Shown in pieces: positions 1-64,000 of a stretch of 64,000 nucleotides of DNA. A program made the position numbers and the translations under genes. Numbering within the stretch: position 1 is the first letter of the stretch; each line of letters opens with the position of its first letter. A model generated the notes under the pieces. The model searched no databases. It was not told the origin of the DNA and saw nothing but the letters and a program-made list of their open reading frames with translations. The stretch comes from Balneola sp. (GTDB lineage Bacteria > Bacteroidota > Rhodothermia > Balneolales > Balneolaceae): the NCBI GenBank assembly GCA_003712055.1, contig RHLJ01000003.1, forward strand, positions 372,001 to 436,000, given 5' to 3'.

Positions 1-55
1 TCTCGTAATGTTAACTCACCCTCTGAGATTGCTTCGTCGTTACCTTTTGTAAATG

Positions 56-89
56 AAAAAACATGAGTGAGCTTCTCGCAAAGACTCAT
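56..89 (-). terminator. Intrinsic terminator-like hairpin ending the xylan operon
   Basis: Read on the minus strand, ATGAGT (63-68 complement side) pairs with ACTCAT across a 15-base loop and is followed by GTTTTTT. It lies just beyond the stop of the last minus-strand gene of the xylan locus, where an operon terminator is expected. The stem is only six pairs, so strength is uncertain. Confidence 0.5.
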
Positions 90-100
90 CGATTAAACTA

Positions 101-2455
101 CTATTTAATCAAGGTCATTCTTTTCACTTCCCTGTAGCTTCCAGCAATTATTTCATAGAAGTAAACCCCGGAAGAAAGATTTATCGCATTCAAACTCACA
201 GAGTGCGTTCCAGCTGCTTGCTGAGCATTAACTAATACCTGTATTTGTCTTCCTGTAACATCATATACCGTCAGCTTCACATCTGAAACCGAAGGAATAG
301 AATAGGAAATTTGTGTAGTGGGATTAAATGGATTTGGATAATTTTGAAATAAGCTATAGCCCAGAGGCTTTTCAATAGCTTCATCTTCATTTGATACTAC
401 TACTTCTGTTTCTTCAACATATGTTCTTAACCATGTAAGCGCCGGCCGTTCCTCTTCGCTTGGTCTCATAATGTATGCCTCCTGTTCAGACCTCCAATGC
501 CCATCTCTCCACCCCCAAAGAGTGATCCCTTCTACTGAGGTATGCTCCCACATCAACGGAAAAATACGTTCGTACTCTTCAAGTTGGGTTTGGTCAGACT
601 GAGCATCAGATCCGCTTGGAAAGCCATCAATATCCAGTTCTGTAATTTGAATGGGTAAACCAGTAGCTGCAAGTTGGTTCAGGCTAAACTCCAGCTGACT
701 AACATTGGCAAATTTTGTTGAAAATGCGTGCGCCTGAACCCCAATGCCATCAATCAGGCCCCTGTCTTTTAACAGATTGATAATAGTTATATAGTTAGCC
801 GTGTTTTGGGTATTACCAAGTATGCTGTAATCATTGATGATAAGCTTTACAGAATCCGGGAAAATATCACGTGCCATTTGGAATGAGGTAATTATCCAGT
901 CCCAGCCTGTTTCACCATTTCCACCCAAAGCATCGATATATCCCCCACTATCAGATGTACCTGAGTTGGCTCCGGAATTATTTGGTGGATCGTGTAGCGG
1001 TTCATTTACTACTTCAATCCAGTCTAAATCAGGATAACGTTCCGCTACAGCTTCGAACCATTCTTCAATTTCTTCAAGCTGTTCGGAAGGAGAAAGGGAT
1101 TTGATCCAGGTTGGCTGTTGATTTCCCCAAACCAGGACATGAAATTTAAACGGAAACCCGTTTTCCCTCGCAAGATTTGCAGCTGCATCCATCTGGCTCC
1201 AATTCATCACATCCCGTGTACCTTCTACCGAGCCCCATTTCCCAGCATTTTCAGGGGTAACCTGGTTCCAGTATTCTTCAAATCTTGGAGCTTGCGCCGC
1301 GCTGTACACATTACCTAGAAACTTAGGTTTATCCCTGGCAATAGGCTCAAAGGTTTCTTCAGGCTCAATTGGTTTTTGAACTCGAACACTGTCAATCCAT
1401 ATACTTTTACCAACATTACCTGTCATGCTTAAGTGTATAGGTGCTCGCCCAACCGTATCCTCCGCTCCGGCTTGAAACTGGAAGCTAAATTCCTGCCAAT
1501 CGGTAGTTAGTGATACCTCACTATTATTAATCCTGCCGAATTCTGTGAATGATGGATTTCCAACTGTGAAATTTGCTGTTGCTCCTGATTCACTTGCTTT
1601 AGCCCATGCTGAGAAGGTATAGGTAACTCCAAATTCTACGGGAAATAATTCATTGATAGCCTGAATACTCCAATCATTGGCACCTTGAGCAGCAATATCA
1701 ACGCGAAGTGCGCGATCTCCATCTTTGACTACATCATCTACAATGGCAAAGGTAGCATCTCCGGTATCCTGAAGTTCGAAGGTCCAGCCATCTATGGAAG
1801 CAGTATCGGCTTGTTCAGTTAACTCGGCGTCTTCAAAACTTCCGTTCGTATTCTGAGCTCCTTCCGGATCAGGGCCGATTACCTGGAGATTATCGATATA
1901 GATAGTGCCCCCTACATTAGAAGCAAAATTCATTGGAATGGCAAAGCGCATCATATTTTGCTCATCAAAAGCTGTGGCAGTGTATTCAATCTCGTACTTA
2001 GTCCAAACAGTATCCAATCCTGAATCGAACTGCTCATACCTGCTCCAGCCTCCACTTTCGGGTAGTCCGATATAAAAACGTGCTGTTCTGCTAGTGGTAT
2101 CGGCTTTAAGCCAAACCGTTGCTATATAAGTATCACCGGCTTTAACTAACAGGTCTTCATTTACAGCTTCAATATTCCAGTCATCACCATTGTTGAATGC
2201 TCCAAATGTTACTTTCAACGCTTTGCCATCATCATCATGAGCTTCATCTACAATCTCAAACGTGCTACTTGCTCCATTGGCGTTGATATTGAAGACCCAG
2301 CCCAGATCATTTCCGGCTAATACGCCCAGCTGGAAGTCTTCAAAACTCCCGTTAGTCGCGAAATCTTTTGTGGCCTGTGCAAATACTGAACTGGTACAGA
2401 TCATAAGTGCACCTATGACCAGGTGAACTCTCTTTTTAAATACTGAAAACTTCAT
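101..2455 (-). CDS. Secreted GH10 endo-beta-1,4-xylanase with two CBMs and T9SS sorting domain
   Basis: Endoxylanase predicted to cut xylan outside the cell. The frame is open to 2512, but I choose the ATG at 2455: it begins a clean signal peptide (MKFSVFKKR, hydrophobic stretch, FAQA) and avoids overlapping the upstream gene. Numbering from 2455: two jelly-roll carbohydrate-binding modules of CBM4_9 type (about 30-190 and 205-365), each starting with an NGSFED motif; GH10 barrel (about 370-690) with acid/base Glu485 in WIEVVNEP and nucleophile Glu606 in ITELDID; then a C-terminal type A T9SS sorting domain (about 705-784) opening with FQNYPNPFNPTT. Such a tail is removed at the outer membrane as the protein is released or anchored. 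It is last in the operon, 31 bases after the symporter gene. Confidence 0.93.
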   Translation of the reverse strand: MKFSVFKKRVHLVIGALMICTSSVFAQATKDFATNGSFEDFQLGVLAGNDLGWVFNINANGASSTFEIVDEAHDDDGKALKVTFGAFNNGDDWNIEAVNEDLLVKAGDTYIATVWLKADTTSRTARFYIGLPESGGWSRYEQFDSGLDTVWTKYEIEYTATAFDEQNMMRFAIPMNFASNVGGTIYIDNLQVIGPDPEGAQNTNGSFEDAELTEQADTASIDGWTFELQDTGDATFAIVDDVVKDGDRALRVDIAAQGANDWSIQAINELFPVEFGVTYTFSAWAKASESGATANFTVGNPSFTEFGRINNSEVSLTTDWQEFSFQFQAGAEDTVGRAPIHLSMTGNVGKSIWIDSVRVQKPIEPEETFEPIARDKPKFLGNVYSAAQAPRFEEYWNQVTPENAGKWGSVEGTRDVMNWSQMDAAANLARENGFPFKFHVLVWGNQQPTWIKSLSPSEQLEEIEEWFEAVAERYPDLDWIEVVNEPLHDPPNNSGANSGTSDSGGYIDALGGNGETGWDWIITSFQMARDIFPDSVKLIINDYSILGNTQNTANYITIINLLKDRGLIDGIGVQAHAFSTKFANVSQLEFSLNQLAATGLPIQITELDIDGFPSGSDAQSDQTQLEEYERIFPLMWEHTSVEGITLWGWRDGHWRSEQEAYIMRPSEEERPALTWLRTYVEETEVVVSNEDEAIEKPLGYSLFQNYPNPFNPTTQISYSIPSVSDVKLTVYDVTGRQIQVLVNAQQAAGTHSVSLNAINLSSGVYFYEIIAGSYREVKRMTLIK

Positions 2456-2486
2456 AGTGTTTTTTATTTCGATGAGTGTTTGTGAG

Positions 2487-3890
2487 TTAGGCTGGGATGA
2501 ATTCTTCTCCACTTTCGCCTCTTCTTTCTATTAGATCGACTTCAATTTCTTTCATTTTCTCGTTGGTGAGTGGGTAGAAAATGATCACAATGAAAGCTAA
2601 GATTCCAAATATTGCGGGGATGATACTTACCAGCATCTGAATACCTTCCAGAGCCTCTACAGATTGATCCTGATTTGCCACAAAGCCATAGGCTGATAGC
2701 ACCCAGCCTGTTATTGCTCCTCCAAGAGCTACTCCTAGTTTTAACGCAAAAAGAGATGCTGCCATAATGAGCCCGGTCGCCCTTCGGCCAAACTTCCATT
2801 CTCCATAATCAGCTGTATCGGTGTACATTGCCCATTGCAAAACTGCTACCGGTCCCAAAAGAAAACCAGCAATAATATTTACTAAATAGATGGCAGCAAT
2901 CTGATCGGGAGTTAGAAAAAAGAAGAAGATGCTGACCACCGCACCAAGCCCCAGAAACCAGCTATAGGTTTTCTTTCTATCAAGAAATTTTGTGATTGTA
3001 CTTGTCAGTAGTGCCCCAACAAGTGTAGCTAAAGCCCCAGAAGTGAGAAAGGTGGAAAGAGAAAGCCCTATAGCGCTCCCGAATAAGTCAATGGAATGAT
3101 CACCAACATAATAGTTAATGTAGAAGGCGAAGGATCCCCCGCGTATTACCAAAAACATAAGCTGAAAAACAGTCGCTAACCCAATGAGTACCCATGGTAA
3201 GTTCTTAATTAAATCTCCTCCATCTCTCCAGATATTGATTTCCTGACCCTTTGGTGGTGCAACTCTTTCTTTGGTTGTGAAAAAGGTGATCATAAAGAGA
3301 ACGGCAGCAACAAGACCGTATAATCCCATTGTCCACATCCAACCAGCTTGCCTATCTCCACCACCAAAAAATTCAACTAGTGATTCAGTAAAACCAGTAA
3401 CAATCAATAAGCCAACATAGGCAGCTACAAAGCGGTAAGAAGAAACCACCGTTCGTTCCTCCGAACTTGGAGTAATAACTCCCATCAATGCTGAATACGG
3501 AACATTGATTGCCGTGTACAAAATCATCATCAAGGTATAGGTGATATAGGCATATACGATCTTTCCGGTATCGCCTAAATCCGGGGTAAAGAACATGAAC
3601 ATCCCTATTACCCCAAATGGGATCGCTAGCCAAAATAAATACGGGCGGAACTTACCATATATGGATATTGTGGAATCCGAGATAATCCCCATCACAGGAT
3701 CAGTAATTGCATCAATTATTCGTGTAACTAGAAACATGGTCCCGGCCGCAGCTGCTGAAATACCAAATACGTCTGTATAGAAAAAGAGCAAATAAACTAT
3801 AAAAGTCTGAAAGAAAAGGTTGGAAGCTGTATCCCCTACGCTATATCCAACTTTTTCTATAAAAGGAACCTTGTGTGATGAATTACTCAT
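2487..3890 (-). CDS. GPH-family (MFS) sugar:cation symporter, probable xyloside transporter
   Basis: Inner-membrane transporter of the glycoside-pentoside-hexuronide:cation symporter family (467 aa, about 12 membrane segments). The family signature is near the N-terminus: DAITDPVMG followed by D..I.IYGKFRPYLFW, the cytoplasmic loop 2-3 motif. It sits between GH3 and the secreted xylanase, so imported xylo-oligosaccharides or xylose are the likely substrates; this is inference from context, since the family also moves other glycosides. No SusC/SusD pair is present, so outer-membrane passage must use something encoded elsewhere. The spacing is 24 bases after the GH3 gene. Confidence 0.9.
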   Translation of the reverse strand: MSNSSHKVPFIEKVGYSVGDTASNLFFQTFIVYLLFFYTDVFGISAAAAGTMFLVTRIIDAITDPVMGIISDSTISIYGKFRPYLFWLAIPFGVIGMFMFFTPDLGDTGKIVYAYITYTLMMILYTAINVPYSALMGVITPSSEERTVVSSYRFVAAYVGLLIVTGFTESLVEFFGGGDRQAGWMWTMGLYGLVAAVLFMITFFTTKERVAPPKGQEINIWRDGGDLIKNLPWVLIGLATVFQLMFLVIRGGSFAFYINYYVGDHSIDLFGSAIGLSLSTFLTSGALATLVGALLTSTITKFLDRKKTYSWFLGLGAVVSIFFFFLTPDQIAAIYLVNIIAGFLLGPVAVLQWAMYTDTADYGEWKFGRRATGLIMAASLFALKLGVALGGAITGWVLSAYGFVANQDQSVEALEGIQMLVSIIPAIFGILAFIVIIFYPLTNEKMKEIEVDLIERRGESGEEFIPA

Positions 3891-3914
3891 ATGCTGCCTT
3901 GGTTTTGCGAAGTA

Positions 3915-6260
3915 CTACTCCTTCACGGTTAGGGTTAATTTGGTCAAGTCTTCATCTCTTGAGGAATTTCCAATCATGATGTCAAATTCACCGGGCTCTA
4001 CCACATAATTCATGCGGATGTCATAAAACGCCAGAGATTTTTTGGTGATTGGAATGCTAACAGTCTTAGTTTCACCAGGCTTAAGCCACAATTTTTTGAA
4101 GCCTTTTAATTCTTTAACCGGGCGTGTAACCGAACTCACGCAATCCCTGATGTACATCTGTACAACTTCAGACCCTTCGTATTCCCCGGTGTTGGTTACA
4201 TCTACTGATACTGAGGTAGCACCATCTACCGAAATAACCGGATCATTAATTACCGGGTTTGAGTATTCAAATGTGGTGTAACTAAGACCGTATCCAAAAG
4301 GAAATAGAGGCTGTGCATCATCATGCAAAAACCCCCGTCGGGCTGAGGGACGGTAATTATAATACACGGGAAGCTGACCTACTGATTTAGGAATGGAAAT
4401 CGGGAGTTTGCCCCCAGGGTTGTACTCTCCGAATAATACTTGGGCTAAGGCGTTGCCACCTTCCTGTCCCAAGTACCAGCATTCTAAAATGGAGGCTACT
4501 TTTTCGGCTACATTATTAATGCTTAACGGGCGGCCATTTACTACTACCGCGATCACTGGCTTTCCGGTAGCTACCATGGCGTCTACCAGTTCATCCTGTT
4601 CTCCAAATAAATTCAAATCGGTACGATCGCCCATATGAGTTAAGCTCCAGGCTTCGCGAGAGGTTTGATCATTACCTCCAATAGCTAAAATGATTACATC
4701 GGAGTCCTTCACATCTTCAACTGCCTGAGCGATATATGCGCGGTTTTCATCTGGCGTAGGAACTACAACAGTATCCGCTTCCCAGCGTCCGCCTACGGTA
4801 ATTTGACACCCTTGACTATGAACTACTTCAACCCCCAGGGATTTTGCCTTAGTTTTGATTCCGTCAAGTATGGTGACATTAGTTTTTGGAGCGCCACTAT
4901 AGCCACCCAATAAACTACGATCGGCATTCGGTCCTACCACTGCGATTTGCTTCAATGTATTTGAATTCAATGGCAGTGTATTACTTTCGTTCTTAAGGAG
5001 GGTAATAGCCTCCCGGGCAGCCTGAAGGGCTAAAGCTTTGTGGGATTCTGAGCCTGATACCTGCTCCGCCATTTCCGGATCGAGATAGGGATCATCGAAC
5101 AAGCCCATTTTGAACTTCCAATACAGCATGGGCTCCACCAGTTCATCCAGCATTTCTTCTTCGATACGGCCTTCATTTACCAGATCAATGATATGTAGGA
5201 AACAATCAGGCTCGGGCAGTTCGATATTCACACCAGCTTTTATCGCTAGCTCAGCTGCATGTTTTCTGTCTTCCGCAATTCCATGACCATGAGTAGCCTC
5301 ACGATCAAACAGCTCTAGAATAGCATAGTAATCGGAAACCACAAATCCTTTAAATCCCCATTCGTCTCTAAGCACATCGCGAAGTAACCATGGATTGGCA
5401 TGAGAAGGAATAGCGTCAATTTCGTTATAAGAAGCCATCACACTTACCACATTTGCTTCGTCAATGGCCTCTTTAAATGGCATCAGAAAGGTTTCACGAA
5501 GTACACGCTCGGAGATATTTACCGGACCACAATTCATTCCTGATTCCGGCTCTCCATGAGCAGCAAAGTGCTTGAGGGTAGCCATCACACGATCTTTATT
5601 ATCGAACTCGCTATCACCCTGAAATCCTTTTACAGCTGCTACACCTAATTGTGCTACCAGATACGGATCTTCTCCAAATGTCTCTTCCACACGTCCCCAA
5701 CGAGGGTCACGAGCCACATCCACCACAGGCGTCAATGCCTGATGAGCTCCACGTAACCGAGCCTCTTTTGCAGCCATAGCATAAAGCCTTTCTACCAACT
5801 CTGTATTAAAAGTACCTCCTAATCCAATAGGCTGTGGAAAGCTGGTGGCCCACTTTGATGCTAATCCATGCAGGCACTCCTCATGGAATACTACCGGAAT
5901 CCCTAAGCGGGTATGCTCCAGGAAAAATTTCTGAATGGCGTTCGTGAGCTCCACCGTTTGGCGAGCATCAAAGCCAGCTTCATGACTGGCTTCTTCATCT
6001 TTGCCTGCATCACTTGGTCTCCCTACCTGACCAAGTCCATACCCGTGTCCAAAATGCTTACTTGCCTTTTCAGGATCGAAATAGCCTTGTTCATCTACAA
6101 GCGTATCTTTTTTCTCATTCCAAATCCCGACCATTTGGGCGGCTTTCTCCTCAAGGGTCATCCTTGAGATCAAATCTTTGGTTCGCTCTTCGGGACTCTT
6201 AGTAGCGTCTTTATAGATTGCCTGGTCTAATGCTGTTTCTTTATGAATAGTCTCTTCCAT
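3915..6260 (-). CDS. GH3 beta-glycosidase (probable beta-xylosidase/glucosidase)
   Basis: Glycoside hydrolase family 3 enzyme of 781 aa. The barrel domain covers roughly residues 30-370 with the nucleophile Asp310 in GFVVSDYYA; the second alpha/beta sandwich domain follows (LLGGYSGAP region near 450), and a fibronectin-III-like domain ends the protein (about 670-781, EVVQMYIRD motif). No signal peptide is visible (MEETIHKETALDQ start), so it probably works in the cytoplasm on short oligosaccharides brought in by the adjacent symporter. Substrate assignment to xylo-oligosaccharides comes from the operon, not from residues. It starts 2 bases after the stop of the lipoprotein GH10, which implies translational coupling. 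Confidence 0.93.
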   Translation of the reverse strand: MEETIHKETALDQAIYKDATKSPEERTKDLISRMTLEEKAAQMVGIWNEKKDTLVDEQGYFDPEKASKHFGHGYGLGQVGRPSDAGKDEEASHEAGFDARQTVELTNAIQKFFLEHTRLGIPVVFHEECLHGLASKWATSFPQPIGLGGTFNTELVERLYAMAAKEARLRGAHQALTPVVDVARDPRWGRVEETFGEDPYLVAQLGVAAVKGFQGDSEFDNKDRVMATLKHFAAHGEPESGMNCGPVNISERVLRETFLMPFKEAIDEANVVSVMASYNEIDAIPSHANPWLLRDVLRDEWGFKGFVVSDYYAILELFDREATHGHGIAEDRKHAAELAIKAGVNIELPEPDCFLHIIDLVNEGRIEEEMLDELVEPMLYWKFKMGLFDDPYLDPEMAEQVSGSESHKALALQAAREAITLLKNESNTLPLNSNTLKQIAVVGPNADRSLLGGYSGAPKTNVTILDGIKTKAKSLGVEVVHSQGCQITVGGRWEADTVVVPTPDENRAYIAQAVEDVKDSDVIILAIGGNDQTSREAWSLTHMGDRTDLNLFGEQDELVDAMVATGKPVIAVVVNGRPLSINNVAEKVASILECWYLGQEGGNALAQVLFGEYNPGGKLPISIPKSVGQLPVYYNYRPSARRGFLHDDAQPLFPFGYGLSYTTFEYSNPVINDPVISVDGATSVSVDVTNTGEYEGSEVVQMYIRDCVSSVTRPVKELKGFKKLWLKPGETKTVSIPITKKSLAFYDIRMNYVVEPGEFDIMIGNSSRDEDLTKLTLTVKE

Positions 6261-6262
6261 AC

Positions 6263-7393
6263 TTACTTATTTGAAGGCAGCTCCATGAGTACTTTCGCTA
6301 CCTCTTTTTCATTTCCTTCCCGGTCGAATAACAGCGGATAATTCCTCCGCTCTGAAACGGGCCAATAATTTTTCCATGAATCTCCATCGGTTACCCCCCA
6401 GGTGGTCACCCGATTGATTTTATCTGCATGCTTTAGAAATACCTCGAAATAGGCTGTATACTGATCGATTTGAGCTTGTTTAATGGAATCGGGCATTCCT
6501 TCTGTATAAGGATTAAGCTCCTCTTTTAGCTCAGCTCTCATACTAATATCTGCTCCCATATATTCGAAAGCGGGAGGGAGTACATCTACATCTAATTCGG
6601 TGATAGCAACAATCCCCAGCTCACCAAACTTAATGATGCTAGCCTCTACTTCTTCAGCGGTAGGGCCTTGCAATCCATAATGTCCCTGCATACCAATTCC
6701 TGAAACTTTGATCCCTTGCTCTTGGATATCTTTAACCATTTGGATTGCGCCATCAGCTTTATCAGGGTTGAACAGGTTATAGTCGTTGTAATACAACTCA
6801 GCCTCAGGATCAGCTGCAGCGGCGTATTCAAAGGCTTTGGCGATAAAATCCGGGCCTATGATTTGATACCATTTGGACTCTCTAAAAGTACCATCTTCAT
6901 TTAGTGCTTCATTCACCACATCCCAACCATTAATCCTACCTTTATACCTGGTTACAATCGTAGTGATGTGATCTTCCATGCGTTCAAGAAGTGCTTCCCT
7001 TGAAAGTGGATTTCCATCCTCATCTTCAAATACCCAATCCGGCGTCTGGCTATGCCACACTAACACATGGCCGACAATGAACATATCATTCGCTTCACCG
7101 AATTCTACAAAGCTGTCTGCTTCTTCAAAATTGAACACGCCTGGCTCAGGATGAATTCGCTCCCATTTCAAATCATTCTCGGGAGAGATAGAGTTGAAGT
7201 GTTTTTCAACTATAGGAATTCCTCGCTGGTCTTCTCCTGTATATTGACTGGTTTTGAGAGCCGCACCTATGTAAAAGTGGTCGTTATAGGCACTTGCCAG
7301 GGTTTCAGCGGGTTGCTGCTCGATAGTACCAATACATGATGTACTTAGAATTACTATGAGAACAAAAGCCGGTAACTGGGCTAGTCTTTTCAT
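6263..7393 (-). CDS. GH10 endo-xylanase, predicted lipoprotein
   Basis: Single-domain GH10 xylanase (376 aa). The N-terminus (MKRLAQLPAFVLIVIL) is a signal sequence running into STSC, an imperfect lipobox with the acceptor at Cys20, so a periplasmic or surface lipoprotein is likely. Catalytic residues are Glu162 in DVVNEAL (acid/base) and Glu266 in ITELDVD (nucleophile). Compared with the T9SS xylanase of the same operon it lacks CBMs, which suits cleavage of intermediate oligosaccharides close to the cell rather than polymer binding; that division of labour is inference. It starts 3 bases after xylA stops. Confidence 0.92.
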   Translation of the reverse strand: MKRLAQLPAFVLIVILSTSCIGTIEQQPAETLASAYNDHFYIGAALKTSQYTGEDQRGIPIVEKHFNSISPENDLKWERIHPEPGVFNFEEADSFVEFGEANDMFIVGHVLVWHSQTPDWVFEDEDGNPLSREALLERMEDHITTIVTRYKGRINGWDVVNEALNEDGTFRESKWYQIIGPDFIAKAFEYAAAADPEAELYYNDYNLFNPDKADGAIQMVKDIQEQGIKVSGIGMQGHYGLQGPTAEEVEASIIKFGELGIVAITELDVDVLPPAFEYMGADISMRAELKEELNPYTEGMPDSIKQAQIDQYTAYFEVFLKHADKINRVTTWGVTDGDSWKNYWPVSERRNYPLLFDREGNEKEVAKVLMELPSNK

Positions 7394-7396
7394 GTT

Positions 7397-8725
7397 CTAA
7401 ACGAATTGGTTGATGATATTTTCGTACAGCTCCTGCTTACCACTTCGCTGCTCGATATCCTGATTTGAAGTTGCATGGGCATGTAAATCTTCAAGAGAAA
7501 GTTTTCCTTCCTCGAAGTCTTTTCCTGAACCCGAGTCAAAAGAACTGTATCGTTCTTTTCTTAACTCCGGATAGGCCGACTTGGTCAAAATAGCGTCAGC
7601 AGCCATTAATGAACGAGCGAATACATCCATTCCGCCAATGTGCGCATGGAAAAGGTCAATCAAATCAGTTGAGTTTCTTCTGGCCTTGGCATCAAAGTTG
7701 ATCCCTCCTCCCTGAAGACCACCAGCCTGAAGGATAACAAGCATGGCCTGGGTAATTTCAAATACATCTACCGGGAATTGATCAGTATCCCATCCATTCT
7801 GGTAATCGCCACGATTGGCATCAATACTACCTAGCAAGTTATTATTAGCAGCTACTTGTAGTTCATGCTCGAAGGTGTGTAGCGCCAAAGTTGCATGGTT
7901 CACCTCGATATTCAGTTTAAAGTCATCCAGCAAATCATACTTGGTTAGGAAACCCAAAACGGTAGCTGAATCAAAATCATATTGATGCTTAGAGGGCTCC
8001 ATTGGTTTGGGCTCGATAAAGAAGGTGCCAGTAAATCCCTGACTGCGAGCATAATCTTTGGCCATATGAAGGAATTGAGCAAAATGATCTAATTCACGCC
8101 CCATATCTGTATTCAAGAGCGACATATATCCTTCTCTACCTCCCCAGAATACATAGTTTTCACCGCCCAGCTTTATGGTAGCATCCAGTGCATTTTTTAC
8201 CTGAGCACCAGCAAAAGCAACTACATTAAAATCAGGATTAGTAGCAGCCCCATTCATATACCGAGAGTGGCTAAAGCAATTGGCCGTTCCCCAAAGAAGT
8301 TTCACGTCTGAGGCTTCCTGCTTTTCCTTTGCATAATCGGTAATAAAATCCAGCCTCTTTTCTGATTCAGCTAGTGTATCTCCTTCTGCAATAAGATCGA
8401 AATCGTGGAAGCAGTAATAGGGAACACCCAACTTGGTGATGAATTCGAACGCAGCATCCATTTTATCTTTTGCATTTTGATAAGGATCGGTGCTGCTAGC
8501 CCATGGAAACTCCTTTGTTCCCGGACCAAAAGGGTCACCTCCTGTTCCGGTAAGCGTATGCCAGTAAGCCACTGCAAATTTGAAGTGTTCCTTCATGGTC
8601 TTGCCAGCTACTACTTTATTTTCATCATAATATTTGAATGCTAGAGGGTTATCCGATTCCTTGCCTTCAAACTGGATGCGACCAATCCCTTTAAAATATT
8701 CCTTGTTTCCAATCAGTACTTTCAT
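7397..8725 (-). CDS. xylA: Xylose isomerase
   Basis: Converts D-xylose to D-xylulose in the cytoplasm. The 442-aa length matches the class II (long) xylose isomerases. Diagnostic segments are CFHDFDL with catalytic His107, VFWGGREGY in the middle, [15 protein letters not shown], and the metal-site stretch [10 protein letters not shown] followed by ANRGD and [10 protein letters not shown]. It follows xylB by 36 bases and precedes the GH10 lipoprotein by 3, so it is within the same transcript. No truncation or odd residues were noticed. Confidence 0.98.
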
Positions 8726-8761
8726 ATCAAATGTGTTGTAAGGTTTTCCCTTTATGAGTAA

Positions 8762-10252
8762 TTAAAATGAGTGTTTTTCTATTTCCTGCTTCCAGCTTCC
8801 GAACAGCTGTTTATAGTTTTCAGCGAGTTCAGGATTAGGGTCAATCACAGCAATGCGCTCCAAAGTTGAAAAAGCTTCTTCCGGAGTGGTATAAAAACCT
8901 GAACCAAGAGCTGCGCCTCGGGCTGCACCAGCAGCACCATCCGTATTATAAAGTTCCAGAGGAATTCCGGTTACATTCACAAAAATCTCCCGAAAAGATT
9001 TGCTTAAGAAAAGGTTCGCATGACCCGCCCGAATCCGGTTTTGTTCAATGCCCAGATTTTCCAGCATTTCGAAACCAAGATTGAGGGCATAAACAATTCC
9101 TTCAACCGAGGCACGAAGAATGTGACTGGTATGGTGACGGTTGAAATCCATATTGAGTAAATGCGAACCAACAATTCGATTTTCAAAGATCCGTTCGGCA
9201 CCGTTACCAAAAGGGAGGCAGGCAAGCCCTTCAGAACCTGCTTTTACTGAATCCACCATATCATTCATATGGATATAATCAATGTTCCCACTCCCGGTAT
9301 TCAGTATTCGGCGTAGCCAGTTATAAAGAATCCCAGTGCCGTTGATACAAATTAGAACACCATTCCTCGGGGCTTCCGGAGTATCGTTTACATGAAGAAA
9401 GGTGTTAATCCGCGATTTTTCATCATACGCATTCTTATCAGTTACCGCATAAATCACTCCTGATGTTCCTGCGGTGGATGCTGTTTCGCCCGGGTTCAAT
9501 ACGTTTAATGAAAAGGCATTATTAGGTTGATCTCCTCCTCTGTAAGTAATGCTAACACCGGCTAATAAACCAAGTTGGGCCGCTACTTCCGGCTTAACTG
9601 ACACCTGGTCTCCAATAGCAGGCACCACCTCCGGAACCAGGTCTTCTGAAATACCATACACGCTTAAAAGCTCCTGGCTAAGACCTCGTTGTTTAAAATC
9701 CCAGAAGATCCCTTCTGATAAGCCGGTATTGGTGGTTGTAATCCGGCCGGAAAGCTTCATCGCGATAAAATCACCAGGTAACATAAACTTATGGATCTTT
9801 GAATAGATCTCGGGTTCGTTCTGTTTAACCCATGCGAGCTTGGAAGCCGTAAAATTCCCCGGAGAATTCAAAAGGTGTGGTAAGCAAAATGCTCTACCTA
9901 AAGAGTCGAATGCTTCATTACCAGCTTCTACTGCCCGGCTATCGCACCAAATAATAGAAGGTCGAAGTACCTTTAACTTTTCATCGACCAATACCAGGCC
10001 ATGCATTTGATAAGAAATACCGATGGCTTGAATATCTTTGGGGTTCGTTCCCGATTCTTTAATGAGAATAGCATAGCCTTTTTGGAAATTTTCCCACCAA
10101 TCCTCCGGGTTCTGTTCGGCCCATCCAAATTCTGGAGCATTAATTGCCAGTTCTTCTTTGGGATAAGAAAGTGAATGAATTACTGTGCCTGACTCGGCAT
10201 CGAATAATGACAGCTTTATAGATGAGCTTCCTAAATCTATTCCTAAGTACAT
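8762..10252 (-). CDS. xylB: Xylulokinase
   Basis: FGGY-family kinase (496 aa) that phosphorylates D-xylulose to xylulose 5-phosphate, feeding the pentose phosphate pathway. The N-terminal ATPase fold opens with YLGIDLGSSSIKLSLFD; the catalytic base is Asp241 in RGGDQPNNAF, followed by the GTSG phosphate loop; MHG near residue 88 and the C-terminal GGAxxNxx-like region (RAGHANLFLS) match the family. First structural gene of the xylan/xylose operon; the 199-base space before it carries the operator-like palindromes described separately. Confidence 0.97.
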   Translation of the reverse strand: MYLGIDLGSSSIKLSLFDAESGTVIHSLSYPKEELAINAPEFGWAEQNPEDWWENFQKGYAILIKESGTNPKDIQAIGISYQMHGLVLVDEKLKVLRPSIIWCDSRAVEAGNEAFDSLGRAFCLPHLLNSPGNFTASKLAWVKQNEPEIYSKIHKFMLPGDFIAMKLSGRITTTNTGLSEGIFWDFKQRGLSQELLSVYGISEDLVPEVVPAIGDQVSVKPEVAAQLGLLAGVSITYRGGDQPNNAFSLNVLNPGETASTAGTSGVIYAVTDKNAYDEKSRINTFLHVNDTPEAPRNGVLICINGTGILYNWLRRILNTGSGNIDYIHMNDMVDSVKAGSEGLACLPFGNGAERIFENRIVGSHLLNMDFNRHHTSHILRASVEGIVYALNLGFEMLENLGIEQNRIRAGHANLFLSKSFREIFVNVTGIPLELYNTDGAAGAARGAALGSGFYTTPEEAFSTLERIAVIDPNPELAENYKQLFGSWKQEIEKHSF

Positions 10253-10401
10253 GGATACATTATTGCGCTTAACGACTCCTTCAGATTGTACAGGAACGAG
10301 AAGGTCTACTCTAAAAAGAGGAGCTTATAATCTCGCTCGTACAATTCCCTTGCTCTACAAAGGAATAGATAATATTTAAATGGGAGCAAAAAAGAAACAA
10401 G

Positions 10402-10442
10402 TTTGCGCAAAATTTTTGCATTAATTAAGCAAATTTGCTCAA
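10402..10442. promoter_or_regulatory. Operator-like palindromes upstream of xylB
   Basis: Two palindromes lie head to tail 150-190 bases before the xylB start. TTTGCGCAAA (10402-10411) is perfect with a central CpG, the form usual for LacI-family sites. TTAAGCAAATTTGCTCAA (10425-10442) is palindromic except for one pair. The second shares TTGAGCAAATTT with the site before the regulator gene at 11466-11484. Binding by the adjacent LacI-type protein is inferred. Confidence 0.6.
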
Positions 10443-10451
10443 CTCATAATT

Positions 10452-11450
10452 TCAGCTCGACTCTCTTATTTTCAAGCTAACCGGAACCATGCTCACGATA
10501 CCCTGATGCTCATCATCTCTTCCGATTCGGGAGAGTAAGTTATCGAGAGTGTTTTCTCCTAACCGGATATAGTCGGTGTCTACAGAAGTGATTTTAGGAT
10601 AGTGGGTTTCACAAATGGGTAAGTTATCATAACCCGCAATGGCAATATCATCAGGAAAACGATATCCAAACTTACTCGCTGCCTCCATAAAGCCAACTGC
10701 CATGGCATCGTTAGTTGCAAATATGGCCTCGGGCTTAACACTAGCTGAATGAAAAGCTTCAAATGCTTCTTTTCCCGATTCCAGGGTGTAATCTCCTCTA
10801 AAGCTCCATACTATTTCCTCTTCCGCAACATGAGTTACGTAATCATTAAAGCCATTTGAGCGAAACCTGGACTCGGGCATTTCAGCCGGCCCTTCTATAA
10901 TTCCCAGCTTTTTATATCCCTTGCCATGGAAATGCCTGGCTATAAGTGTAGCTCCCTGATAGGCATCAAAAGTAACGGTGTCCAGTACAGAACTATCAAT
11001 ATTAGAACAGGAAATGATGGGAAAATCTCTGGGTGTGGAATACAGAATCTGCTGGTAATCGGCTTCTTTCATTTCAGGGGCAAATAGCACGGCTCCTGAA
11101 AAGCCAAAGGCTCTTAAATGTTCAATTAAATGAGGAGCATCATGTAAGTCTTCATCTATTCCAAACAAGCTGAGAGTCACATTTTTCCGATAGGCAGCTT
11201 TCATAAAACCTACTGCAAACGACGAATAAAATTCTCCCTCACGGAACTGGGTAATCAATGCGATATAAGGGGGCTGGTCTTTTGGTATGGCCCTGCCGTT
11301 GGTAGGTAACGGGTATCCCAGTTCATGGGCGCTGGCCAGAATTTTCTTCCGGTTTTCTTCTGAAATTCTACCTTCTCCCCGAACTGCTCTTGAAATCGTA
11401 GAAATCGAAAATCCGGTGGCATCCGAAATATCTTTTAGTGTAACCTTCAT
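10452..11450 (-). CDS. LacI-family transcriptional regulator of the xylose/xylan operon
   Basis: DNA-binding repressor/activator of 332 aa. The LacI helix-turn-helix is at residues 2-25 (VTLKDISDATGFSISTISRAVRG), followed by the hinge helix and a periplasmic-binding-protein-like sensor domain (about 60-332) with the typical AIFATNDAMAVGFMEAA and DIAIAGYDNLPICE segments. It lies directly upstream of xylB in the same direction, so it likely controls the operon in response to xylose or a xylo-oligosaccharide; the effector cannot be read from sequence. A palindrome matching those near xylB lies 16-34 bases before its own start, suggesting autoregulation. Confidence 0.93.
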   Translation of the reverse strand: MKVTLKDISDATGFSISTISRAVRGEGRISEENRKKILASAHELGYPLPTNGRAIPKDQPPYIALITQFREGEFYSSFAVGFMKAAYRKNVTLSLFGIDEDLHDAPHLIEHLRAFGFSGAVLFAPEMKEADYQQILYSTPRDFPIISCSNIDSSVLDTVTFDAYQGATLIARHFHGKGYKKLGIIEGPAEMPESRFRSNGFNDYVTHVAEEEIVWSFRGDYTLESGKEAFEAFHSASVKPEAIFATNDAMAVGFMEAASKFGYRFPDDIAIAGYDNLPICETHYPKITSVDTDYIRLGENTLDNLLSRIGRDDEHQGIVSMVPVSLKIRESS

Positions 11451-11465
11451 TTGGCCTAAATCTTT

Positions 11466-11484
11466 TTGAGCAAATTTTGCACAA
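11466..11484. promoter_or_regulatory. Operator-like site before the LacI-type regulator gene
   Basis: TTGAGCAAATTTTGCACAA lies immediately upstream of the regulator start (11450, minus strand). Its first 12 bases are identical to the minus-strand reading of the xylB-upstream palindrome, and its half-sites TTG(A/T)GCAAA are inverted. Sharing the motif at both transcription starts fits an autoregulated local regulon. Confidence 0.55.
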
Positions 11485-11562
11485 AGATAGGGATTCGTTG
11501 CTTCATTGGAAAGGAAAGATCCTTGTTCTTAGTTGCCAACCCACTTCTTCCTCTTGCTCTCG

Positions 11563-11640
11563 TTTCGAAGGTCCACCTTCGGAACGCACGCTGGGAAGCT
11601 CTAGCTTCCCAAATGCATTCCCAAGCAGGAGCTTGGGAAT
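11563..11640. repeat. Cluster of three palindromic hairpins in intergenic spacer
   Basis: The 369-base gap between the regulator and the protease gene contains three adjacent inverted repeats: CGAAGGT/ACCTTCG (11566-11581), GGGAAGCT/AGCTTCCC (11593-11610) and ATTCCCAAGC/GCTTGGGAAT (11617-11640, loop AGGA). They are much more G+C rich than their flanks and have no poly-T tail. The form is that of REP-like extragenic repeats rather than terminators. An open frame across them (11456-11665) has no family resemblance. Confidence 0.7.
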
Positions 11641-11698
11641 GAGTTAAAGAGGAAAAGAAATACAACCTCCTATTAACTCAAAGCTTCAGTCATTATAG

Positions 11699-11739
11699 AT
11701 CCCGGATCAAGCCTGCCTGTCGGCAGACAGGTGCGGGAT
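11699..11739. repeat. Dispersed 41-base palindromic repeat, copy A
   Basis: Outer arms ATCCCG/CGGGAT enclose CCTGCCTGTCGGCAGACAGG (11712-11731). The reverse complement of nearly the same 41 bases occurs at 59069-59109. A related hairpin ending CAGGATGACC follows at 11784-11812. Nothing else is seen in this spacer. Confidence 0.75.
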
Positions 11740-11819
11740 GACCATTTAGGTTAAAGGGCAGAAAGAGTTTTGGTCTTTCGTTGATCCTTCGCAAGTATGC
11801 TCAGGATGACCAATAAGCT

Positions 11820-13016
11820 CTACCTTCCAGCAACCCTCTTTCTTAGCGTCATTTCGGCTTCGTAGTCTTTTCCATCGCGGTGAAGTTGTATCACCATGTT
11901 ATCTCCCTCTTCATATTCACGCATAAGCGCCCACGCATACATTTCACTACTTACTCTCTCTTCCCCAATTCGGATAATTATATCTCCGGGCATGATACCA
12001 CATTCATACGCAGGTCCGTCTTTATTCACAGTAGTAACTAAAAGTCCTGGCACGGGAGGCAAGCCATACTGGTACACCAAAGATCGGGTCATCGGGGTGA
12101 ATTCAAGACCGGGATCAAAATCCAGGGAAACCGAACCTGATTCTTTAAGCTGATCAATAATCTTAATTACCCGGTCGCTTGGGATAGCAAAACCAAGTCC
12201 TACAAATCCATTGCTGGTTCCGCCTGTGAAGATGAAGGTATTCACCCCAATTACTTCGCCGTCACTATTTACCAGTGGCCCACCGGAATTCCCTCTGTTA
12301 ATGGAAGCATCTGTTTGGATCATATCCATATATACGCGGTGGTCATTGGGATCGGGTTTAAAATCACGTTTGGTGGCACTTACCACGCCAACCGTTACTG
12401 AAGGCTGTCCATCGGCAAACAACCCAAATGGATTTCCCATTGCTATGGCCCATTCACCAACCAATACCTGATCGGATTCGGCGAATTTAACATGAGGGAA
12501 ATCTTCCCGATCACTGATAATCTTTAACAGAGCCAGGTCAGCTAATTCATCAGCGCCGAGTACTTCGGCATCATATACCTCTCCATCCGCAAGCGATACC
12601 TTTACCGTTTTGGCCGACTCACTGGCCACATGCTGATTAGTTACTACCAACCCATCATTACTGATGATAAAGCCAGAGCCCATACTTTCCACCTCACGCT
12701 GAACTGGGCGAGAGAAAAAGAAAGAGAAAAAGGGATCTGCATTGCGATCGTATCCGGTTTGAAGTTCCGTTACCGTGATACTAACAATTGCCGGACTAGC
12801 TTTCTCAACCGCATTGGTGATCGCATTCCTTCTGGTATCCGAAATTAATTCTATTTGCCGTTCCTTCTCTTCAACCACATCAACGGGACTAGTTACGGCC
12901 GAAGAGGGTGTACCGCTTATCGAAGTTGCAATCGTATCACTTACCTCAAGGTTAGGCTTGGTGCAAAATGAAGTAGTAAGTAAGAGAGAAAAAAGAATAG
13001 TAGCGGTTTGCTTCAT
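11820..13016 (-). CDS. HtrA/Deg-type trypsin-like serine protease with PDZ domain
   Basis: Envelope protease for damaged or misfolded proteins (398 aa). A signal sequence begins the protein (MKQTATILFSLLLTTSFC); Cys18 could be lipidated, though the lipobox is imperfect. The catalytic triad is visible: His129 in VVTNQHVASE, Asp160 in LADLALLKI, Ser244 in NRGNSGGPLV. One PDZ domain occupies about 300-395 (GLLVTTVNKDGPAYECGIMPGD). Having a single PDZ resembles DegS more than DegP, but DegS is membrane-anchored in a sigma-E pathway not evident here. It overlaps the upstream DHH gene by four bases (ATGA), so the two are probably co-translated. Confidence 0.93.
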   Translation of the reverse strand: MKQTATILFSLLLTTSFCTKPNLEVSDTIATSISGTPSSAVTSPVDVVEEKERQIELISDTRRNAITNAVEKASPAIVSITVTELQTGYDRNADPFFSFFFSRPVQREVESMGSGFIISNDGLVVTNQHVASESAKTVKVSLADGEVYDAEVLGADELADLALLKIISDREDFPHVKFAESDQVLVGEWAIAMGNPFGLFADGQPSVTVGVVSATKRDFKPDPNDHRVYMDMIQTDASINRGNSGGPLVNSDGEVIGVNTFIFTGGTSNGFVGLGFAIPSDRVIKIIDQLKESGSVSLDFDPGLEFTPMTRSLVYQYGLPPVPGLLVTTVNKDGPAYECGIMPGDIIIRIGEERVSSEMYAWALMREYEEGDNMVIQLHRDGKDYEAEMTLRKRVAGR

Positions 13017-13993
13017 ACACTATAGGTTGGTTTCAATTGTTCTTCTCCAATGCTGATTACGTCTTTAATAGCTTGCTCCAACGGGCCTTTATGCCATCCG
13101 GCTGCGGCTTTTTTATGTCCGCCTCCCTGAAACTGTCTGGCCCAGATATTTACATCAATTTCGCTTCTTGATCTTAAACTCAATTTTATCCGATCTCCAT
13201 CTTCTCTAAACAATGCGCAAGCTTTTACTCCGGAAATACTCAGAGGATAGGCAACAAAGCCTTCGGTATCCTCTTTGGTAGTTCCGGTTTCCTCAAACAT
13301 CTCCTGGGTAACGCAGATAATGGCAATTTGTTGGTCAGCAAATAGAGTAATTGTTTCGAGTGCTTTACTAAGCAAGTGCTGCTGCCCCAGGGTCCGGGCG
13401 GAATAGATGTTCTCCACTACTTTATTTGGGGAAAACTTCCCGCGTTCGAGTAAATCAGCTGCAGCTTTAAGGGTATTTGGACTCACACTATCAAACTGGA
13501 AAGAACCTGTATCAGTTACTATTCCGGTATATAATGCTTTAGCAACCGCTTCATCAATCTGATCCGGGTTGTGTTCAGCAAAAAGCTGGTACACTAATTC
13601 ACATGTTGAGGAATAATCGGTGCGACTAATCCCCACTTTATAAATATCATCCGGCTGCGGATGGTGATCGATCATATAGATAGGCTTACCTAAATCAGCT
13701 ATTTGTTCAGCTACAGAGCCAAATCGATGCAAAGCATTTCCATCTACCACTACAAAAGCATCAAAACCCGAAAGATCCTCTGAAGAAGGCTTTACTACCG
13801 GAAAAAATTCAAATAACCAGGCCAGGTTATCTCCGGGAGAGTCTTCGTTAAAGGCGACAGTTTCCACTCCGTTTTTTTGCAGCCACAAGCATAATCCGAT
13901 TTGGGATCCTAAACAGTCTCCATCTGGGCGTATGTGCGAAAATACAGCGACCCTTTTATGGGATAAGATGTTTGATATAAATTCTGAATACAT
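13013..13993 (-). CDS. DHH/DHHA1 phosphoesterase (NrnA-like oligoribonuclease/pAp phosphatase)
   Basis: Bifunctional-type cytoplasmic phosphoesterase of 326 aa that in NrnA relatives degrades nanoRNA and 3',5'-pAp. The DHH domain shows His20, Asp24 and Asp26 in SHIRPDGDCLGSQ, the name motif DHH in MIDHHPQ, and VTDTGSFQFD; the C-terminal DHHA1 domain carries the nucleic-acid loop GGGHKKAAAGW. The pAp activity would fit the sulfotransferase and ASST genes elsewhere in the window, since PAPS-dependent sulfation releases pAp, but that link is inference. ATGA overlap with the protease gene downstream. Confidence 0.9.
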   Translation of the reverse strand: MYSEFISNILSHKRVAVFSHIRPDGDCLGSQIGLCLWLQKNGVETVAFNEDSPGDNLAWLFEFFPVVKPSSEDLSGFDAFVVVDGNALHRFGSVAEQIADLGKPIYMIDHHPQPDDIYKVGISRTDYSSTCELVYQLFAEHNPDQIDEAVAKALYTGIVTDTGSFQFDSVSPNTLKAAADLLERGKFSPNKVVENIYSARTLGQQHLLSKALETITLFADQQIAIICVTQEMFEETGTTKEDTEGFVAYPLSISGVKACALFREDGDRIKLSLRSRSEIDVNIWARQFQGGGHKKAAAGWHKGPLEQAIKDVISIGEEQLKPTYSV

Positions 13994-14122
13994 AATTACC
14001 AGACGAAAATAGAACTATCCATCCAGCAATGCTATGGTAACGTGGATAGATATTATAATGCTATTAAATTATTACACATACTCTCATTCTTTAATCACTT
14101 AGGGTACTGCAACGCGTTTTGG

Positions 14123-14162
14123 TTAATGGTTATTGGTAAGGCGGCTCACCGATAACCATTAA
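14123..14162. terminator. Long inverted repeat at the end of the DinB-family gene
   Basis: TTAATGGTTATTGGT (14123-14137) is complementary, with one wobble pair, to ACCGATAACCATTAA (14148-14162), giving a 15-bp stem and a ten-base loop. It overlaps the stop codon of the minus-strand DinB-family gene. There is no clear T-tract, so it could be a terminator or simply an RNA-stabilising hairpin. Confidence 0.45.
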
Positions 14163-14719
14163 CGAATAACTAATAATATGGTGCGTTCAATTTGTTGAAA
14201 ATGCCTTCGTTGATGGGCTTCCATAATGGCAAAACAGCTACTCAGGTTCATTTTGATAATCGGGTAAATCGGATTGTTTAGCTTCACTTTTGATAAATCA
14301 ATCTGATGTTCCTCTGCTATTTCAATCAACGTAAGAAACCGATCTTGTAACGCATTAAAGTCGGAAAGCAGCGCTGTTTTTTCTAACTCTTCTATCTGTA
14401 CAGGTTCAAAAGAGGGCAATGTTTTAATTCTTCTTCGGAATTCAGGGCTAACCGATTTGATAAAGAGGCGTAGGTGCCAGGCATGTTTATATTCTCCGGA
14501 TACTTTTGGATATCTATCTAATCCTCCTTCCAGCTTCGGCTCCATTACAGCAAGGTATTCCTCCCCCGATTTAAGCAGGTGACTGATTACTTCTCCCACG
14601 CACCAGGCGTCAGGATTCGGCCGGGTAGAAAACTGGATATCGTCCAAATGATCAACCAGAGAAGCGAGTGTTGATTTAGCCCTTGTGAAACCTTCCCGGT
14701 AAAACTCGTTGGTGTACAT
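14159..14719 (-). CDS. DinB-superfamily protein (four-helix metal-binding fold)
   Basis: The frame is open to 14767 but MYTNEFYREG at 14719 starts the conserved fold, so that ATG is chosen (186 aa). Helix 1 to 2 shows DAWCVGEVISHLLKSGEEYL with a metal-ligand His, and the last helix has MEAHQRRHFQQIERT with the H-x3-H pair typical of DinB_2 proteins. Members are often thiol transferases or damage-inducible proteins of unknown substrate; none can be assigned here. It is divergent from uvrA across 164 bases, so shared damage control is possible but no SOS box was recognised. Confidence 0.82.
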   Translation of the reverse strand: MYTNEFYREGFTRAKSTLASLVDHLDDIQFSTRPNPDAWCVGEVISHLLKSGEEYLAVMEPKLEGGLDRYPKVSGEYKHAWHLRLFIKSVSPEFRRRIKTLPSFEPVQIEELEKTALLSDFNALQDRFLTLIEIAEEHQIDLSKVKLNNPIYPIIKMNLSSCFAIMEAHQRRHFQQIERTILLVIR

Positions 14720-14883
14720 AACTCTATACTTTTGATGAAAAATATTGCCGATACAAATAGCCTGCAATTATGAACATTTTATGAACTAAAACTACAGGGA
14801 GTAGAAAATTTTCTGCGTTTTCATTCGGTGGGCTTCGTTCAAAAACGTATATTCCAGATTCGCAATTTGCAGGAAATTAGTTC

Positions 14884-17697
14884 ATGGCATCCACTAAAAA
14901 CGGAACTCCAACATCTTCAAAAATCGATAAGGGCAGGCCTATTATTGTTAAAGGGGCGAGAACTCATAACCTTAAGAATATTGATGTAGAAATTCCCCGC
15001 AATAAACTAACCGTAGTTACCGGTGTATCCGGTTCCGGGAAATCCAGCCTCGCCTTCGATACCATTTATGCGGAAGGACAGCGCCGTTATGTGGAAAGCC
15101 TTTCGAGTTATGCGCGCCAGTTTTTGGAACGCATGGATAAACCGGATGTGGATTTTATGCAAGGCATCTCGCCTGCCATGGCCATCCAGCAGAAAACAAC
15201 CAGTAGCAACCCCAGGTCAACGGTGGGGACCACCACAGAAATTTATGATTACTTAAGGTTGTTGTTTGCGAGAATCGGCGTTACCTATTCTCCCATTTCC
15301 GGAAAGCGGGTGAAAAAGGATTCACCCCGAACTGCTATTGCTGAGCTATTTGAAACCCAGGAAGAGGGGGCTCGATTCTACGTACTCTTCCCTATCCCAA
15401 AAAGGGATAAAAAGAAAATCTCTGATGAGCTTAGGGTACTAAAAGAAAAAGGACTTGCCCGCCTGCTTCGTTTAGAGGATGAGCAAGTATTGGATCTGAC
15501 TCAGGAAGAGCCCGAGCTCAAAAAATTCAAACCAGATGCCTATCGGGTCTTGGTAGACCGGCTGGTTGTAAAAGACGATGAAGCAACAATTACCAGAATA
15601 GCCGATTCACTTGAAACAGCGTTTAGGGAAGGAGCTGGACGATGTAGCATAAAAATCAGGAATGGAGATGAGCTACCCTTTAGTGAGCGGTTCGAGCTGG
15701 ATGGAATGGAATTTACCGAGCCAACTCCGCAGATGTTTTCATTCAACAATCCTTTCGGGGCCTGCCCGAAGTGTGAGGGCTTTGGTAAGGTTACCGGAAT
15801 TGATGAAGACCTGGTGATTCCCGACCATGATAAAACGCTTCGAAATAATGCTATTTCACCTTTCGATTCTCCCAAATTCAGCGCACATCTCAAGGATCTG
15901 GTACGGGTGGCATCCAGGGAAAAATTTTCGATTGATACCCCTTACTCGGAACTTCCTAAAGAAGTTAAAAATATTGTTTGGAGAGGGAAGGATGAGTACA
16001 TCGGTATCTGGAAGTTCTTTGACCAGGTAAAATCTCAAAACTACAAAGTGCACATGCGAGTGCTTTATTCCCGATACAGGGGCTATAGCCGCTGTCCTGA
16101 ATGTGAAGGGTATCGCATAAGAAAAGACGCTCAATATGTGAAGGTGGGTAATATGCATGCCGGGGAAGTATCAGAACTGACCATTGGTCATGCCCGGGAA
16201 TATTTTGATAAGCTGGAACTCAGTGATTTCGAGAAGGAAGTAGCAGGCCAAATTCTATTTGAAATAAGAAAACGCCTTAAGTATTTGGATGAGGTCGGCC
16301 TGGATTACCTCACCCTGGATCGGCTTGCAAACACCTTAAGTGGTGGAGAGTCCCAACGAATAAGCCTGGCTAATGCTCTGGGTAGTTCACTAATTGGCAG
16401 TATGTATGTGCTTGATGAGCCAACGATTGGGCTTCACCCTAGAGATAATGACCGCCTGATTCAGATACTTGAATCCTTAAGAGATATTGGCAATACGGTA
16501 TTGGTTGTGGAGCACGATCCGGAGATGATGAAAGCTGCTGATAATATCATAGATATAGGGCCTTTTGCAGGAGTACATGGTGGCGAAGTTGTATATGCAG
16601 GGGATTTCCCAAAGCTGCTTGAAGCCGATACCCTGACGGGAAAATTCCTCAGTGGAAGAAAGAATATTGAGCTGCCCAAAAAACGACGAAAAGGAAATGG
16701 ACGATCTATCCATTTGGAAGGAGCCAGTGAACACAATCTCAAAAATATTGATGTCGAATTTCCACTTGGGTTGTTATTGGTGGTAACCGGGGTTTCCGGT
16801 TCGGGAAAATCCACCCTGGTACATGATACCTTATATGGTGGCATTCGCAAACATATTGGCTCCTACAATCAGAAAGTTGGGCGATTCAGAAATATCTCCG
16901 GGCTTAGTACAGTTCATAATGTAGAGATGGTAGACCAAAGCCCTATCGGTCGTTCATCCCGCTCAAACCCGGCCACCTATACAAAAGCATTTGATGGGAT
17001 CAGGGATGTGTTTGCCGCAACGCGCCAAGCTAAGATTATGGGATACACTCCCGGTCATTTCTCATTTAATGTTCCGGGAGGACGATGTGAGACTTGTCAG
17101 GGTGAAGGGGTTCAGAAAATTGAAATGCAGTTCATGGCCGATATTGAACTCACTTGCGAGGTATGTAATGGAACCCGCTTTAGAAAGGATATTCTGAATG
17201 TTAAATACAGGGGGCAAAGCATCCATGAAGTTCTGGACATGCCTATTTCAGAAGCTATCGACTTTTTCGTAGATGAAAAGAATATCATCAATAAGCTTAC
17301 TCCGCTTGAAAAAGTAGGACTTGGTTATCTGAAACTGGGGCAAAGTGCTACCACCCTGTCAGGAGGTGAAGCTCAGCGGGTTAAACTGGCGCGTTTCCTT
17401 ACCAAGTCCAGCTCCGAACATACCGTTTATTTTTTCGATGAACCTACCACTGGTCTGCATTTTGAAGATGTAGCCAAGTTACTGGATGCCTTCAATGAAC
17501 TTGTTAATTCCGGGCATTCGGTAATCATTATTGAACACAACCTGGATATTATTAAAAGTGCAGACTGGATAATTGACGTAGGGCCAGAAGGCGGTTTTGG
17601 AGGAGGACAAATAGTTACCGAAGGAACTCCGGAAGATGTTATTAAATCCACGAAAAGCCATACCGGTAAATATCTTTCTGATTATCTGAAGAGTTAA
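14884..17697 (+). CDS. uvrA: UvrABC excinuclease subunit A
   Basis: Damage-recognition ATPase of nucleotide excision repair, 937 aa, full length. Two ABC modules are present: first Walker [10 protein letters not shown] at residues 47-55 with signature LSGGESQRI and Walker [12 protein letters not shown]; second Walker [10 protein letters not shown] near 638 with signature [12 protein letters not shown] and [11 protein letters not shown]. Zinc-finger cysteines are in place (CPKCEGFG and CPEC in the first half, CETCQGEG and CEVCNG in the second). Single gene, followed by a strong terminator. Confidence 0.98.
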
Positions 17698-17786
17698 TAT
17701 TGATAGGGTTGGATGCTTGATGAAAAAACCCTGGAGTGGAGCTAACAGTTAGGTTAAAGTTTTAATACTCAGTCCCTTCTCTTCAC

Positions 17787-17817
17787 AAGACTGTCTTCAA
17801 TAAGAAGGTCTTTTTTT
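17787..17817 (+). terminator. Rho-independent terminator after uvrA
   Basis: AAGAC (17787-17791) pairs with GTCTT, and inside it CTTC pairs with GAAG across AATAA; the hairpin runs into seven T residues (17811-17817). It lies 90 bases past the uvrA stop. Confidence 0.75.
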
Positions 17818-17861
17818 GTAATTATTATCAGATTCTAAGCTCATTCATTACTGAACACTAG

Positions 17862-17870
17862 TATCTTCAG
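17862..17870 (+). promoter_or_regulatory. Possible -7 promoter element directly before the start codon
   Basis: TATCTTCAG ends three bases before the ATG at 17874. It resembles the TAnnTT part of the Bacteroidota -7 element and the equally close elements before 27909, 33324, 45394 and 52186, suggesting a leaderless transcript. Confidence 0.35.
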
Positions 17871-17873
17871 CGC

Positions 17874-19424
17874 ATGCTTACGAAATTACTGATTCTGAAC
17901 TGGCGGATTTTCCTGGCTAACCTTAATCGGTTTCAGCTGCTTTTGATGATTGGTTACATCATGTTCCTTGGGATTATGATGGTAAACCTGATTGGTACCG
18001 CTATTGTGGTAGTTTGGCTTGATACTGAACCCTGGATGCAAATTCAAATGCCATGGCTTACTCCAAGGGTTTATACTTTTATCCTGCTCGTATTTTCGAA
18101 TACCTATTGGGTGATGCATTTTTCGTTTACGAATCTGCGGCTTTTGAATATACAGGAGAACCGAAAGCTGCTAGGATTTGGATTCCCTCTTAAGCGCCTC
18201 GCCCGGTATCTGATGATCATTAGTTTCTGCCATCCTGTGAATATCATTTATAACTTTACCTGGTTGGTTTTCCTGATGATTCAGGTTCGTGAATTTTACC
18301 AGGTTCCCGTTGTTTTTGTGGGTGTAATCCTGAACTACGTGCTCATTTATTCCATTAAGCATCGTTTTCTGCAAATTGTTGAGCGTAGATTTATTGCAGT
18401 AGTTGCCGGATTCTTGATACTTGTATTCTCTCTGTTTCAATTAGTTGCCATATTTTCCGAAAACAAAGCTCAGATTTTTTACTCGCTGATACCCCGAATA
18501 GAAACGATAAACGGAGTACTGGAATGGTTACCTGGTGGACTTTTAATCCAGGCTTCCAGGGTAGATTATGGCATCGCCAATGCAGCAATACTATTTGTAT
18601 TTCTTTCCATTTTGATAGGACTGATTTTTGTTGATCACTTCAACAAAACCTGTCAGGGACTCCTACGGCCTTCACTAAAGAAAGCGGAAGAGACATCAAG
18701 TAAACTTTGGGTTTTCCTTAAACGAGTATTTGGCAGTAATGCAGGCAAATATTATTACTATGTAATGATTCACCCATATAACCGCCTTCAAGTACTTACT
18801 CTGGCTATTATTCCCATTGTATATGTTCCTCTACTCCTGAATGTTGAATTTGAAATCGCGCAAACTATTGCTATCCCTACAATTTTGGCGGGTATCCCAG
18901 TTGCTCTCTTAGCAATGGGTATGGCAAATATGTATGGCTATGAAAACAGGGAATTGCTCCTGCATTTACAGTTTCCAATCAAACTGGAAAAGCAATTAAA
19001 AGAGCGGTTTCTGGGGGTTATTATTTTACCCCTGTTAGTGTTTTATGCCATTACTATTTTTGAACTGTTGGTGATTCCTGACATCGGTGAAGTGCTTCAT
19101 ATTTTCATTGCTAACACATTCATATTTCTTTGCTTCATGCTTATTTTTATCTGGAGCTCATACTATCAATACCAAAAAGCCATTTACTCCTCCTTTAGCT
19201 ATAAGCACCCTATCATCCCCCAAAAAGTGACCTTTGTAATTTCATTCAGCATTTTCTTTGTTGGATACCTGGTTTTTGTGCCCCTTGATGGCTTGAATTG
19301 GTACCGTAGTACAATTATGGGCGCCGTGATCCTGATTATCGGTATCTATCTTTGGGGGCATATGGAGGTACTCGTAAATCTTTTCAAAAAAAGAATATTG
19401 AACCGTATTTGGAGTGAACTTTAA
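17874..19424 (+). CDS. Polytopic membrane protein, probable ABC-2-type exporter permease
   Basis: 516 aa with about 11-12 hydrophobic segments and few charged loops; no catalytic motif. I do not recognise a named family with certainty. Two lines suggest an exporter permease: the overall pattern of paired blocks of six membrane helices separated by a basic central loop (about residues 250-300), and the presence of an ABC ATPase gene without a partner 900 bases downstream. The 34-base gap to lgt has its own promoter-like element, so this gene may or may not be cotranscribed with the ATPase. Confidence 0.65.
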   Translation: MLTKLLILNWRIFLANLNRFQLLLMIGYIMFLGIMMVNLIGTAIVVVWLDTEPWMQIQMPWLTPRVYTFILLVFSNTYWVMHFSFTNLRLLNIQENRKLLGFGFPLKRLARYLMIISFCHPVNIIYNFTWLVFLMIQVREFYQVPVVFVGVILNYVLIYSIKHRFLQIVERRFIAVVAGFLILVFSLFQLVAIFSENKAQIFYSLIPRIETINGVLEWLPGGLLIQASRVDYGIANAAILFVFLSILIGLIFVDHFNKTCQGLLRPSLKKAEETSSKLWVFLKRVFGSNAGKYYYYVMIHPYNRLQVLTLAIIPIVYVPLLLNVEFEIAQTIAIPTILAGIPVALLAMGMANMYGYENRELLLHLQFPIKLEKQLKERFLGVIILPLLVFYAITIFELLVIPDIGEVLHIFIANTFIFLCFMLIFIWSSYYQYQKAIYSSFSYKHPIIPQKVTFVISFSIFFVGYLVFVPLDGLNWYRSTIMGAVILIIGIYLWGHMEVLVNLFKKRILNRIWSEL

Positions 19425-19436
19425 TTAGTACCTTTG
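19409..19436 (+). promoter_or_regulatory. Bacteroidota-type promoter for lgt
   Basis: TTG (19409-19411), a 17-base spacer and TACCTTTG (19429-19436) match the published Bacteroidota/Flavobacterium form TTG-N17-23-TAnnTTTG. The lgt ATG follows 22 bases later, giving a short leader. Confidence 0.55.
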
Positions 19437-19458
19437 TGCGCAAATAATTAAACCTGTT

Positions 19459-20325
19459 ATGCTACCCATCCATCTGAATCTTGGCTTTAACGAAATTTAC
19501 TTTTACGAGGGTATCTACTTCCTGATCTCTATTGTAATTGGAGTATACCTTGCCTTTTTGAGAGTTAAAAAATACGGGGGAAAGGTCGATCTTTTTGATG
19601 GGCTTATTACCTGGTCGATTGTTGGAGCATTAATTGGAGCGCGCCTCTCTCACTACCTTTTTTGGAACCTGGATTTATTTTTATCAGACCCTACAGTAAT
19701 ACTCAGTTTATCTGGAGCGGGTAATAGCATCACTGGCGGACTGGTTGGAGGAATGGTTGGAGGCTTACTTTATACTCGCCGTAAACGAATGAATTACTTT
19801 GAGTATTTCTCTCTGTTATCTCCAGCCATACTATTTGCTCAGGCGGTTGGAAGAGTCGGGTGTTTTTTAAATGGAGATGCACATGGTACAGCAACCAACT
19901 CGATTTTTGGTGTTCAGTTTCCAAGGTATGGAACAACTGTTCCGGGTTTTGAAACGGATTACGGCGTTTCAAGTTCTGCGTGGCAATGGTCGTATCAAAA
20001 TGGCCTTGTTGATCAGGCTTCGAACCTAAGTGCTGCACTACACCCAACACAATTATATGAAATGGCGGGTGACCTGGTGTTAATGGGAATTGTGCTTTGG
20101 GTATTCCAAAAAACCTGGAACTCTGATAAGAAATCGCCACTGATATTTTTCATTCATACAGGTGGATATGCCTTTCTAAGATTTGCTTTGGAATTCATTC
20201 GGGGAGATCGCGAATTTGTCGCTTTTGCAAATATGACCAATCTCCAATTAGCCTTATTAGGCTACAGTATTTTCACCTTGATCTATTCCATCCGGTATTA
20301 CATAAAGAAGAAAGCGAATGCCTAA
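19459..20325 (+). CDS. lgt: Prolipoprotein diacylglyceryl transferase
   Basis: Inner-membrane enzyme (288 aa) that transfers diacylglycerol from phosphatidylglycerol to the lipobox cysteine of prolipoproteins; many such lipoproteins are encoded in this window. Seven-helix topology, first conserved GARLSHYLFW region, the family block GRVGCFLNGDAHG (standard form GRxGNFxNxExxG, so the usual Asn and Glu differ) and HPTQLYEM near residue 196 are visible. Its last eight bases overlap the ATPase gene, linking the two in one message. Confidence 0.93.
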   Translation: MLPIHLNLGFNEIYFYEGIYFLISIVIGVYLAFLRVKKYGGKVDLFDGLITWSIVGALIGARLSHYLFWNLDLFLSDPTVILSLSGAGNSITGGLVGGMVGGLLYTRRKRMNYFEYFSLLSPAILFAQAVGRVGCFLNGDAHGTATNSIFGVQFPRYGTTVPGFETDYGVSSSAWQWSYQNGLVDQASNLSAALHPTQLYEMAGDLVLMGIVLWVFQKTWNSDKKSPLIFFIHTGGYAFLRFALEFIRGDREFVAFANMTNLQLALLGYSIFTLIYSIRYYIKKKANA

Positions 20326-21079
20326 CGCAGCAATTTCAATAACAGGCCTTAATAAAAGCTACGAAGATAAAGTAGTACTTAAGGAGCTCAATCTTGATGT
20401 TCCTGAAGGAAGTATTTTTGGTTTAATCGGACCGAATGGCGCAGGGAAAAGTACCTTGATTGGAGTACTAACGGGATTGTTAAGTTATGAAGCAGGTGAA
20501 ATTGAAATTAACGGACTTACTCTAAACGGTGAAAATGAACTGGCCATAAAGCGAGACTTATCTTCGGTATTACAACCCCCTCTTTTATTTGAGCAATTTA
20601 CAAGCCTCGAATTCATCGAGTATGTATGCGATATTTATGAGATAGAAAAGGATGGACTTGTTGAAAAGGCCTATTCTTTGATGGACTTCTTTGAGATCAA
20701 AGATTTCGCCAAAATCAAAGTGAACAAGCTGTCATCCGGAAGCCGAAAAAAACTAGCCTTTGTTACCTCAGTTCTTGTTGAACCAAAAGTGCTTTTATTA
20801 GACGAGCCTTTTGAAGCTGTGGATGTAATCTCTATTGACCGCATGAAAACGGTACTACGAAAGCTTAAAGCCAAAGGGGTTACAATCATTATCACCAGCC
20901 ATATTTTAGAAGTGGTTGAAAACTTATGTGACGATATCGCCATCCTTCATGAAGGACTTATTATTGCCTACCTCGACGCGATCAGCCGAAAAGAACTGCA
21001 ACGGGATGCCACCCTACACGAAATCTTCCAGGATTATGTGAAGGTAGAACATAAAGACGGCATTGTGGATTGGCTGTAA
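20318..21079 (+). CDS. ABC transporter ATP-binding protein (ABC-2 exporter type)
   Basis: Cytoplasmic ATPase of 253 aa. Walker A GPNGAGKST (near residue 40), signature LSSGSRKKLA, Walker B VLLLDEPFEAVD, and switch His in ITSHILE. The signature LSSGSR instead of LSGGQ is common in ABC-2 exporter ATPases such as those of the CcmA/NatA type. The likely membrane partner is the 516-aa protein encoded before lgt. The substrate is unknown. Overlaps lgt and is followed with no gap by the next gene. Confidence 0.9.
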   Translation: MPNAAISITGLNKSYEDKVVLKELNLDVPEGSIFGLIGPNGAGKSTLIGVLTGLLSYEAGEIEINGLTLNGENELAIKRDLSSVLQPPLLFEQFTSLEFIEYVCDIYEIEKDGLVEKAYSLMDFFEIKDFAKIKVNKLSSGSRKKLAFVTSVLVEPKVLLLDEPFEAVDVISIDRMKTVLRKLKAKGVTIIITSHILEVVENLCDDIAILHEGLIIAYLDAISRKELQRDATLHEIFQDYVKVEHKDGIVDWL

Positions 21080-21718
21080 ATGTTTTTCTGGCACGCACTT
21101 GTAAAACCGACCGGATCTAAACGTTCCTTCATTGAGGCGGGTATTAATTTTTTTGTTGTATTGTCTATAGCTTTTTCAATCTATATTAGCTTAGCTCCCG
21201 AATCTCACCTAATTATTTTATCTGAGTTTTATTCTGAAAATGAATATTCGTTACAATTTCTTGACCCAGAAACAGTCCAGTTTCTACTTGTTATAGCTTT
21301 GTTTTTATCGCTGAATACAATCGATATGCTTTTGACATTAAAGCGATTAAACTGGAAAAAACTTACCTCTAGATACCCCTTCAAAGGGGATAAGAAAAAA
21401 TTGGATTTCACAAGGAATGTGATAGAGTATAACGGCTATATCTCTTCAATAAGTAATTCAATAGCTATGGATGAGTCTGGTATCTACTTTGTACCCAATT
21501 TCCTGGATAAGCTCATCTATTCGCCCATTTTTATTGAATGGAGTCACTTAACAATTAGCACTGAAACCTATCGGCTTAGCTCTTTTGGAATTCCTTTCGG
21601 TAAGGAAAAAGAAATTATGGTGATCGAAACCAAATACGAAAAAGGGTATCGATTAAGAATTAGAAAAGGAGAACTTAAGATTGACTATGAAAGAGCTCTT
21701 CTTGAAAGGGCTAATTAA
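21080..21718 (+). CDS. Conserved-looking membrane-anchored protein of unknown function
   Basis: 212 aa, start codon immediately after the ATPase stop, so translation is coupled and the product may assist that exporter. Residues 20-40 and about 68-85 are hydrophobic and probably form two membrane helices. The C-terminal 110 residues are soluble and beta-rich (EYNGYISSISNSIAMDESG ... IFIEWSHLTIS ... IPFGKEKEIMVIETKYEKG), reminiscent of a PH-like domain, but I cannot name a family. Stops tail to tail with the next gene, overlapping by four bases. Confidence 0.7.
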   Translation: MFFWHALVKPTGSKRSFIEAGINFFVVLSIAFSIYISLAPESHLIILSEFYSENEYSLQFLDPETVQFLLVIALFLSLNTIDMLLTLKRLNWKKLTSRYPFKGDKKKLDFTRNVIEYNGYISSISNSIAMDESGIYFVPNFLDKLIYSPIFIEWSHLTISTETYRLSSFGIPFGKEKEIMVIETKYEKGYRLRIRKGELKIDYERALLERAN

Positions 21719-22302
21719 GCCCAAACTCTGCCGCCTGCTTCTTCAAAAGTCATACAGCCATTAAAATAACCCGGAACCATTTCATACTGGAGTACCTGGG
21801 TCATTCCTACTTCACTTGAGAAATATCCGGCTAATGTCATTTCCTTCATTTGCCATATAAATGGGCGAGGAGCATCCCAATCAACATCACCACCAAATAC
21901 CGCATCATGTTCTTTAGTAATAAATGCGGTTTGTTCTTCAGGCGTTGCATCCACAAATGGCTTCCCTAATTCCCGTTCTGCTTTTTTGGTAAAAGAATCC
22001 AAATTATCCAGGAAATACTTTCTGTCTTTTTCTTCCCAAATAGTAAAGATCATATCATCCATAAATTTTGGAACTCCCACTTCCCTTGCGCCGGGAGTGT
22101 CGGTGGTAGGGATGATAATTTCGGCTACATCACCTAGAAATTTCATTTCTGCTTCCGTAAAGTGGGTTGCGCTTGCTCTCGAAGGGGAACATCCACTCAT
22201 AACGCCGAGTACGGTTGGAGCACTAATAGCTCCACCTAATAAATAAGCCGCTCTCTTAAGAGCTTCTCTTCTGCTAATTTGATTTGGCACGTTCTTTTCC
22301 AT
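21715..22302 (-). CDS. Gluconate 2-dehydrogenase subunit 3 family protein (Tat-exported)
   Basis: Small subunit that accompanies GMC-type membrane dehydrogenases. The frame is open to 22410, but the ATG at 22302 starts a twin-arginine signal: MEKNVPNQISRREALKRAAY, then a hydrophobic run ending GVMSGC, which also looks like a lipobox. The mature part (about 165 aa) holds the family pattern FLGDVAEIIIPTTDTPGAREVGVPKF and FTKKAERELGKPF. Family members help export or anchor the flavin subunit. It begins 2 bases after the stop of the GMC gene. Confidence 0.9.
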   Translation of the reverse strand: MEKNVPNQISRREALKRAAYLLGGAISAPTVLGVMSGCSPSRASATHFTEAEMKFLGDVAEIIIPTTDTPGAREVGVPKFMDDMIFTIWEEKDRKYFLDNLDSFTKKAERELGKPFVDATPEEQTAFITKEHDAVFGGDVDWDAPRPFIWQMKEMTLAGYFSSEVGMTQVLQYEMVPGYFNGCMTFEEAGGRVWA

Positions 22303-22304
22303 GA

Positions 22305-24002
22305 TTACAAGTTCCCTTTCTTTAGTTCCTCTACTGCGTGATTTGCTGCCCTGGCTGTTAATGCCATATAAGTGAGTGATGGATTTTGACAAGCAGCTGA
22401 AGTCATACAAGCACCGTCCGTCACAAATACATTCTGCACTTCATGCACCTGGTTCCACTGATTGAGGACAGAAGTTTTAGGATCACGTCCCATACGGGCA
22501 GTACCCATTTCATGAATCCCCAATCCAGGCGAAGGATCATTATTCCAGGAATGAATATCCTTCAATCCTGCCGCTTCCAGCATCTCAGCAGCGGAATCTC
22601 GCATATCTTCGCGCATCTTATATTCATTCTCGAAAGCCTGCACATCAAATACGACGGTTGGTAACCCAAATTTGTCGAGTACTTCAGTAGTTAAGTACAT
22701 TCGATTTTCGTGATAAGGCAGCCACTCCCCAAAACCTCCGATTCCAAAGGTCCAGTTTCCGGGTTCGTTTACTTCGTCTTTTATAGAAGCACCAATACTT
22801 AATTCTGCCACATTCTTTTTCCATCCACCTCGACCGGAACCACCCTGGTAACCATAGCCTCTTATAAATTCGGGATGAGGGGTATCAATATTTCTAAATC
22901 GGGGAATATAAATTCCATTTGGCCTCTTCCCATGGTAGTACACATCGTCAAAGCCTTCAACTCTTCCCGCTGCCCCTACGCCGAGGTGATGATCCATCAT
23001 ATTATGCCCCAATTCTCCGGAGGCATTTCCCATACCATCTGAAAAATGCTCTGTTGAATTCAGCAATATCCAGGTACTTCCTACCGCCGAAGCACACAAG
23101 AAAACAATCTTGGCATAATACTCTTTGTATTCTCTGGTTTCTGCATCTAAAATCCGAACTCCACTGGCCTTTTGTGTTTCTGGGTCATAAATCACTTCGG
23201 TTACTATAGAATCCGGGCGCAAAGTTAAGTTTCCTGTTGCTACTGCTGCAGGTAGTGTAGACGATTGGGTACTAAAGTATCCACTGAATGGACAACCCTG
23301 CATACACATATTTCGGTATTGGCATCCTGCACGACCTTTATGTGGAACCGTAATATTTGCTGACCGGCCAATGGTCATAATCCGATCGCTAAAATTAGCT
23401 TCAATTCTTTTCTTCACTTCCTTTTCTACACAACTCATCTCCATTGGAGGTAAGAACTGACCATCCGGCAGTTGCGAAAGACCTTCTTTTTGACCACTTA
23501 TTCCGGCAAATGATTCTACATGATCATACCATGGAGCGATATCAGCATAGCGTATTGGCCAGTCCACACCAAAACCATCTTTTGCATTTGCTTCAAAATC
23601 CATCTCACTTAGTCGGTACGACTGCCTTCCCCACATTAAAGAACGACCTCCCACATGATACCCTCTCATCCAATCAAATCGTTTTACTTCTGTATATGGA
23701 TGTTCTGTATCCTTTACCCACCAATGTTTGGTTGCCTGTCGAATCGTATATCCGGTCCGTTTCTGCTTTTCATAAAGCTTCATTTCTTCCGGGGGAACCT
23801 GATTGTCATAGGGTAGATCCCATGGAGGAGTGGAGTGCGTAGGGTAATCCTTAATATGTTCTACCTGCCTTCCTCTTTCCAGCATTAATGTCTTTAATCC
23901 ATTCTCGGTTAGCTCTTTGGCTGCCCAGCCTCCACTAATTCCGCTACCTACAACAATAGCATCATAGGTGTTTTCTTGTTTTGCTTTAAGATTAAGATTC
24001 AT
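22305..24002 (-). CDS. GMC-family FAD-dependent oxidoreductase
   Basis: 565-aa flavoprotein of the GMC oxidoreductase family, closest in style to gluconate 2-dehydrogenase flavin subunits. FAD-binding Rossmann motif GSGISGG at residues 19-25, ERGRQ ribose-binding acid near 42, GGRSLMWGRQ (second FAD segment), and C-terminal HEMGTARMG plus QNPSLTYMALTARAA with the active-site His/Asn region. It has no signal peptide of its own and would be carried out by the Tat signal on its small subunit. The substrate is probably a sugar, sugar acid or polyol. Confidence 0.92.
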   Translation of the reverse strand: MNLNLKAKQENTYDAIVVGSGISGGWAAKELTENGLKTLMLERGRQVEHIKDYPTHSTPPWDLPYDNQVPPEEMKLYEKQKRTGYTIRQATKHWWVKDTEHPYTEVKRFDWMRGYHVGGRSLMWGRQSYRLSEMDFEANAKDGFGVDWPIRYADIAPWYDHVESFAGISGQKEGLSQLPDGQFLPPMEMSCVEKEVKKRIEANFSDRIMTIGRSANITVPHKGRAGCQYRNMCMQGCPFSGYFSTQSSTLPAAVATGNLTLRPDSIVTEVIYDPETQKASGVRILDAETREYKEYYAKIVFLCASAVGSTWILLNSTEHFSDGMGNASGELGHNMMDHHLGVGAAGRVEGFDDVYYHGKRPNGIYIPRFRNIDTPHPEFIRGYGYQGGSGRGGWKKNVAELSIGASIKDEVNEPGNWTFGIGGFGEWLPYHENRMYLTTEVLDKFGLPTVVFDVQAFENEYKMREDMRDSAAEMLEAAGLKDIHSWNNDPSPGLGIHEMGTARMGRDPKTSVLNQWNQVHEVQNVFVTDGACMTSAACQNPSLTYMALTARAANHAVEELKKGNL

Positions 24003-24113
24003 GTAATTGGCAAATAGGTTCTTGTGAACAAAAAAATATCGGGTATTTTATTGGAGAGCGGAGTATAGAAAATCGCTTTCAATTATGATAATTCGGGAAC
24101 AACTTTTTAACTC

Positions 24114-24983
24114 ATGAAAATCACACGAAAAGAGGCTATAAAGGGATTGACAGGAACAGCATTGATGGGAGGTCTCTCGATTGCCGAGAAGTCTGAAGTA
24201 AAACGCACTAGGAACAGGGTGAACCAGACATTCCGCCACTCTGTATGTCGTTGGCCTTATGGTAGTAAATCATTGGAAGAGCTGTGCGAATTTGCTGTTG
24301 AAGTAGGCATTGAATCGATAGAACTGTTAAATCCGGAGGACTTTGAAACTATAAAGAAGTACGGACTTACCTGTGCCATGGCTAACAGTGTTCCATTGAG
24401 TTTAACCGATGGATTCAACGATCCGAGTATCCATGATAAATTGAGAAAGGAATATTTTGAGCTTTTCCCAATTGTAGCCGATGCCGGTTTTGACAAGGTG
24501 ATTTGCTTTTCAGGAAACCGAAAAGGGATTGATGATGAGTTAGGCTTGGAGAATTGTGCCAGGGGACTAGAGCCCGTTGTAAGTAAAGCCGCTGAATACG
24601 GACTTACAATTTGTATGGAACTTCTCAATTCAAAGGTGGATCATGCCGACTATCAATGTGATCATACCGAATGGGGGGTAGCACTTTGTGAGAAACTAGG
24701 TCTGGATAATTTTAAGCTTCTTTATGATATCTATCATATGCAGATTATGGAGGGAGATATTATAGCTACTATAAGAAAATATCACCCTTACATCGCTCAT
24801 TATCATACGGGAGGGGTTCCGGGAAGAAATGAAATTGATGAGACACAGGAGTTGTATTACCCTGCTATTATGGAGGCTATTTCAGAAACGGGATTTGATG
24901 GTTTTGTGGCGCAAGAATTTATACCTTCGCGAGAAGATGCATTTGCTTCATTGAGGCAGGGTATCGAAATTTGCTCTGGGTAA
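24114..24983 (+). CDS. TIM-barrel sugar isomerase, hydroxypyruvate isomerase-like
   Basis: 289-aa xylose isomerase-like TIM barrel (AP endonuclease 2 family). Metal ligands are visible at Glu169 (CMELLNSK), Asp205 (LLYDIYHMQ), His231 (AHYHTGG) and Glu268 (VAQEF), the pattern of hydroxypyruvate isomerase (Hyi). The N-terminus has a short KITRKEAIKGLTGTALMGGL run resembling a degenerate Tat signal (single Arg, short hydrophobic stretch), which may be a relic or functional. Transcribed divergently from the GMC dehydrogenase across 111 bases, so both may serve the same sugar-acid oxidation route; that pairing is inference. Confidence 0.85.
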   Translation: MKITRKEAIKGLTGTALMGGLSIAEKSEVKRTRNRVNQTFRHSVCRWPYGSKSLEELCEFAVEVGIESIELLNPEDFETIKKYGLTCAMANSVPLSLTDGFNDPSIHDKLRKEYFELFPIVADAGFDKVICFSGNRKGIDDELGLENCARGLEPVVSKAAEYGLTICMELLNSKVDHADYQCDHTEWGVALCEKLGLDNFKLLYDIYHMQIMEGDIIATIRKYHPYIAHYHTGGVPGRNEIDETQELYYPAIMEAISETGFDGFVAQEFIPSREDAFASLRQGIEICSG

Positions 24984-25035
24984 AAAGTGTAGTTTTCACA
25001 GGTAAAAAAAAGAATATTAGACTCTTTTCGATTAA

Positions 25036-25066
25036 TAGGTCTCAAGATTTTATTGTAATAGACCTA
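25036..25066 (+). other. Leader hairpin before the 25090 gene
   Basis: TAGGTCT (25036-25042) pairs with AGACCTA (25060-25066) over a 17-base AT-rich loop, 24 bases before the next start codon. It could be a terminator remnant or a 5' leader structure; no known riboswitch was recognised. Confidence 0.3.
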
Positions 25067-25089
25067 AAGCACCAACTAATACTACAACC

Positions 25090-25785
25090 ATGAAAAAACT
25101 ATCAACCTTTCTACTTTTTATTGCAATAAGTCCTGTTTTATTTGGACAGGGCATGGAACATCATCATTCTTCACATGAAGGAAATCTTGAAGTACCTGAA
25201 ACCTGGGAAGTCCGGCTTGACCGGGAAATGGATGACCTTCATATAAGTTCTGATGAAGAGCAGGGGCATATCTATTTTGTAAATATGACTCCTGGATGGC
25301 ATATAACTACCGGACCTGCCGCCATCTTCTGGCATCCTGATAGCGAGCTTTCTGATACTTATACTGTTCAGACTTCCATCTATACCCTGGATCCTAATGG
25401 ACGACATGCTGAAGGCTTTGGACTCTTTTTTGGCGGCAAAGATCTAAAAGAAGATGGTCACGCCTATTTATATTTCTTAATCAGAAACTCAGGTGATTTT
25501 CTCATTAAAGAAAGAATAGGTGACCGAACAGAAACTATTCAGGGATGGACATCTAGTGAAGCCATTAACAGACATACCGAGGCTCAGGAAACGGACTCGA
25601 GAATTGGTAGCCATGCCTTTAATCAGCTATCTGTTGCAGTAACAGGTGATCACATAGATTTCTATATCAATGAAGCTAAAGTGGCTTCAATCGACAGTGA
25701 TGGATACGATACAAACGGATTATTCGGTTTAAGAATAAACCATGCTGTTGATGTTCATGTATCTAACATTGGAGAAGTAAAATAA
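25090..25785 (+). CDS. Secreted concanavalin-like protein of unknown function
   Basis: 231 aa beginning with a signal peptide (MKKLSTFLLFIAISPVLFGQG, cleavage after Gln/Gly about residue 19-20) and a histidine-rich mature start (MEHHHSSHEG). The rest is beta-rich: FVNMTPGWHITTGPAAIFWHP, YTVQTSIYTLDP, GFGLFFGGKDL, YLYFLIRNSGDFLIKER, FYINEAKVAS, GLFGLRINH. This order resembles the LamG/DUF1080-type jelly roll, seen in sugar-binding or 3-keto-glycoside hydrolase-like proteins, but no catalytic acids can be assigned. Followed by a GC-rich terminator. Confidence 0.75.
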   Translation: MKKLSTFLLFIAISPVLFGQGMEHHHSSHEGNLEVPETWEVRLDREMDDLHISSDEEQGHIYFVNMTPGWHITTGPAAIFWHPDSELSDTYTVQTSIYTLDPNGRHAEGFGLFFGGKDLKEDGHAYLYFLIRNSGDFLIKERIGDRTETIQGWTSSEAINRHTEAQETDSRIGSHAFNQLSVAVTGDHIDFYINEAKVASIDSDGYDTNGLFGLRINHAVDVHVSNIGEVK

Positions 25786-25792
25786 CCTGTAT

Positions 25793-25822
25793 TCCCCCGT
25801 CAGGTTTCCTGAAGGGGGATTT
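25793..25822 (+). terminator. Intrinsic terminator after the concanavalin-like gene
   Basis: TCCCCC (25793-25798) and GGGGGA (25814-25819) enclose an inner CAGG/CCTG stem with a TTT loop, followed by TTT. It sits eight bases after the stop. Confidence 0.65.
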
Positions 25823-25838
25823 AACTTAGCTTATAGCA

Positions 25839-26837
25839 TTGATTCCATTAAAAACAGATACCAACTTAATAAGCTGTAAGCTACTGATATTATCAAGCAT
25901 ACTACTGCTTTCTTGCTCTTCAGGTCATAAGCTAACGGGAACTGATTATGTTGATCTATCCAGAACAGATAGCGGTGTTTTAAGTCCTTATTTCCCTCAA
26001 CAGATAGCAGATTCACTCGGGTGGGGAGATCTTTCATCAGCCATGTTAGGAAAAGTAAAAGAGGAATTTCGAATTACGCTGATCTCTGAGATAGAACCAT
26101 TTCAATTATTTCGCTTTTCGAAGGGAAGAAGAGTTCAAGGAGAGAGCATTCTATATTGGGTAAAAGGAGCAAGCAGTAATGAACTTAGTCATCATGAAAA
26201 CATGAAGCTTTATCTCAAGGATAGATGTACTGAATTTTATGAGACAGTTAGTTTTGGCTATTGCTTTCCTATTTATCAAACTGAGCCGGAATGGGGAAAA
26301 ATCTATTCTGTTTTAGATTCAAGAAATATTTGGACCCTCCCTGATCAATCTGAAATTCCAAATGTTGCTGCTCCTGAGAGCAATGAATGGGTTCTTAATA
26401 CCCAGGTGAGGCTCGGTAATTATTATCGCACCTATACCCATACTACACCCGGAAGGTATTTGTCTCAAATGGAGCAGGGTAACGATTTGGGAATGATCAT
26501 TGTTGAATTTCAGCGGTTGGTTCAAAACCAGCAGGTTCAAGATAATTTTAATACCTATTCAGGAATTACCTCTGGAGTAAATGGGTCCTCTTTCACACTT
26601 TGTAATGGGAGTGAAGTTTGGCGGTTTAATGCCAACCTGGAAGATTTACTTACGAGCTCAGGATATCCATTACAAATCACACAACAGGAAGGGATGCAAT
26701 TCTATATAACTGTTTCAGGAACAGTAAGTGATGAATGGTACCGAAGTCGAAGTTATTCGGGATACAGTCGCCAAATTACGCCGACTGAGGTTCATGGATT
26801 TGAGATAGTTTCTGGCACTACTTGTCCAGGGTTATAG
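25839..26837 (+). CDS. Hypothetical lipoprotein
   Basis: 332 aa from a TTG start; no ATG precedes the hydrophobic segment in this frame. Residues 9-26 form a lipoprotein signal ending ILLLSC with acceptor Cys26. The rest has no recognised motif. Two tyrosine/tryptophan-rich stretches (HTTPGRYLSQMEQG and WYRSRSYSGYSRQ) and four cysteines in the mature part (for example KDRCTEF and GYCFPIY) suggest a periplasmic, disulfide-containing fold. Its neighbours give no clue to function. Confidence 0.7.
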   Translation: MIPLKTDTNLISCKLLILSSILLLSCSSGHKLTGTDYVDLSRTDSGVLSPYFPQQIADSLGWGDLSSAMLGKVKEEFRITLISEIEPFQLFRFSKGRRVQGESILYWVKGASSNELSHHENMKLYLKDRCTEFYETVSFGYCFPIYQTEPEWGKIYSVLDSRNIWTLPDQSEIPNVAAPESNEWVLNTQVRLGNYYRTYTHTTPGRYLSQMEQGNDLGMIIVEFQRLVQNQQVQDNFNTYSGITSGVNGSSFTLCNGSEVWRFNANLEDLLTSSGYPLQITQQEGMQFYITVSGTVSDEWYRSRSYSGYSRQITPTEVHGFEIVSGTTCPGL

Positions 26838-26943
26838 AATCAACCCTTATCTCGAACTAAGAAGTTGAATAATTGAACATCGAACATAAAACTTCGAAGT
26901 TAAACTCTCCTTGTTCAATGTTGGAAGTTCTAACCCTAAGGGC

Positions 26944-27297
26944 TTATAACCCAAATTCTTTCTTAAGCCGATCCACTCTTTTTTGCTGCTCAGCCGACAC
27001 ACTCCCTTCGCAAGTTGCTATCGTATCCAAAAGGCTAAATGTTAATCTCTTGCCATCATCACTAAAGTTGGAACGTACATAAACAATGGCTTCTTCTACC
27101 AGTTGTTTCATATGTTCCGTACTCATTGCTGCTATCTGGCTCAGTGTTTTGCGATAGGTAGTTAAATCATAATTCATATTATCCAGCACTCGTTTCACTG
27201 CATCCTCTTCGGTAAAAGAGATACTTCCATCAGTACTTTCAATCCAAAATATTAGTACGTCAATCGCAGTTTCGTCGGTTAAGATGTATGAACTCAT
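26944..27297 (-). CDS. Small helical protein, TerB-like
   Basis: 117 aa, all-helical by pattern. The C-terminal part (YVRSNFSDDGKRLTFSLLDTIATCEGSVSAEQQKRVDRLKKEFG) resembles the TerB/tellurite-resistance fold with its D-G-K-R and helix-loop-helix spacing, and the acid-rich N-terminal part (FWIESTDGSISFTEED) would form the first metal-site half. The call is by pattern only. Sits 15 bases after the GAF-domain gene and is probably cotranscribed. Confidence 0.6.
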   Translation of the reverse strand: MSSYILTDETAIDVLIFWIESTDGSISFTEEDAVKRVLDNMNYDLTTYRKTLSQIAAMSTEHMKQLVEEAIVYVRSNFSDDGKRLTFSLLDTIATCEGSVSAEQQKRVDRLKKEFGL

Positions 27298-27312
27298 GAT
27301 TCTAAATTTGAA

Positions 27313-27789
27313 TTAAAATTCGTCGGCCAACAAAACACAGATTTCCTCCAAAGCTGATCTTTGCTCCTCAGTAATTGAGTTCCGGGTATGAGAATCAATA
27401 TCAAGCTGTGCTACAAATACATCTCCTTTCATAATTGGAACCACAATCTCGGATTGTACATCAATGCTGCATGCCAAATAATTATCCTCTGCATGAACAT
27501 CCTGGGCAATGAATGTTTCATGAGAAAGAGCTACCTGACCACAAATTCCTTTTCCGAAAGGAATCCTGGTATGATCGGTACTTGCTCCAACAAAAGGTCC
27601 GAGCACAAGTTCTTCTTTTCCTTCTGGGTCAGCCATATAAAAGCCCACCCAGTTAAAGGTGGGCACCTCATCTGCTAATAGCTCACAGATGGCAAATAAT
27701 TTTTCATCTCTGGTAACAGGTCGCTTTAAAATTTCTTGAGTTCCTGATACTAGTTGTTCTTTAAGTTGAAGTACGTCGGCTGATGTCAT
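27313..27789 (-). CDS. msrC: GAF-domain free methionine-(R)-sulfoxide reductase
   Basis: Reduces free Met-R-sulfoxide. The frame is open to 27864, but MTSADVLQLKEQ at 27789 starts the conserved part (158 aa). One GAF domain with INWVGFY-like NWVGFYMADPEG, GPFVGAS, GKGICGQVA and LACSIDVQSEIVVPI. Cys83 and Cys107 match the E. coli Cys94 and Cys118 positions as I remember them; the third family cysteine (E. coli Cys84, in a QGKIAC segment) is replaced here by the VGAST stretch, so the disulfide mechanism may differ. Confidence 0.85.
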   Translation of the reverse strand: MTSADVLQLKEQLVSGTQEILKRPVTRDEKLFAICELLADEVPTFNWVGFYMADPEGKEELVLGPFVGASTDHTRIPFGKGICGQVALSHETFIAQDVHAEDNYLACSIDVQSEIVVPIMKGDVFVAQLDIDSHTRNSITEEQRSALEEICVLLADEF

Positions 27790-27908
27790 AACTAATTCTT
27801 GAATTTGAAAATCAAAATAAAAGATTACCTCTCTAAATAACATTAAGCTTTGATAAAAAGCCAATATGTAGGTAATAGTTTTACACTAACTCTTCCTTAT
27901 CTTTAAGC

Positions 27909-28583
27909 GTGGAAGAATTTTTCAAAGATATCATACCTTGGTCAACAGAAGTAATGGGTACCGGATTATTACTGGTAGCCAGTTTTACTTCCCTATTTTC
28001 TGTAGTAAATCCAACCGCTGCTTTGCCTGTCTATCTTTCTTTGATGGAGGGACACACTGCCGAAGAAAAGACCCGAACGGCGAAAAAGGCAACCTTTTAT
28101 ATGTTCATTGTACTGAGCACTTTTCTGCTGATTGGTTCTTATATCCTGAGCTTTTTTGGGATTAGCCTTTCCGGGATACAAATAGCCGGTGGTCTAATTA
28201 TCATGAGAGCCGGTTTTTCGATGTTGAACCCGGATTCAGCAGGGAAAAAGCTTTCTCAAGAAGACCAGGAAGCAGCCAAAGAAAAAGAAGATGTCTCCTT
28301 TAGTCCACTTGCTATGCCCTTGCTTTCAGGCCCGGGAAGCATTGCCGTTGTCATTGGATTTGGCTCCGAAGCTACCGGGCTTATCGATTACATTGTAAAT
28401 GGGGTAGCCATCTTTCTTGTTGCTCTGCTTGCATGGGGAATTCTCAGAGTGGCACCATGGCTTAGCTCATTTATAGGCCGTTCTGGAATGACCGTAATTA
28501 CCCGTCTGATGGGCTTTATTGCTTTGTCAATTGGAGTACAATTCATCATTAATGGGATTGGCAAGTTTTATGGGCTACACTAA
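27909..28583 (+). CDS. MarC-family integral membrane protein
   Basis: 224 aa from GTG at 27909; an in-frame ATG at 27955 would give 208 aa and still include all membrane segments. Six hydrophobic segments, with the family block SVVNPTAALPVYLSL in the first and PLALPLLSGPGSI-like LAMPLLSGPGSIAVV in the middle. MarC proteins are of unknown function despite the name. A TATCTTTAA element ends two bases before the GTG, so the message may be leaderless, or the element may promote translation from the downstream ATG. Confidence 0.9.
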   Translation: MEEFFKDIIPWSTEVMGTGLLLVASFTSLFSVVNPTAALPVYLSLMEGHTAEEKTRTAKKATFYMFIVLSTFLLIGSYILSFFGISLSGIQIAGGLIIMRAGFSMLNPDSAGKKLSQEDQEAAKEKEDVSFSPLAMPLLSGPGSIAVVIGFGSEATGLIDYIVNGVAIFLVALLAWGILRVAPWLSSFIGRSGMTVITRLMGFIALSIGVQFIINGIGKFYGLH

Positions 28584-28593
28584 CATTGCCGGT

Positions 28594-30471
28594 CTATTTG
28601 ATTGAAAAAGTAGATGGGAAGTCCACTCTCTCTACCCGGTAAATAATATCTCGCCCCCAAGTTGTACTGGTGCTCAATAAGTTCTTGAGATATAAGGTAG
28701 ATTCAAAAACAACATTTCCATTCGGATAAGAGACCTCTATCTGCTTCGCCTGTGAGGTTTCACTAGTTTGAATGAAGCCAGGTGCAAATAATCTATTTTG
28801 AGTATTTGGAAGCACATCAACATCACTTATAATACGTGAATATGTTTCAGTTCCTCTTTCTCTTCCATAACTCCATACCATCTCTGCTGTCATATTTTCT
28901 TCATCAATTTCATACTCAATAGCTTGCGAGTATGGGCCTTGCTCTATGAAGTTTCTATTAAATCCATTATCAAATACAAAAATATTTCCGTTAGGCAACA
29001 CCATTGGTGCATGCTGCCCCCAAGACCAGGAAAATTCAGAAGATTCTTCATCTCCTAATTGTATTTCCTCCGACAATAAGGCACCAGACGCGTCAACAGC
29101 ATCTAATAAAAATGGATTCGTATCACTTCCTTCACCAGACCTTCCTGCAACACCCCATCCTTTTTGAGGAGCTAAAATCCATTTTAGGTTATTCTCCCAA
29201 TCAACTTTCAACAGACCCTGATTTCTACCAGAAATAATTAGAGAATTATCTTCCTCATCGATCCAAATAGCGTTCATATGAAACCAATCCCCACCTCCAT
29301 CTACAAGATCTACACGATTTACATCTAGTAAAGTAGCTATATCCCATTCGGTTATTATTTCTCCAGAACTACCGTCAACTTCAACGATATAATCTTCAAC
29401 GCTGGTAATTTCTTCACCGTTTTTTACTATAGTAGTACCACTCTTGTCCACCGCAACTATATAGTTCCCATTTGAACGCTTAATCATTTCATGGTGTATT
29501 ATATAGCCCGGAATACTTAATTCTTTGGTCATTGATCCGAATAAATCAAATTCCCTTATATAGATTCCCATTCCAGCTGAGAATGTACCTTCAGGCTGAA
29601 AAGTAATTCCAAATGCAATTCCCGGCTGGTCACTTAAGTCCAGATACCACCTGATATCACCATTATCATCAAATATCATTGGGTAAGTATCAAATGATCC
29701 GTTATTACCTATGCTCATGCTGTTATAATGCCAGCCCGGCTCCATTAAGTCTCTTTCTAATGTATTGATCTCTATATCCGGGAAAAAATCAGGTATTGAG
29801 CCGGTTTGAATAATAATGGTATCCCTAACCTGATAAGAGAATTGATCACGCAAAATGATTTCCACTTTGTTGAGAGTATTTGCATACAGTCCATGAATGG
29901 GTATTTCTTGTTCTACAGAATATGACTCTGACTGTTGATCAACCTCTAATTCTCCAAAAATGCGAAAGGATACCTGAGCAGGTTTTTTTGTTTTGATACT
30001 TGCCAACGCCGACAATGGTGCGATGCCTGTAGGATTTACACTAACTCCGATTTCCCCTTCTAATAAATAACTTTTGGGTATTTCTGAAGTTAGATATACA
30101 AAATATTCATTCAAGGTAGTGGCGTCTTCTGATACTATCGTATAGATTAATCCATCTGAAAAATCGTTTTGTGTAACATCAGAAGTTTGGAGTGAATCAT
30201 TCACAAACACTGATGCTCCCTCTGTTGTGATAAAACTCGCTGTTAACTCTTCAAGGTTCTCCGGATGAGAACCTGCATTTATAAAAATTATTCCCGCTTC
30301 ATTATTTATTGAAAAACTGATCTCCGGAAATTCAGAAATAGCAAAAGAAATCAACTCTGCACTACTTTGTTCCGTTGTGTTAGTACTATTGCAGCCTGTA
30401 ATTAAGAAAAAGTGTACTAGAAAGATTATAGCTACTAAAAGTAGACCTGGAGAAAATTTTCTTTGACGCAT
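28594..30471 (-). CDS. ASST-like (arylsulfotransferase family) lipoprotein
   Basis: 625 aa. N-terminal lipoprotein signal ending LITGC (Cys27), about 170 residues of beta-sandwich (cadherin-like IISEDATTLNEYFVYL), then a six-bladed propeller of the arylsulfate sulfotransferase type: GWHYNSMSIGNNG, IIHHEMIKRSNGNYIVAVD, DWFHMNAIWIDEED, ISGRNQGLLKVDW, WSWGQHAPMVLPNGNIFVFDNG. The histidines and arginine in the last three match the positions of the ASST active site. ASSTs move sulfate between phenols without PAPS; a periplasmic location fits. Substrate unknown, and propeller relatives without activity exist. Stops 11 bases from the convergent marC. Confidence 0.8.
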   Translation of the reverse strand: MRQRKFSPGLLLVAIIFLVHFFLITGCNSTNTTEQSSAELISFAISEFPEISFSINNEAGIIFINAGSHPENLEELTASFITTEGASVFVNDSLQTSDVTQNDFSDGLIYTIVSEDATTLNEYFVYLTSEIPKSYLLEGEIGVSVNPTGIAPLSALASIKTKKPAQVSFRIFGELEVDQQSESYSVEQEIPIHGLYANTLNKVEIILRDQFSYQVRDTIIIQTGSIPDFFPDIEINTLERDLMEPGWHYNSMSIGNNGSFDTYPMIFDDNGDIRWYLDLSDQPGIAFGITFQPEGTFSAGMGIYIREFDLFGSMTKELSIPGYIIHHEMIKRSNGNYIVAVDKSGTTIVKNGEEITSVEDYIVEVDGSSGEIITEWDIATLLDVNRVDLVDGGGDWFHMNAIWIDEEDNSLIISGRNQGLLKVDWENNLKWILAPQKGWGVAGRSGEGSDTNPFLLDAVDASGALLSEEIQLGDEESSEFSWSWGQHAPMVLPNGNIFVFDNGFNRNFIEQGPYSQAIEYEIDEENMTAEMVWSYGRERGTETYSRIISDVDVLPNTQNRLFAPGFIQTSETSQAKQIEVSYPNGNVVFESTLYLKNLLSTSTTWGRDIIYRVERVDFPSTFSIK

Positions 30472-30625
30472 TTTTAGATTTTTTTAAAAGCACTACCAAG
30501 ACACTTCAAGTATAACCAAAAGACTATTAACTATTAGTTAAATAAGACTTACTTTATCCATTTATGAACAAACGAAACTTACTCTGGAAACTTTAGAAAA
30601 CATTCTTTCGGCATTTTCTTCCTTT

Positions 30626-31960
30626 ATGTGGGGCACTCCATTAGTCATTCTGCTTTGCGGTGGAGGAATCTTTTTTATGGTCTATTCCCGCATGACTCCC
30701 TATCGGTATTTCGGACATGCCGTTAATATTCTCCGAGGGAAGTATGATGACCCTAATGACCCGGGAGATATCAATCATTTTGAAGCGCTATCAAGCGCCC
30801 TGGCAGCAACTATAGGATTAGGAAACATAAGTGGTGTTGCTGTAGCTATTGCTACTGGTGGGCCCGGAGCAGTGTTTTGGATGTGGATGAGTGCAGTTGT
30901 TGGTATTGCTACTAAATTTTTCACCTGTACCTTATCCATTATGTATCGCGGTAAAGATTCTAATGGCGATATTCAAGGCGGTACTATGTATATGATAACC
31001 GAAGGTCTCGGGAAAAAGTGGAAGCCGTTAGCGATTGTTTTTGCAGTAGCAGGTATGTTTGGAGCTCTTCCCGTATTTCAGGCAAACCAATTGAACCAGG
31101 CTATCCGGGATGTGATTCTCGTCCCAAATGGTTTAACCGATCCGAACAATCATTTTGGCTCGGATTTGATAACCGGGATTATCATCCTGCTCATCGTTGG
31201 AACGGTCATTTTTGGAGGTATCAAACGTATTGGTAAAGTAGCGAGCCGCATGGTTCCTTCTATGGTAGTTCTTTATGTAATAAGTGTACTAACTATCCTG
31301 GTCATCCACTTTGATGTTTTGGGTAAATATCTTTGGCTTATAGTTGAAGATGCCTTTACTGCTGAAGCTGCGCTGGGCGGTGCCGTTGGAGCCATCATTA
31401 TTACAGGGGTTAGAAGAGCTGCTTTTTCTAATGAAGCAGGTATTGGTACGGCTACTCTTGCACATGGCGCTGCTAAAACAAAAGAGCCTGTTCGTGAAGG
31501 TCTTGTTGCCATGATGGGTCCGTTTATTGATACCATTATTGTTTGTACGATGACTGCCTTAGCCATCCTAGTCACTGACGTTTGGCAAACCGGAGATGAA
31601 AATGGAATAACACTTACTGCTTCTGCTTTCCAAGAAGCACTCGGACCTGTAGGAATTTACCTGCTAATGATCTGCGTAACTATTTTTGCTGCCAGTTCCC
31701 TTTTCACCTATTCTTATTATGGCACAAAGTGCCTTGGTTTCTTGGTCGGGGCAAGCCGTCAGAAATGGTATAACTTATTTTATGTGGGTTCCATACTTCT
31801 GGGGGCAACGGCAAGTATATCTGCAATTATTAACCTGATTGATGGGATGTATGCGGTAATGGCTATACCAACGATGACCGTGGCGCTATTACTTTCACCA
31901 AAGGTTATGAGTGCAGCCAGGGATTATTTTGAGAGAATGCAGAAGAAGGAAATTCTTTAG
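30626..31960 (+). CDS. Sodium:alanine symporter (AGCS) family protein, start uncertain
   Basis: Amino-acid:Na+ symporter in the inner membrane (444 aa from ATG 30626, about 10 helices). Family blocks are clear: FEALSSALAATIGLGNISGVAVAI, GGPGAVFWMWMSAVVGI, FSNEAGIGTATLAHGAAKT, MGPFIDTIIVCTMTAL. The frame continues upstream to a TAA at 30539 and encodes ETLENILSAFSSF, which looks like the family N-terminus, but no ATG, GTG or TTG lies there. An ATG at 30564 is out of frame. So the start may be non-standard, lie at 30626 with a short N-terminus, or be hidden by an indel. Confidence 0.9.
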   Translation: MWGTPLVILLCGGGIFFMVYSRMTPYRYFGHAVNILRGKYDDPNDPGDINHFEALSSALAATIGLGNISGVAVAIATGGPGAVFWMWMSAVVGIATKFFTCTLSIMYRGKDSNGDIQGGTMYMITEGLGKKWKPLAIVFAVAGMFGALPVFQANQLNQAIRDVILVPNGLTDPNNHFGSDLITGIIILLIVGTVIFGGIKRIGKVASRMVPSMVVLYVISVLTILVIHFDVLGKYLWLIVEDAFTAEAALGGAVGAIIITGVRRAAFSNEAGIGTATLAHGAAKTKEPVREGLVAMMGPFIDTIIVCTMTALAILVTDVWQTGDENGITLTASAFQEALGPVGIYLLMICVTIFAASSLFTYSYYGTKCLGFLVGASRQKWYNLFYVGSILLGATASISAIINLIDGMYAVMAIPTMTVALLLSPKVMSAARDYFERMQKKEIL

Positions 31961-31978
31961 GGATTTCATTTAGCAGCT

Positions 31979-32006
31979 AAGCCTGATAAGCTTTAACTTT
32001 AGGCTT
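31979..32006 (+). terminator. Weak hairpin between the AGCS gene and purS
   Basis: AAGCCT (31979-31984) pairs with AGGCTT (32001-32006); only a short T-rich tail follows. It may attenuate read-through into purS. Confidence 0.3.
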
Positions 32007-32026
32007 TCCTCAAAACAACATCGAAT

Positions 32027-32269
32027 ATGTTTAAAGCTAAAGTCAATGTGACTCTTCGCCCTTCCATCCTTGACCCAAAGGGAAAGGCCGCCCATCATGC
32101 TCTTCAAAACCTGGGAATTGATCAGGTTGAAAAAGTTCGAATCGGCAAATTTATAGAACTGGACGTTAATGCAGAATCAGAAGCTGCAGCTAAAGAAGTA
32201 GTGCAAGAAGCCTGCTCAAAACTACTTGCTAACGAAGTGATGGAAGATTTTGAAATAGAAATTAACTAG
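32027..32269 (+). CDS. purS: Phosphoribosylformylglycinamidine synthase subunit PurS
   Basis: 80-aa small subunit of the three-part FGAM synthase of purine synthesis, dimerising with PurQ and PurL. The whole protein is the family domain: KVNVTLRPSILDPKGKAAHHALQNLG and VRIGKFIELDV. The presence of separate PurS and PurQ means that PurL is the short form, encoded elsewhere. Its stop is 2 bases before clpS. Confidence 0.95.
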   Translation: MFKAKVNVTLRPSILDPKGKAAHHALQNLGIDQVEKVRIGKFIELDVNAESEAAAKEVVQEACSKLLANEVMEDFEIEIN

Positions 32270-32271
32270 GC

Positions 32272-32601
32272 ATGAAGCTAAGCTCCACTCATAGGCGTTA
32301 CGATGAATTCTTACTTGCCGATGTTAGTGAGCTTACCGAAACCAGCCTGGAAGAAGCCCTTGAGGAGGAAGTAGCAACTCCATGGCGCCTTATTCTATAT
32401 GATGATGATATTCACACATTTGAAGAGGTTATTGAACAATTGATAAAAGCTACAGGATGTGCTTATTCGCACGCTGAGTCAGTTACTTGGAAAGTGCATA
32501 ACGAGGGAAAAGCCCTTGTTCACGAAGGAGAATTCGAAGAGTGCCTTCGAATTGACAGTGTTCTAAAAGAAATTCAACTAGTTACCGAAATTAAAGGATA
32601 A
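32272..32601 (+). CDS. clpS: ClpS adaptor of the ClpAP/N-end-rule protease
   Basis: 109 aa adaptor that delivers N-degron substrates to ClpA. The core (residues about 35-109) shows LILYDDDIHTFEEVIEQLIKATGCAYSHAESVTWKVHNEGKALV; the YDDD.HTFE segment corresponds to the substrate-pocket YNDD.TPMEFV of E. coli ClpS. About 30 residues precede the core. It sits between purS and purQ with 2- and 4-base gaps, so it must be cotranslated with the purine genes. Confidence 0.93.
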   Translation: MKLSSTHRRYDEFLLADVSELTETSLEEALEEEVATPWRLILYDDDIHTFEEVIEQLIKATGCAYSHAESVTWKVHNEGKALVHEGEFEECLRIDSVLKEIQLVTEIKG

Positions 32602-32605
32602 ATCA

Positions 32606-33304
32606 GTGGCAACATTTGGCGTAATTGTATTCCCTGGCTCTAATTGTGATCATGATGCCTATCATGCAATGAAACATGTAATGGGCTGTGAAGTCAAATT
32701 TCTCTGGCATAAGGATACCGACCTTTCTGGTATCGACTTTTTGATCGTCCCCGGAGGTTTCTCCTATGGAGATTATCTCCGTTCAGGTGCCATTGCCCGT
32801 TTTTCACCCATCATGCAGGAAGTCATAAAATTCGCACAGGCTGGTGGACCTGTAATGGGTATTTGTAATGGATTTCAAATTTTGTTGGAAGCTGGGTTAA
32901 TACCTGGAGCAATGATGCATAACCACAAACTGCGTTTTGTATGTAAGAACGTATTTATCCGATGTGAAACTACAGATTCTTTATTTACATCAGGACTAGA
33001 AAAAGGACAGGTATTTGATATTCCCGTTTCACATGGAGAAGGAAACTTCTTCATCAATCAGGACGGGTTAAAATCATTGCAGGATAATGATCAAGTACTT
33101 TTCCGATATACTAATGCTCAAGGACAGCTGACAAAAGAATCAAACTTTAATGGGTCTATTGATAGTATTGCGGGTATTACCAATACCGGAAGAAATGTTT
33201 TGGGAATGATGCCTCATCCCGAGCGTGCCATGGAAAAAATACTGGGTTCCGAAGATGGTAAACCTATTTTTGAGTCAATCCTCCATTCCTTGTCGGTTGC
33301 TTAG
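32606..33304 (+). CDS. purQ: Phosphoribosylformylglycinamidine synthase subunit PurQ (glutaminase)
   Basis: 232-aa class I glutamine amidotransferase supplying ammonia to PurL. GTG start at 32606. The triad is Cys87 in GICNGFQ, His204 and Glu206 in MPHPERAME. N-terminus VIVFPGSNCDHDA and VPGGFSYGDYLRSGAIA are typical. Its downstream neighbour lptB has a promoter-like element overlapping the end of purQ. Confidence 0.97.
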   Translation: MATFGVIVFPGSNCDHDAYHAMKHVMGCEVKFLWHKDTDLSGIDFLIVPGGFSYGDYLRSGAIARFSPIMQEVIKFAQAGGPVMGICNGFQILLEAGLIPGAMMHNHKLRFVCKNVFIRCETTDSLFTSGLEKGQVFDIPVSHGEGNFFINQDGLKSLQDNDQVLFRYTNAQGQLTKESNFNGSIDSIAGITNTGRNVLGMMPHPERAMEKILGSEDGKPIFESILHSLSVA

Positions 33305-33320
33305 GATTTAGTACCTTCTG
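33290..33320 (+). promoter_or_regulatory. Promoter-like element before lptB, giving a leaderless message
   Basis: TTG (33290-33292), a 19-base spacer and TACCTTCTG (33312-33320) resemble the Bacteroidota promoter form; the lptB ATG begins three bases later. Confidence 0.4.
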
Positions 33321-33323
33321 TGC

Positions 33324-34079
33324 ATGAGCAACGATATCCCACTTAAGCTGCACAGTAATAGTCTTGTAAAAAGATACCGCAAAAGAACGGTAGTAGATGA
33401 GGTTTCAATTGAGGTACGACAGGGGGAAATTGTAGGGCTTCTAGGCCCAAATGGAGCTGGTAAAACTACCACCTTTTATATGATGGTGGGTCTTGTGACC
33501 CCAAATGCAGGTGACATTTTCTTGAATGAGGAAAATATCACACAGGTGCCCATGTACAAAAGAGCCCGAAAAGGAATTGGCTATTTAGCTCAGGAGGCTA
33601 GTGTATTCAGAAACCTTACCGTTCGCCAAAATCTGGAAAGCGTGCTTCAATTCCTGGCATTCTCAAAAAAAGAAATCGCTGAACGCTGTGATCGACTTAT
33701 TGAAGAGTTTTCTTTACAAAAAGTAGTTAACAATAAAGGTTATAGCCTTTCAGGAGGGGAGCGTCGGCGTACAGAAATTGCAAGAGCCCTGGTTACTAAT
33801 CCGAAATTTATCCTGCTTGACGAACCTTTTGCTGGCGTAGATCCTATTGCCGTGGAGGATATACAGGAAATTGTTTCCAAATTAAGGCATCAGAATATTG
33901 GAATTTTAATTACCGACCATAATGTTCACGAGACATTAGCTATCACTAACCGCGCCTACCTAATGTTTGAAGGTAAGATTTTAATGGAAGGTGACGCTGA
34001 ATCACTTGCCAATGATGAAAAGGCAAGAAAGTTATACCTTGGAGAAACTTTTAAACTAGACAGATATCAAACCGACTAA
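33324..34079 (+). CDS. lptB: LPS export ABC transporter ATP-binding protein
   Basis: 251-aa ATPase that powers lipopolysaccharide extraction from the inner membrane with LptFG. Diagnostic LptB sequence throughout: [20 protein letters not shown], Walker [29 protein letters not shown], signature [15 protein letters not shown], Walker [17 protein letters not shown], and [12 protein letters not shown]. LptF/G are not in the window. The rhodanese gene follows after 2 bases. Confidence 0.96.
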
Positions 34080-34081
34080 TC

Positions 34082-34402
34082 ATGAATGAAATAACTGTAC
34101 AAGAGCTGAAAGAAAAAAAGGATAATGGGGAAGACTTTTTCCTGCTTGATGTTAGAGAAATGACCGAGTACCTGGTTTCTAACCTAGATGGAGAACACAT
34201 TCCGCTTGGCGATCTAGAATCAAGGCTTTCTGAATTAGAAGACAAACGTGACGCCGAATTCGTGATAATGTGCCGTTCAGGAGGAAGAAGTGGAAAAGCG
34301 TGCCAGTTTCTGATCAGCAAAGGGTTTTCCAATGTTTATAACCTGAAAGGTGGTATCACTGCCTGGTCGAAGGAAATAGATCCCTCTATGCCAGTAGCTT
34401 AA
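34082..34402 (+). CDS. Single-domain rhodanese-like sulfurtransferase
   Basis: 106 aa, one rhodanese domain without signal peptide, so cytoplasmic. Active-site loop CRSGGRS with Cys64; N-terminal LLDVREMTEYLVSNLDGEHIPLGDLE and C-terminal VYNLKGGITAWSKEID are standard. Small members shuttle persulfide sulfur or occur as adaptors in many pathways; the partner is not evident. Cotranscribed with lptB by spacing. Confidence 0.93.
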   Translation: MNEITVQELKEKKDNGEDFFLLDVREMTEYLVSNLDGEHIPLGDLESRLSELEDKRDAEFVIMCRSGGRSGKACQFLISKGFSNVYNLKGGITAWSKEIDPSMPVA

Positions 34403-34435
34403 GCAATTAGACGGTTGTTTTGATCGCCGCTAAAT

Positions 34436-34473
34436 CACAAAAACACTAATTCTGAGTTTTCGTGTTTTTTGTG
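34436..34473. terminator. Bidirectional terminator between the rhodanese and rho genes
   Basis: CACAAAAACAC (34436-34446) is complementary, with one extra T, to GTGTTTTTTGTG (34462-34473), and lies in the 169-base gap where plus-strand and minus-strand genes converge. Confidence 0.55.
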
Positions 34474-34571
34474 GCTAAAACTAACTTAAACACCTCCATT
34501 AGGGACAGCTATTTTAACATCCCTAAGCTCTTGTTCTCAGAAAATTACAGGACGAATTACCTCTAACCGCG

Positions 34572-35801
34572 TTAAGCTATCGCTGCTATTTGATTTAGCA
34601 ATTCCTGATTACTCTCTGTGTTTTTTAACACCTTGAGTAACCCAAGCATCGATTCTCTTGGAGATTTCTTGAGGAGGTAACGCCTCACCATATTTCTTTC
34701 TTCCAGGGAATCGGTGATAAACTTTTCCTCATTTCTCGTGCCGGAAGCAGTAATATTTATGGCAGGATAAATTCTATCATTCGCCAATTCTCGATCAAGG
34801 ACCAATTCCATATTACCAGTACCTTTAAATTCCTCAAAGATAAGGTCGTCCATCCTCGAATTTGTCTCAACCAGGCAAGTAGCAATAATCGTTAGTGACC
34901 CGCCGCCTTCAATCTTCCTGGCTGATCCAAAGATTTTCTTGGGGATTTCGAGTGCTCGAATATCCAAACCACCTGAAAGAGTTCTTCCACTGTTAGTTTG
35001 GATCGCATTATAAGCCCTTCCTAATCTGGTTAATGAATCTATTAATAGGATAGCATCTTGTCCCATTTCGGCTTTACGCTTAGCGTAGCCGAGAGCCATT
35101 TCAGTAATTCTGATATGGCTTTGAGTTTTCTTGTCATTTGAAGAAGCAAAGACTTCTGCATCCGTTGAGCGAATGAAATCAGTTACCTCCTCAGGACGCT
35201 CATCTACCAGTAGAACGCTCAAATGTATATCAGGGTGGTTCGCAGATAAAGAGTTCGCAATCTGTTTCAACAATACGGTTTTACCTGTTCTGGGAGGCGC
35301 TACGATTAACGCGCGCTGCCCTTTACCAATAGGAGCCACTAAGTCGATCACCCTCATTTCAGTATCATCAGGTAATTCACCCAACCGAATCCAATCAACA
35401 GGCATAATAGGTGTCTGTCGTTCAAATCTTGAGCTCTTCGTCCAGCCTTTAACAGGTTGCCCGTTTACAACTTCAACCGATACTACATGCTTATTACCCT
35501 GATTGTCTTCTTCAAACTCACCCTCGAGTACCAGGCCTTGTCTAAGTTCAAGAGCTTTCACTTCTTCTGGTTTCAAAAATGGATCTTTTGGATTGTAACT
35601 AAACTCATAGTCCAGTTTCCTGATAAAGCCCCAGCCCTTTGTATTGATCTCTAAAACACCCGCATACCTTCCGGCTACTCCAAGGCTATTATTCCAGAAA
35701 AATTTTGGGATAAATACATTCCCGCCCTGGTTGCGGTTCCTGTTCTTGTTGTTATTTCTCTTTTTATTGTTACGGTTTTTATAATTCTTTTTCCGTGTCA
35801 T
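34572..35801 (-). CDS. rho: Transcription termination factor Rho
   Basis: Hexameric RNA helicase that ends transcription; 409 aa. Residues 1-28 are a low-complexity Asn/Lys/Arg stretch instead of the usual helical N-terminal domain; the RNA-binding cold-shock-like domain follows ([28 protein letters not shown]), then the ATPase with Walker A APPRTGKT (Lys174), Walker [17 protein letters not shown]-loop and R-loop [38 protein letters not shown]. Basic N-terminal insertions are known in Bacteroidota Rho. Transcribed alone, convergent with lptB-rhodanese. Confidence 0.97.
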
Positions 35802-35876
35802 TAAATCGTAAGTGTTGATTATTCTCCTTTAGTGGAAGTACCTAATTCTAAATTTTGATGTGGGTAAAAAAGGAGA

Positions 35877-35912
35877 GCTAAAAAAAGTGATGCGGACTTC
35901 AGTGTCCGCATC
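35877..35912 (-). terminator. Strong intrinsic terminator upstream of rho
   Basis: GATGCGGAC and GTCCGCATC (35889-35912) form a perfect 9-bp stem with loop TTCAGT; on the minus strand it is followed by ACTTTTTTT. It ends the TPR gene transcript before rho. Confidence 0.8.
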
Positions 35913-35960
35913 AAATCTCAGAAGATGTGAAAAGATACAAATGTTTTAACCGATAGCAAA

Positions 35961-37295
35961 CTACCGAACAGTAGTGGTTTCATTAACCCAGCTATAGCAG
36001 CTCATTAATGAACTATCGACGGTTACCCTTTGACCATCCTCATATCCAAGGGTAAAGAATTTATCTTCAGTAGTAGGAGTTACTGCTTCATACGTAGCCA
36101 ATTGTGAATTAACTGTATTGGTTACAGATGCGTCTACCTGCTTCGCCTTGTTAAGCAGGTCAACTACTACCCAGTATACTACTTTGTCTTTTGCCTCAAG
36201 CTTTCGCCCATCAGAACATGAACTTACTGCCTGCCCATACACAGAGGCTAACTTAAGGTATCCAAGTCCATAATTACTATCGATAGATAATGCATCATTA
36301 ATATACCCTTTCGCAGTTTGTAACTGTCCCATGCTTGTGTAAACATCCGAAAGATCAATATTGATCTCTTTTTTAGCCTGATCATCAGGAGCGTTTTCAA
36401 GGGCTTCTTTGTAGAACTGAGCCGCCTCTTCATATTCAGAATTTCCTTGCTCAATATCAGCCAAAGCCAACGCGCTTTCGTAGGTAGGATCTAATTCATG
36501 AATCTTTCTTAAGGTTCTAATTTGATCGTCCAGCATGTTTAAATCTTCATAAGCATTTACTAATGCTCGTAAAGCTTCGAGATCATTCGGATTATCCGCT
36601 AATTTTCCCTCGTAGAATACTACCTGCTCTTCTGGGTCATCAAACAGCTTCTTTAGCGTGTCATCGAAATAAGACTCTAGTTCTGCATCAGCAAATGGAG
36701 CAGCTGCCTCTATCTTTGCAATTACTTCATCCTTACGATCCTGACGAACCATATTATCAATCGTCACTTTGATATAATAACCACCCGCAAGTGTAGTGGT
36801 TTCCTCAGCATCAAGTTTGAACATTTCTTCAAAATCTGAATAAGCTTTTTGAAGACCGTCATCTATCATGCTGTAATTTTCCAGGAAGTAGCGGCCTCTT
36901 CTCTGATAAAGCTCATACCGCTCTTCTTCAGTAGACACAAATAACTCAAAACTTTCATCATAAAGATGTAATGCAGTATCTACATACGCTTCTCTTATAC
37001 TAGGGTCATTTTTTGTTTTCGCGATCTCAGTATAAATTTTAATCAGCTTTGTATACTGAACAGAAAGCTTAAAGCGTCCCTCTGGTATTCCATCTATTTG
37101 CTCAGGCTTTTTGCACGCTATCCACCTGCCGTATTGAAGCGCCATTGGATAATCACCACCTGTATAATTTCCTTGGAATACGGAATATGCTTGTATTTCG
37201 GGCATATTAAAGGGAATAGAAGAATTACAGTCCTGAGCAGACACAAGTGACGTACTCACGAATAAAATCCCTAAAATTGTAGCTATTTTTTTCAT
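35961..37295 (-). CDS. Secreted tetratricopeptide-repeat protein
   Basis: 444 aa, signal peptide MKKIATILGILFVSTSLVSAQ with cleavage near residue 20. TPR units are visible from about residue 80 to 370, such as LEALRALVNAYEDLNMLDDQIRTLRKIHELDP, YESALALADIEQGNSEYEEAAQFYKEALENAP and TSMGQLQTAKGYINDALSIDSNYGLGYLKLASVYGQ. It is probably a periplasmic scaffold; homologues of this form are common near outer-membrane genes in Bacteroidota, but no partner is proven. It precedes a strong terminator and follows the beta-barrel gene by 66 bases. Confidence 0.85.
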   Translation of the reverse strand: MKKIATILGILFVSTSLVSAQDCNSSIPFNMPEIQAYSVFQGNYTGGDYPMALQYGRWIACKKPEQIDGIPEGRFKLSVQYTKLIKIYTEIAKTKNDPSIREAYVDTALHLYDESFELFVSTEEERYELYQRRGRYFLENYSMIDDGLQKAYSDFEEMFKLDAEETTTLAGGYYIKVTIDNMVRQDRKDEVIAKIEAAAPFADAELESYFDDTLKKLFDDPEEQVVFYEGKLADNPNDLEALRALVNAYEDLNMLDDQIRTLRKIHELDPTYESALALADIEQGNSEYEEAAQFYKEALENAPDDQAKKEINIDLSDVYTSMGQLQTAKGYINDALSIDSNYGLGYLKLASVYGQAVSSCSDGRKLEAKDKVVYWVVVDLLNKAKQVDASVTNTVNSQLATYEAVTPTTEDKFFTLGYEDGQRVTVDSSLMSCYSWVNETTTVR

Positions 37296-37361
37296 TTCTC
37301 CATTATTCGTTACTAATACGATTATATAAACTCGTCAGTTCAATAAATTATTACTATAAAA

Positions 37362-38669
37362 TTATCTAAGCTTTGGGCGAATGAACATAATTTCTGCGAG
37401 ATTGATCGAGAAACCAAGTTGCCATATCCTTTCTTCAATTAAATTATTCTGTGTGGTACCTCTAAACCCATACTGAAAACTAAAATCAACCGACGACACA
37501 CTTCGCCTTGTTAGAAACCCTAACCCGGTATGCAGCCATAAAGTATTTATGTCATTACCATCAATGGTCAAGTGTCCAGAATCATAAGATACTCCACCAG
37601 AGTATTTAAATCTTGAAAAAAAGCTATCACGGTTATTTTTATAGGGATGGTATTGACCGCCAAACCCTATGTTAAGTCTGTCGGAGAAAAATGCCTCTTC
37701 ATCTGGATTAATTTCATTTCTAAAATCACTCCATTTTTGATAGGAGCCCTCAACGGCGAATTGCATAAATTGAGACGGGGCATAGCCTAATCCAAATGCT
37801 GCTTCAAGAGGCATATTTATATCACCTGCTGTATTAGCCAGTGTAGAGCTAATATCTATTTTCTCTTCTGTACCATCTATAATTTTATCGGCGGTACGCT
37901 TCGATTTAGCTCCAATGGTATAAGGAAGAGATAAAGTTGCACCAAATGCTATTCTATCCGTCTCACTAAAAATGTTTGAAAAATTAGCCGCCAGACCAAA
38001 TCGTTGTGAAAAAGCAGTACCAGTAATAGAGGTAATTTGATTCTGAGATTGAAAGGAAGCCGAGTTAAAAGACAAGGCTTCACTATTATCAAGAGTCAAA
38101 AACGCGACAGATGGCGCATAACCAACGGAAATATTTTTTGTAAGCTTCAGCCCAAAACCCGCTTCAAATTTATTTACCCCCCCTGAGCTTTGGACATCGT
38201 TACTAAACGTAACGGTATCGATAGATGCACTTGAGAAAGTCCCGGATTCAACAATTCGAAAGTTTGACCTTGACACAGGAGCCAGGGAAAGAGATAAACC
38301 AAGTCTTCCAGGATACACGGGAAAAAGCATTTGGAGATATCCAGCTGAAAAGTTCGTATTACTTTGCTCTGCAGAAGTTCCGCTCGTAGATTTATAGCTA
38401 CTGAGCCTCAAACTAGTTGTAGCCTGAGTATAAAAGGTTCTACTCCATAGTGCTGGATTGTTTAGAGAAGTAGTTTCAGAAACAATACCAGAAACACCTA
38501 ATACCCCATGCGCCCTAAAATTATCTGATACCAAGTCTTGAGGGATACCTACTCCAAGCACTGAATAAGATGAACCGTTGCTGCTTTGAGATGATTCATC
38601 ATCCTGTGCTAAGGCTTGTGCCGATAGTATTGAAAAAAAAGCGAGTAATAAAATTCTTACAGTTCTCAT
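37362..38669 (-). CDS. Outer-membrane beta-barrel protein (OmpP1/FadL-like)
   Basis: 435 aa with signal peptide MRTVRILLLAFFSILSAQALAQ. The mature part has alternating hydrophobic strands and glycine/serine-rich turns: GVLGVSGIVSETTSLNNPALWS near the N-terminus (the FadL-like hatch NPA motif), AFGATLSLPYTIGAKS, RLNIGFGGQYHPYK, and ends in a short strand. Probably a small-molecule channel. Adjacent to the DUF4270-like lipoprotein gene with a 3-base gap, so the two may act together at the outer membrane. Confidence 0.8.
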   Translation of the reverse strand: MRTVRILLLAFFSILSAQALAQDDESSQSSNGSSYSVLGVGIPQDLVSDNFRAHGVLGVSGIVSETTSLNNPALWSRTFYTQATTSLRLSSYKSTSGTSAEQSNTNFSAGYLQMLFPVYPGRLGLSLSLAPVSRSNFRIVESGTFSSASIDTVTFSNDVQSSGGVNKFEAGFGLKLTKNISVGYAPSVAFLTLDNSEALSFNSASFQSQNQITSITGTAFSQRFGLAANFSNIFSETDRIAFGATLSLPYTIGAKSKRTADKIIDGTEEKIDISSTLANTAGDINMPLEAAFGLGYAPSQFMQFAVEGSYQKWSDFRNEINPDEEAFFSDRLNIGFGGQYHPYKNNRDSFFSRFKYSGGVSYDSGHLTIDGNDINTLWLHTGLGFLTRRSVSSVDFSFQYGFRGTTQNNLIEERIWQLGFSINLAEIMFIRPKLR

Positions 38670-38672
38670 ATG

Positions 38673-39863
38673 CTAATTCGCCGAATAAATAATCAATTTA
38701 GGAGCAAGATCCGGGGATGAAGACTCATTAAAGAGAGAGGTATAGCTAAGTGCTCCCTGATTACTGAATAAGTAAACGTAAACTTTGTCTAATGAAGTAT
38801 CACTAAAAAAGTAGTTATTAATGAGAGTAGTCATATTAAAAACAAACGCACCGTCTTCATTTACTGCATTGGCATTGAACGCCCCTATAACAAACTGATA
38901 ACCCAGATCATCAACCTGATCATTGATAAGTGCCAACCCTAAATATGACGATCGAATTTCAGAATCAGATAATGAACTACTTAACGCGAGAGTATCTTCA
39001 TTGAAGACTAGTTCTGCCCTTATAAAATCCTGACTTGAAACCTGATCTGCTAGTTCTGCCAGATTAAAGGATAAGAAGTTGTCATAAGTAGATGGCAAAG
39101 CTACCGTGCTACCCGAACTTGATGGTATTGCCTGATCAATATCATACCCCCAATCAAGAAAAGACTGATAGGTAGTATCTGCACCAATTACAGTTAATTG
39201 ACTTTGAGTATTATTGATAACAGAGATTTTATTACTTACCCCATTATGCACTATAGCCAATCCAAAATCTGTTTCTCTGTATTCGTCTTCTCTTATAGAA
39301 TCAGGGAGATTAAATATCCTGATATAATCATCCTTCCAGGTTCCGGTTAGCCGTGTTTCAACAAACCCAAGCGAATCTATCATGCTATCATCAAAAGATC
39401 CGATAACTTCTGCAGTTGAATATGTAATTGTTTCACTCTTTCTAAATGTAGAACCTCTCCACGGGTTGATTACCCTGTAGATTGAATATGAATTATCAGT
39501 GGATGTATCTCCAAACGCATCATTGAAGTCCATATTTAAATTAAGGAAAAAGTTAAAGGTACTCCTTAGAGTGTCGTCTTCGCTTATTCTTGATATTTCA
39601 GGCTTAACAAAGCTAAAGGCTGTAGCCTGGCCAAATTCTGAATCATTAAAAGATCCAACAGCAGATAGAGTTAATTTACCCAAGTATGGATCAATGGTTT
39701 CAGTTGTAAGATCAGTTACAAAAAGAGTATCAATTGCTATTTCGATAGGATCAACAAATTCACCCCCAATTGTACCAGGCTCTTCACATCCAAAAAATAA
39801 AAACAGGAGAGATACAGAAAAAGTAAGCTGCCAGATTTTGGCAGCTTTCGTATTTGTGTGCAT
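38673..39863 (-). CDS. DUF4270-like outer-membrane lipoprotein
   Basis: 396 aa. Lipoprotein signal ending LFLFFGC with Cys about 26 and EEPGTIGGEFVDP just after it. The rest is beta-rich with STFNFFLNLNMDF, IDSLGFVETRLTG and LVFNEDTLALSSS stretches, matching my recollection of the DUF4270 family, which in Bacteroidota lies beside the short glycogen-synthase-like gene, as here. Function unknown. It starts 22 bases after the GT5-like gene ends. Confidence 0.7.
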   Translation of the reverse strand: MHTNTKAAKIWQLTFSVSLLFLFFGCEEPGTIGGEFVDPIEIAIDTLFVTDLTTETIDPYLGKLTLSAVGSFNDSEFGQATAFSFVKPEISRISEDDTLRSTFNFFLNLNMDFNDAFGDTSTDNSYSIYRVINPWRGSTFRKSETITYSTAEVIGSFDDSMIDSLGFVETRLTGTWKDDYIRIFNLPDSIREDEYRETDFGLAIVHNGVSNKISVINNTQSQLTVIGADTTYQSFLDWGYDIDQAIPSSSGSTVALPSTYDNFLSFNLAELADQVSSQDFIRAELVFNEDTLALSSSLSDSEIRSSYLGLALINDQVDDLGYQFVIGAFNANAVNEDGAFVFNMTTLINNYFFSDTSLDKVYVYLFSNQGALSYTSLFNESSSPDLAPKLIIYSAN

Positions 39864-39885
39864 TAAAAATTCGTCTTGATGTTTT

Positions 39886-40683
39886 TTATTCAGCTAACAC
39901 TCTATAGTAATCGGCGAATTTAGCAGATACATCTTCAGGTGAACCTTGAATTTGTTTTGGAGAAATACCCAACTCGTTGAATACTTCATCAAATTCATTC
40001 TTCAGGTAATTTCCAGTAACAACGTAATCGCTATACATTAAGCCTAGTTTCAATAAGTCAACTTTACCATTATCGGTTAGCTTGTTTATATCTACGTCTT
40101 CAGGCAAGCCGAGTAATTCTAATATCTTTGCAGTATCAGCTGTACCTTCGTTCTCAGGATGGTGAAGATTGTAAATCACTTTAGTTCCTTGGAAAATCTT
40201 TTCATCCTTGTATTTGGTTTTAACGAGCAACGGAATTAAACCTGCCGGCCAATCGTGGCAATGAATAATATCCGGCTCCCAACCAAGCTTCATAACTGTT
40301 TCCAGCACCCCTTTATTGTAGAAGGCCAAACGCTCTGCATTGTCAGAATAAAAACTTTCGTTTTTTGGGTCTTTAAATAAACCCTTTCGCTTGAAATAGG
40401 TATCGTTATCAAGGAAATAAACCTGAAGCTTGGCATTAGGAATGCTAGCTACTTTTATCTTCATACTTTCTTTGGTATCACCTACTTCAACCTCAATTCC
40501 GGATAGCCTTATTACTTCATGAAGCCTGTTTCTTCGGTCGTTAATGGTACCATACTTAGGCAGTAAAATTCGGATCTCGAATCCTTTATCCTGTAGAGAA
40601 GCTGGCAAAAATCTTAAAAGATCTGCCGTGTAAGTCATTCTTGCGAAAGGAGAAATCTCTGCAGCCGCGTATAAAATTTTCAT
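39886..40683 (-). CDS. Short glycogen/starch-synthase-like protein (GT5 N-terminal domain only)
   Basis: 265 aa. It matches the N-terminal Rossmann domain of GT5 glycogen synthases: MKILYAAAEISPFA start, LLPKYGTINDRR, LQVYFLDNDTYFKRKGLF, WEPDIIHCHDWPAGLIPLLVK, and KLGLMYSDYVVTGNYLKNEF. The C-terminal donor-binding domain is absent, and the ADP-glucose motif KTGGL after SPFA is replaced by RMTYTA, so catalysis as a glycogen synthase is doubtful. Its length is normal for the Bacteroidota short form, so it is not a recent truncation. It sits with GlgB and MalQ genes and may have a regulatory or altered role. Confidence 0.8.
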   Translation of the reverse strand: MKILYAAAEISPFARMTYTADLLRFLPASLQDKGFEIRILLPKYGTINDRRNRLHEVIRLSGIEVEVGDTKESMKIKVASIPNAKLQVYFLDNDTYFKRKGLFKDPKNESFYSDNAERLAFYNKGVLETVMKLGWEPDIIHCHDWPAGLIPLLVKTKYKDEKIFQGTKVIYNLHHPENEGTADTAKILELLGLPEDVDINKLTDNGKVDLLKLGLMYSDYVVTGNYLKNEFDEVFNELGISPKQIQGSPEDVSAKFADYYRVLAE

Positions 40684-40696
40684 AGATATTTTTTTC

Positions 40697-41515
40697 TTAC
40701 TCTTTGTTAGAGATTTTATTCTCTTTCATTACTTGATCTAGTTCATTGTTCTCATCGAGCGAATAGAAATCCATTAGTGTATCACTTCTAAGTCCAAGTC
40801 GAAGAGTCTCAAGAGGTATTACTTCTTCCGGTTGAATATTCCCAAGATTAACATTACTGCCGTATTTTTTTATAAACCAAACTTGCTGCTCTTTTTGAGG
40901 AGCTTCGAAAATCAAATTTTCGACAGGTACCTGGTCGGTTATTTCCTCAATTAACCCGGACCGAACCTCTCCGTTTGGCCGAAATACACCCACAGTACCG
41001 CTTTCTCTGGCTTCGCAAATAACTTTACTTGCTCCGGCCTCAAGCTCTTGTCTGATAATATTTACCCACTTATAAGGTGGTATAATTTCGTTTGGGTTTT
41101 TGCTGCCTACTTCTGAGTATACCTCATAGTCTTTGCTTAATTCCTTGATGATAGCTTGTTTTTTATCATCTGAAATCCAGACTGTACCATTAGAAACTTC
41201 GAGGTGTTTTATCTCATATTTTTCAAGAAGCTTGCGATAGGCTTTAAGTTGATCTCTGACAAGATATGCTTCAAAAAGGGTACCTCCGAAATAGACCGGA
41301 ATACCCGCTGAAGCATATACCTTCAACTTATTTTCAAGATTAGGAGTCACATAAGAAGTGCCCCAACCTAGCTTTACGACATCTGTATATTCTGCGGAAG
41401 TTTCGCAAAAATCCTCAGCTTGTCGCACACTATACCCTTTGTCGAGTACCAGTGTAATTCCTTCTTGTCTTGGTTTTTGAGATCTCTGAGGGAGATTATT
41501 AAGAGAAAACGGCAT
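40697..41515 (-). CDS. Phosphosulfolactate synthase-like protein (ComA family)
   Basis: 272-aa TIM-barrel enzyme. ComA joins sulfite to phosphoenolpyruvate to form (2R)-3-phosphosulfolactate. Family blocks are visible: GITLVLDKGYSVRQAEDF, DVVKLGWGTSYVTPNLENKL, PVYFGGTLFEAYLVRDQL, LEVSNGTVWIS, and GASKVICEARESGTVGVFRPNGEVRSGLIEEI. Archaea use it for coenzyme M and Bacillus for sulfolactate; neither route is seen here. In this lineage it might feed a sulfonolipid or sulfolactate pathway (inference). 51 bases from malQ and 13 from the GT5-like gene. Confidence 0.88.
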   Translation of the reverse strand: MPFSLNNLPQRSQKPRQEGITLVLDKGYSVRQAEDFCETSAEYTDVVKLGWGTSYVTPNLENKLKVYASAGIPVYFGGTLFEAYLVRDQLKAYRKLLEKYEIKHLEVSNGTVWISDDKKQAIIKELSKDYEVYSEVGSKNPNEIIPPYKWVNIIRQELEAGASKVICEARESGTVGVFRPNGEVRSGLIEEITDQVPVENLIFEAPQKEQQVWFIKKYGSNVNLGNIQPEEVIPLETLRLGLRSDTLMDFYSLDENNELDQVMKENKISNKE

Positions 41516-41566
41516 GTATTTGTGTCCTGAATCGAAGCTTTAAATATACTAAAATAAGCTAACTTA

Positions 41567-43081
41567 TTAAATCCCGGCTTTTTCCGAGTTAGAATTCCTG
41601 TTTCCTAGCTCTACAAGAAAGGAGAGCTGATCCTCATTGAGTTCCTCAAACATAGCTTGAGTGTATCTCCACAGCCAGTTTCCTGACGATGTACCGGGAA
41701 AATTCATCCTATGAGCACCATCAAGGTTCATGAAATCTTGCATCGGGAAAATAGCCTGGTCAGATGCAGACAGCATTCCTAACCTAATTAGCTCCCAACT
41801 GATAGAAGAACCATCTGAACGTGTGTACACTCTTACTCTGTGCTGTTCTACTTCCGGAGCGCTATTATACCAACCAATGGAAGTATCATTATCATGTGTA
41901 CCGGTATATGCAACGCTGTTTTGAGGATAGTTATGTGGTAAAAAGGCATTAGTTGCATCAGAATCGAATGCGAATTGGATAATCTTCATACCTGGAAAGG
42001 CATATTTATCTCTTAACTTTTCTACTCCTTCTGTTACAAAGCCAAGATCTTCCGCAATGATTGGAAGTTCCCCACATTCCTCTAATATAGTATCAAATAG
42101 CTTTTCACCTGGGCCATCAACCCAGCGTCCATTTATTGCTGTCTCTTCTGTTGCTTTTACTTCCCAATAGGCGTCAAAACCTCGAAAATGATCTACCCTA
42201 ATTGCATCACAGATTTTGAACATGTGCTTAAATCGATCCACCCACCATGAGAACCCATCCTTTTCCAGAGCTGCCCAATTGTATTGAGGATTACCCCAAA
42301 GTTGACCCGTTTCGCTAAAATAATCTGGGGGAACACCTGCTACTAGTACTCGGTTTCCTTCCTCATCTACTTCAAAGTATTCTGGATTAGCCCATACATC
42401 GGAACTGTTGTGATCCACGAAAATCGGAATATCTCCTACAACCCGAATGCTTTTTGAGTTAGCATATTCTTTCAGGCTCATCCATTGATTTTCAAATTCA
42501 TACTGCATCCAATACTGTAGCTCAATTTCTTTTTTGAATTTTTTCTTGTGAGCCTTTAAGGCTTCTGGTTTTCGTTGGGCTATATCTTTATCCCAGGTAT
42601 TCCATGGCCGTTTGTCATAATGAAGCGCACAAGCCATAAACAATACATAGTCATCTAGCCAGTGCTTATTTGCTTTCTTGAAAGACTTAAACTTCTTCTC
42701 TTCTTCTTCAGTAAGAGTTTTATAAAATCGCTCGCATGCAAGCATGAAAAGGGTGTCCTTATTTGCAAATGCGGCATCATACTGTACTTCTACGCCTGAT
42801 GGAAGCTCTGCTTTCGCTGCTTCTTTAGAGGTTAAAAGGCCTTTTGAAATAAGTATATCAGGACTAATCAAATAAACATTTCCAGCAAAGGCGGAATAAC
42901 TGGCGTATGGTGAGTTTCCATACCCTGTTGGGGTTAAGGGCAAAACCTGCCAAATAGTTTGACTTGTGCGCTCCAGGAAATCAATAAATACTCTCGCTTC
43001 ATCTCCAAAATCTCCGATCCCATATTTTCCGGGAAATGAGGTTGGGTGAACTAGTGTACCACACGAACGAGGAAATCTCAT
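41567..43081 (-). CDS. malQ: 4-alpha-glucanotransferase
   Basis: GH77 disproportionating enzyme (504 aa) acting on maltodextrins released from glycogen. N-terminus RSCGTLVHPTSFPGKYGIGDFG is diagnostic; catalytic Asp297 is in AIRVDHFRGFD, Glu344 in IIAEDLGFV, and the transition-state Asp in TGTHDNDTS. The short form lacks the extra N-terminal starch-binding modules of the plant DPE2 type. It starts 6 bases after the glgB stop, so the two are in one operon. Confidence 0.97.
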   Translation of the reverse strand: MRFPRSCGTLVHPTSFPGKYGIGDFGDEARVFIDFLERTSQTIWQVLPLTPTGYGNSPYASYSAFAGNVYLISPDILISKGLLTSKEAAKAELPSGVEVQYDAAFANKDTLFMLACERFYKTLTEEEEKKFKSFKKANKHWLDDYVLFMACALHYDKRPWNTWDKDIAQRKPEALKAHKKKFKKEIELQYWMQYEFENQWMSLKEYANSKSIRVVGDIPIFVDHNSSDVWANPEYFEVDEEGNRVLVAGVPPDYFSETGQLWGNPQYNWAALEKDGFSWWVDRFKHMFKICDAIRVDHFRGFDAYWEVKATEETAINGRWVDGPGEKLFDTILEECGELPIIAEDLGFVTEGVEKLRDKYAFPGMKIIQFAFDSDATNAFLPHNYPQNSVAYTGTHDNDTSIGWYNSAPEVEQHRVRVYTRSDGSSISWELIRLGMLSASDQAIFPMQDFMNLDGAHRMNFPGTSSGNWLWRYTQAMFEELNEDQLSFLVELGNRNSNSEKAGI

Positions 43082-43087
43082 ATATCT

Positions 43088-45292
43088 CTATTTCTTTGGT
43101 TTTAATATTACCCCTGCCAGAGGAGGAATAGTAAGGTTAAGTTTTGCAGGCTGATTTTGCCATTCACTCAGCGTGGCATGTAGTACAGTGTCTCCTACGT
43201 TACTACCTCCATAAAATGATGAATCGCTATTCATTATTATCTCGTATTCCCCGGGGATTGGAGCACCGATTGTATAGTTATGGTGCACAGTTGGTGTAAA
43301 ATTCAATACTGTAATAATAAAATCCTCTGGATCCTTAGCTCTTCTGATGAATGAAATAATACTATTATCCGCATCATTAATATCAAGCCATTCAAATCCA
43401 CGCCAGTCAAAATCTACTTCATGAAGAGCCGGGGTTTTCTTAACAATTTCATTCAGGTTTTTTACCAGAAGTTGTATTCCCTGATGATTTTGCCAATCCA
43501 GCAAATGCCAGTCCAATGACTTCGATTCATTCCATTCTTCCCATTGACCAAACTCGCAACCCATAAAAAGAAGCTTTTTTCCAGGATGGGCATACATATA
43601 AGTGTAAAGTAGCCTGAGGTTAGCAAACTTTTGCCAATCATCACCAGGCATTTTTGAAAGCATCGCTTGCTTCATATGCACTACTTCATCATGAGAAAAT
43701 GGAAGAGTGAAATTCTCGCTAAAAGCATAAATCATAGAAAAGGTTAGCTCACCCTGATGGTATTTTCTATAAATAGGATCCTTTTCAATATAAGCCAGAG
43801 TATCATTCATCCAGCCCATATTCCATTTGTAATCAAACCCTAAACCTCCTGTTTGTGTAGGCCTTGAGACTCCTCCCCACGAAGTTGATTCTTCTGCAAA
43901 AGTAACAACTCCAGGAAAGTGATGATGGACAGAGTCGTTGAAGGCTCTTAAAAATTCAATCGCCTCAATATTTTCTCGACCTCCATACTTATTTGGAATC
44001 CATTCTCCTTCTTCTCTTGAATAATCGAGGTATAGCATAGAGGCAACTGCATCAACTCTTAAACCATCAATATGGAACTTATCGCACCAATACAATGCAT
44101 TTGAAATAAGGAAGTTTTTAACCTCCGTTCTTCCAAAGTTGAAAATGCATGTGCCCCAATCTTTATGCTCTCCCTGCCTAGCATCTTCATGTTCAAACAA
44201 TCCGGTACCGTCAAATCTTCTTAATCCATGCTCATCTTTTGCAAAATGTGCTGGTACCCAATCAACAATTACACCTATTCCGGCTTTGTGACATTCATCA
44301 ACGAAGTACATAAAATCGTGTGGGCTTCCAAACCTGCTTGTAGGAGCAAAGTACCCTGTAATTTGATACCCCCATGAAGGATCATAAGGGTGCTCAGCTA
44401 TGGGAAGAAGTTCAATATGAGTATAGCCCATCTCTTTTACATAAGGCACAAGCTGATCAGCCAATTCCCTATAGTTTAGAAAGCCTGGCTCTTCACCAAC
44501 CTTTCTTCTCCAGGAGCCAATGTGAATCTCATAAATTGATAGCGGTTTGTTATGTGCCTGGTTTTCTGAGCGTTTTTTTACCCATTTAGAATCTCCCCAT
44601 TTATAACCCTCAAGATCAAAAACCACTGAAGCCGTTGCGGGCCGCAACTCTGAAGCAAAAGCAAAAGGATCAGATTTTTTTAGCGGAGAATCCTGAACCG
44701 GGGTTTTAATCTCAAACTTATACTGATCTCCCGCGCTAACCTGGGGAATGAACAGCTCCCAAATACCCTGATCGTGAAATTTTCGCATCCTATGCGTTCT
44801 GCCATCCCAGTTATTGAAAGAACCTATAACACTAACCCTGGATGCACTTGGTGCAGATACTACAAAGTGAACCCCTTTTACTCCATCAATCTCTTTGGGA
44901 TGAGCTCCCATAAAGTGGTAAGCCTGGTGATGATTCCCCTCACCCCATAACTGCAAATCGAATTCATTAATCAAGGGCTCGTAAGAGTAGGGATCATCAA
45001 TCGAAAAAGAATCTCCGCTTAATGTCTCAATAGTAAGAGAATATGAGAACTTATTTTTTCTCCTTGGAAAAACATATTCAAAAAGCCCTTCAGGAGATAT
45101 CCTCTCCATTTCTACTGGCTTTATGTTTCCTGCATTTATAAGAATACTTTTCGCTTCTGGCCAAAAAGTGCGGAGTACTAACTTCTCCTTTTTCTCTTGA
45201 GAAATAGAGTGTAGACCGAGCACGGAAAATGGATCACCATGCATTCCATTAGATATTGATTCTATAACATCAGTAGTTAGTGTAGCACTCAT
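43088..45292 (-). CDS. glgB: 1,4-alpha-glucan branching enzyme
   Basis: Introduces alpha-1,6 branches in glycogen. The frame extends to a TTG at 45316, but the ATG at 45292 (MSATLTTDV) is preferred, giving 734 aa. Two N-terminal CBM48-like modules (about 10-110 and 115-215, including [25 protein letters not shown]), then the GH13_9 barrel with Asp414 in GLRVDAVAS, Glu467 in [10 protein letters not shown] and the HD pair in SHDEVVHMK, and a C-terminal all-beta domain. Diverges from the LolC/E-like gene across about 100 bases. Confidence 0.97.
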
Positions 45293-45393
45293 AACAGCTT
45301 GGGTTAGAAGGGGCAAAAATATAATAAAATTACTACAAACCGTTATGAACGAATTGAAGGTGTTTTGAAGACACTTAATCTCTATTTTTAGCC

Positions 45394-46620
45394 ATGGATC
45401 ATACCGGATTTATTGCTCGCCGATATCTTTTTTCGCGCAAGCATGTCTCTTTAATATCTACCCTCACTTACATAAGCATCGTTGGAGTTACTATTGGTAC
45501 CGCTCTGCTTATTGTAGTTCTCTCCGTATTTAATGGCTTTTTTGATGTTATTAAGAATCTATTACTCTCTTATGATCCGGATATCCGCATTGAATCTTCT
45601 TCAGCTACTCTTTTTAAGCAAAACCAGGCTCTTATTGATGAACTTGAGTCTATTCCTGAAATAAAAAATTACTCCCTGTATGTGGAAGGAAAAGCCTTGC
45701 TCAGCTATCGAAATGATAGAAGCGCCGTTGTTAATGTAAAAGGCATTGAAATAGAGAACTTTTTCAAAATGGTAAATATTGAAGAGAGTGTTACCTCTGG
45801 TGTATTTGAGGTAGAAGTCCGGAACCGAAAACCCGGCTCTGTTATTCCTGAAGAAATCCGAAATCAACTATTGCTTACTCCCGGGGATGAAATTGTATTA
45901 CTTAGTGCAAATGGGATGAAGAAAGCACTAACCCAGATTACTGTTCCTCGGTCATTTCGTTTTGATGTGAGAGGCACTTATTTCTTGCAACAAGTAGCCA
46001 GTGGGCCACAGGTTTTTATAGACCTCAATGCTGCTCAGCGATTATTTAATTCACGAAACAGCATATCAGGTATAGATGTTAAACTGGAGAATAATGAAGA
46101 CGCGGAATATGTGAAGCAAAACCTTGAGGTAGCTCTGGGTGATGGGTATAAGATTTCTACCTGGTATGATCTCCAAAAACCACTTTATGACGTTATGTAC
46201 CTTGAAAAATGGGGAGCGTATGTCATCTTGATGATCATTGTGATAGTTGCCGTACTTAATATCATCGGCTCTCTGACAATGATCGTAATCCAAAAAAGAA
46301 GAGACATCGGTATTTTGATATCGATGGGATATGGAAAATCGGCCATAAAAAACATCTTCAGAAAACAAGGTCTTTATATCGGAGCTATAGGGTGTGGTAT
46401 CGGAGGAACTCTTGGGTTCTTACTGTGTTGGATTCAACAGGAATTTGGGATTATAAAGCTATCCTCAGCCTTTATCATAGATGCATATCCGGTTGACGTA
46501 CAGCTTTTTGATGTTACTCTAGTACTGGTGGGTAGTTTATTACTTTGTCTTGCTGCAAGTTGGTTTCCATCAAAACGTGCATCAGAAATTCAGCCTGCTG
46601 AAGCAGTTCGTTACGAGTAA
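45394..46620 (+). CDS. Lipoprotein-releasing ABC permease (LolC/LolE-like, FtsX fold)
   Basis: 408 aa. One N-terminal membrane helix ([22 protein letters not shown]), a long periplasmic domain (about 50-270), then three C-terminal helices ([29 protein letters not shown] and [17 protein letters not shown]): the LolC/E topology, with [15 protein letters not shown] at the start. It would extract lipoproteins from the inner membrane, consistent with the many lipoproteins here and lgt at 19459. The LolD ATPase is not adjacent. A TATTTTTAG element ends two bases before the ATG. Confidence 0.93.
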
Positions 46621-46678
46621 TAGCAGTAAGTAAGAGTAAAGAACAAGGATTTAAGAAGGAAGAATTAAAGGACGTTCT

Positions 46679-48361
46679 TCATTCATTATATACATCCGGA
46701 AGGTCATTCTCATACAGAATTACGTCTCCTGGAGTAGCAATTTCTTTCACAATATCATTTGCCTCAAAAAGACTGTTTACGATCCTTACATGATCTGTTG
46801 ACTCAGCTTCTTCATTTATGCCTTCAAAAATAGGTTTGGCTCTTTCTTCTCCTACTAAAATAACCGCATCAAGATTGGCCAGACCGATCGCTCTTCCAAA
46901 TGTTTTGTTCTCTTCATACTCCTGATCACCTAGTTCAATCATTCCAGGGGTAACGATTATTCTTTTTCCGGAATTAAACTCGCTCAGAATTTCTACTGCG
47001 TTCTTTGCCCCAACTGGATTACTATTAAACGCATCATCAATCACAAACAATTCTCCTTGTTGCTTCAATTCTAAACGATGCTTAACCGGTTCAATATTTT
47101 TTGCAGCCAGGGCCATTGTCTTAGGACGGATTCCCAAATGATAAGCAGTCCCAATAGCTAAAAGCATATTTTGAACGTTATGCGCTCCCAGCAATCTTGT
47201 TTGAAATGTTTCTCTTGCATCCGGAAAACCAACTTCAAAAGTTGAACCACTGGTATCATAAGATATATCACCTGCTTGAATTTGCCCCTCATTCAAGCCT
47301 ACCATTATTCGCTTAATCTCCGCTCTACCTTCACCCATTTTCTGTACCCGTTCATCATCAGCATTTAGTATAGCTACACCTCCAGAAGTAAGATTGTCAA
47401 CCAACGTTCCTTTTTCTTTTGCGATTATATCTTGGCTACCAAAGGTTTCCAGATGTGCCACTCCTACATTTGTAATAATTGAAATATCAGGCTTCGCAAT
47501 ATCGCATAGCTCCTGGATATTTCCTTTATATCGGGCGCCCATTTCCAGAATCAATATCTGGTGATGAGATTGAAGGTCGTTGTTGATTACTTTACAAACT
47601 CCCATAGGGGTGTTATAACTACCTGGAGTAGAACAAACACTATACCTCTCCTTTAATAAATCACGGACCATAAACTTAGTGCTGGTCTTGCCATAGCTGC
47701 CCGTTAATGCAATTATTTTTAGATGAGGCATTGAGGCGAGTTTTTGCCGTGCCTTTTTTTTAAATCCATTTTGAATACTTCTCTCAATTGGTCTGGTAAG
47801 GCCACTACCCAATAGAATTAAAAAAGGAAGTAGAATAGCTCCAAGTATCCACCCGAAGAACAATAGAATTACATCAAATGAAAGTAGTCCCGCATCATAA
47901 GTTGGAAGAGGTACCCATATAATGGGAATAAAACCTGTATAAGCCCACGTTCCAAAAAAGATGGGAAGCGCCAGTGAGAATACTACTACCGGAACTGTAA
48001 GTCGCTTCACCCTGGGGGTAAAAACAAGGGGCTTTTTAACTTTTTGATGGCGATACTTTTTTACGCTACCAAACCAAAAAATTGAAAGAGTAAAAAAAGC
48101 TACTGCTTTGCTAGAGTTTGTCGCCTCAATATCAAAAAATTCCAGACCTACCGACCCAACAAATAATAACATGATAAAGAGCGAAAGATCTAATGGAACT
48201 ACTTTTTTCTCCCAGTGCTGCCTTAACCAGCTCCAATACTCATTATGCTTGTATCCTACTTGTTGAAATACATGCAAAAAAAAGCGGATACGATAGAAAA
48301 AGAAGCGTGCAAAAAGTATGCAAATTAGTACGGACAGGGCATCTAGAATGTAATAGTACAA
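46679..48361 (-). CDS. MurF-like ligase fused to an N-terminal membrane region
   Basis: 560 aa from a TTG start. Residues 1-205 hold about four to five membrane helices, with a basic loop (KKYRHQKVKKP) between two of them. The rest is a Mur ligase: ATP loop GSYGKTSTK (near 225), the Mur helix ILILEMGARYKGNI, TNVGVAHLETFGS, LLGAHNVQNMLLAIG (substrate/metal loop), VIDDAFNSNPVGAKNAV and a C-terminal domain ending PGDVILYEN. The usual MurF N-terminal UMT-binding domain is not visible and is replaced by the membrane segment. It should attach D-Ala-D-Ala or a similar ligand at the membrane; whether it is the main MurF is unknown. Confidence 0.85.
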   Translation of the reverse strand: MYYYILDALSVLICILFARFFFYRIRFFLHVFQQVGYKHNEYWSWLRQHWEKKVVPLDLSLFIMLLFVGSVGLEFFDIEATNSSKAVAFFTLSIFWFGSVKKYRHQKVKKPLVFTPRVKRLTVPVVVFSLALPIFFGTWAYTGFIPIIWVPLPTYDAGLLSFDVILLFFGWILGAILLPFLILLGSGLTRPIERSIQNGFKKKARQKLASMPHLKIIALTGSYGKTSTKFMVRDLLKERYSVCSTPGSYNTPMGVCKVINNDLQSHHQILILEMGARYKGNIQELCDIAKPDISIITNVGVAHLETFGSQDIIAKEKGTLVDNLTSGGVAILNADDERVQKMGEGRAEIKRIMVGLNEGQIQAGDISYDTSGSTFEVGFPDARETFQTRLLGAHNVQNMLLAIGTAYHLGIRPKTMALAAKNIEPVKHRLELKQQGELFVIDDAFNSNPVGAKNAVEILSEFNSGKRIIVTPGMIELGDQEYEENKTFGRAIGLANLDAVILVGEERAKPIFEGINEEAESTDHVRIVNSLFEANDIVKEIATPGDVILYENDLPDVYNE

Positions 48362-48479
48362 ATGAAAACGCTCTAAGATTAAGTGATAGTTAAGGGAGCA
48401 ATATATTGCTCGAATTTATTAATACTCCGGGGTATATTCACCCACTTATCAGCCTAATGTTTCAATTATTTACTAAAAT

Positions 48480-49484
48480 ATGAAATTAATCATCCCTATG
48501 GCGGGAAGGGGTACCCGCGTAAGGCCTCATTCACATACTGTACCAAAACCTTTGCTACCTGTAGCGGGAACAATGATCATCGAACGACTGGTAGAAACAT
48601 TCATTCGAACCTTGGATAGGGATATTTCGGAAGTAGTATACATTCTGGGCCCTGATTTTGGGCAATCGATAAAAGATCAACTTCGAGCGATGAGTGAGCG
48701 ACATAATGCTAAAGCAACATTTAGGGTTCAAGAACAGGCTCTTGGCACCGCACATGCTGTAGCTTGCGCAAGTGAAGACTTAGATGGAGAAGTAATCGTT
48801 GCTTTTGCAGATACCCTTTTTGATAGTAAAGAAAAATTTAACATTGAGGGAGCAGATAGTGTAATCTGGCTAAAAAGAGTTGACGACCCTTCTCGTTTTG
48901 GAGTAGCCGTTCACGAAGAAGATAGGATTACCGGTTTTGTTGAAAAACCTCAGGAATTCATATCAGACCTGGCCATAATTGGAGTGTACTACTTTAAAGA
49001 TGGTGAGGAAATTAAGCGTCAGGTAAACAGGGTAATTGATGAAGACATTAAAGGTCCGGGAGGGGAGTACTTTTTGACCGAAGCTTTGGATAATATGATT
49101 AATGAAGGCAAGCTATTTAAAACAGCTACTGTAGACGAATGGTTAGACTGTGGAACGCTACCGGCTTGGCTGGAGACCACCGGAGAAATAGTAGCAAAAG
49201 AAAACCACTCGTTTGACCCCAGTAAGTACCCTGGCTCAAATATAATTCCACCGGTATTTATAGCTGAAGGTGTAACTATTGAAAATAGCACTATCGGCCC
49301 TAAAGTAAGTATTGAAGCAGGAACTGTTATCAAAAGCTCAACTATTGAAAATTCAATCATAAGAGAAAATTCAAACATTGTGGATGTGACTACATCCGGT
49401 TCCACAATTGGCGCTCATACAACTTTGAAGAATGTCTCTGGAAAAGTGGATTTAGGAGATCATTCTTCCATAACTATGGATTAA
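48480..49484 (+). CDS. Sugar nucleotidyltransferase with left-handed beta-helix tail
   Basis: 334 aa. The NTP-transferase domain opens with the nucleotide loop MAGRGTRVRPHSHTVPKPLLPVAG and has VIWLKRVDDPSRFGVAVHEEDRITGFVEKP and the metal-binding YFLTEALDNMINEG. The C-terminal 90 residues are hexapeptide-like turns (GVTIENSTIGPKVSIEAGTVIKSSTIENSII), as in GlmU or RmlA-type enzymes. Substrate most likely glucose-1-phosphate or a related sugar phosphate. Exact activity cannot be read. Confidence 0.85.
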   Translation: MKLIIPMAGRGTRVRPHSHTVPKPLLPVAGTMIIERLVETFIRTLDRDISEVVYILGPDFGQSIKDQLRAMSERHNAKATFRVQEQALGTAHAVACASEDLDGEVIVAFADTLFDSKEKFNIEGADSVIWLKRVDDPSRFGVAVHEEDRITGFVEKPQEFISDLAIIGVYYFKDGEEIKRQVNRVIDEDIKGPGGEYFLTEALDNMINEGKLFKTATVDEWLDCGTLPAWLETTGEIVAKENHSFDPSKYPGSNIIPPVFIAEGVTIENSTIGPKVSIEAGTVIKSSTIENSIIRENSNIVDVTTSGSTIGAHTTLKNVSGKVDLGDHSSITMD

Positions 49485-49529
49485 CTTCAAACCGACTTTA
49501 GATATAATACTTTAAACCTCTATTCACCC

Positions 49530-50744
49530 TTGAAAGTAACCTATTACCTACTATTCCTGCTTATTTTAGTCAGTTGTAAAAGCAGTGAGGAATTTTTAGA
49601 CAATACTCCAGAAATTGACCTCTTTAATTATGCCTACTTCAATCAAGAAGACAGTCTTGTTCTTGGCAAAACTATAATTGGCTTAACAGAACTTGGGAAT
49701 TCTTACGATGCTCAAAGTATACGGATCCCCATCTCGTACCCCGGAGTTGAATCCATTACTACTTTCTTTTCTAAAGACTCTATCATTACTGATTTATTAT
49801 TTACTTATCAAAGTACCTTTGAATTCAAAGGAACACTCAAGGGGTATATTGATGATTTTGGAAAGCCCGAGGTTGTCGAGTCTGATGATTTAATCACATA
49901 TAAGTGGAGGGATCAAAAAACAAAATTTGACGTCCTTAGCAGCTTTTCAAATGGGGATACACTCAATTACTCTATCCTATCCTTAAGCAACTCGAATCGA
50001 TTCCAAACTAGGAGCTATGAATATTTAAAAAAGTTTAGAAAAGACCCGGATATGTATGATCTGCTAGCTACTTCAAAAATCTGGAGTATTATTGGAGGTA
50101 TCGATGAAGGGTTAAAAATGGGAGTTTCCTCATTTGTCGAAGTTGAAGATTCCTCTCGTATCTTTGATTTAATAAAGGCTAATTTTAAGGATATCGCACT
50201 TTTTTCATACAGTAAAAAATATCTAGACGAAAATATTAGCGAAATAGAATTTGAAGGTATTAGTGAGTTTCTTTTTGAGGAATGGTTCTCCGAGGTACAA
50301 TATAGAATGGATGACTATACGCCTGAGCTTAGCATTGAAGAGTACGCTGCAACACTGGAAAATTCTCCTCCTGAGCAGTTACGGGTACTAACTATTTTAA
50401 GGTTTGTGAGGGCAAACAATGCTGGGAGCTTTTTCTTGGAACTGGAAGAAGCCAATGCCAGATCTGTTGAAAGAATAAGGGCTTCGATTGAGGGAAATGA
50501 AATTTCGAGTACTGCAATGAGTGTAGCTGAGCGCCAACAAAAAATTCAACAATATGAGTTTGGTACTGCAGTGTCTTTCTTATGGGCTTTAGAAATACTT
50601 AGCAATGATGAGATTAATCGTATATCGGAACTCTATGAGTCTTCTTTCGGCAAATTATATGTTGACTCTTATTCTAAATCACTCGTGTTTGCTTATGAAA
50701 AGGCTACTGATAAGCTTATCGAGGAGATAGAAAACAAGAACTGA
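49530..50744 (+). CDS. Hypothetical lipoprotein
   Basis: 404 aa from TTG at 49530. Signal MKVTYYLLFLLILVSC, acceptor Cys16. The mature part is acidic and mixed helix/strand, with no motif I recognise. Segments FFLELEEANARSVERIRASIEG and AVAERQQKIQQYEFGTAVSFLWAL indicate a helical C-terminal half. Likely in the periplasmic face of a membrane. A terminator-like hairpin follows eight bases after its stop, but that hairpin belongs to the duplicated element described next. Confidence 0.7.
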   Translation: MKVTYYLLFLLILVSCKSSEEFLDNTPEIDLFNYAYFNQEDSLVLGKTIIGLTELGNSYDAQSIRIPISYPGVESITTFFSKDSIITDLLFTYQSTFEFKGTLKGYIDDFGKPEVVESDDLITYKWRDQKTKFDVLSSFSNGDTLNYSILSLSNSNRFQTRSYEYLKKFRKDPDMYDLLATSKIWSIIGGIDEGLKMGVSSFVEVEDSSRIFDLIKANFKDIALFSYSKKYLDENISEIEFEGISEFLFEEWFSEVQYRMDDYTPELSIEEYAATLENSPPEQLRVLTILRFVRANNAGSFFLELEEANARSVERIRASIEGNEISSTAMSVAERQQKIQQYEFGTAVSFLWALEILSNDEINRISELYESSFGKLYVDSYSKSLVFAYEKATDKLIEEIENKN

Positions 50745-50747
50745 ATT

Positions 50748-50964
50748 GCATAAAAAAACCCTCATCGCCGAGACGTGAGGGTTTTTGTTTTCTTGCGAAA
50801 ACACCTGAAGTACCTTTGTTTGATTTCTCGATTTGAGAAGGTTCGAACAAATAGGCCGCTGGTTTTGTCGGCCTTACATCAATTTCACCGTAGTGTCCTT
50901 AATGCCAGTGCTCACATATAATTACTACAATTCATGAGCGTAGAACAAGAAAAAAAAGCACTAC
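50748..50964 (-). ncRNA. Candidate structured RNA, copy 1 of a tandem duplicated element
   Basis: With the adjacent box array this forms a 262-base unit that is repeated, roughly three quarters identical by eye, at 51293-51555. Four hairpins are visible in plus-strand coordinates: CCCTCA/TGAGGG (50759-50781), GTTTTC/GAAAAC (50787-50802), TTCTC/GAGAA (50825-50839) and AGGCCG/CGGCCT (50853-50874). Read on the minus strand, the first is followed by seven T, the form of an intrinsic terminator. A 24-base block (50877-50900) is identical in both copies. The minus strand is chosen because only that terminator tail is kept in both copies. No protein frame is conserved between copies. Confidence 0.5.
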
Positions 50965-51007
50965 TTTCCCACAACTTTTCAACCCGTTTTCCACGGAATT
51001 ATCCACA
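50965..51007. other. Array of four DnaA-box-like 9-mers, copy 1
   Basis: TTTCCCACA (50965), TTTTCAACC (50976), TTTTCCACG (50987) and TTATCCACA (50999) are spaced 11, 11 and 12 bases. The last is the perfect E. coli DnaA consensus TTATNCACA; the others are related but weaker. An AT-rich stretch follows to about 51110. This could be an origin or DnaA-binding site, or the array may simply be part of the promoter of the minus-strand RNA. Confidence 0.5.
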
Positions 51008-51172
51008 AACTGACTTTTTAAAAAATCATTAGTTATTGTTTTTTAATGGCTAATGAGAATTATTATAGTTCCGTATTTAGGGTCTTTTTGAATAGTCTAA
51101 AAATTCACCTGTGCGCGAATGGGATTTTTCTTTGATCCAATTCCAATTAGAAAATAGAGTTAATCTTTGCAG

Positions 51173-51226
51173 ATCCTGAAACAAGCCCGGCTTCCGAAGT
51201 ATTCATACGGAAGACGGGTTCAGGAT
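51173..51226. repeat. Long intergenic palindrome
   Basis: ATCCTGAA/TTCAGGAT, CCCG/CGGG and CTTCCG/CGGAAG nest into one long hairpin. Its flank ends GGATGAC, shared with palindromes at 11733, 11804, 57035 and 59179. Otherwise the spacer 51010-51292 between the two duplicated elements holds no gene. Confidence 0.7.
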
Positions 51227-51292
51227 GACTATTGAAAGAGAAGAGTGCAGGTGGAGAATTTAGGATACTCAGATTCGCTGCTGAATTTCGAA

Positions 51293-51510
51293 GCATAAAA
51301 AAACCCCCAGCGCCGAAACGTGGGGGTTTAGCTTTCTTACGAAAGCACTTGGAATACCTTTTGTCCAAATTCTCGAGTTGAGAGGTTTCGAACAAACTGG
51401 CCTCAAGATTTTTGTGGCCTCTCATCAATTTCACCGTAGTGTCCTTGGTGTCAGTGTTCATCTAGATGTACAGGATTTATGGAGCGCTTAACAAGAAAAA
51501 AAAGCGTTAC
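51293..51510 (-). ncRNA. Candidate structured RNA, copy 2 of the tandem duplicated element
   Basis: Equivalent hairpins are CCCCCA/TGGGGG (51304-51326), GCTTTC/GAAAGC (51331-51346), TCTC/GAGA (51371-51383) and GGCC/GGCC (51399-51419). In the first two a T-A pair of copy 1 is replaced by C-G on both sides, which is compensatory change. The minus-strand T7 tail is kept (A7 at 51297-51303), while the plus-strand T-tract is lost (only TTTA). The invariant 24-base block is at 51423-51446 and an invariant AACAAGAAAAAAAAGC tract follows. No matching RNA family was recognised from memory. Confidence 0.5.
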
Positions 51511-51553
51511 TTTCCCACAACTTTTCAACTCGTTTTCCACTGACTTATCCACA
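51511..51553. other. Array of four DnaA-box-like 9-mers, copy 2
   Basis: TTTCCCACA (51511), TTTTCAACT (51522), TTTTCCACT (51533) and TTATCCACA (51545), with the same 11-11-12 spacing as copy 1. The remaining 130 bases to the next gene are AT-rich without other features. Confidence 0.5.
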
Positions 51554-51685
51554 AATTCGATATTCCCATTCTAGTTAAATATTGATTTTATTGAATTAAT
51601 GAGAAATAGTACTTAGGCTATTTTAACCTTTTTTCGAAAGAGCTTAAAAATGCCCTGAGAGTGAGGTACATATTTTATTAAAAAA

Positions 51686-52087
51686 TTATTTAACTACAGT
51701 TATTACCCCATCAAAATTTGAAATCACGTAGTTGCTTATCCCCCCTGGATTTTTGTCATTGATATCCCATTTAAAATCCGCACCCCCAATCAAGATATGA
51801 TCACAACCGAGTTCTTTAGCAGTTTCGACAATGGTTTGTCCAGGCTCACCAATACGAACTTCCAATCTGGGTTCAACGGTTTTTTTACCCTCCTCCTCAA
51901 ATAAGTATTTGGCCATTTCTACTATTCCAAGGGCTATATCTTCTGCGTCCTTTTCATAGGCAACCACTAAAATGGTTACCTCAGGTTTATTTGTCAGTTC
52001 TGTACTAAGTAAACCAGCATACTTTACCGCTTCACTTGCGTAAATACTTCCATTTGTAGCTATAAGCCAATTAGTTGGAAAACTCAT
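51686..52087 (-). CDS. Universal stress protein-like (UspA fold)
   Basis: 133 aa, a single Usp domain: WLIATNGSIYASEAVKYAGLLS at the start, VTILVVA, then LEVRIGEPGQTIVETAKELGCDHILIGGAD. In ATP-binding members the segment after the last strand is G-2x-G-9x-G(S/T); here GGADFKWDINDKNPGGISN is only a partial match, so nucleotide binding is uncertain. Divergent from the CCA gene across 98 bases. Confidence 0.88.
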   Translation of the reverse strand: MSFPTNWLIATNGSIYASEAVKYAGLLSTELTNKPEVTILVVAYEKDAEDIALGIVEMAKYLFEEEGKKTVEPRLEVRIGEPGQTIVETAKELGCDHILIGGADFKWDINDKNPGGISNYVISNFDGVITVVK

Positions 52088-52171
52088 AAGTAAGATTCTT
52101 TTTGGTCGATATTAATGTATAGAACACTTAGTTGAAATTAAAATCCATCTGAAAGCCATCCCCAACATTCC

Positions 52172-52180
52172 TATCTTTAT
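52172..52180 (+). promoter_or_regulatory. Possible -7 promoter element near the CCA/poly(A) polymerase start
   Basis: TATCTTTAT ends five bases before the ATG at 52186 and resembles the elements before 17874, 27909 and 33324. Confidence 0.3.
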
Positions 52181-52185
52181 TGCTT

Positions 52186-53598
52186 ATGGATTTGCAACAT
52201 AATATCCCCAAAAAACATACTTACGTTTTCGGCCTTATAAGTGAAGCCGCTGCTTCGCTTAAACAACCTGTATATGTAGTTGGTGGTTATGTAAGAGATT
52301 ACTATCTAAATCGACTGAAAGAGCAACCTGATATCGACTTTGTTACACTAGGCTCCGGGATAAAACTAGCTCAGGAAGTCCATCTCCTTCTAAATGGTTC
52401 ATCCCTAGCTGTTTTCAAGCAATTTGGAACAGCACAAGTAAAATACCAGGATATTGAGCTTGAATTTGTTGGTGCAAGAAAAGAAAGCTACCGAAGAGAT
52501 TCCCGTAAGCCCATTGTTGAGGATGGCAACCTGGAAGACGATCAAAATCGGAGAGATTTAACCATTAATGCGATGTCATGGTCTCTTAATGCAGAAGATT
52601 TTGGAGCTCTGGTTGATCCCTTCAATGGAATGGACGATCTAAAAGCTGGGATCATTAAAACCCCTGTCGATCCCGAACAAACCTTTAGTGACGACCCTCT
52701 TCGTATGATGCGAGCTATTCGGTTTGCGACCCAGCTTGATTTTCATATCCACGAGGAAACCTTTCAGGCTATTACTAACATGGCCGATCGAATAAACATT
52801 ATTTCTAAAGAAAGAATCGTAGATGAGCTCAATAAAATAATTATGGCACAGAAGCCTTCCTCTGGCTTTACCATGCTTTTCAAAACCGGGCTACTCAAAT
52901 ATTTTTTACCCGAAATGGTGGATTTACACGGTGTGAAAGAAATTAATGGTCAGCGTCATAAGGACAATTTTTGGCACACACTTCAAGTCCTGGATAATGT
53001 AGCACAGGCTAGCGATAATTTATGGTTAAGATGGGCGGCTATTCTTCACGATATCGCAAAACCTCCCACACAACGATTTGATGAAACGGTAGGGTGGACT
53101 TTTCATGGGCATGATGCCCTTGGAGCAAAGTGGACGAAAAGAATATTCAAAAATCTTGGCTTACCCCTGGACGAACGGATGAAATATGTGCAGAAACTGG
53201 TTCGTTTGCACCTCCGGCCAATTGCTCTCGTTTCCGATATAGTTAGCGACAGTGCAATCCGGCGACTAATCTTTGATGCCGGAAATGATATTGATGACCT
53301 GATGCTTTTGTGTCGTGCAGATATCACGAGTAAAAATGAATACAAAGTGGAACGGTTCCAGCAAAATTTCAATAAGGTAGAACGTAAGATTGAAGAAGTA
53401 GAAGCCAAGGACCATATCCGAAACTGGAAAAACCCTCTTTCCGGAGAGGAGATTATGGAAGCTTTGGATATTGCTCCTTCCAAAACTGTTGGCATCATCA
53501 AGGATGCGGTTAGGGAAGCCATTCTTAATGGTGATATTCCAAATGATCATGATGCTGCCTTCGATTATATGATTAAACATAAAAACGAATTTCTATAA
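52186..53598 (+). CDS. CCA tRNA nucleotidyltransferase / poly(A) polymerase family with HD domain
   Basis: 470 aa from ATG 52186; a TTG two codons earlier is also in frame. Nucleotidyltransferase head: VYVVGGYVRDYYL, then PDIDFV acidic pair, RRDLTINAMSW and DPLRMMRAIRFATQLDF. An HD phosphohydrolase segment follows (HKDNFWHTLQVLDN and WAAILHDIAKPPTQ), the fusion usual in bacterial CCA enzymes of the multi-activity type. It should add or repair the CCA end of tRNA. Its stop overlaps the ispE ATG by one base. Confidence 0.93.
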   Translation: MDLQHNIPKKHTYVFGLISEAAASLKQPVYVVGGYVRDYYLNRLKEQPDIDFVTLGSGIKLAQEVHLLLNGSSLAVFKQFGTAQVKYQDIELEFVGARKESYRRDSRKPIVEDGNLEDDQNRRDLTINAMSWSLNAEDFGALVDPFNGMDDLKAGIIKTPVDPEQTFSDDPLRMMRAIRFATQLDFHIHEETFQAITNMADRINIISKERIVDELNKIIMAQKPSSGFTMLFKTGLLKYFLPEMVDLHGVKEINGQRHKDNFWHTLQVLDNVAQASDNLWLRWAAILHDIAKPPTQRFDETVGWTFHGHDALGAKWTKRIFKNLGLPLDERMKYVQKLVRLHLRPIALVSDIVSDSAIRRLIFDAGNDIDDLMLLCRADITSKNEYKVERFQQNFNKVERKIEEVEAKDHIRNWKNPLSGEEIMEALDIAPSKTVGIIKDAVREAILNGDIPNDHDAAFDYMIKHKNEFL

Positions 53599-54473
53599 TG
53601 AGCGAAACCTGGATCTCCAATTCATACGCCAAAATAAATCTTGGCCTTAATGTGATCGAACGATTGCCTAGTGGTTACCATACCATTGAAACTGGTTTTT
53701 GCTTTATAGAGTGGAGCGATCGTTTTGAAATTTCTCCCTCCTCAAGAACCGAGCTCATGATGAGTGATGAACGAATTCCAGCAAACGGAACTAATTTAAT
53801 TGTACGGGCTGTAAATCTATTACAGCAAGAGGCCCGGTTAAGAGATGAGTTCAAAATTAATGTTCAAAAAAATATTCCTGCGGGTGCTGGGCTAGGTGGT
53901 GGAAGTAGTAATGCAGCAACTACACTGCGAATGATTAATAAGATTGCTAATCTCGGCCTTTCAACAAATGATCTCCTTGAAATAGGGAAATCTCTTGGAG
54001 CCGATGTGCCTTTCTTTATTCATGGAGAAACCGGAATAGGAACAGGACTTGGAGATGAAATTGAACTACTCCCTATTCAACCCGATGCTTATATCGTTAC
54101 TGTTTTTCCAAATATTGAAAGCAAAACACCCGAGGCTTATCAAGATTCTATTCCCCGTGGGTTACCTGAATTTTCGCTAAAAAATGTACTTCTTGAGGAT
54201 GATATTGAAGACTGGCACTTTTTACTTCAAAATCAGTTAGAAGGCTCTGTATTCCCTCGACATGAGTTGGTCGGAAATCTGAAGGATCAATTTTATGACT
54301 TTGGAGCTATGTACGCATCAATGAGTGGAAGCGGTTCCAGTGTATTTGGGATTTTTTCTCAGGATTTTGTTGCTATTAATGCCTATGAGTCGTTTCATAG
54401 CCTCGGTTATTTAGCTAACCTTACCCGACCACTATTCAAACCGGATCAAGGGGTGTATAAAAAAGAATTCTGA
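53598..54473 (+). CDS. ispE: 4-diphosphocytidyl-2-C-methyl-D-erythritol kinase
   Basis: GHMP kinase (291 aa) of the non-mevalonate isoprenoid pathway. SNSYAKINLGLNV has the catalytic Lys12; the ATP loop is PAGAGLGGGSSNAA near 95-108; Asp136 in GADVPFFI is the catalytic base; MSGSGSSVFG is the third GHMP motif. It shares its start base with the end of the CCA gene and is followed 61 bases later by glgP, so an operon is possible. Confidence 0.96.
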   Translation: MSETWISNSYAKINLGLNVIERLPSGYHTIETGFCFIEWSDRFEISPSSRTELMMSDERIPANGTNLIVRAVNLLQQEARLRDEFKINVQKNIPAGAGLGGGSSNAATTLRMINKIANLGLSTNDLLEIGKSLGADVPFFIHGETGIGTGLGDEIELLPIQPDAYIVTVFPNIESKTPEAYQDSIPRGLPEFSLKNVLLEDDIEDWHFLLQNQLEGSVFPRHELVGNLKDQFYDFGAMYASMSGSGSSVFGIFSQDFVAINAYESFHSLGYLANLTRPLFKPDQGVYKKEF

Positions 54474-54534
54474 CTTTGAAACTGAGTTAACATAAGATCA
54501 TTATCTTCCCCGGATAACAAGAAATTTTTACTAG

Positions 54535-57012
54535 ATGAGCAAAAAAGTATCGAATGAAATAGCCGTTCGCTCCGGCTTAAATAAAGATTCATTAAGAGAA
54601 GACATTAAACTACACCTTCGCCATACCTTGGCAAAGGATGAGTACTCACGAACTAACTGGGATAACTATCGCAGTGTTGTACTCACATTAATGGATCGCC
54701 TGCATGATAAATGGATTACCACCCAGCAAACCTATCATAAGACCGGAGTTAAGCGTGCCTATTATCTCTCTATGGAATATCTGATCGGTCGCTTACTAGA
54801 TAACATGGTGGTTAACCTGGATGTTCAACAGGAAGTAGCCGATGCCTGTGCTGATCTAGGCCTCGATTATGATGAAATAAGAAATGCAGAATGGGATGCC
54901 GGATTAGGGAATGGGGGGCTTGGAAGATTAGCTGCATGTTTCCTGGATTCTATGGCTACACTTGGAATCCCTGCAACGGGTTATGGACTTCGATATGACT
55001 ATGGCATCTTTTACCAGACTATCGAAAACGGTTTCCAAATTGAAAAACCAGACCTTTGGCTACGCTATGGAAACCCCTGGGATATCGTTCGTCCAAAAAT
55101 TCAGTACCCGGTAGAGTTTTATGGACACCAGCATATTACTCCTAAAGAAAGTGGTGAACTGGAATACCAGTGGGAGAACACCAAAAAAGTACTTGCTGTT
55201 GCTTACGATACTCCTATCCCTGGATACAACAATAACATTGTAAATAACCTGCGCCTTTGGAAAGCAGAGTCTGATACAGCGATCGACCTTCAAAGCTTTA
55301 ACCAGGGTCAATACATTGATGCTGTTCGAGATAACCAATTGGAGCAGAATATTACTCGTGTTCTATATCCAAACGATAAGATGTTTGTTGGGCAGGAGCT
55401 GAGACTTAAGCAGGAATATTTCCTGGTATCGGCATCTATGCAGGACATTTTAAGAAGATTTAAAGGTCAGACTGATGATTGGACTAAACTTCCTGAAAGA
55501 GTAGCCATTCAGTGTAATGATACCCACCCGAATTTAGCAATCCCTGAATTGATGAGAGTGTTGCTGGATGAGGTGGATATGCCGTGGGATAAAGCCTGGG
55601 ATCTTACCGTTGAAACGATGGCTTACACTAACCATACACTTCTTCCCGAAGCCCTGGAAAAATGGCCAGTATCCTTAGTTAGAAGCCTGCTTCCAAGACA
55701 TCTCAATATCATTTTTGAGATCAATCGCCGATTTATGGATAGCATTAAAGCTAAGTTTGGTGATGATCGAAACAGAATGAGCCGAATGAGCATTGTTGGG
55801 GAAGGAGAAAACCCGGTAGTTCATATGGCTCACCTGGGAATAGTGGGAGCTAAGAAGGTAAACGGAGTAGCTGCACTCCATTCGCGTCTACTTAAAGAAT
55901 CTATGTTCCGCGATTTCGATGAGATGTATCCGGAGAAATTCACCAACAAAACGAATGGGATTACTCCACGTCGTTGGTTGAAGCAGTGTAATGTGGAGCT
56001 TTCCGCACTTATAAGTGACAAAATTGGTGACGACTGGATTACTGACCTCGACGACTTACAAAAAATCGCTGACTTTGCTGAAGACAAGGCTTTCCAAAAG
56101 AAATTCGCTGAGATCAAGTTAAACAACAAGAAGCGATTGGCTGATTATATACAGGAAGATATGGGTATAGAAGTTGATCCAACTTCTATGTTTGATATCC
56201 AAATCAAGCGGATGCATGAATACAAGCGCCAGTTGATGGCTGCCCTGCATGTAATCACTTTGTACAACCGCCTAAAGGAAAATCCGGATCTGGACGCTGT
56301 TCCAAGAACGGTCATTTTTGGTGGTAAAGCGGCGCCGGGTTATGCCATGGCGAAACACCATATCAAGCTAATTAATGCTATTGGTGAAAAGATCAATAAT
56401 GATCCACAGACTAAGGACAAGCTAAAGTGTATCTTCCTACAGAATTATCGGGTTACTCTTGCAGAAATCATGATTCCAGCTGCAAACTTATCTGAGCAAA
56501 TTTCTACGGCAGGTATGGAAGCTTCCGGTACCGGTAATATGAAGTTCGCCCTGAATGGAGCGCTTACCATCGGTACGCTGGACGGTGCGAATGTGGAAAT
56601 CAAAGAAGAAGTTGGTGATGATAATATCTTCATCTTTGGATTAGAAGTAGAGGATGTGGATGAGCTTCGAAGAGCCGGATATAATCCTCAAACTTATTAC
56701 CACAAGAACCCGGAATTAAAGCGGGCGCTGGATCAGATTAGAGATGGCTTCTTTTCTCCTGACAATAAAGAGCTTTTCCATCCGATCATTAACGCTCTTC
56801 TTTATGAAGGGGATTACTTCATGGTACTCGCTGATTATGAGGCTTATGTGAAATCACAGGAAGAAGTAGATAAAGTATTCCGCGATGAATTTGAGTGGAA
56901 TAAAAAGGCTATTCTAAATGTGGCTAAAGTAGGTAAGTTCTCCAGCGATCGAACCATCAAAGATTACAACGACGAAATCTGGCAGACTGAGCCCGTGGTG
57001 ATTAAGGGGTAG
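54535..57012 (+). CDS. glgP: Glycogen (alpha-glucan) phosphorylase
   Basis: GT35 enzyme (825 aa) that releases glucose-1-phosphate from glycogen. Family blocks: YYLSMEYLIGRLLDN, GLGNGGLGRLAACFLDSMATL, RWLKQCN, and the pyridoxal-phosphate segment ASGTGNMKFALNG with Lys670. Full length. With GlgB and MalQ it gives the degradative and branching half of glycogen metabolism. It is followed by a large palindromic repeat and then the convergent DUF4062 gene. Confidence 0.98.
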   Translation: MSKKVSNEIAVRSGLNKDSLREDIKLHLRHTLAKDEYSRTNWDNYRSVVLTLMDRLHDKWITTQQTYHKTGVKRAYYLSMEYLIGRLLDNMVVNLDVQQEVADACADLGLDYDEIRNAEWDAGLGNGGLGRLAACFLDSMATLGIPATGYGLRYDYGIFYQTIENGFQIEKPDLWLRYGNPWDIVRPKIQYPVEFYGHQHITPKESGELEYQWENTKKVLAVAYDTPIPGYNNNIVNNLRLWKAESDTAIDLQSFNQGQYIDAVRDNQLEQNITRVLYPNDKMFVGQELRLKQEYFLVSASMQDILRRFKGQTDDWTKLPERVAIQCNDTHPNLAIPELMRVLLDEVDMPWDKAWDLTVETMAYTNHTLLPEALEKWPVSLVRSLLPRHLNIIFEINRRFMDSIKAKFGDDRNRMSRMSIVGEGENPVVHMAHLGIVGAKKVNGVAALHSRLLKESMFRDFDEMYPEKFTNKTNGITPRRWLKQCNVELSALISDKIGDDWITDLDDLQKIADFAEDKAFQKKFAEIKLNNKKRLADYIQEDMGIEVDPTSMFDIQIKRMHEYKRQLMAALHVITLYNRLKENPDLDAVPRTVIFGGKAAPGYAMAKHHIKLINAIGEKINNDPQTKDKLKCIFLQNYRVTLAEIMIPAANLSEQISTAGMEASGTGNMKFALNGALTIGTLDGANVEIKEEVGDDNIFIFGLEVEDVDELRRAGYNPQTYYHKNPELKRALDQIRDGFFSPDNKELFHPIINALLYEGDYFMVLADYEAYVKSQEEVDKVFRDEFEWNKKAILNVAKVGKFSSDRTIKDYNDEIWQTEPVVIKG

Positions 57013-57034
57013 GGTTTGTCATTTCCCTCTCCCT

Positions 57035-57135
57035 TTGTCATTTCGAGCGTAGCGAGAAATCTAGAGATCGTTGTAAACGGCAACCTTTAGATTTCTCAAT
57101 CTCCCGAAAGCATTCGGGATCTTTCGAAATGACAA
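57035..57135. repeat. 101-base multi-hairpin repeat element
   Basis: TTGTCATTTCGA (57035-57046) and TCGAAATGACAA (57124-57135) are perfect 12-base inverted ends; GAGAAATCTA (57054) pairs with TAGATTTCTC (57088-57097); GTTG/CAAC and TCCCGAA/TTCGGGA (57102-57119) form two inner hairpins. The clover-like layout and GTCAT ends are those of mobile palindromic repeats known in Bacteroidota; no transposase lies nearby. Confidence 0.75.
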
Positions 57136-57148
57136 GAGAGTATAAAAC

Positions 57149-58942
57149 TTAATCTTCATCCTTTTTTCCACTTCCTAACTCCTTTAACCACTCCGAAACT
57201 GTAGCTGCTTTGGGAGACCCTAGTTCTTTTAGAAGATTTATAGATTTATTGTAAAACTCCTTAGCTTTTTGCAGCTCCCCTACAAAATGATACAATAAAC
57301 CCAGGTTACCAAGTTGAGTACCTAATCCTTCTTTACTTCCAATGACTTCATAAAGCTCCAAAGATTTTACATACATCTTTTCTGTTTCTTGCAAATCTCC
57401 CCTTTCCCAAAAAACATTCCCTAAATTACTGTACTGAGCCGCTATTCCTTCTTTATTTCCAAGGGACTTATTTAATTCTAGTGCTTTTCTATACATTTTT
57501 TCCGCTTTTTTTGAATTTCCTTGATCCAAGTCCATATATACATTCCCTAAATTATTGTACTGACTTGCCATACCTTCTTTGCTTCCTAATGATTTGTTTA
57601 GCTTGAGTGCTTTTTTGAGAAACTTTTCAGCCTCTTCCAATTCCCCTTTTATCCTGAATAACATTCCCAAACTACCATACTGAATTGCAATTCCTTCTTT
57701 ATTTTTAAAGGATTTGTTTAACTCTAATGCTCTTCTGTACGTCTCTTCTGCATCATCCAAATCACCTCGAATCTGATACAAAATTCCTAAATTGCCATAT
57801 GTTACAGCCATTCCTACTTTGTCTCCTAGAGATTCACTGATCTTTAATGCTTTCTCTTGCATTTTTTCTGCTTTTATTAAGTCACCTTTAGTCTGATAAA
57901 GAGCCCCTAAACTTCCAAATTGAGCTGCCACTCCTTCTTCATCCCCTAAAAACTTACTAATCTCTAATGCTTTCTTGTACAACTCTTCTGCCATTTCCAA
58001 GTCACCTTGAATACGAAATAGCTTACCGAGATTCGCAAATGCGATTGCAGTATTTACCGACTGTTCTTCTGGTCCACTAATAGTTAACCACTTTTCTAAT
58101 ACTCTATAAGAAGTCTCTAAATCACCTACTCGATAGTAAAACTCAAATCCCAAAGACAAGATTCTTAAGTCACTTGATTCCACTATCAGTTCAGAAAACT
58201 TTTGCCTGGCGAATTCAATTTTTCCCTCCTTGGAAAGTTTTACTGCATCTTCTGCCATTTCTAATTGCTTAGCTTCTAACTTTAGTAATGCTACTTCTTT
58301 TTCATCTTTAGCTTTTTGTGCTTCTTTTATTTTCTCCTTGGCAACTTGCTTGGCTTTTTCTACTTCTTCTAGCACTGATGAGGGTAGTATAACCGTTTCT
58401 CTCTGATCTTCAGGTTTAGGTAGATCGCCTTTTGAATATGCTCTTAAATGACGGTTTACTTCTTTTACGAAAGTTTCTTTATCGTAGAAATAGTGGTATA
58501 AAACCTGGCGTGTTTCTTCTAGTTGTCTTCGAAATGCCATTACTTTCTTTAGTTGTGGACCCGGATCGGCTTCTGAGTCTGAGTCTACCTTTTTGAAAAA
58601 CACAAAAATTTCGGGTGATTTTTCCTTTTTCCATCGCTCAAAAGCCCGGTGAAATTCCTCTTCTGTGTAAGAGGAATAGTCTGAATCTGGAGCTTCTTGT
58701 CCCCACCTTCGAAAAAGTGTGAGAATAAAAACATCACACCGATCTACTTCCTGGTTTATTACTGCTTGGCTTCTCCGACCAGTGGTTGCTAGGGTATCCT
58801 CCCAGCCAAGCGGCTCGAATTCTACGCCTGCTCCATCTCCAAAACCATCATTCAATTGATCAATAGTTTCTCTAAAATATCTTCGCTCATTTGCTAAATC
58901 CCCTGGCGAAGCTATAAATACGGCAATTTTTCTTTTTTCCAT
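57149..58942 (-). CDS. DUF4062 / TPR protein (possible defence or signalling protein)
   Basis: 597 aa, cytoplasmic. Residues 1-165 match DUF4062, a TIR/STAND-associated alpha-beta domain: KIAVFIASPGDLANERRYF, CDVFILTLFRRWG, YTEEEFHRAF, and VFFKKVD. A long coiled coil follows (about 190-240, KAKQVAKEKIKEAQKAKDEKE), then seven consecutive 40-aa TPR units (about 295-580), nearly alike in sequence (NKEGIAAQYSNLGNVF, GDLEEAEKMYRKALELNKSLG form), the kinesin-light-chain type. DUF4062 occurs at the N-terminus of NTPase defence proteins; here no NTPase is present. Single gene between repeat-rich spacers. Confidence 0.8.
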   Translation of the reverse strand: MEKRKIAVFIASPGDLANERRYFRETIDQLNDGFGDGAGVEFEPLGWEDTLATTGRRSQAVINQEVDRCDVFILTLFRRWGQEAPDSDYSSYTEEEFHRAFERWKKEKSPEIFVFFKKVDSDSEADPGPQLKKVMAFRRQLEETRQVLYHYFYDKETFVKEVNRHLRAYSKGDLPKPEDQRETVILPSSVLEEVEKAKQVAKEKIKEAQKAKDEKEVALLKLEAKQLEMAEDAVKLSKEGKIEFARQKFSELIVESSDLRILSLGFEFYYRVGDLETSYRVLEKWLTISGPEEQSVNTAIAFANLGKLFRIQGDLEMAEELYKKALEISKFLGDEEGVAAQFGSLGALYQTKGDLIKAEKMQEKALKISESLGDKVGMAVTYGNLGILYQIRGDLDDAEETYRRALELNKSFKNKEGIAIQYGSLGMLFRIKGELEEAEKFLKKALKLNKSLGSKEGMASQYNNLGNVYMDLDQGNSKKAEKMYRKALELNKSLGNKEGIAAQYSNLGNVFWERGDLQETEKMYVKSLELYEVIGSKEGLGTQLGNLGLLYHFVGELQKAKEFYNKSINLLKELGSPKAATVSEWLKELGSGKKDED

Positions 58943-59068
58943 TTCTGACCCTCTTTTGCGTTTAGTCTCTTTGTTTTTCCCAACGGTAGATATACAAATA
59001 ACTCGCTTAATATGAAATATTAATTAGTTAGGGGTAGAGATTACACACAGCTAATCTACTAAATAGTC

Positions 59069-59109
59069 ATCCCGGACCTGTCTGCCGACAGGCAGGTTTG
59101 ATCCGGGAT
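59069..59109. repeat. Dispersed 41-base palindromic repeat, copy B
   Basis: ATCCCGGA/TCCGGGAT arms around CCTGTCTGCCGACAGGCAGG (59077-59096). It is the reverse complement of copy A at 11699-11739 with few differences. The rest of the 268-base gap 58943-59210 holds only the next hairpin. Confidence 0.75.
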
Positions 59110-59166
59110 CTGTAAAGGGTGGCTTTAGTTAAATCTCTCTAGTTCCTAGAATTTCTTCACAACAGA

Positions 59167-59185
59167 CCCTGAAACAAGTTCAGGG
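59167..59185. repeat. Short palindrome of the GTCA-ended family
   Basis: CCCTGAA (59167) and TTCAGGG enclose ACAAG; the flank is GGTGAC. The same arms with an insertion occur at 51173-51226. Confidence 0.65.
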
Positions 59186-59210
59186 TGACGGAAAGAGATG
59201 GGAATTGGGT

Positions 59211-59855
59211 TCACCCCTTAATAATCGGTGTTCGTGATTGCGGATAACCGCCCTGCTCAATTACATCCAATAACCATGAGGCTACGCTTGCTCTGGAGAT
59301 CATATCGAAAAGGCCATATGAGCTGTTTACCGAGGTCTTTTTACTCTGCTTACCATTAGTGAGTGTTACCGGACGTACTGCATGCCAGTTTAATTCGCCT
59401 GAGCTAAGAAGCTCTTCCATATTCTCTAAATCCTGGTAAGCAGGGCCAAGGTTACTTTTCCGAATTAGAAACTGAAGTACGGAATTAGTTCGGTCAAAAG
59501 ACTCCCCTACTCCTGCAGCACTTATTACAGCTACTGGAAAATCAGCAGGAAGGGCCTTCATAAGATTTTCTGCCGTTTTGGTAGTAAGATCTAGTGGTGA
59601 AGTAATCGAAGACCAGGGGTTGAGCTTGTTTTTTCGTTTCAACCCAAGGCAAGAGATCACCGCATCCTGGTTTCGGGTAGCCTTTTCCAGGGTACTGTAA
59701 TCTAATACACTACCTCTGATCACCTCCACTTCCGGCGAAGCCGCAAAAGAAGTTTCTTCCCGAACTAAGGCCGTGACCTTATGGCCTCGCTGTACCCCTT
59801 GCGCTACTACGTAGGAGCCACAACCTCCTGAGGCTCCAAGTACAAGTATGTTCAT
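59211..59855 (-). CDS. NAD(P)-binding oxidoreductase-like protein (NmrA/SDR-type)
   Basis: 214-aa Rossmann-fold protein. The dinucleotide loop GASGGCGSYV is at residues 7-16, then VTALVREE (cofactor phosphate-binding region), VIRGSVLDYSTLEKA and DAVISCLG. It lacks the YxxxK of classical short-chain dehydrogenases, as usual for the NAD(P)H-binding PF13460-type subfamily of flavin/biliverdin reductase-like proteins. Substrate unknown. It starts 6 bases after the large BNR gene ends, so it may be cotranscribed with it. Confidence 0.88.
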   Translation of the reverse strand: MNILVLGASGGCGSYVVAQGVQRGHKVTALVREETSFAASPEVEVIRGSVLDYSTLEKATRNQDAVISCLGLKRKNKLNPWSSITSPLDLTTKTAENLMKALPADFPVAVISAAGVGESFDRTNSVLQFLIRKSNLGPAYQDLENMEELLSSGELNWHAVRPVTLTNGKQSKKTSVNSSYGLFDMISRASVASWLLDVIEQGGYPQSRTPIIKG

Positions 59856-59861
59856 TTGTTA

Positions 59862-62800
59862 TTAATTCTGAATAGATCCTGTTGGGTTTTCGAACTCTTC
59901 CATCACCGTCTCATACTCCCCATTCCAAATTGTATTCAACTTATTGAGCTGTACATCTACTTTGGCTCCGAGGTCTTCGAATACGGCATATTGTTGAGCT
60001 GTTGGACGGCCATAGCCTGTTGCTACGGTTCCTTTAAGCGCAGCCAGTTTGTTGTTCAGCTTGATTGGGAAGTTAAGTACATCCTGAGTTGCCTCAGCTT
60101 TGGTTTGTACCAGCTCGTTTTCAATATCAGACATTGCAGCAAGCATCGCTTTCGCTTTATCCTGAAGCTCTTTATTGTCTTTAGCCTCTGCCATCATCTC
60201 ATTGATTTCTTCTCGTACTTCACGAATTCTATTAATGGATTTATGGGTACTGTCCAACTTAGCATTGATGGTCTGAACGAGCTCAAATTGAGCAATAAGG
60301 TCTTGTTGAGAGATAGACGTTAAACGTGGGTCTTTCTTTACTTCGAAATCCTGTTCGCCCACCATCTCATCACCGATATGCATACGCACTTTATAGGTAC
60401 CCGGAACTGCTCGTGGCCCCGAAGTATTTCCAGCCCAAAGAATCTGACGACCATCTAGGTTAGTTACCCCTTTGTATTGAAGGTTCCACGAGAATTTGTT
60501 TAATCCGGCTTTGTTGGATACCACCGATGGACGAACACGGTCTTCTTCTTCATAGAATAACGGAGATTCTCTTACCGCCCGTCCTCTGGAATCTTCTTTG
60601 CTTGAATACGTCTGAATTACATTATCTCTCATATCCAGGAACTCGAGCTTAACTTCTTCCTCTGTATCACTTCCTAGCATATAGTACACTACCGCGCCAG
60701 AGGTTGGATTTTGCCCTATCGTTCTTCCAGGAGCGATATTCCCTGAACGTCCGAATAGATATGAATCTTCGGGATCAAATAAGTGGTGATCTGCATCTGT
60801 TATCTGTTCGGTGATCTGATGTAGCACAGGAAGGTCGTCAAGAACCCAGAAGGAGCGCCCTTGAGTAGCCACAATCAAATCCTTATCTCTTTTATGTACC
60901 GCTAAATCCGTAATTGGAGTTGCTGGTAAATTCAATTGGAAAGGTTGCCAGTTATCTCCGGCATCAAATGAGATGTATAGACCCGTCTCTGTTCCGGCAT
61001 AAAGCAAGCCTGCTTTATTTGGGTCTTCTCTTACTACACGGGTAAAATCTCCATCAGGAATTCCATCGGTGATTTTACTCCAGTTCCTTCCATAATTCGT
61101 GGTTTTATATATCATTGGTTGGAAGTCGCCGAACTTATAACGAGTAGCAGCAAAATAAGCGGTTCCGGCATCGTGATGTGAAGCATCCAGAATACTAATC
61201 ATTGACTCTGGCAATCCTCTTGGTGTCACATTATCCCAGGTTTCTCCATTATCACGACTGATATGAATTAAGCCATCATCTGAACCTGCCCACATCAGGC
61301 CAGGTTCGATAGCTGATTCAACAAAGGTGAAAATAGTATTATAGTATTCAACCGAAGTATCGTCTTTTGTGATTGGCCCACCTGATTCATCCTGCTTAGT
61401 GGTATCATTCCTAGAAAGATCCGGGCTAATAGTTTCCCAACTCATTCCCTCATCCGTTGAGCGATGCACGTGCTGTGAGGTAGCGTACAACACATCAGGA
61501 TTATGAGGTGAAATAATGATCGGGAAAGTCCATTGGAATCTATACTTAAGTTCTTTTGCTCCAGCTCCCATGGGATTATCCGGCCATACATCAATTCTGT
61601 CGCTTAATCCAAGTTTAGCATCATATCTATTTAGATATCCTCCGTAGCTTCCACCGTAAGTAACATCAGGGTTTTCTGGATCTGGTGCGATGTATCCACT
61701 TTCACCACCAGCAACTGGCCACCAATCTCTTTCGGTAATACCAAAGCCTCCGGTTCTGCTTCGAATGGCAAAGGTGCTGTTATCCTGCTGAGCGCCATAA
61801 ATCATATAAGGGAATTGGTTGTCGGTAGCAACCTGGTAAATCTGTGCTGTAGCCGATGTGTAATAGCTCGACCAGCCTTCACCACCATTAAAAGTCACCT
61901 GGCCTCCACCGTCATCCCCAATTACCATTCGTTGTGGATCATTGGAAGCAATCCATAAATCATGATGATCGCCGTGTGGTGTTCCAATTCTGCTAAAGGT
62001 TCTTCCACCATCAGTAGATTTCCAGAATCCTACATTCAGTACATATACTACATCTTCGTTTCCGGTATCGGCAATTACTTTGGAATAATACCAAGCTCTT
62101 TGACGAAGATTTCTATCTGCACTTACTCGAGTCCAGGAATCTCCTCCATCTTCTGATCGGAATAGACCACCGCCCCTTGCGTTCTCTACAATGGCGAATA
62201 CTCTGTTCGAGTTAACAGGAGAAACAGAAACTCCAATCTTTCCTACTAATCCTTTTGGCAGACCGGGGTTCTTAGTGATTTCTGTCCAGGTTTCACCACC
62301 ATCGGTACTTTTGAATAGCCCACTTCCTTCTCCACCGCTACTCATTTCCCATGGGTTTCGATAGGCTTCCCACATAGCCGCAAAAAGTATCCGAGAATTA
62401 TTCGGATCAACAGCGATATCAACAGCACCGGTTTGATTATTGCGGAAGAGCACTTTATTCCAGGTTTTACCACCATCGGTAGTTTTAAACACTCCTCGCT
62501 CCGGATTTCCTTCTCCACCAAAAAGCTTACCCATTGCAGCAACCCAAACTACATCAGGATTTTCAGGGTGAATCTCGATATCTCCAATGAATCTGCTCTC
62601 ACCTAATCCAAGATAAGTCCAGGTTTTACCTGCATCAGTAGAACGATACATACCATCTCCGGCACTCATATTTCCACGAATATCCGTTTCACCCATTCCC
62701 ACATAAATCACATTAGGATCGGAATCGGCTACATCGATCGCACCAACTGAACCCGTTTTAAAGTATCCATCTGAAATATTTATCCAGGTATTACCACCAT

Positions 62801-63053
62801 CTGTGGTTTTATATACTCCTCCACCTGTGAAGCCGGTGTAATAGGTATAAGGCTCGTCATCATGACCTGCAACAGCTACTGAACGCCCCCCGCGAAAGGG
62901 GCCAATATTTCTGAATGCTAAATCTTTGAGATCCTGTTCACTATAGGTTGGAGAATCAGTTTCAGTACCATGCCCAAAAATTTGAGCTTCTGCTTGGTAA
63001 TTGATTAGTGCGCAGACTATTAAGGCTGCAAAAAAAGTGACCACTCTTTTCAT
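59862..63053 (-). CDS. Large secreted BNR/VPS10-type beta-propeller protein
   Basis: 1063 aa. Signal peptide MKRVVTFFAALIVCALINYQAEAQ. Residues about 40-800 contain many BNR/Asp-box repeats (S-T-D-G-G-x-T-W forms: VYKTTDGGNTW, MYRSTDAGKTW, LFKSTDGGETW, HVHRSTDEGMSW), building two large propellers as in sortilin/VPS10-like proteins called glycosyl hydrolase in databases. A C-terminal beta segment (WNLQYKGVTNLDGRQILWAG) and helical end (INRIREVREEINEMM) follow. Known relatives include exo-acting glycosidases and possible peptidase-associated proteins; no active site can be fixed. Confidence 0.88.
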   Translation of the reverse strand: MKRVVTFFAALIVCALINYQAEAQIFGHGTETDSPTYSEQDLKDLAFRNIGPFRGGRSVAVAGHDDEPYTYYTGFTGGGVYKTTDGGNTWINISDGYFKTGSVGAIDVADSDPNVIYVGMGETDIRGNMSAGDGMYRSTDAGKTWTYLGLGESRFIGDIEIHPENPDVVWVAAMGKLFGGEGNPERGVFKTTDGGKTWNKVLFRNNQTGAVDIAVDPNNSRILFAAMWEAYRNPWEMSSGGEGSGLFKSTDGGETWTEITKNPGLPKGLVGKIGVSVSPVNSNRVFAIVENARGGGLFRSEDGGDSWTRVSADRNLRQRAWYYSKVIADTGNEDVVYVLNVGFWKSTDGGRTFSRIGTPHGDHHDLWIASNDPQRMVIGDDGGGQVTFNGGEGWSSYYTSATAQIYQVATDNQFPYMIYGAQQDNSTFAIRSRTGGFGITERDWWPVAGGESGYIAPDPENPDVTYGGSYGGYLNRYDAKLGLSDRIDVWPDNPMGAGAKELKYRFQWTFPIIISPHNPDVLYATSQHVHRSTDEGMSWETISPDLSRNDTTKQDESGGPITKDDTSVEYYNTIFTFVESAIEPGLMWAGSDDGLIHISRDNGETWDNVTPRGLPESMISILDASHHDAGTAYFAATRYKFGDFQPMIYKTTNYGRNWSKITDGIPDGDFTRVVREDPNKAGLLYAGTETGLYISFDAGDNWQPFQLNLPATPITDLAVHKRDKDLIVATQGRSFWVLDDLPVLHQITEQITDADHHLFDPEDSYLFGRSGNIAPGRTIGQNPTSGAVVYYMLGSDTEEEVKLEFLDMRDNVIQTYSSKEDSRGRAVRESPLFYEEEDRVRPSVVSNKAGLNKFSWNLQYKGVTNLDGRQILWAGNTSGPRAVPGTYKVRMHIGDEMVGEQDFEVKKDPRLTSISQQDLIAQFELVQTINAKLDSTHKSINRIREVREEINEMMAEAKDNKELQDKAKAMLAAMSDIENELVQTKAEATQDVLNFPIKLNNKLAALKGTVATGYGRPTAQQYAVFEDLGAKVDVQLNKLNTIWNGEYETVMEEFENPTGSIQN

Positions 63054-63192
63054 AAATCCTGGATTAGTTAATTAGGCTTTTGAATTACCGAATGTAACTA
63101 AACAGAAGCAAGAGGAGGGTAAAAGATTGTTAGTAGATAGAAAGGTATCTCATGTTGTTACATTGCTTAGAAATGTATTTTGATAGGATGAG

Positions 63193-63966
63193 TCAAAGCC
63201 CAAATTTGCTAAAATCTATATCCTTATAGTGAGAGGTATAGTCATAAACCTTTTCGATTTGTAAATCTGTAAGTAACGACCTGCTAGTTTCACGATTCTT
63301 ATCGGAATTATAGGTACTGTACTTCTTTGATAAGATATTTTTATCTATTGTTCCTATCTCACCAAAACCAAGAAAACGCATTATATCCCTAAGTACTTTT
63401 TCCTTATCACTAAATAATTCTTCGTAAGTAACCCACTTAGTATTTATGATCTTCTGTTCACAAAGACGATACCAAGACACATAAAAATTTATGTACCAAG
63501 GAATTGCTAAATCAATAATTAGATCAATAAACTGTTCACTATCTAACTTTTTTGTTGCTTTATCCTGCCATAAAAAAGAGTATCCATTAAGACCTAAATC
63601 GAAGTAGGGTAATTTTTCTTTAGCCCTCAAGTCTTTTTTTAGGCTAATAATTATATCGAATATATCCCTTACAAGAATTATGGGTGTTATATCAAAAACG
63701 TTAAGATAATGCGCGTTATGGAAGGTCCCCTTCATATGCATTTGAGAGACGCAACCATCTTTATTATGCAAGCATAATGCGGGTAAATATAAATCATGTT
63801 CGTTAGTAGCATAGGCAGCACTTAATCTGGTACAAATATACCCGGTCAAAGAACTTAGAGTATTCAATAAAAAAGTAGATCCTGTTTTAGGAGCTGCTGC
63901 TAAAACAACAATCTTTTTATCGCCCCTCTCTTTTCTAAGGGTTTCTCGAATTTTATCATTTACCAA
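63193..63966 (-). CDS. PAPS-dependent sulfotransferase-like protein
   Basis: 257 aa. The 5'-phosphosulfate loop APKTGSTFLLNTL is at about residues 24-36, VRDIFDIIISLKKD corresponds to the 3'-phosphate binding RDPxDxxxS region, and WVTYEELFSDKEKVLRDIMRFLGF is the family C-terminal block. Probable product is a sulfated glycan or lipid. Visibly more AT-rich than its neighbours and with many Lys/Ile/Asn codons, so horizontal gain is possible. No operon partner is visible; the window ends 34 bases upstream of its start. Confidence 0.9.
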   Translation of the reverse strand: MVNDKIRETLRKERGDKKIVVLAAAPKTGSTFLLNTLSSLTGYICTRLSAAYATNEHDLYLPALCLHNKDGCVSQMHMKGTFHNAHYLNVFDITPIILVRDIFDIIISLKKDLRAKEKLPYFDLGLNGYSFLWQDKATKKLDSEQFIDLIIDLAIPWYINFYVSWYRLCEQKIINTKWVTYEELFSDKEKVLRDIMRFLGFGEIGTIDKNILSKKYSTYNSDKNRETSRSLLTDLQIEKVYDYTSHYKDIDFSKFGL

Positions 63967-64000
63967 ACCTTGATTAGATATGGCTGAGACTATTATTTCG

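Follow-up and report, generated by a model that had tools for sequence, protein, structure and literature searches.

6S RNA (RF00013) is a structured RNA that acts on a protein and occurs in more than one copy in some species. The Listeria RNA Rli55, in which an AdoCbl riboswitch is joined to ANTAR sites, and the SreA and SreB RNAs are riboswitch-controlled RNAs that act in trans. The HMP-PP (thiS) riboswitch is found in tandem with the TPP riboswitch and has its aptamer embedded in a terminator (PMC6478431). In E. coli, dnaA and nrdAB are established targets of regulation by DnaA (PMC8203912); a search of that review by term returned no small or noncoding RNA. We analysed a stretch of 64,000 nucleotides of Balneola sp. 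DNA (contig RHLJ01000003.1, positions 372,001 to 436,000; referred to as the window and numbered from its first letter) that contains a tandem pair of repeats. We conclude that these repeats are Type I members of a previously undescribed family of structured RNAs in the Balneolaceae, with a fold that is demonstrated and a transcription that is inferred.

Like 6S RNA, the Balneolaceae RNA is free-standing, structured and of similar size, but 6S RNA forms a single long hairpin opened by a central bubble, while the Balneolaceae RNA is a junction with a pseudoknot. Identity with 6S RNA was rejected: the single-hairpin criterion is not met and covariation supports the pseudoknotted junction. RF00013 gave no match in 15 Balneolaceae genomes, with a model that also misses a Bacteroides control and is insensitive here. 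The Type I loci share with the E. coli dnaA and nrdAB promoters (PMC8203912) a cluster of DnaA boxes beside the promoter; unlike those promoters, they have a noncoding RNA as their product. A sister group, Type II, carries a recognisable TPP aptamer (RF00059) with a CUGAGA core, a domain that the window copies do not have. In contrast to the TPP riboswitch, this aptamer stands alone, is enclosed by 10-20 bp and usually has no close gene behind it. Type II appears to combine an aptamer with a trans-acting RNA part, as do Rli55 and SreA/SreB, but the aptamer is a different one, the pseudoknot module is new and the 3' TPP domain seems to be folded constitutively. The HMP-PP (thiS) riboswitch lies in tandem with TPP (PMC6478431) just as the Type II module adjoins it. 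That riboswitch differs in structure from the Balneolaceae RNA. It is also cis-acting, unlike the free-standing Balneolaceae RNA, and cmscan found no match to it in the loci scanned.

The two copies lie in direct orientation at 50748-51009 (copy 1, W1) and 51293-51555 (copy 2, W2). They are 80% identical over 262 nt (E=1.8e-59) and a search of the bacterium's own genome found no further good copy. The 24-mer CATCAATTTCACCGTAGTGTCCTT is exact at 50877-50900 and at 51423-51446. Both copies are held in a gene-to-gene gap of 941 bp (50745-51685) with a lipoprotein-like ORF of 404 aa, which has no Pfam match, on one side and a UspA-family gene on the other. A U-A pair in one copy is replaced by C-G in the other (hairpins GUUUUC-GCAA-GAAAAC and GCUUUC-GUAA-GAAAGC), a second compensatory pair sits in the terminator stem, and the minus-strand T7 tail is intact in both copies (A7 at 50752-50758 and 51297-51303 on the plus strand). 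The folding energy of the copy-1 transcript has a z-score of -4.3 relative to shuffles. ORF 51147-51461 on the minus strand has no Pfam match, the corresponding frame in copy 1 is closed, and the criterion for a small protein, a conserved coding frame, is not met.

An earlier note, made from the sequence alone, had claimed two matching units of about 262 bases, an invariant 24-base block, compensated stem pairs, a kept minus-strand T7 tail, a gene-free gap of 941 bases and an unconserved protein frame. All of these claims held, and in the case of the stem pairs more homologues brought more compensatory changes. Its inference of tandem minus-strand RNA genes, perhaps encoding a regulator, is supported, with transcription remaining inferred. 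Two points required correction: the length, given as about 200 bases, becomes a predicted transcript of about 160 nt (50913 to 50752), and the box array, counted as part of the unit, lies upstream of the promoter and outside the RNA. The pseudoknot, the DnaA-type identity of the boxes and the TPP-fused relatives were absent from that note and were added by the follow-up. It had proposed an Rfam scan, a covariance model and R-scape; the first two were carried out and a background-corrected covariation test was used in place of the third.

Table 1. Positions of features of the two RNA copies in the window, with the basis for each assignment.
Feature	Position	Strand	Basis
Copy 1 conserved core: P0, P1 (cUACGg loop), P2, P3, pseudoknot	50792..50915	-	cmsearch 114 bits, E=2e-22 per genome; covariation
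Copy 1 predicted 5' end	~50913	-	first base of P0, ~6 nt past -10
Copy 1 hairpin P1 with UACG tetraloop, includes the invariant 24-base block	50877..50904	-	double changes in 55 sequences
Copy 1 intrinsic terminator, stem CCCTCA/TGAGGG + T7	50752..50781	-	sequence; stable hairpin in fold
Copy 1 putative promoter: -35 TTGTTC (50943-50948), 18-nt spacer, -10 TAATTA (50919-50924)	50919..50948	-	position match to Type I TTGACA-N17/18-TAATTA
Copy 1 T8 tract between boxes and -35	50950..50957	-	kept in many Type I promoters
Copy 1 array of four DnaA-type boxes, starts 11-12 bp apart	50965..51007	+	
Copy 1 boxes TTTCCCACA, TTTTCAACC, TTTTCCACG, TTATCCACA	50965-50973, 50976-50984, 50987-50995, 50999-51007	+	
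Copy 2 conserved core	51336..51461	-	cmsearch 113.7 bits with model R1, 76 with R2
Copy 2 intrinsic terminator, stem CCCCCA/TGGGGG + T7	51297..51326	-	sequence
Copy 2 promoter region (approximate): -35 TTGTTA, -10 degraded (TACATC)	51465..51495	-	comparison with copy 1 and Type I loci
Copy 2 array of DnaA-type boxes	51511..51553	+	sequence
Copy 2 boxes TTTCCCACA, TTTTCAACT, TTTTCCACT, TTATCCACA	51511-51519, 51522-51530, 51533-51541, 51545-51553	+	

Our findings demonstrate, by covariation, that the fold of the RNA is under selection. It has a closing stem, P0 (GAGYACA/UGURCUC), and three hairpins: P1, which is capped by a C(UACG)G loop, P2 and P3. A pseudoknot forms between CCG in the P2 loop and a CGG that adjoins P0 on its 3' side. 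In a first alignment of six sequences, with the structure assigned by inspection, 88.9% of cells were paired and there were 28 double changes, compared with about 10 in shuffles and no more than 4 with slid partners. With 55 sequences 88.7% were paired and 426 cells showed double changes, compared with 133 in shuffles and no more than 82 with slid partners; these changes affected all seven P1 pairs and two of the three P1b pairs. When the 7,021 column pairs of 68 non-redundant sequences were ordered by a background-corrected G statistic, the 18 top ranks all fell in the fold and pseudoknot pairs were placed at ranks 21, 33 and 46, with the variants CCG/CGG, UUG/CAA and CCU/AGG. Copy 2 has a compensated change in its pseudoknot (CUUG/CAAG), and copy 1 has a three-of-four version. 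For alignments A2 and A3, earlier versions of the structure served as the guide, which favours the fold; the initial alignment of six sequences had no such guide. Nearly every conserved position is either paired or part of the tetraloop, and no unpaired sequence is conserved beyond the tetraloop and the A-rich P2 loop.

The family was found only in the Balneolaceae. A covariance model (R1) built from the window copies and four homologues matched 48 of the 92 genomes of that family at E<=1, with many of the matches below E=1e-15. When the model was rebuilt to include the closing stem (R2), it matched, at E<=0.01, 50 of the 129 genomes searched in the order, all 50 being among the 92 Balneolaceae; it found nothing in 37 genomes from other families of the order, nor outside the Balneolaceae among 394 genomes sampled from the phylum. 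The calibration was short and the E-values are rough. Carriers in the Balneolaceae commonly have several copies, and they include nine metagenome-assembled records (eight Balneolaceae and one Bacteroidetes) and Rhodohalobacter sulfatireducens, named records on which the placement of the RNA in this family is based. Because 42 of the 92 family genomes gave no R2 match, the RNA is not a universal housekeeping RNA; some of those genomes are incomplete and strict filters drop weak matches. BLASTN against 59 relatives detected partial copies in two genomes of the same genus (G001 and G002) and, elsewhere, matches through a short conserved stretch. In two other genomes (G019 and G029; loci read on the minus strand) the same RNA lies among other genes. 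Rfam 15 gave no match in the window at gathering score, the best in the region having E=0.19, and none to the module in homologous loci, where it detected TPP in Type II and otherwise only chance matches. A plasmid origin was rejected: at the sensitivity used, copy 1 had no match among plasmids and the box array none among viral contigs. No paper on this RNA or on small RNAs of the Balneolaceae was found in the literature searched, with most subscription journals lying outside its scope.

Loci were divided into Types I and II by sequence and upstream boxes, a few (L052, L064) being intermediate. One locus, L064:2401-3332, carries three RNA copies in a row in less than 1 kb; unrelated hairpins come after them, and DnaA boxes are absent.

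Type I RNAs are linked to arrays of DnaA-type boxes that are spaced 11-12 bp apart, have a single orientation and lie directly upstream of the promoter. Such arrays precede essentially all Type I loci, though they lay outside the covariance model. At least two strict boxes within 130 nt were found at 39 of 80 distinct RNAs and degenerate arrays at four more, and the distance from array to -35 is near-fixed. A scan of about 85,000 species genomes found the exact array in only 10 stretches: nine have the full RNA just downstream and the tenth meets a contig end, the first 40 positions of the RNA matching. Within the window, exact TTATCCACA occurs solely at 50999 and 51545, that is, in the two arrays, and it is also present, with TTTTCCACA, upstream of dnaA in this genome. 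A region upstream of dnaA (G000:C3:222700-223100) has four DnaA boxes, two of them TGTGGATAACT and one a TGTGGAAAACTTGTGGAAAA pair, and is probably the dnaA promoter or oriC. An oriC assignment for the arrays themselves was rejected: they occur at several loci per genome, and here lie about 200 kb from a dnaA gene that has its own upstream boxes. Several DnaA boxes stand near the -35 element, as required of a promoter regulated by DnaA; DnaA control is nevertheless inferred from the box sequence without binding data. Five of the six BLASTN matches in a related family (f3) were set aside as ribonucleotide reductase promoters that share the boxes and not the RNA. At f3 loci L013-L017 a box array and a T tract precede a gene resembling class II ribonucleotide reductase, an identity that Pfam confirmed only at L013 and L014, and this Type I-like layout may point to a DnaA regulon.

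Only a few bases separate the end of the Type I promoter, TTGACA-N17/18-TAATTA, from P0, and a U7 tract directly follows the pseudoknot in most of these loci, so the typical transcript is inferred to consist of just the folded body, about 125 nt long. In the window species an extra hairpin and terminator (CCCTCA...TGAGGG-T7) after the core would extend it to about 160 nt; this terminator hairpin past the core end (50792) was not seen in homologues of other species. A generic sigma-70 scan left the copy 1 promoter unscored, generic promoter and terminator scans being uninformative, and the start and stop points of the RNA are inferred from sequence alone. The degraded -10 element of copy 2 may make its promoter the weaker one, an inference made without expression data, and because that element is degraded and pairs are partly broken copy 2 may be decaying. 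The layout is free-standing. Among the 80 distinct RNAs the next gene was on the opposite strand in 51 of 74 cases and a same-strand ORF started within 300 nt in only 8, counts that were pooled over types with a few loci misassigned in the script's type labels; neighbouring genes vary between species. A cis-regulatory leader was rejected because the next gene is mostly on the opposite strand. The criterion for a free-standing small RNA, its own promoter and terminator and no downstream gene in cis, is met at the sequence level only.

Type II RNAs start with AAGAGCACA or similar and have, in place of DnaA boxes, pairs of CCYTACA-like boxes about 20-25 bp apart; many are preceded by a leader with TTGACATAnTGA. 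Box pairs or leader were noted upstream of the RNA at L066-L072 and L085-L105. Type II neighbours resemble stress genes (Usp-, Hsp20- and P-type ATPase-like), and NAPRTase and flavodoxin neighbours were Pfam-confirmed. Boxes and neighbours together hint at a stress regulon of an unidentified regulator. The link to the TPP aptamer is clear: RF00059, which lay outside the covariance model, follows on the same strand in 26 Type II loci (TPP-bearing loci: L068-L072, L085, L087, L089-L095, L097-L105), several scoring at or above the gathering score of 54.3 and the rest below it, and the CUGAGA core was present in 23 of 23 aptamers checked. The enclosing pairs described above, which lock P1, are predicted by folding in the 23 loci examined and compare with 0-4 bp in seven ordinary TPP riboswitches from genomes of the family. 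A search of 15 genomes also found TPP aptamers that lack the module, several of them preceding a receptor-like gene; a gene on the same strand follows many ordinary TPP copies. Terminator-like hairpins come after the Type II aptamer in several cases, and the nearest following gene usually lies at a distance or is convergent. They do not meet the criterion for cis control, a switchable P1 or expression platform with a thiamin gene downstream. No paper on standalone TPP aptamers was found in the literature searched, again with most subscription journals out of scope.

These observations suggest a free-standing, DnaA-regulated, compact RNA that acts in trans and probably binds a protein, a reading to which we give a probability of about 0.5, its transcription and DnaA binding being inferred and its target hypothetical. 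A sigma-70-type promoter, flanked upstream by the phased DnaA-box array and often a T tract, would fire according to the level or ATP state of DnaA and thus follow replication or growth. Transcription would begin at about the first base of P0, and the RNA would fold into P0-P1-P2-P3 with the pseudoknot between P2 loop and 3' side and end at the T7 tract. It would then act in trans on a protein, which it would bind or sequester much as 6S, Csr-type or ANTAR-sequestering RNAs do. Type II would place the same module under another promoter signal, mostly with a TPP aptamer added. We favour a protein partner over antisense pairing with moderate confidence because there is hardly any conserved unpaired stretch to serve as a seed, and the protein-binding role rests on that absence only. 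DnaA titration could be a separate function of the 43-bp array.

A serious rival is that the module is itself a small-molecule aptamer, an orphan riboswitch fold in a metabolite-sensing trans RNA, with pseudoknot and U tract forming a terminator-embedded aptamer. In its favour are the compact multi-helix junction with a conserved pseudoknot, the U7 tract directly 3' of that pseudoknot in most Type I loci and the position of the Type II module beside a TPP aptamer, as in tandem riboswitches. We nevertheless consider it unlikely, given that most loci lack a closely following gene, the conserved positions are nearly all paired or in the tetraloop and leave no obvious binding pocket, and no Rfam aptamer matches the module. 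An ordinary antisense small RNA, acting under DnaA control on mRNAs such as those of replication or dNTP genes, would fit a short, free-standing, U-tailed RNA with a DnaA-type promoter, and nrdJ promoters of a related family have the same layout of boxes and T tract. This too is improbable: the compact fold leaves scant free sequence, and none of it is conserved unpaired outside the two loops already named.

The locus might instead be primarily a DNA site that titrates DnaA or resembles DARS or datA, with the RNA secondary. Clustered, phased DnaA-type boxes at both copies are in keeping with such a role, but covariation reveals selection on the RNA fold, Type II RNAs do without the boxes and the spacing between array and -35 is near-fixed, so that we regard this explanation as very unlikely. 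A small-protein gene (ORF 51147-51461) or a mobile or intergenic repeat draws support only from the open frame in copy 2. The closed frame in copy 1, the lack of a Pfam match, double changes of the kind expected of RNA, the presence of just two copies in the genome and the absence, at the sensitivity used, of matches in plasmids or viral contigs all but exclude it.

The trans-acting RNA reading can be extended, as a possibility, to a bolder one in which a lineage-specific module ties central signals to a common trans target: DnaA in Type I and, in Type II, a stress-type promoter together with TPP bound by an aptamer that stays folded. TPP would then serve a free-standing RNA, regulatory or even catalytic, as its ligand or cofactor and would not work as a cis switch. 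Type II raises the question of what role a TPP aptamer can play when no gene follows it and it seems unable to switch. A new type of regulatory RNA is likely to be at work here. The findings add a well-supported pseudoknotted RNA family to the Balneolota and, if the boxes work, this would be, as far as we have found, the first noncoding RNA family to be placed systematically under the control of the replication initiator.
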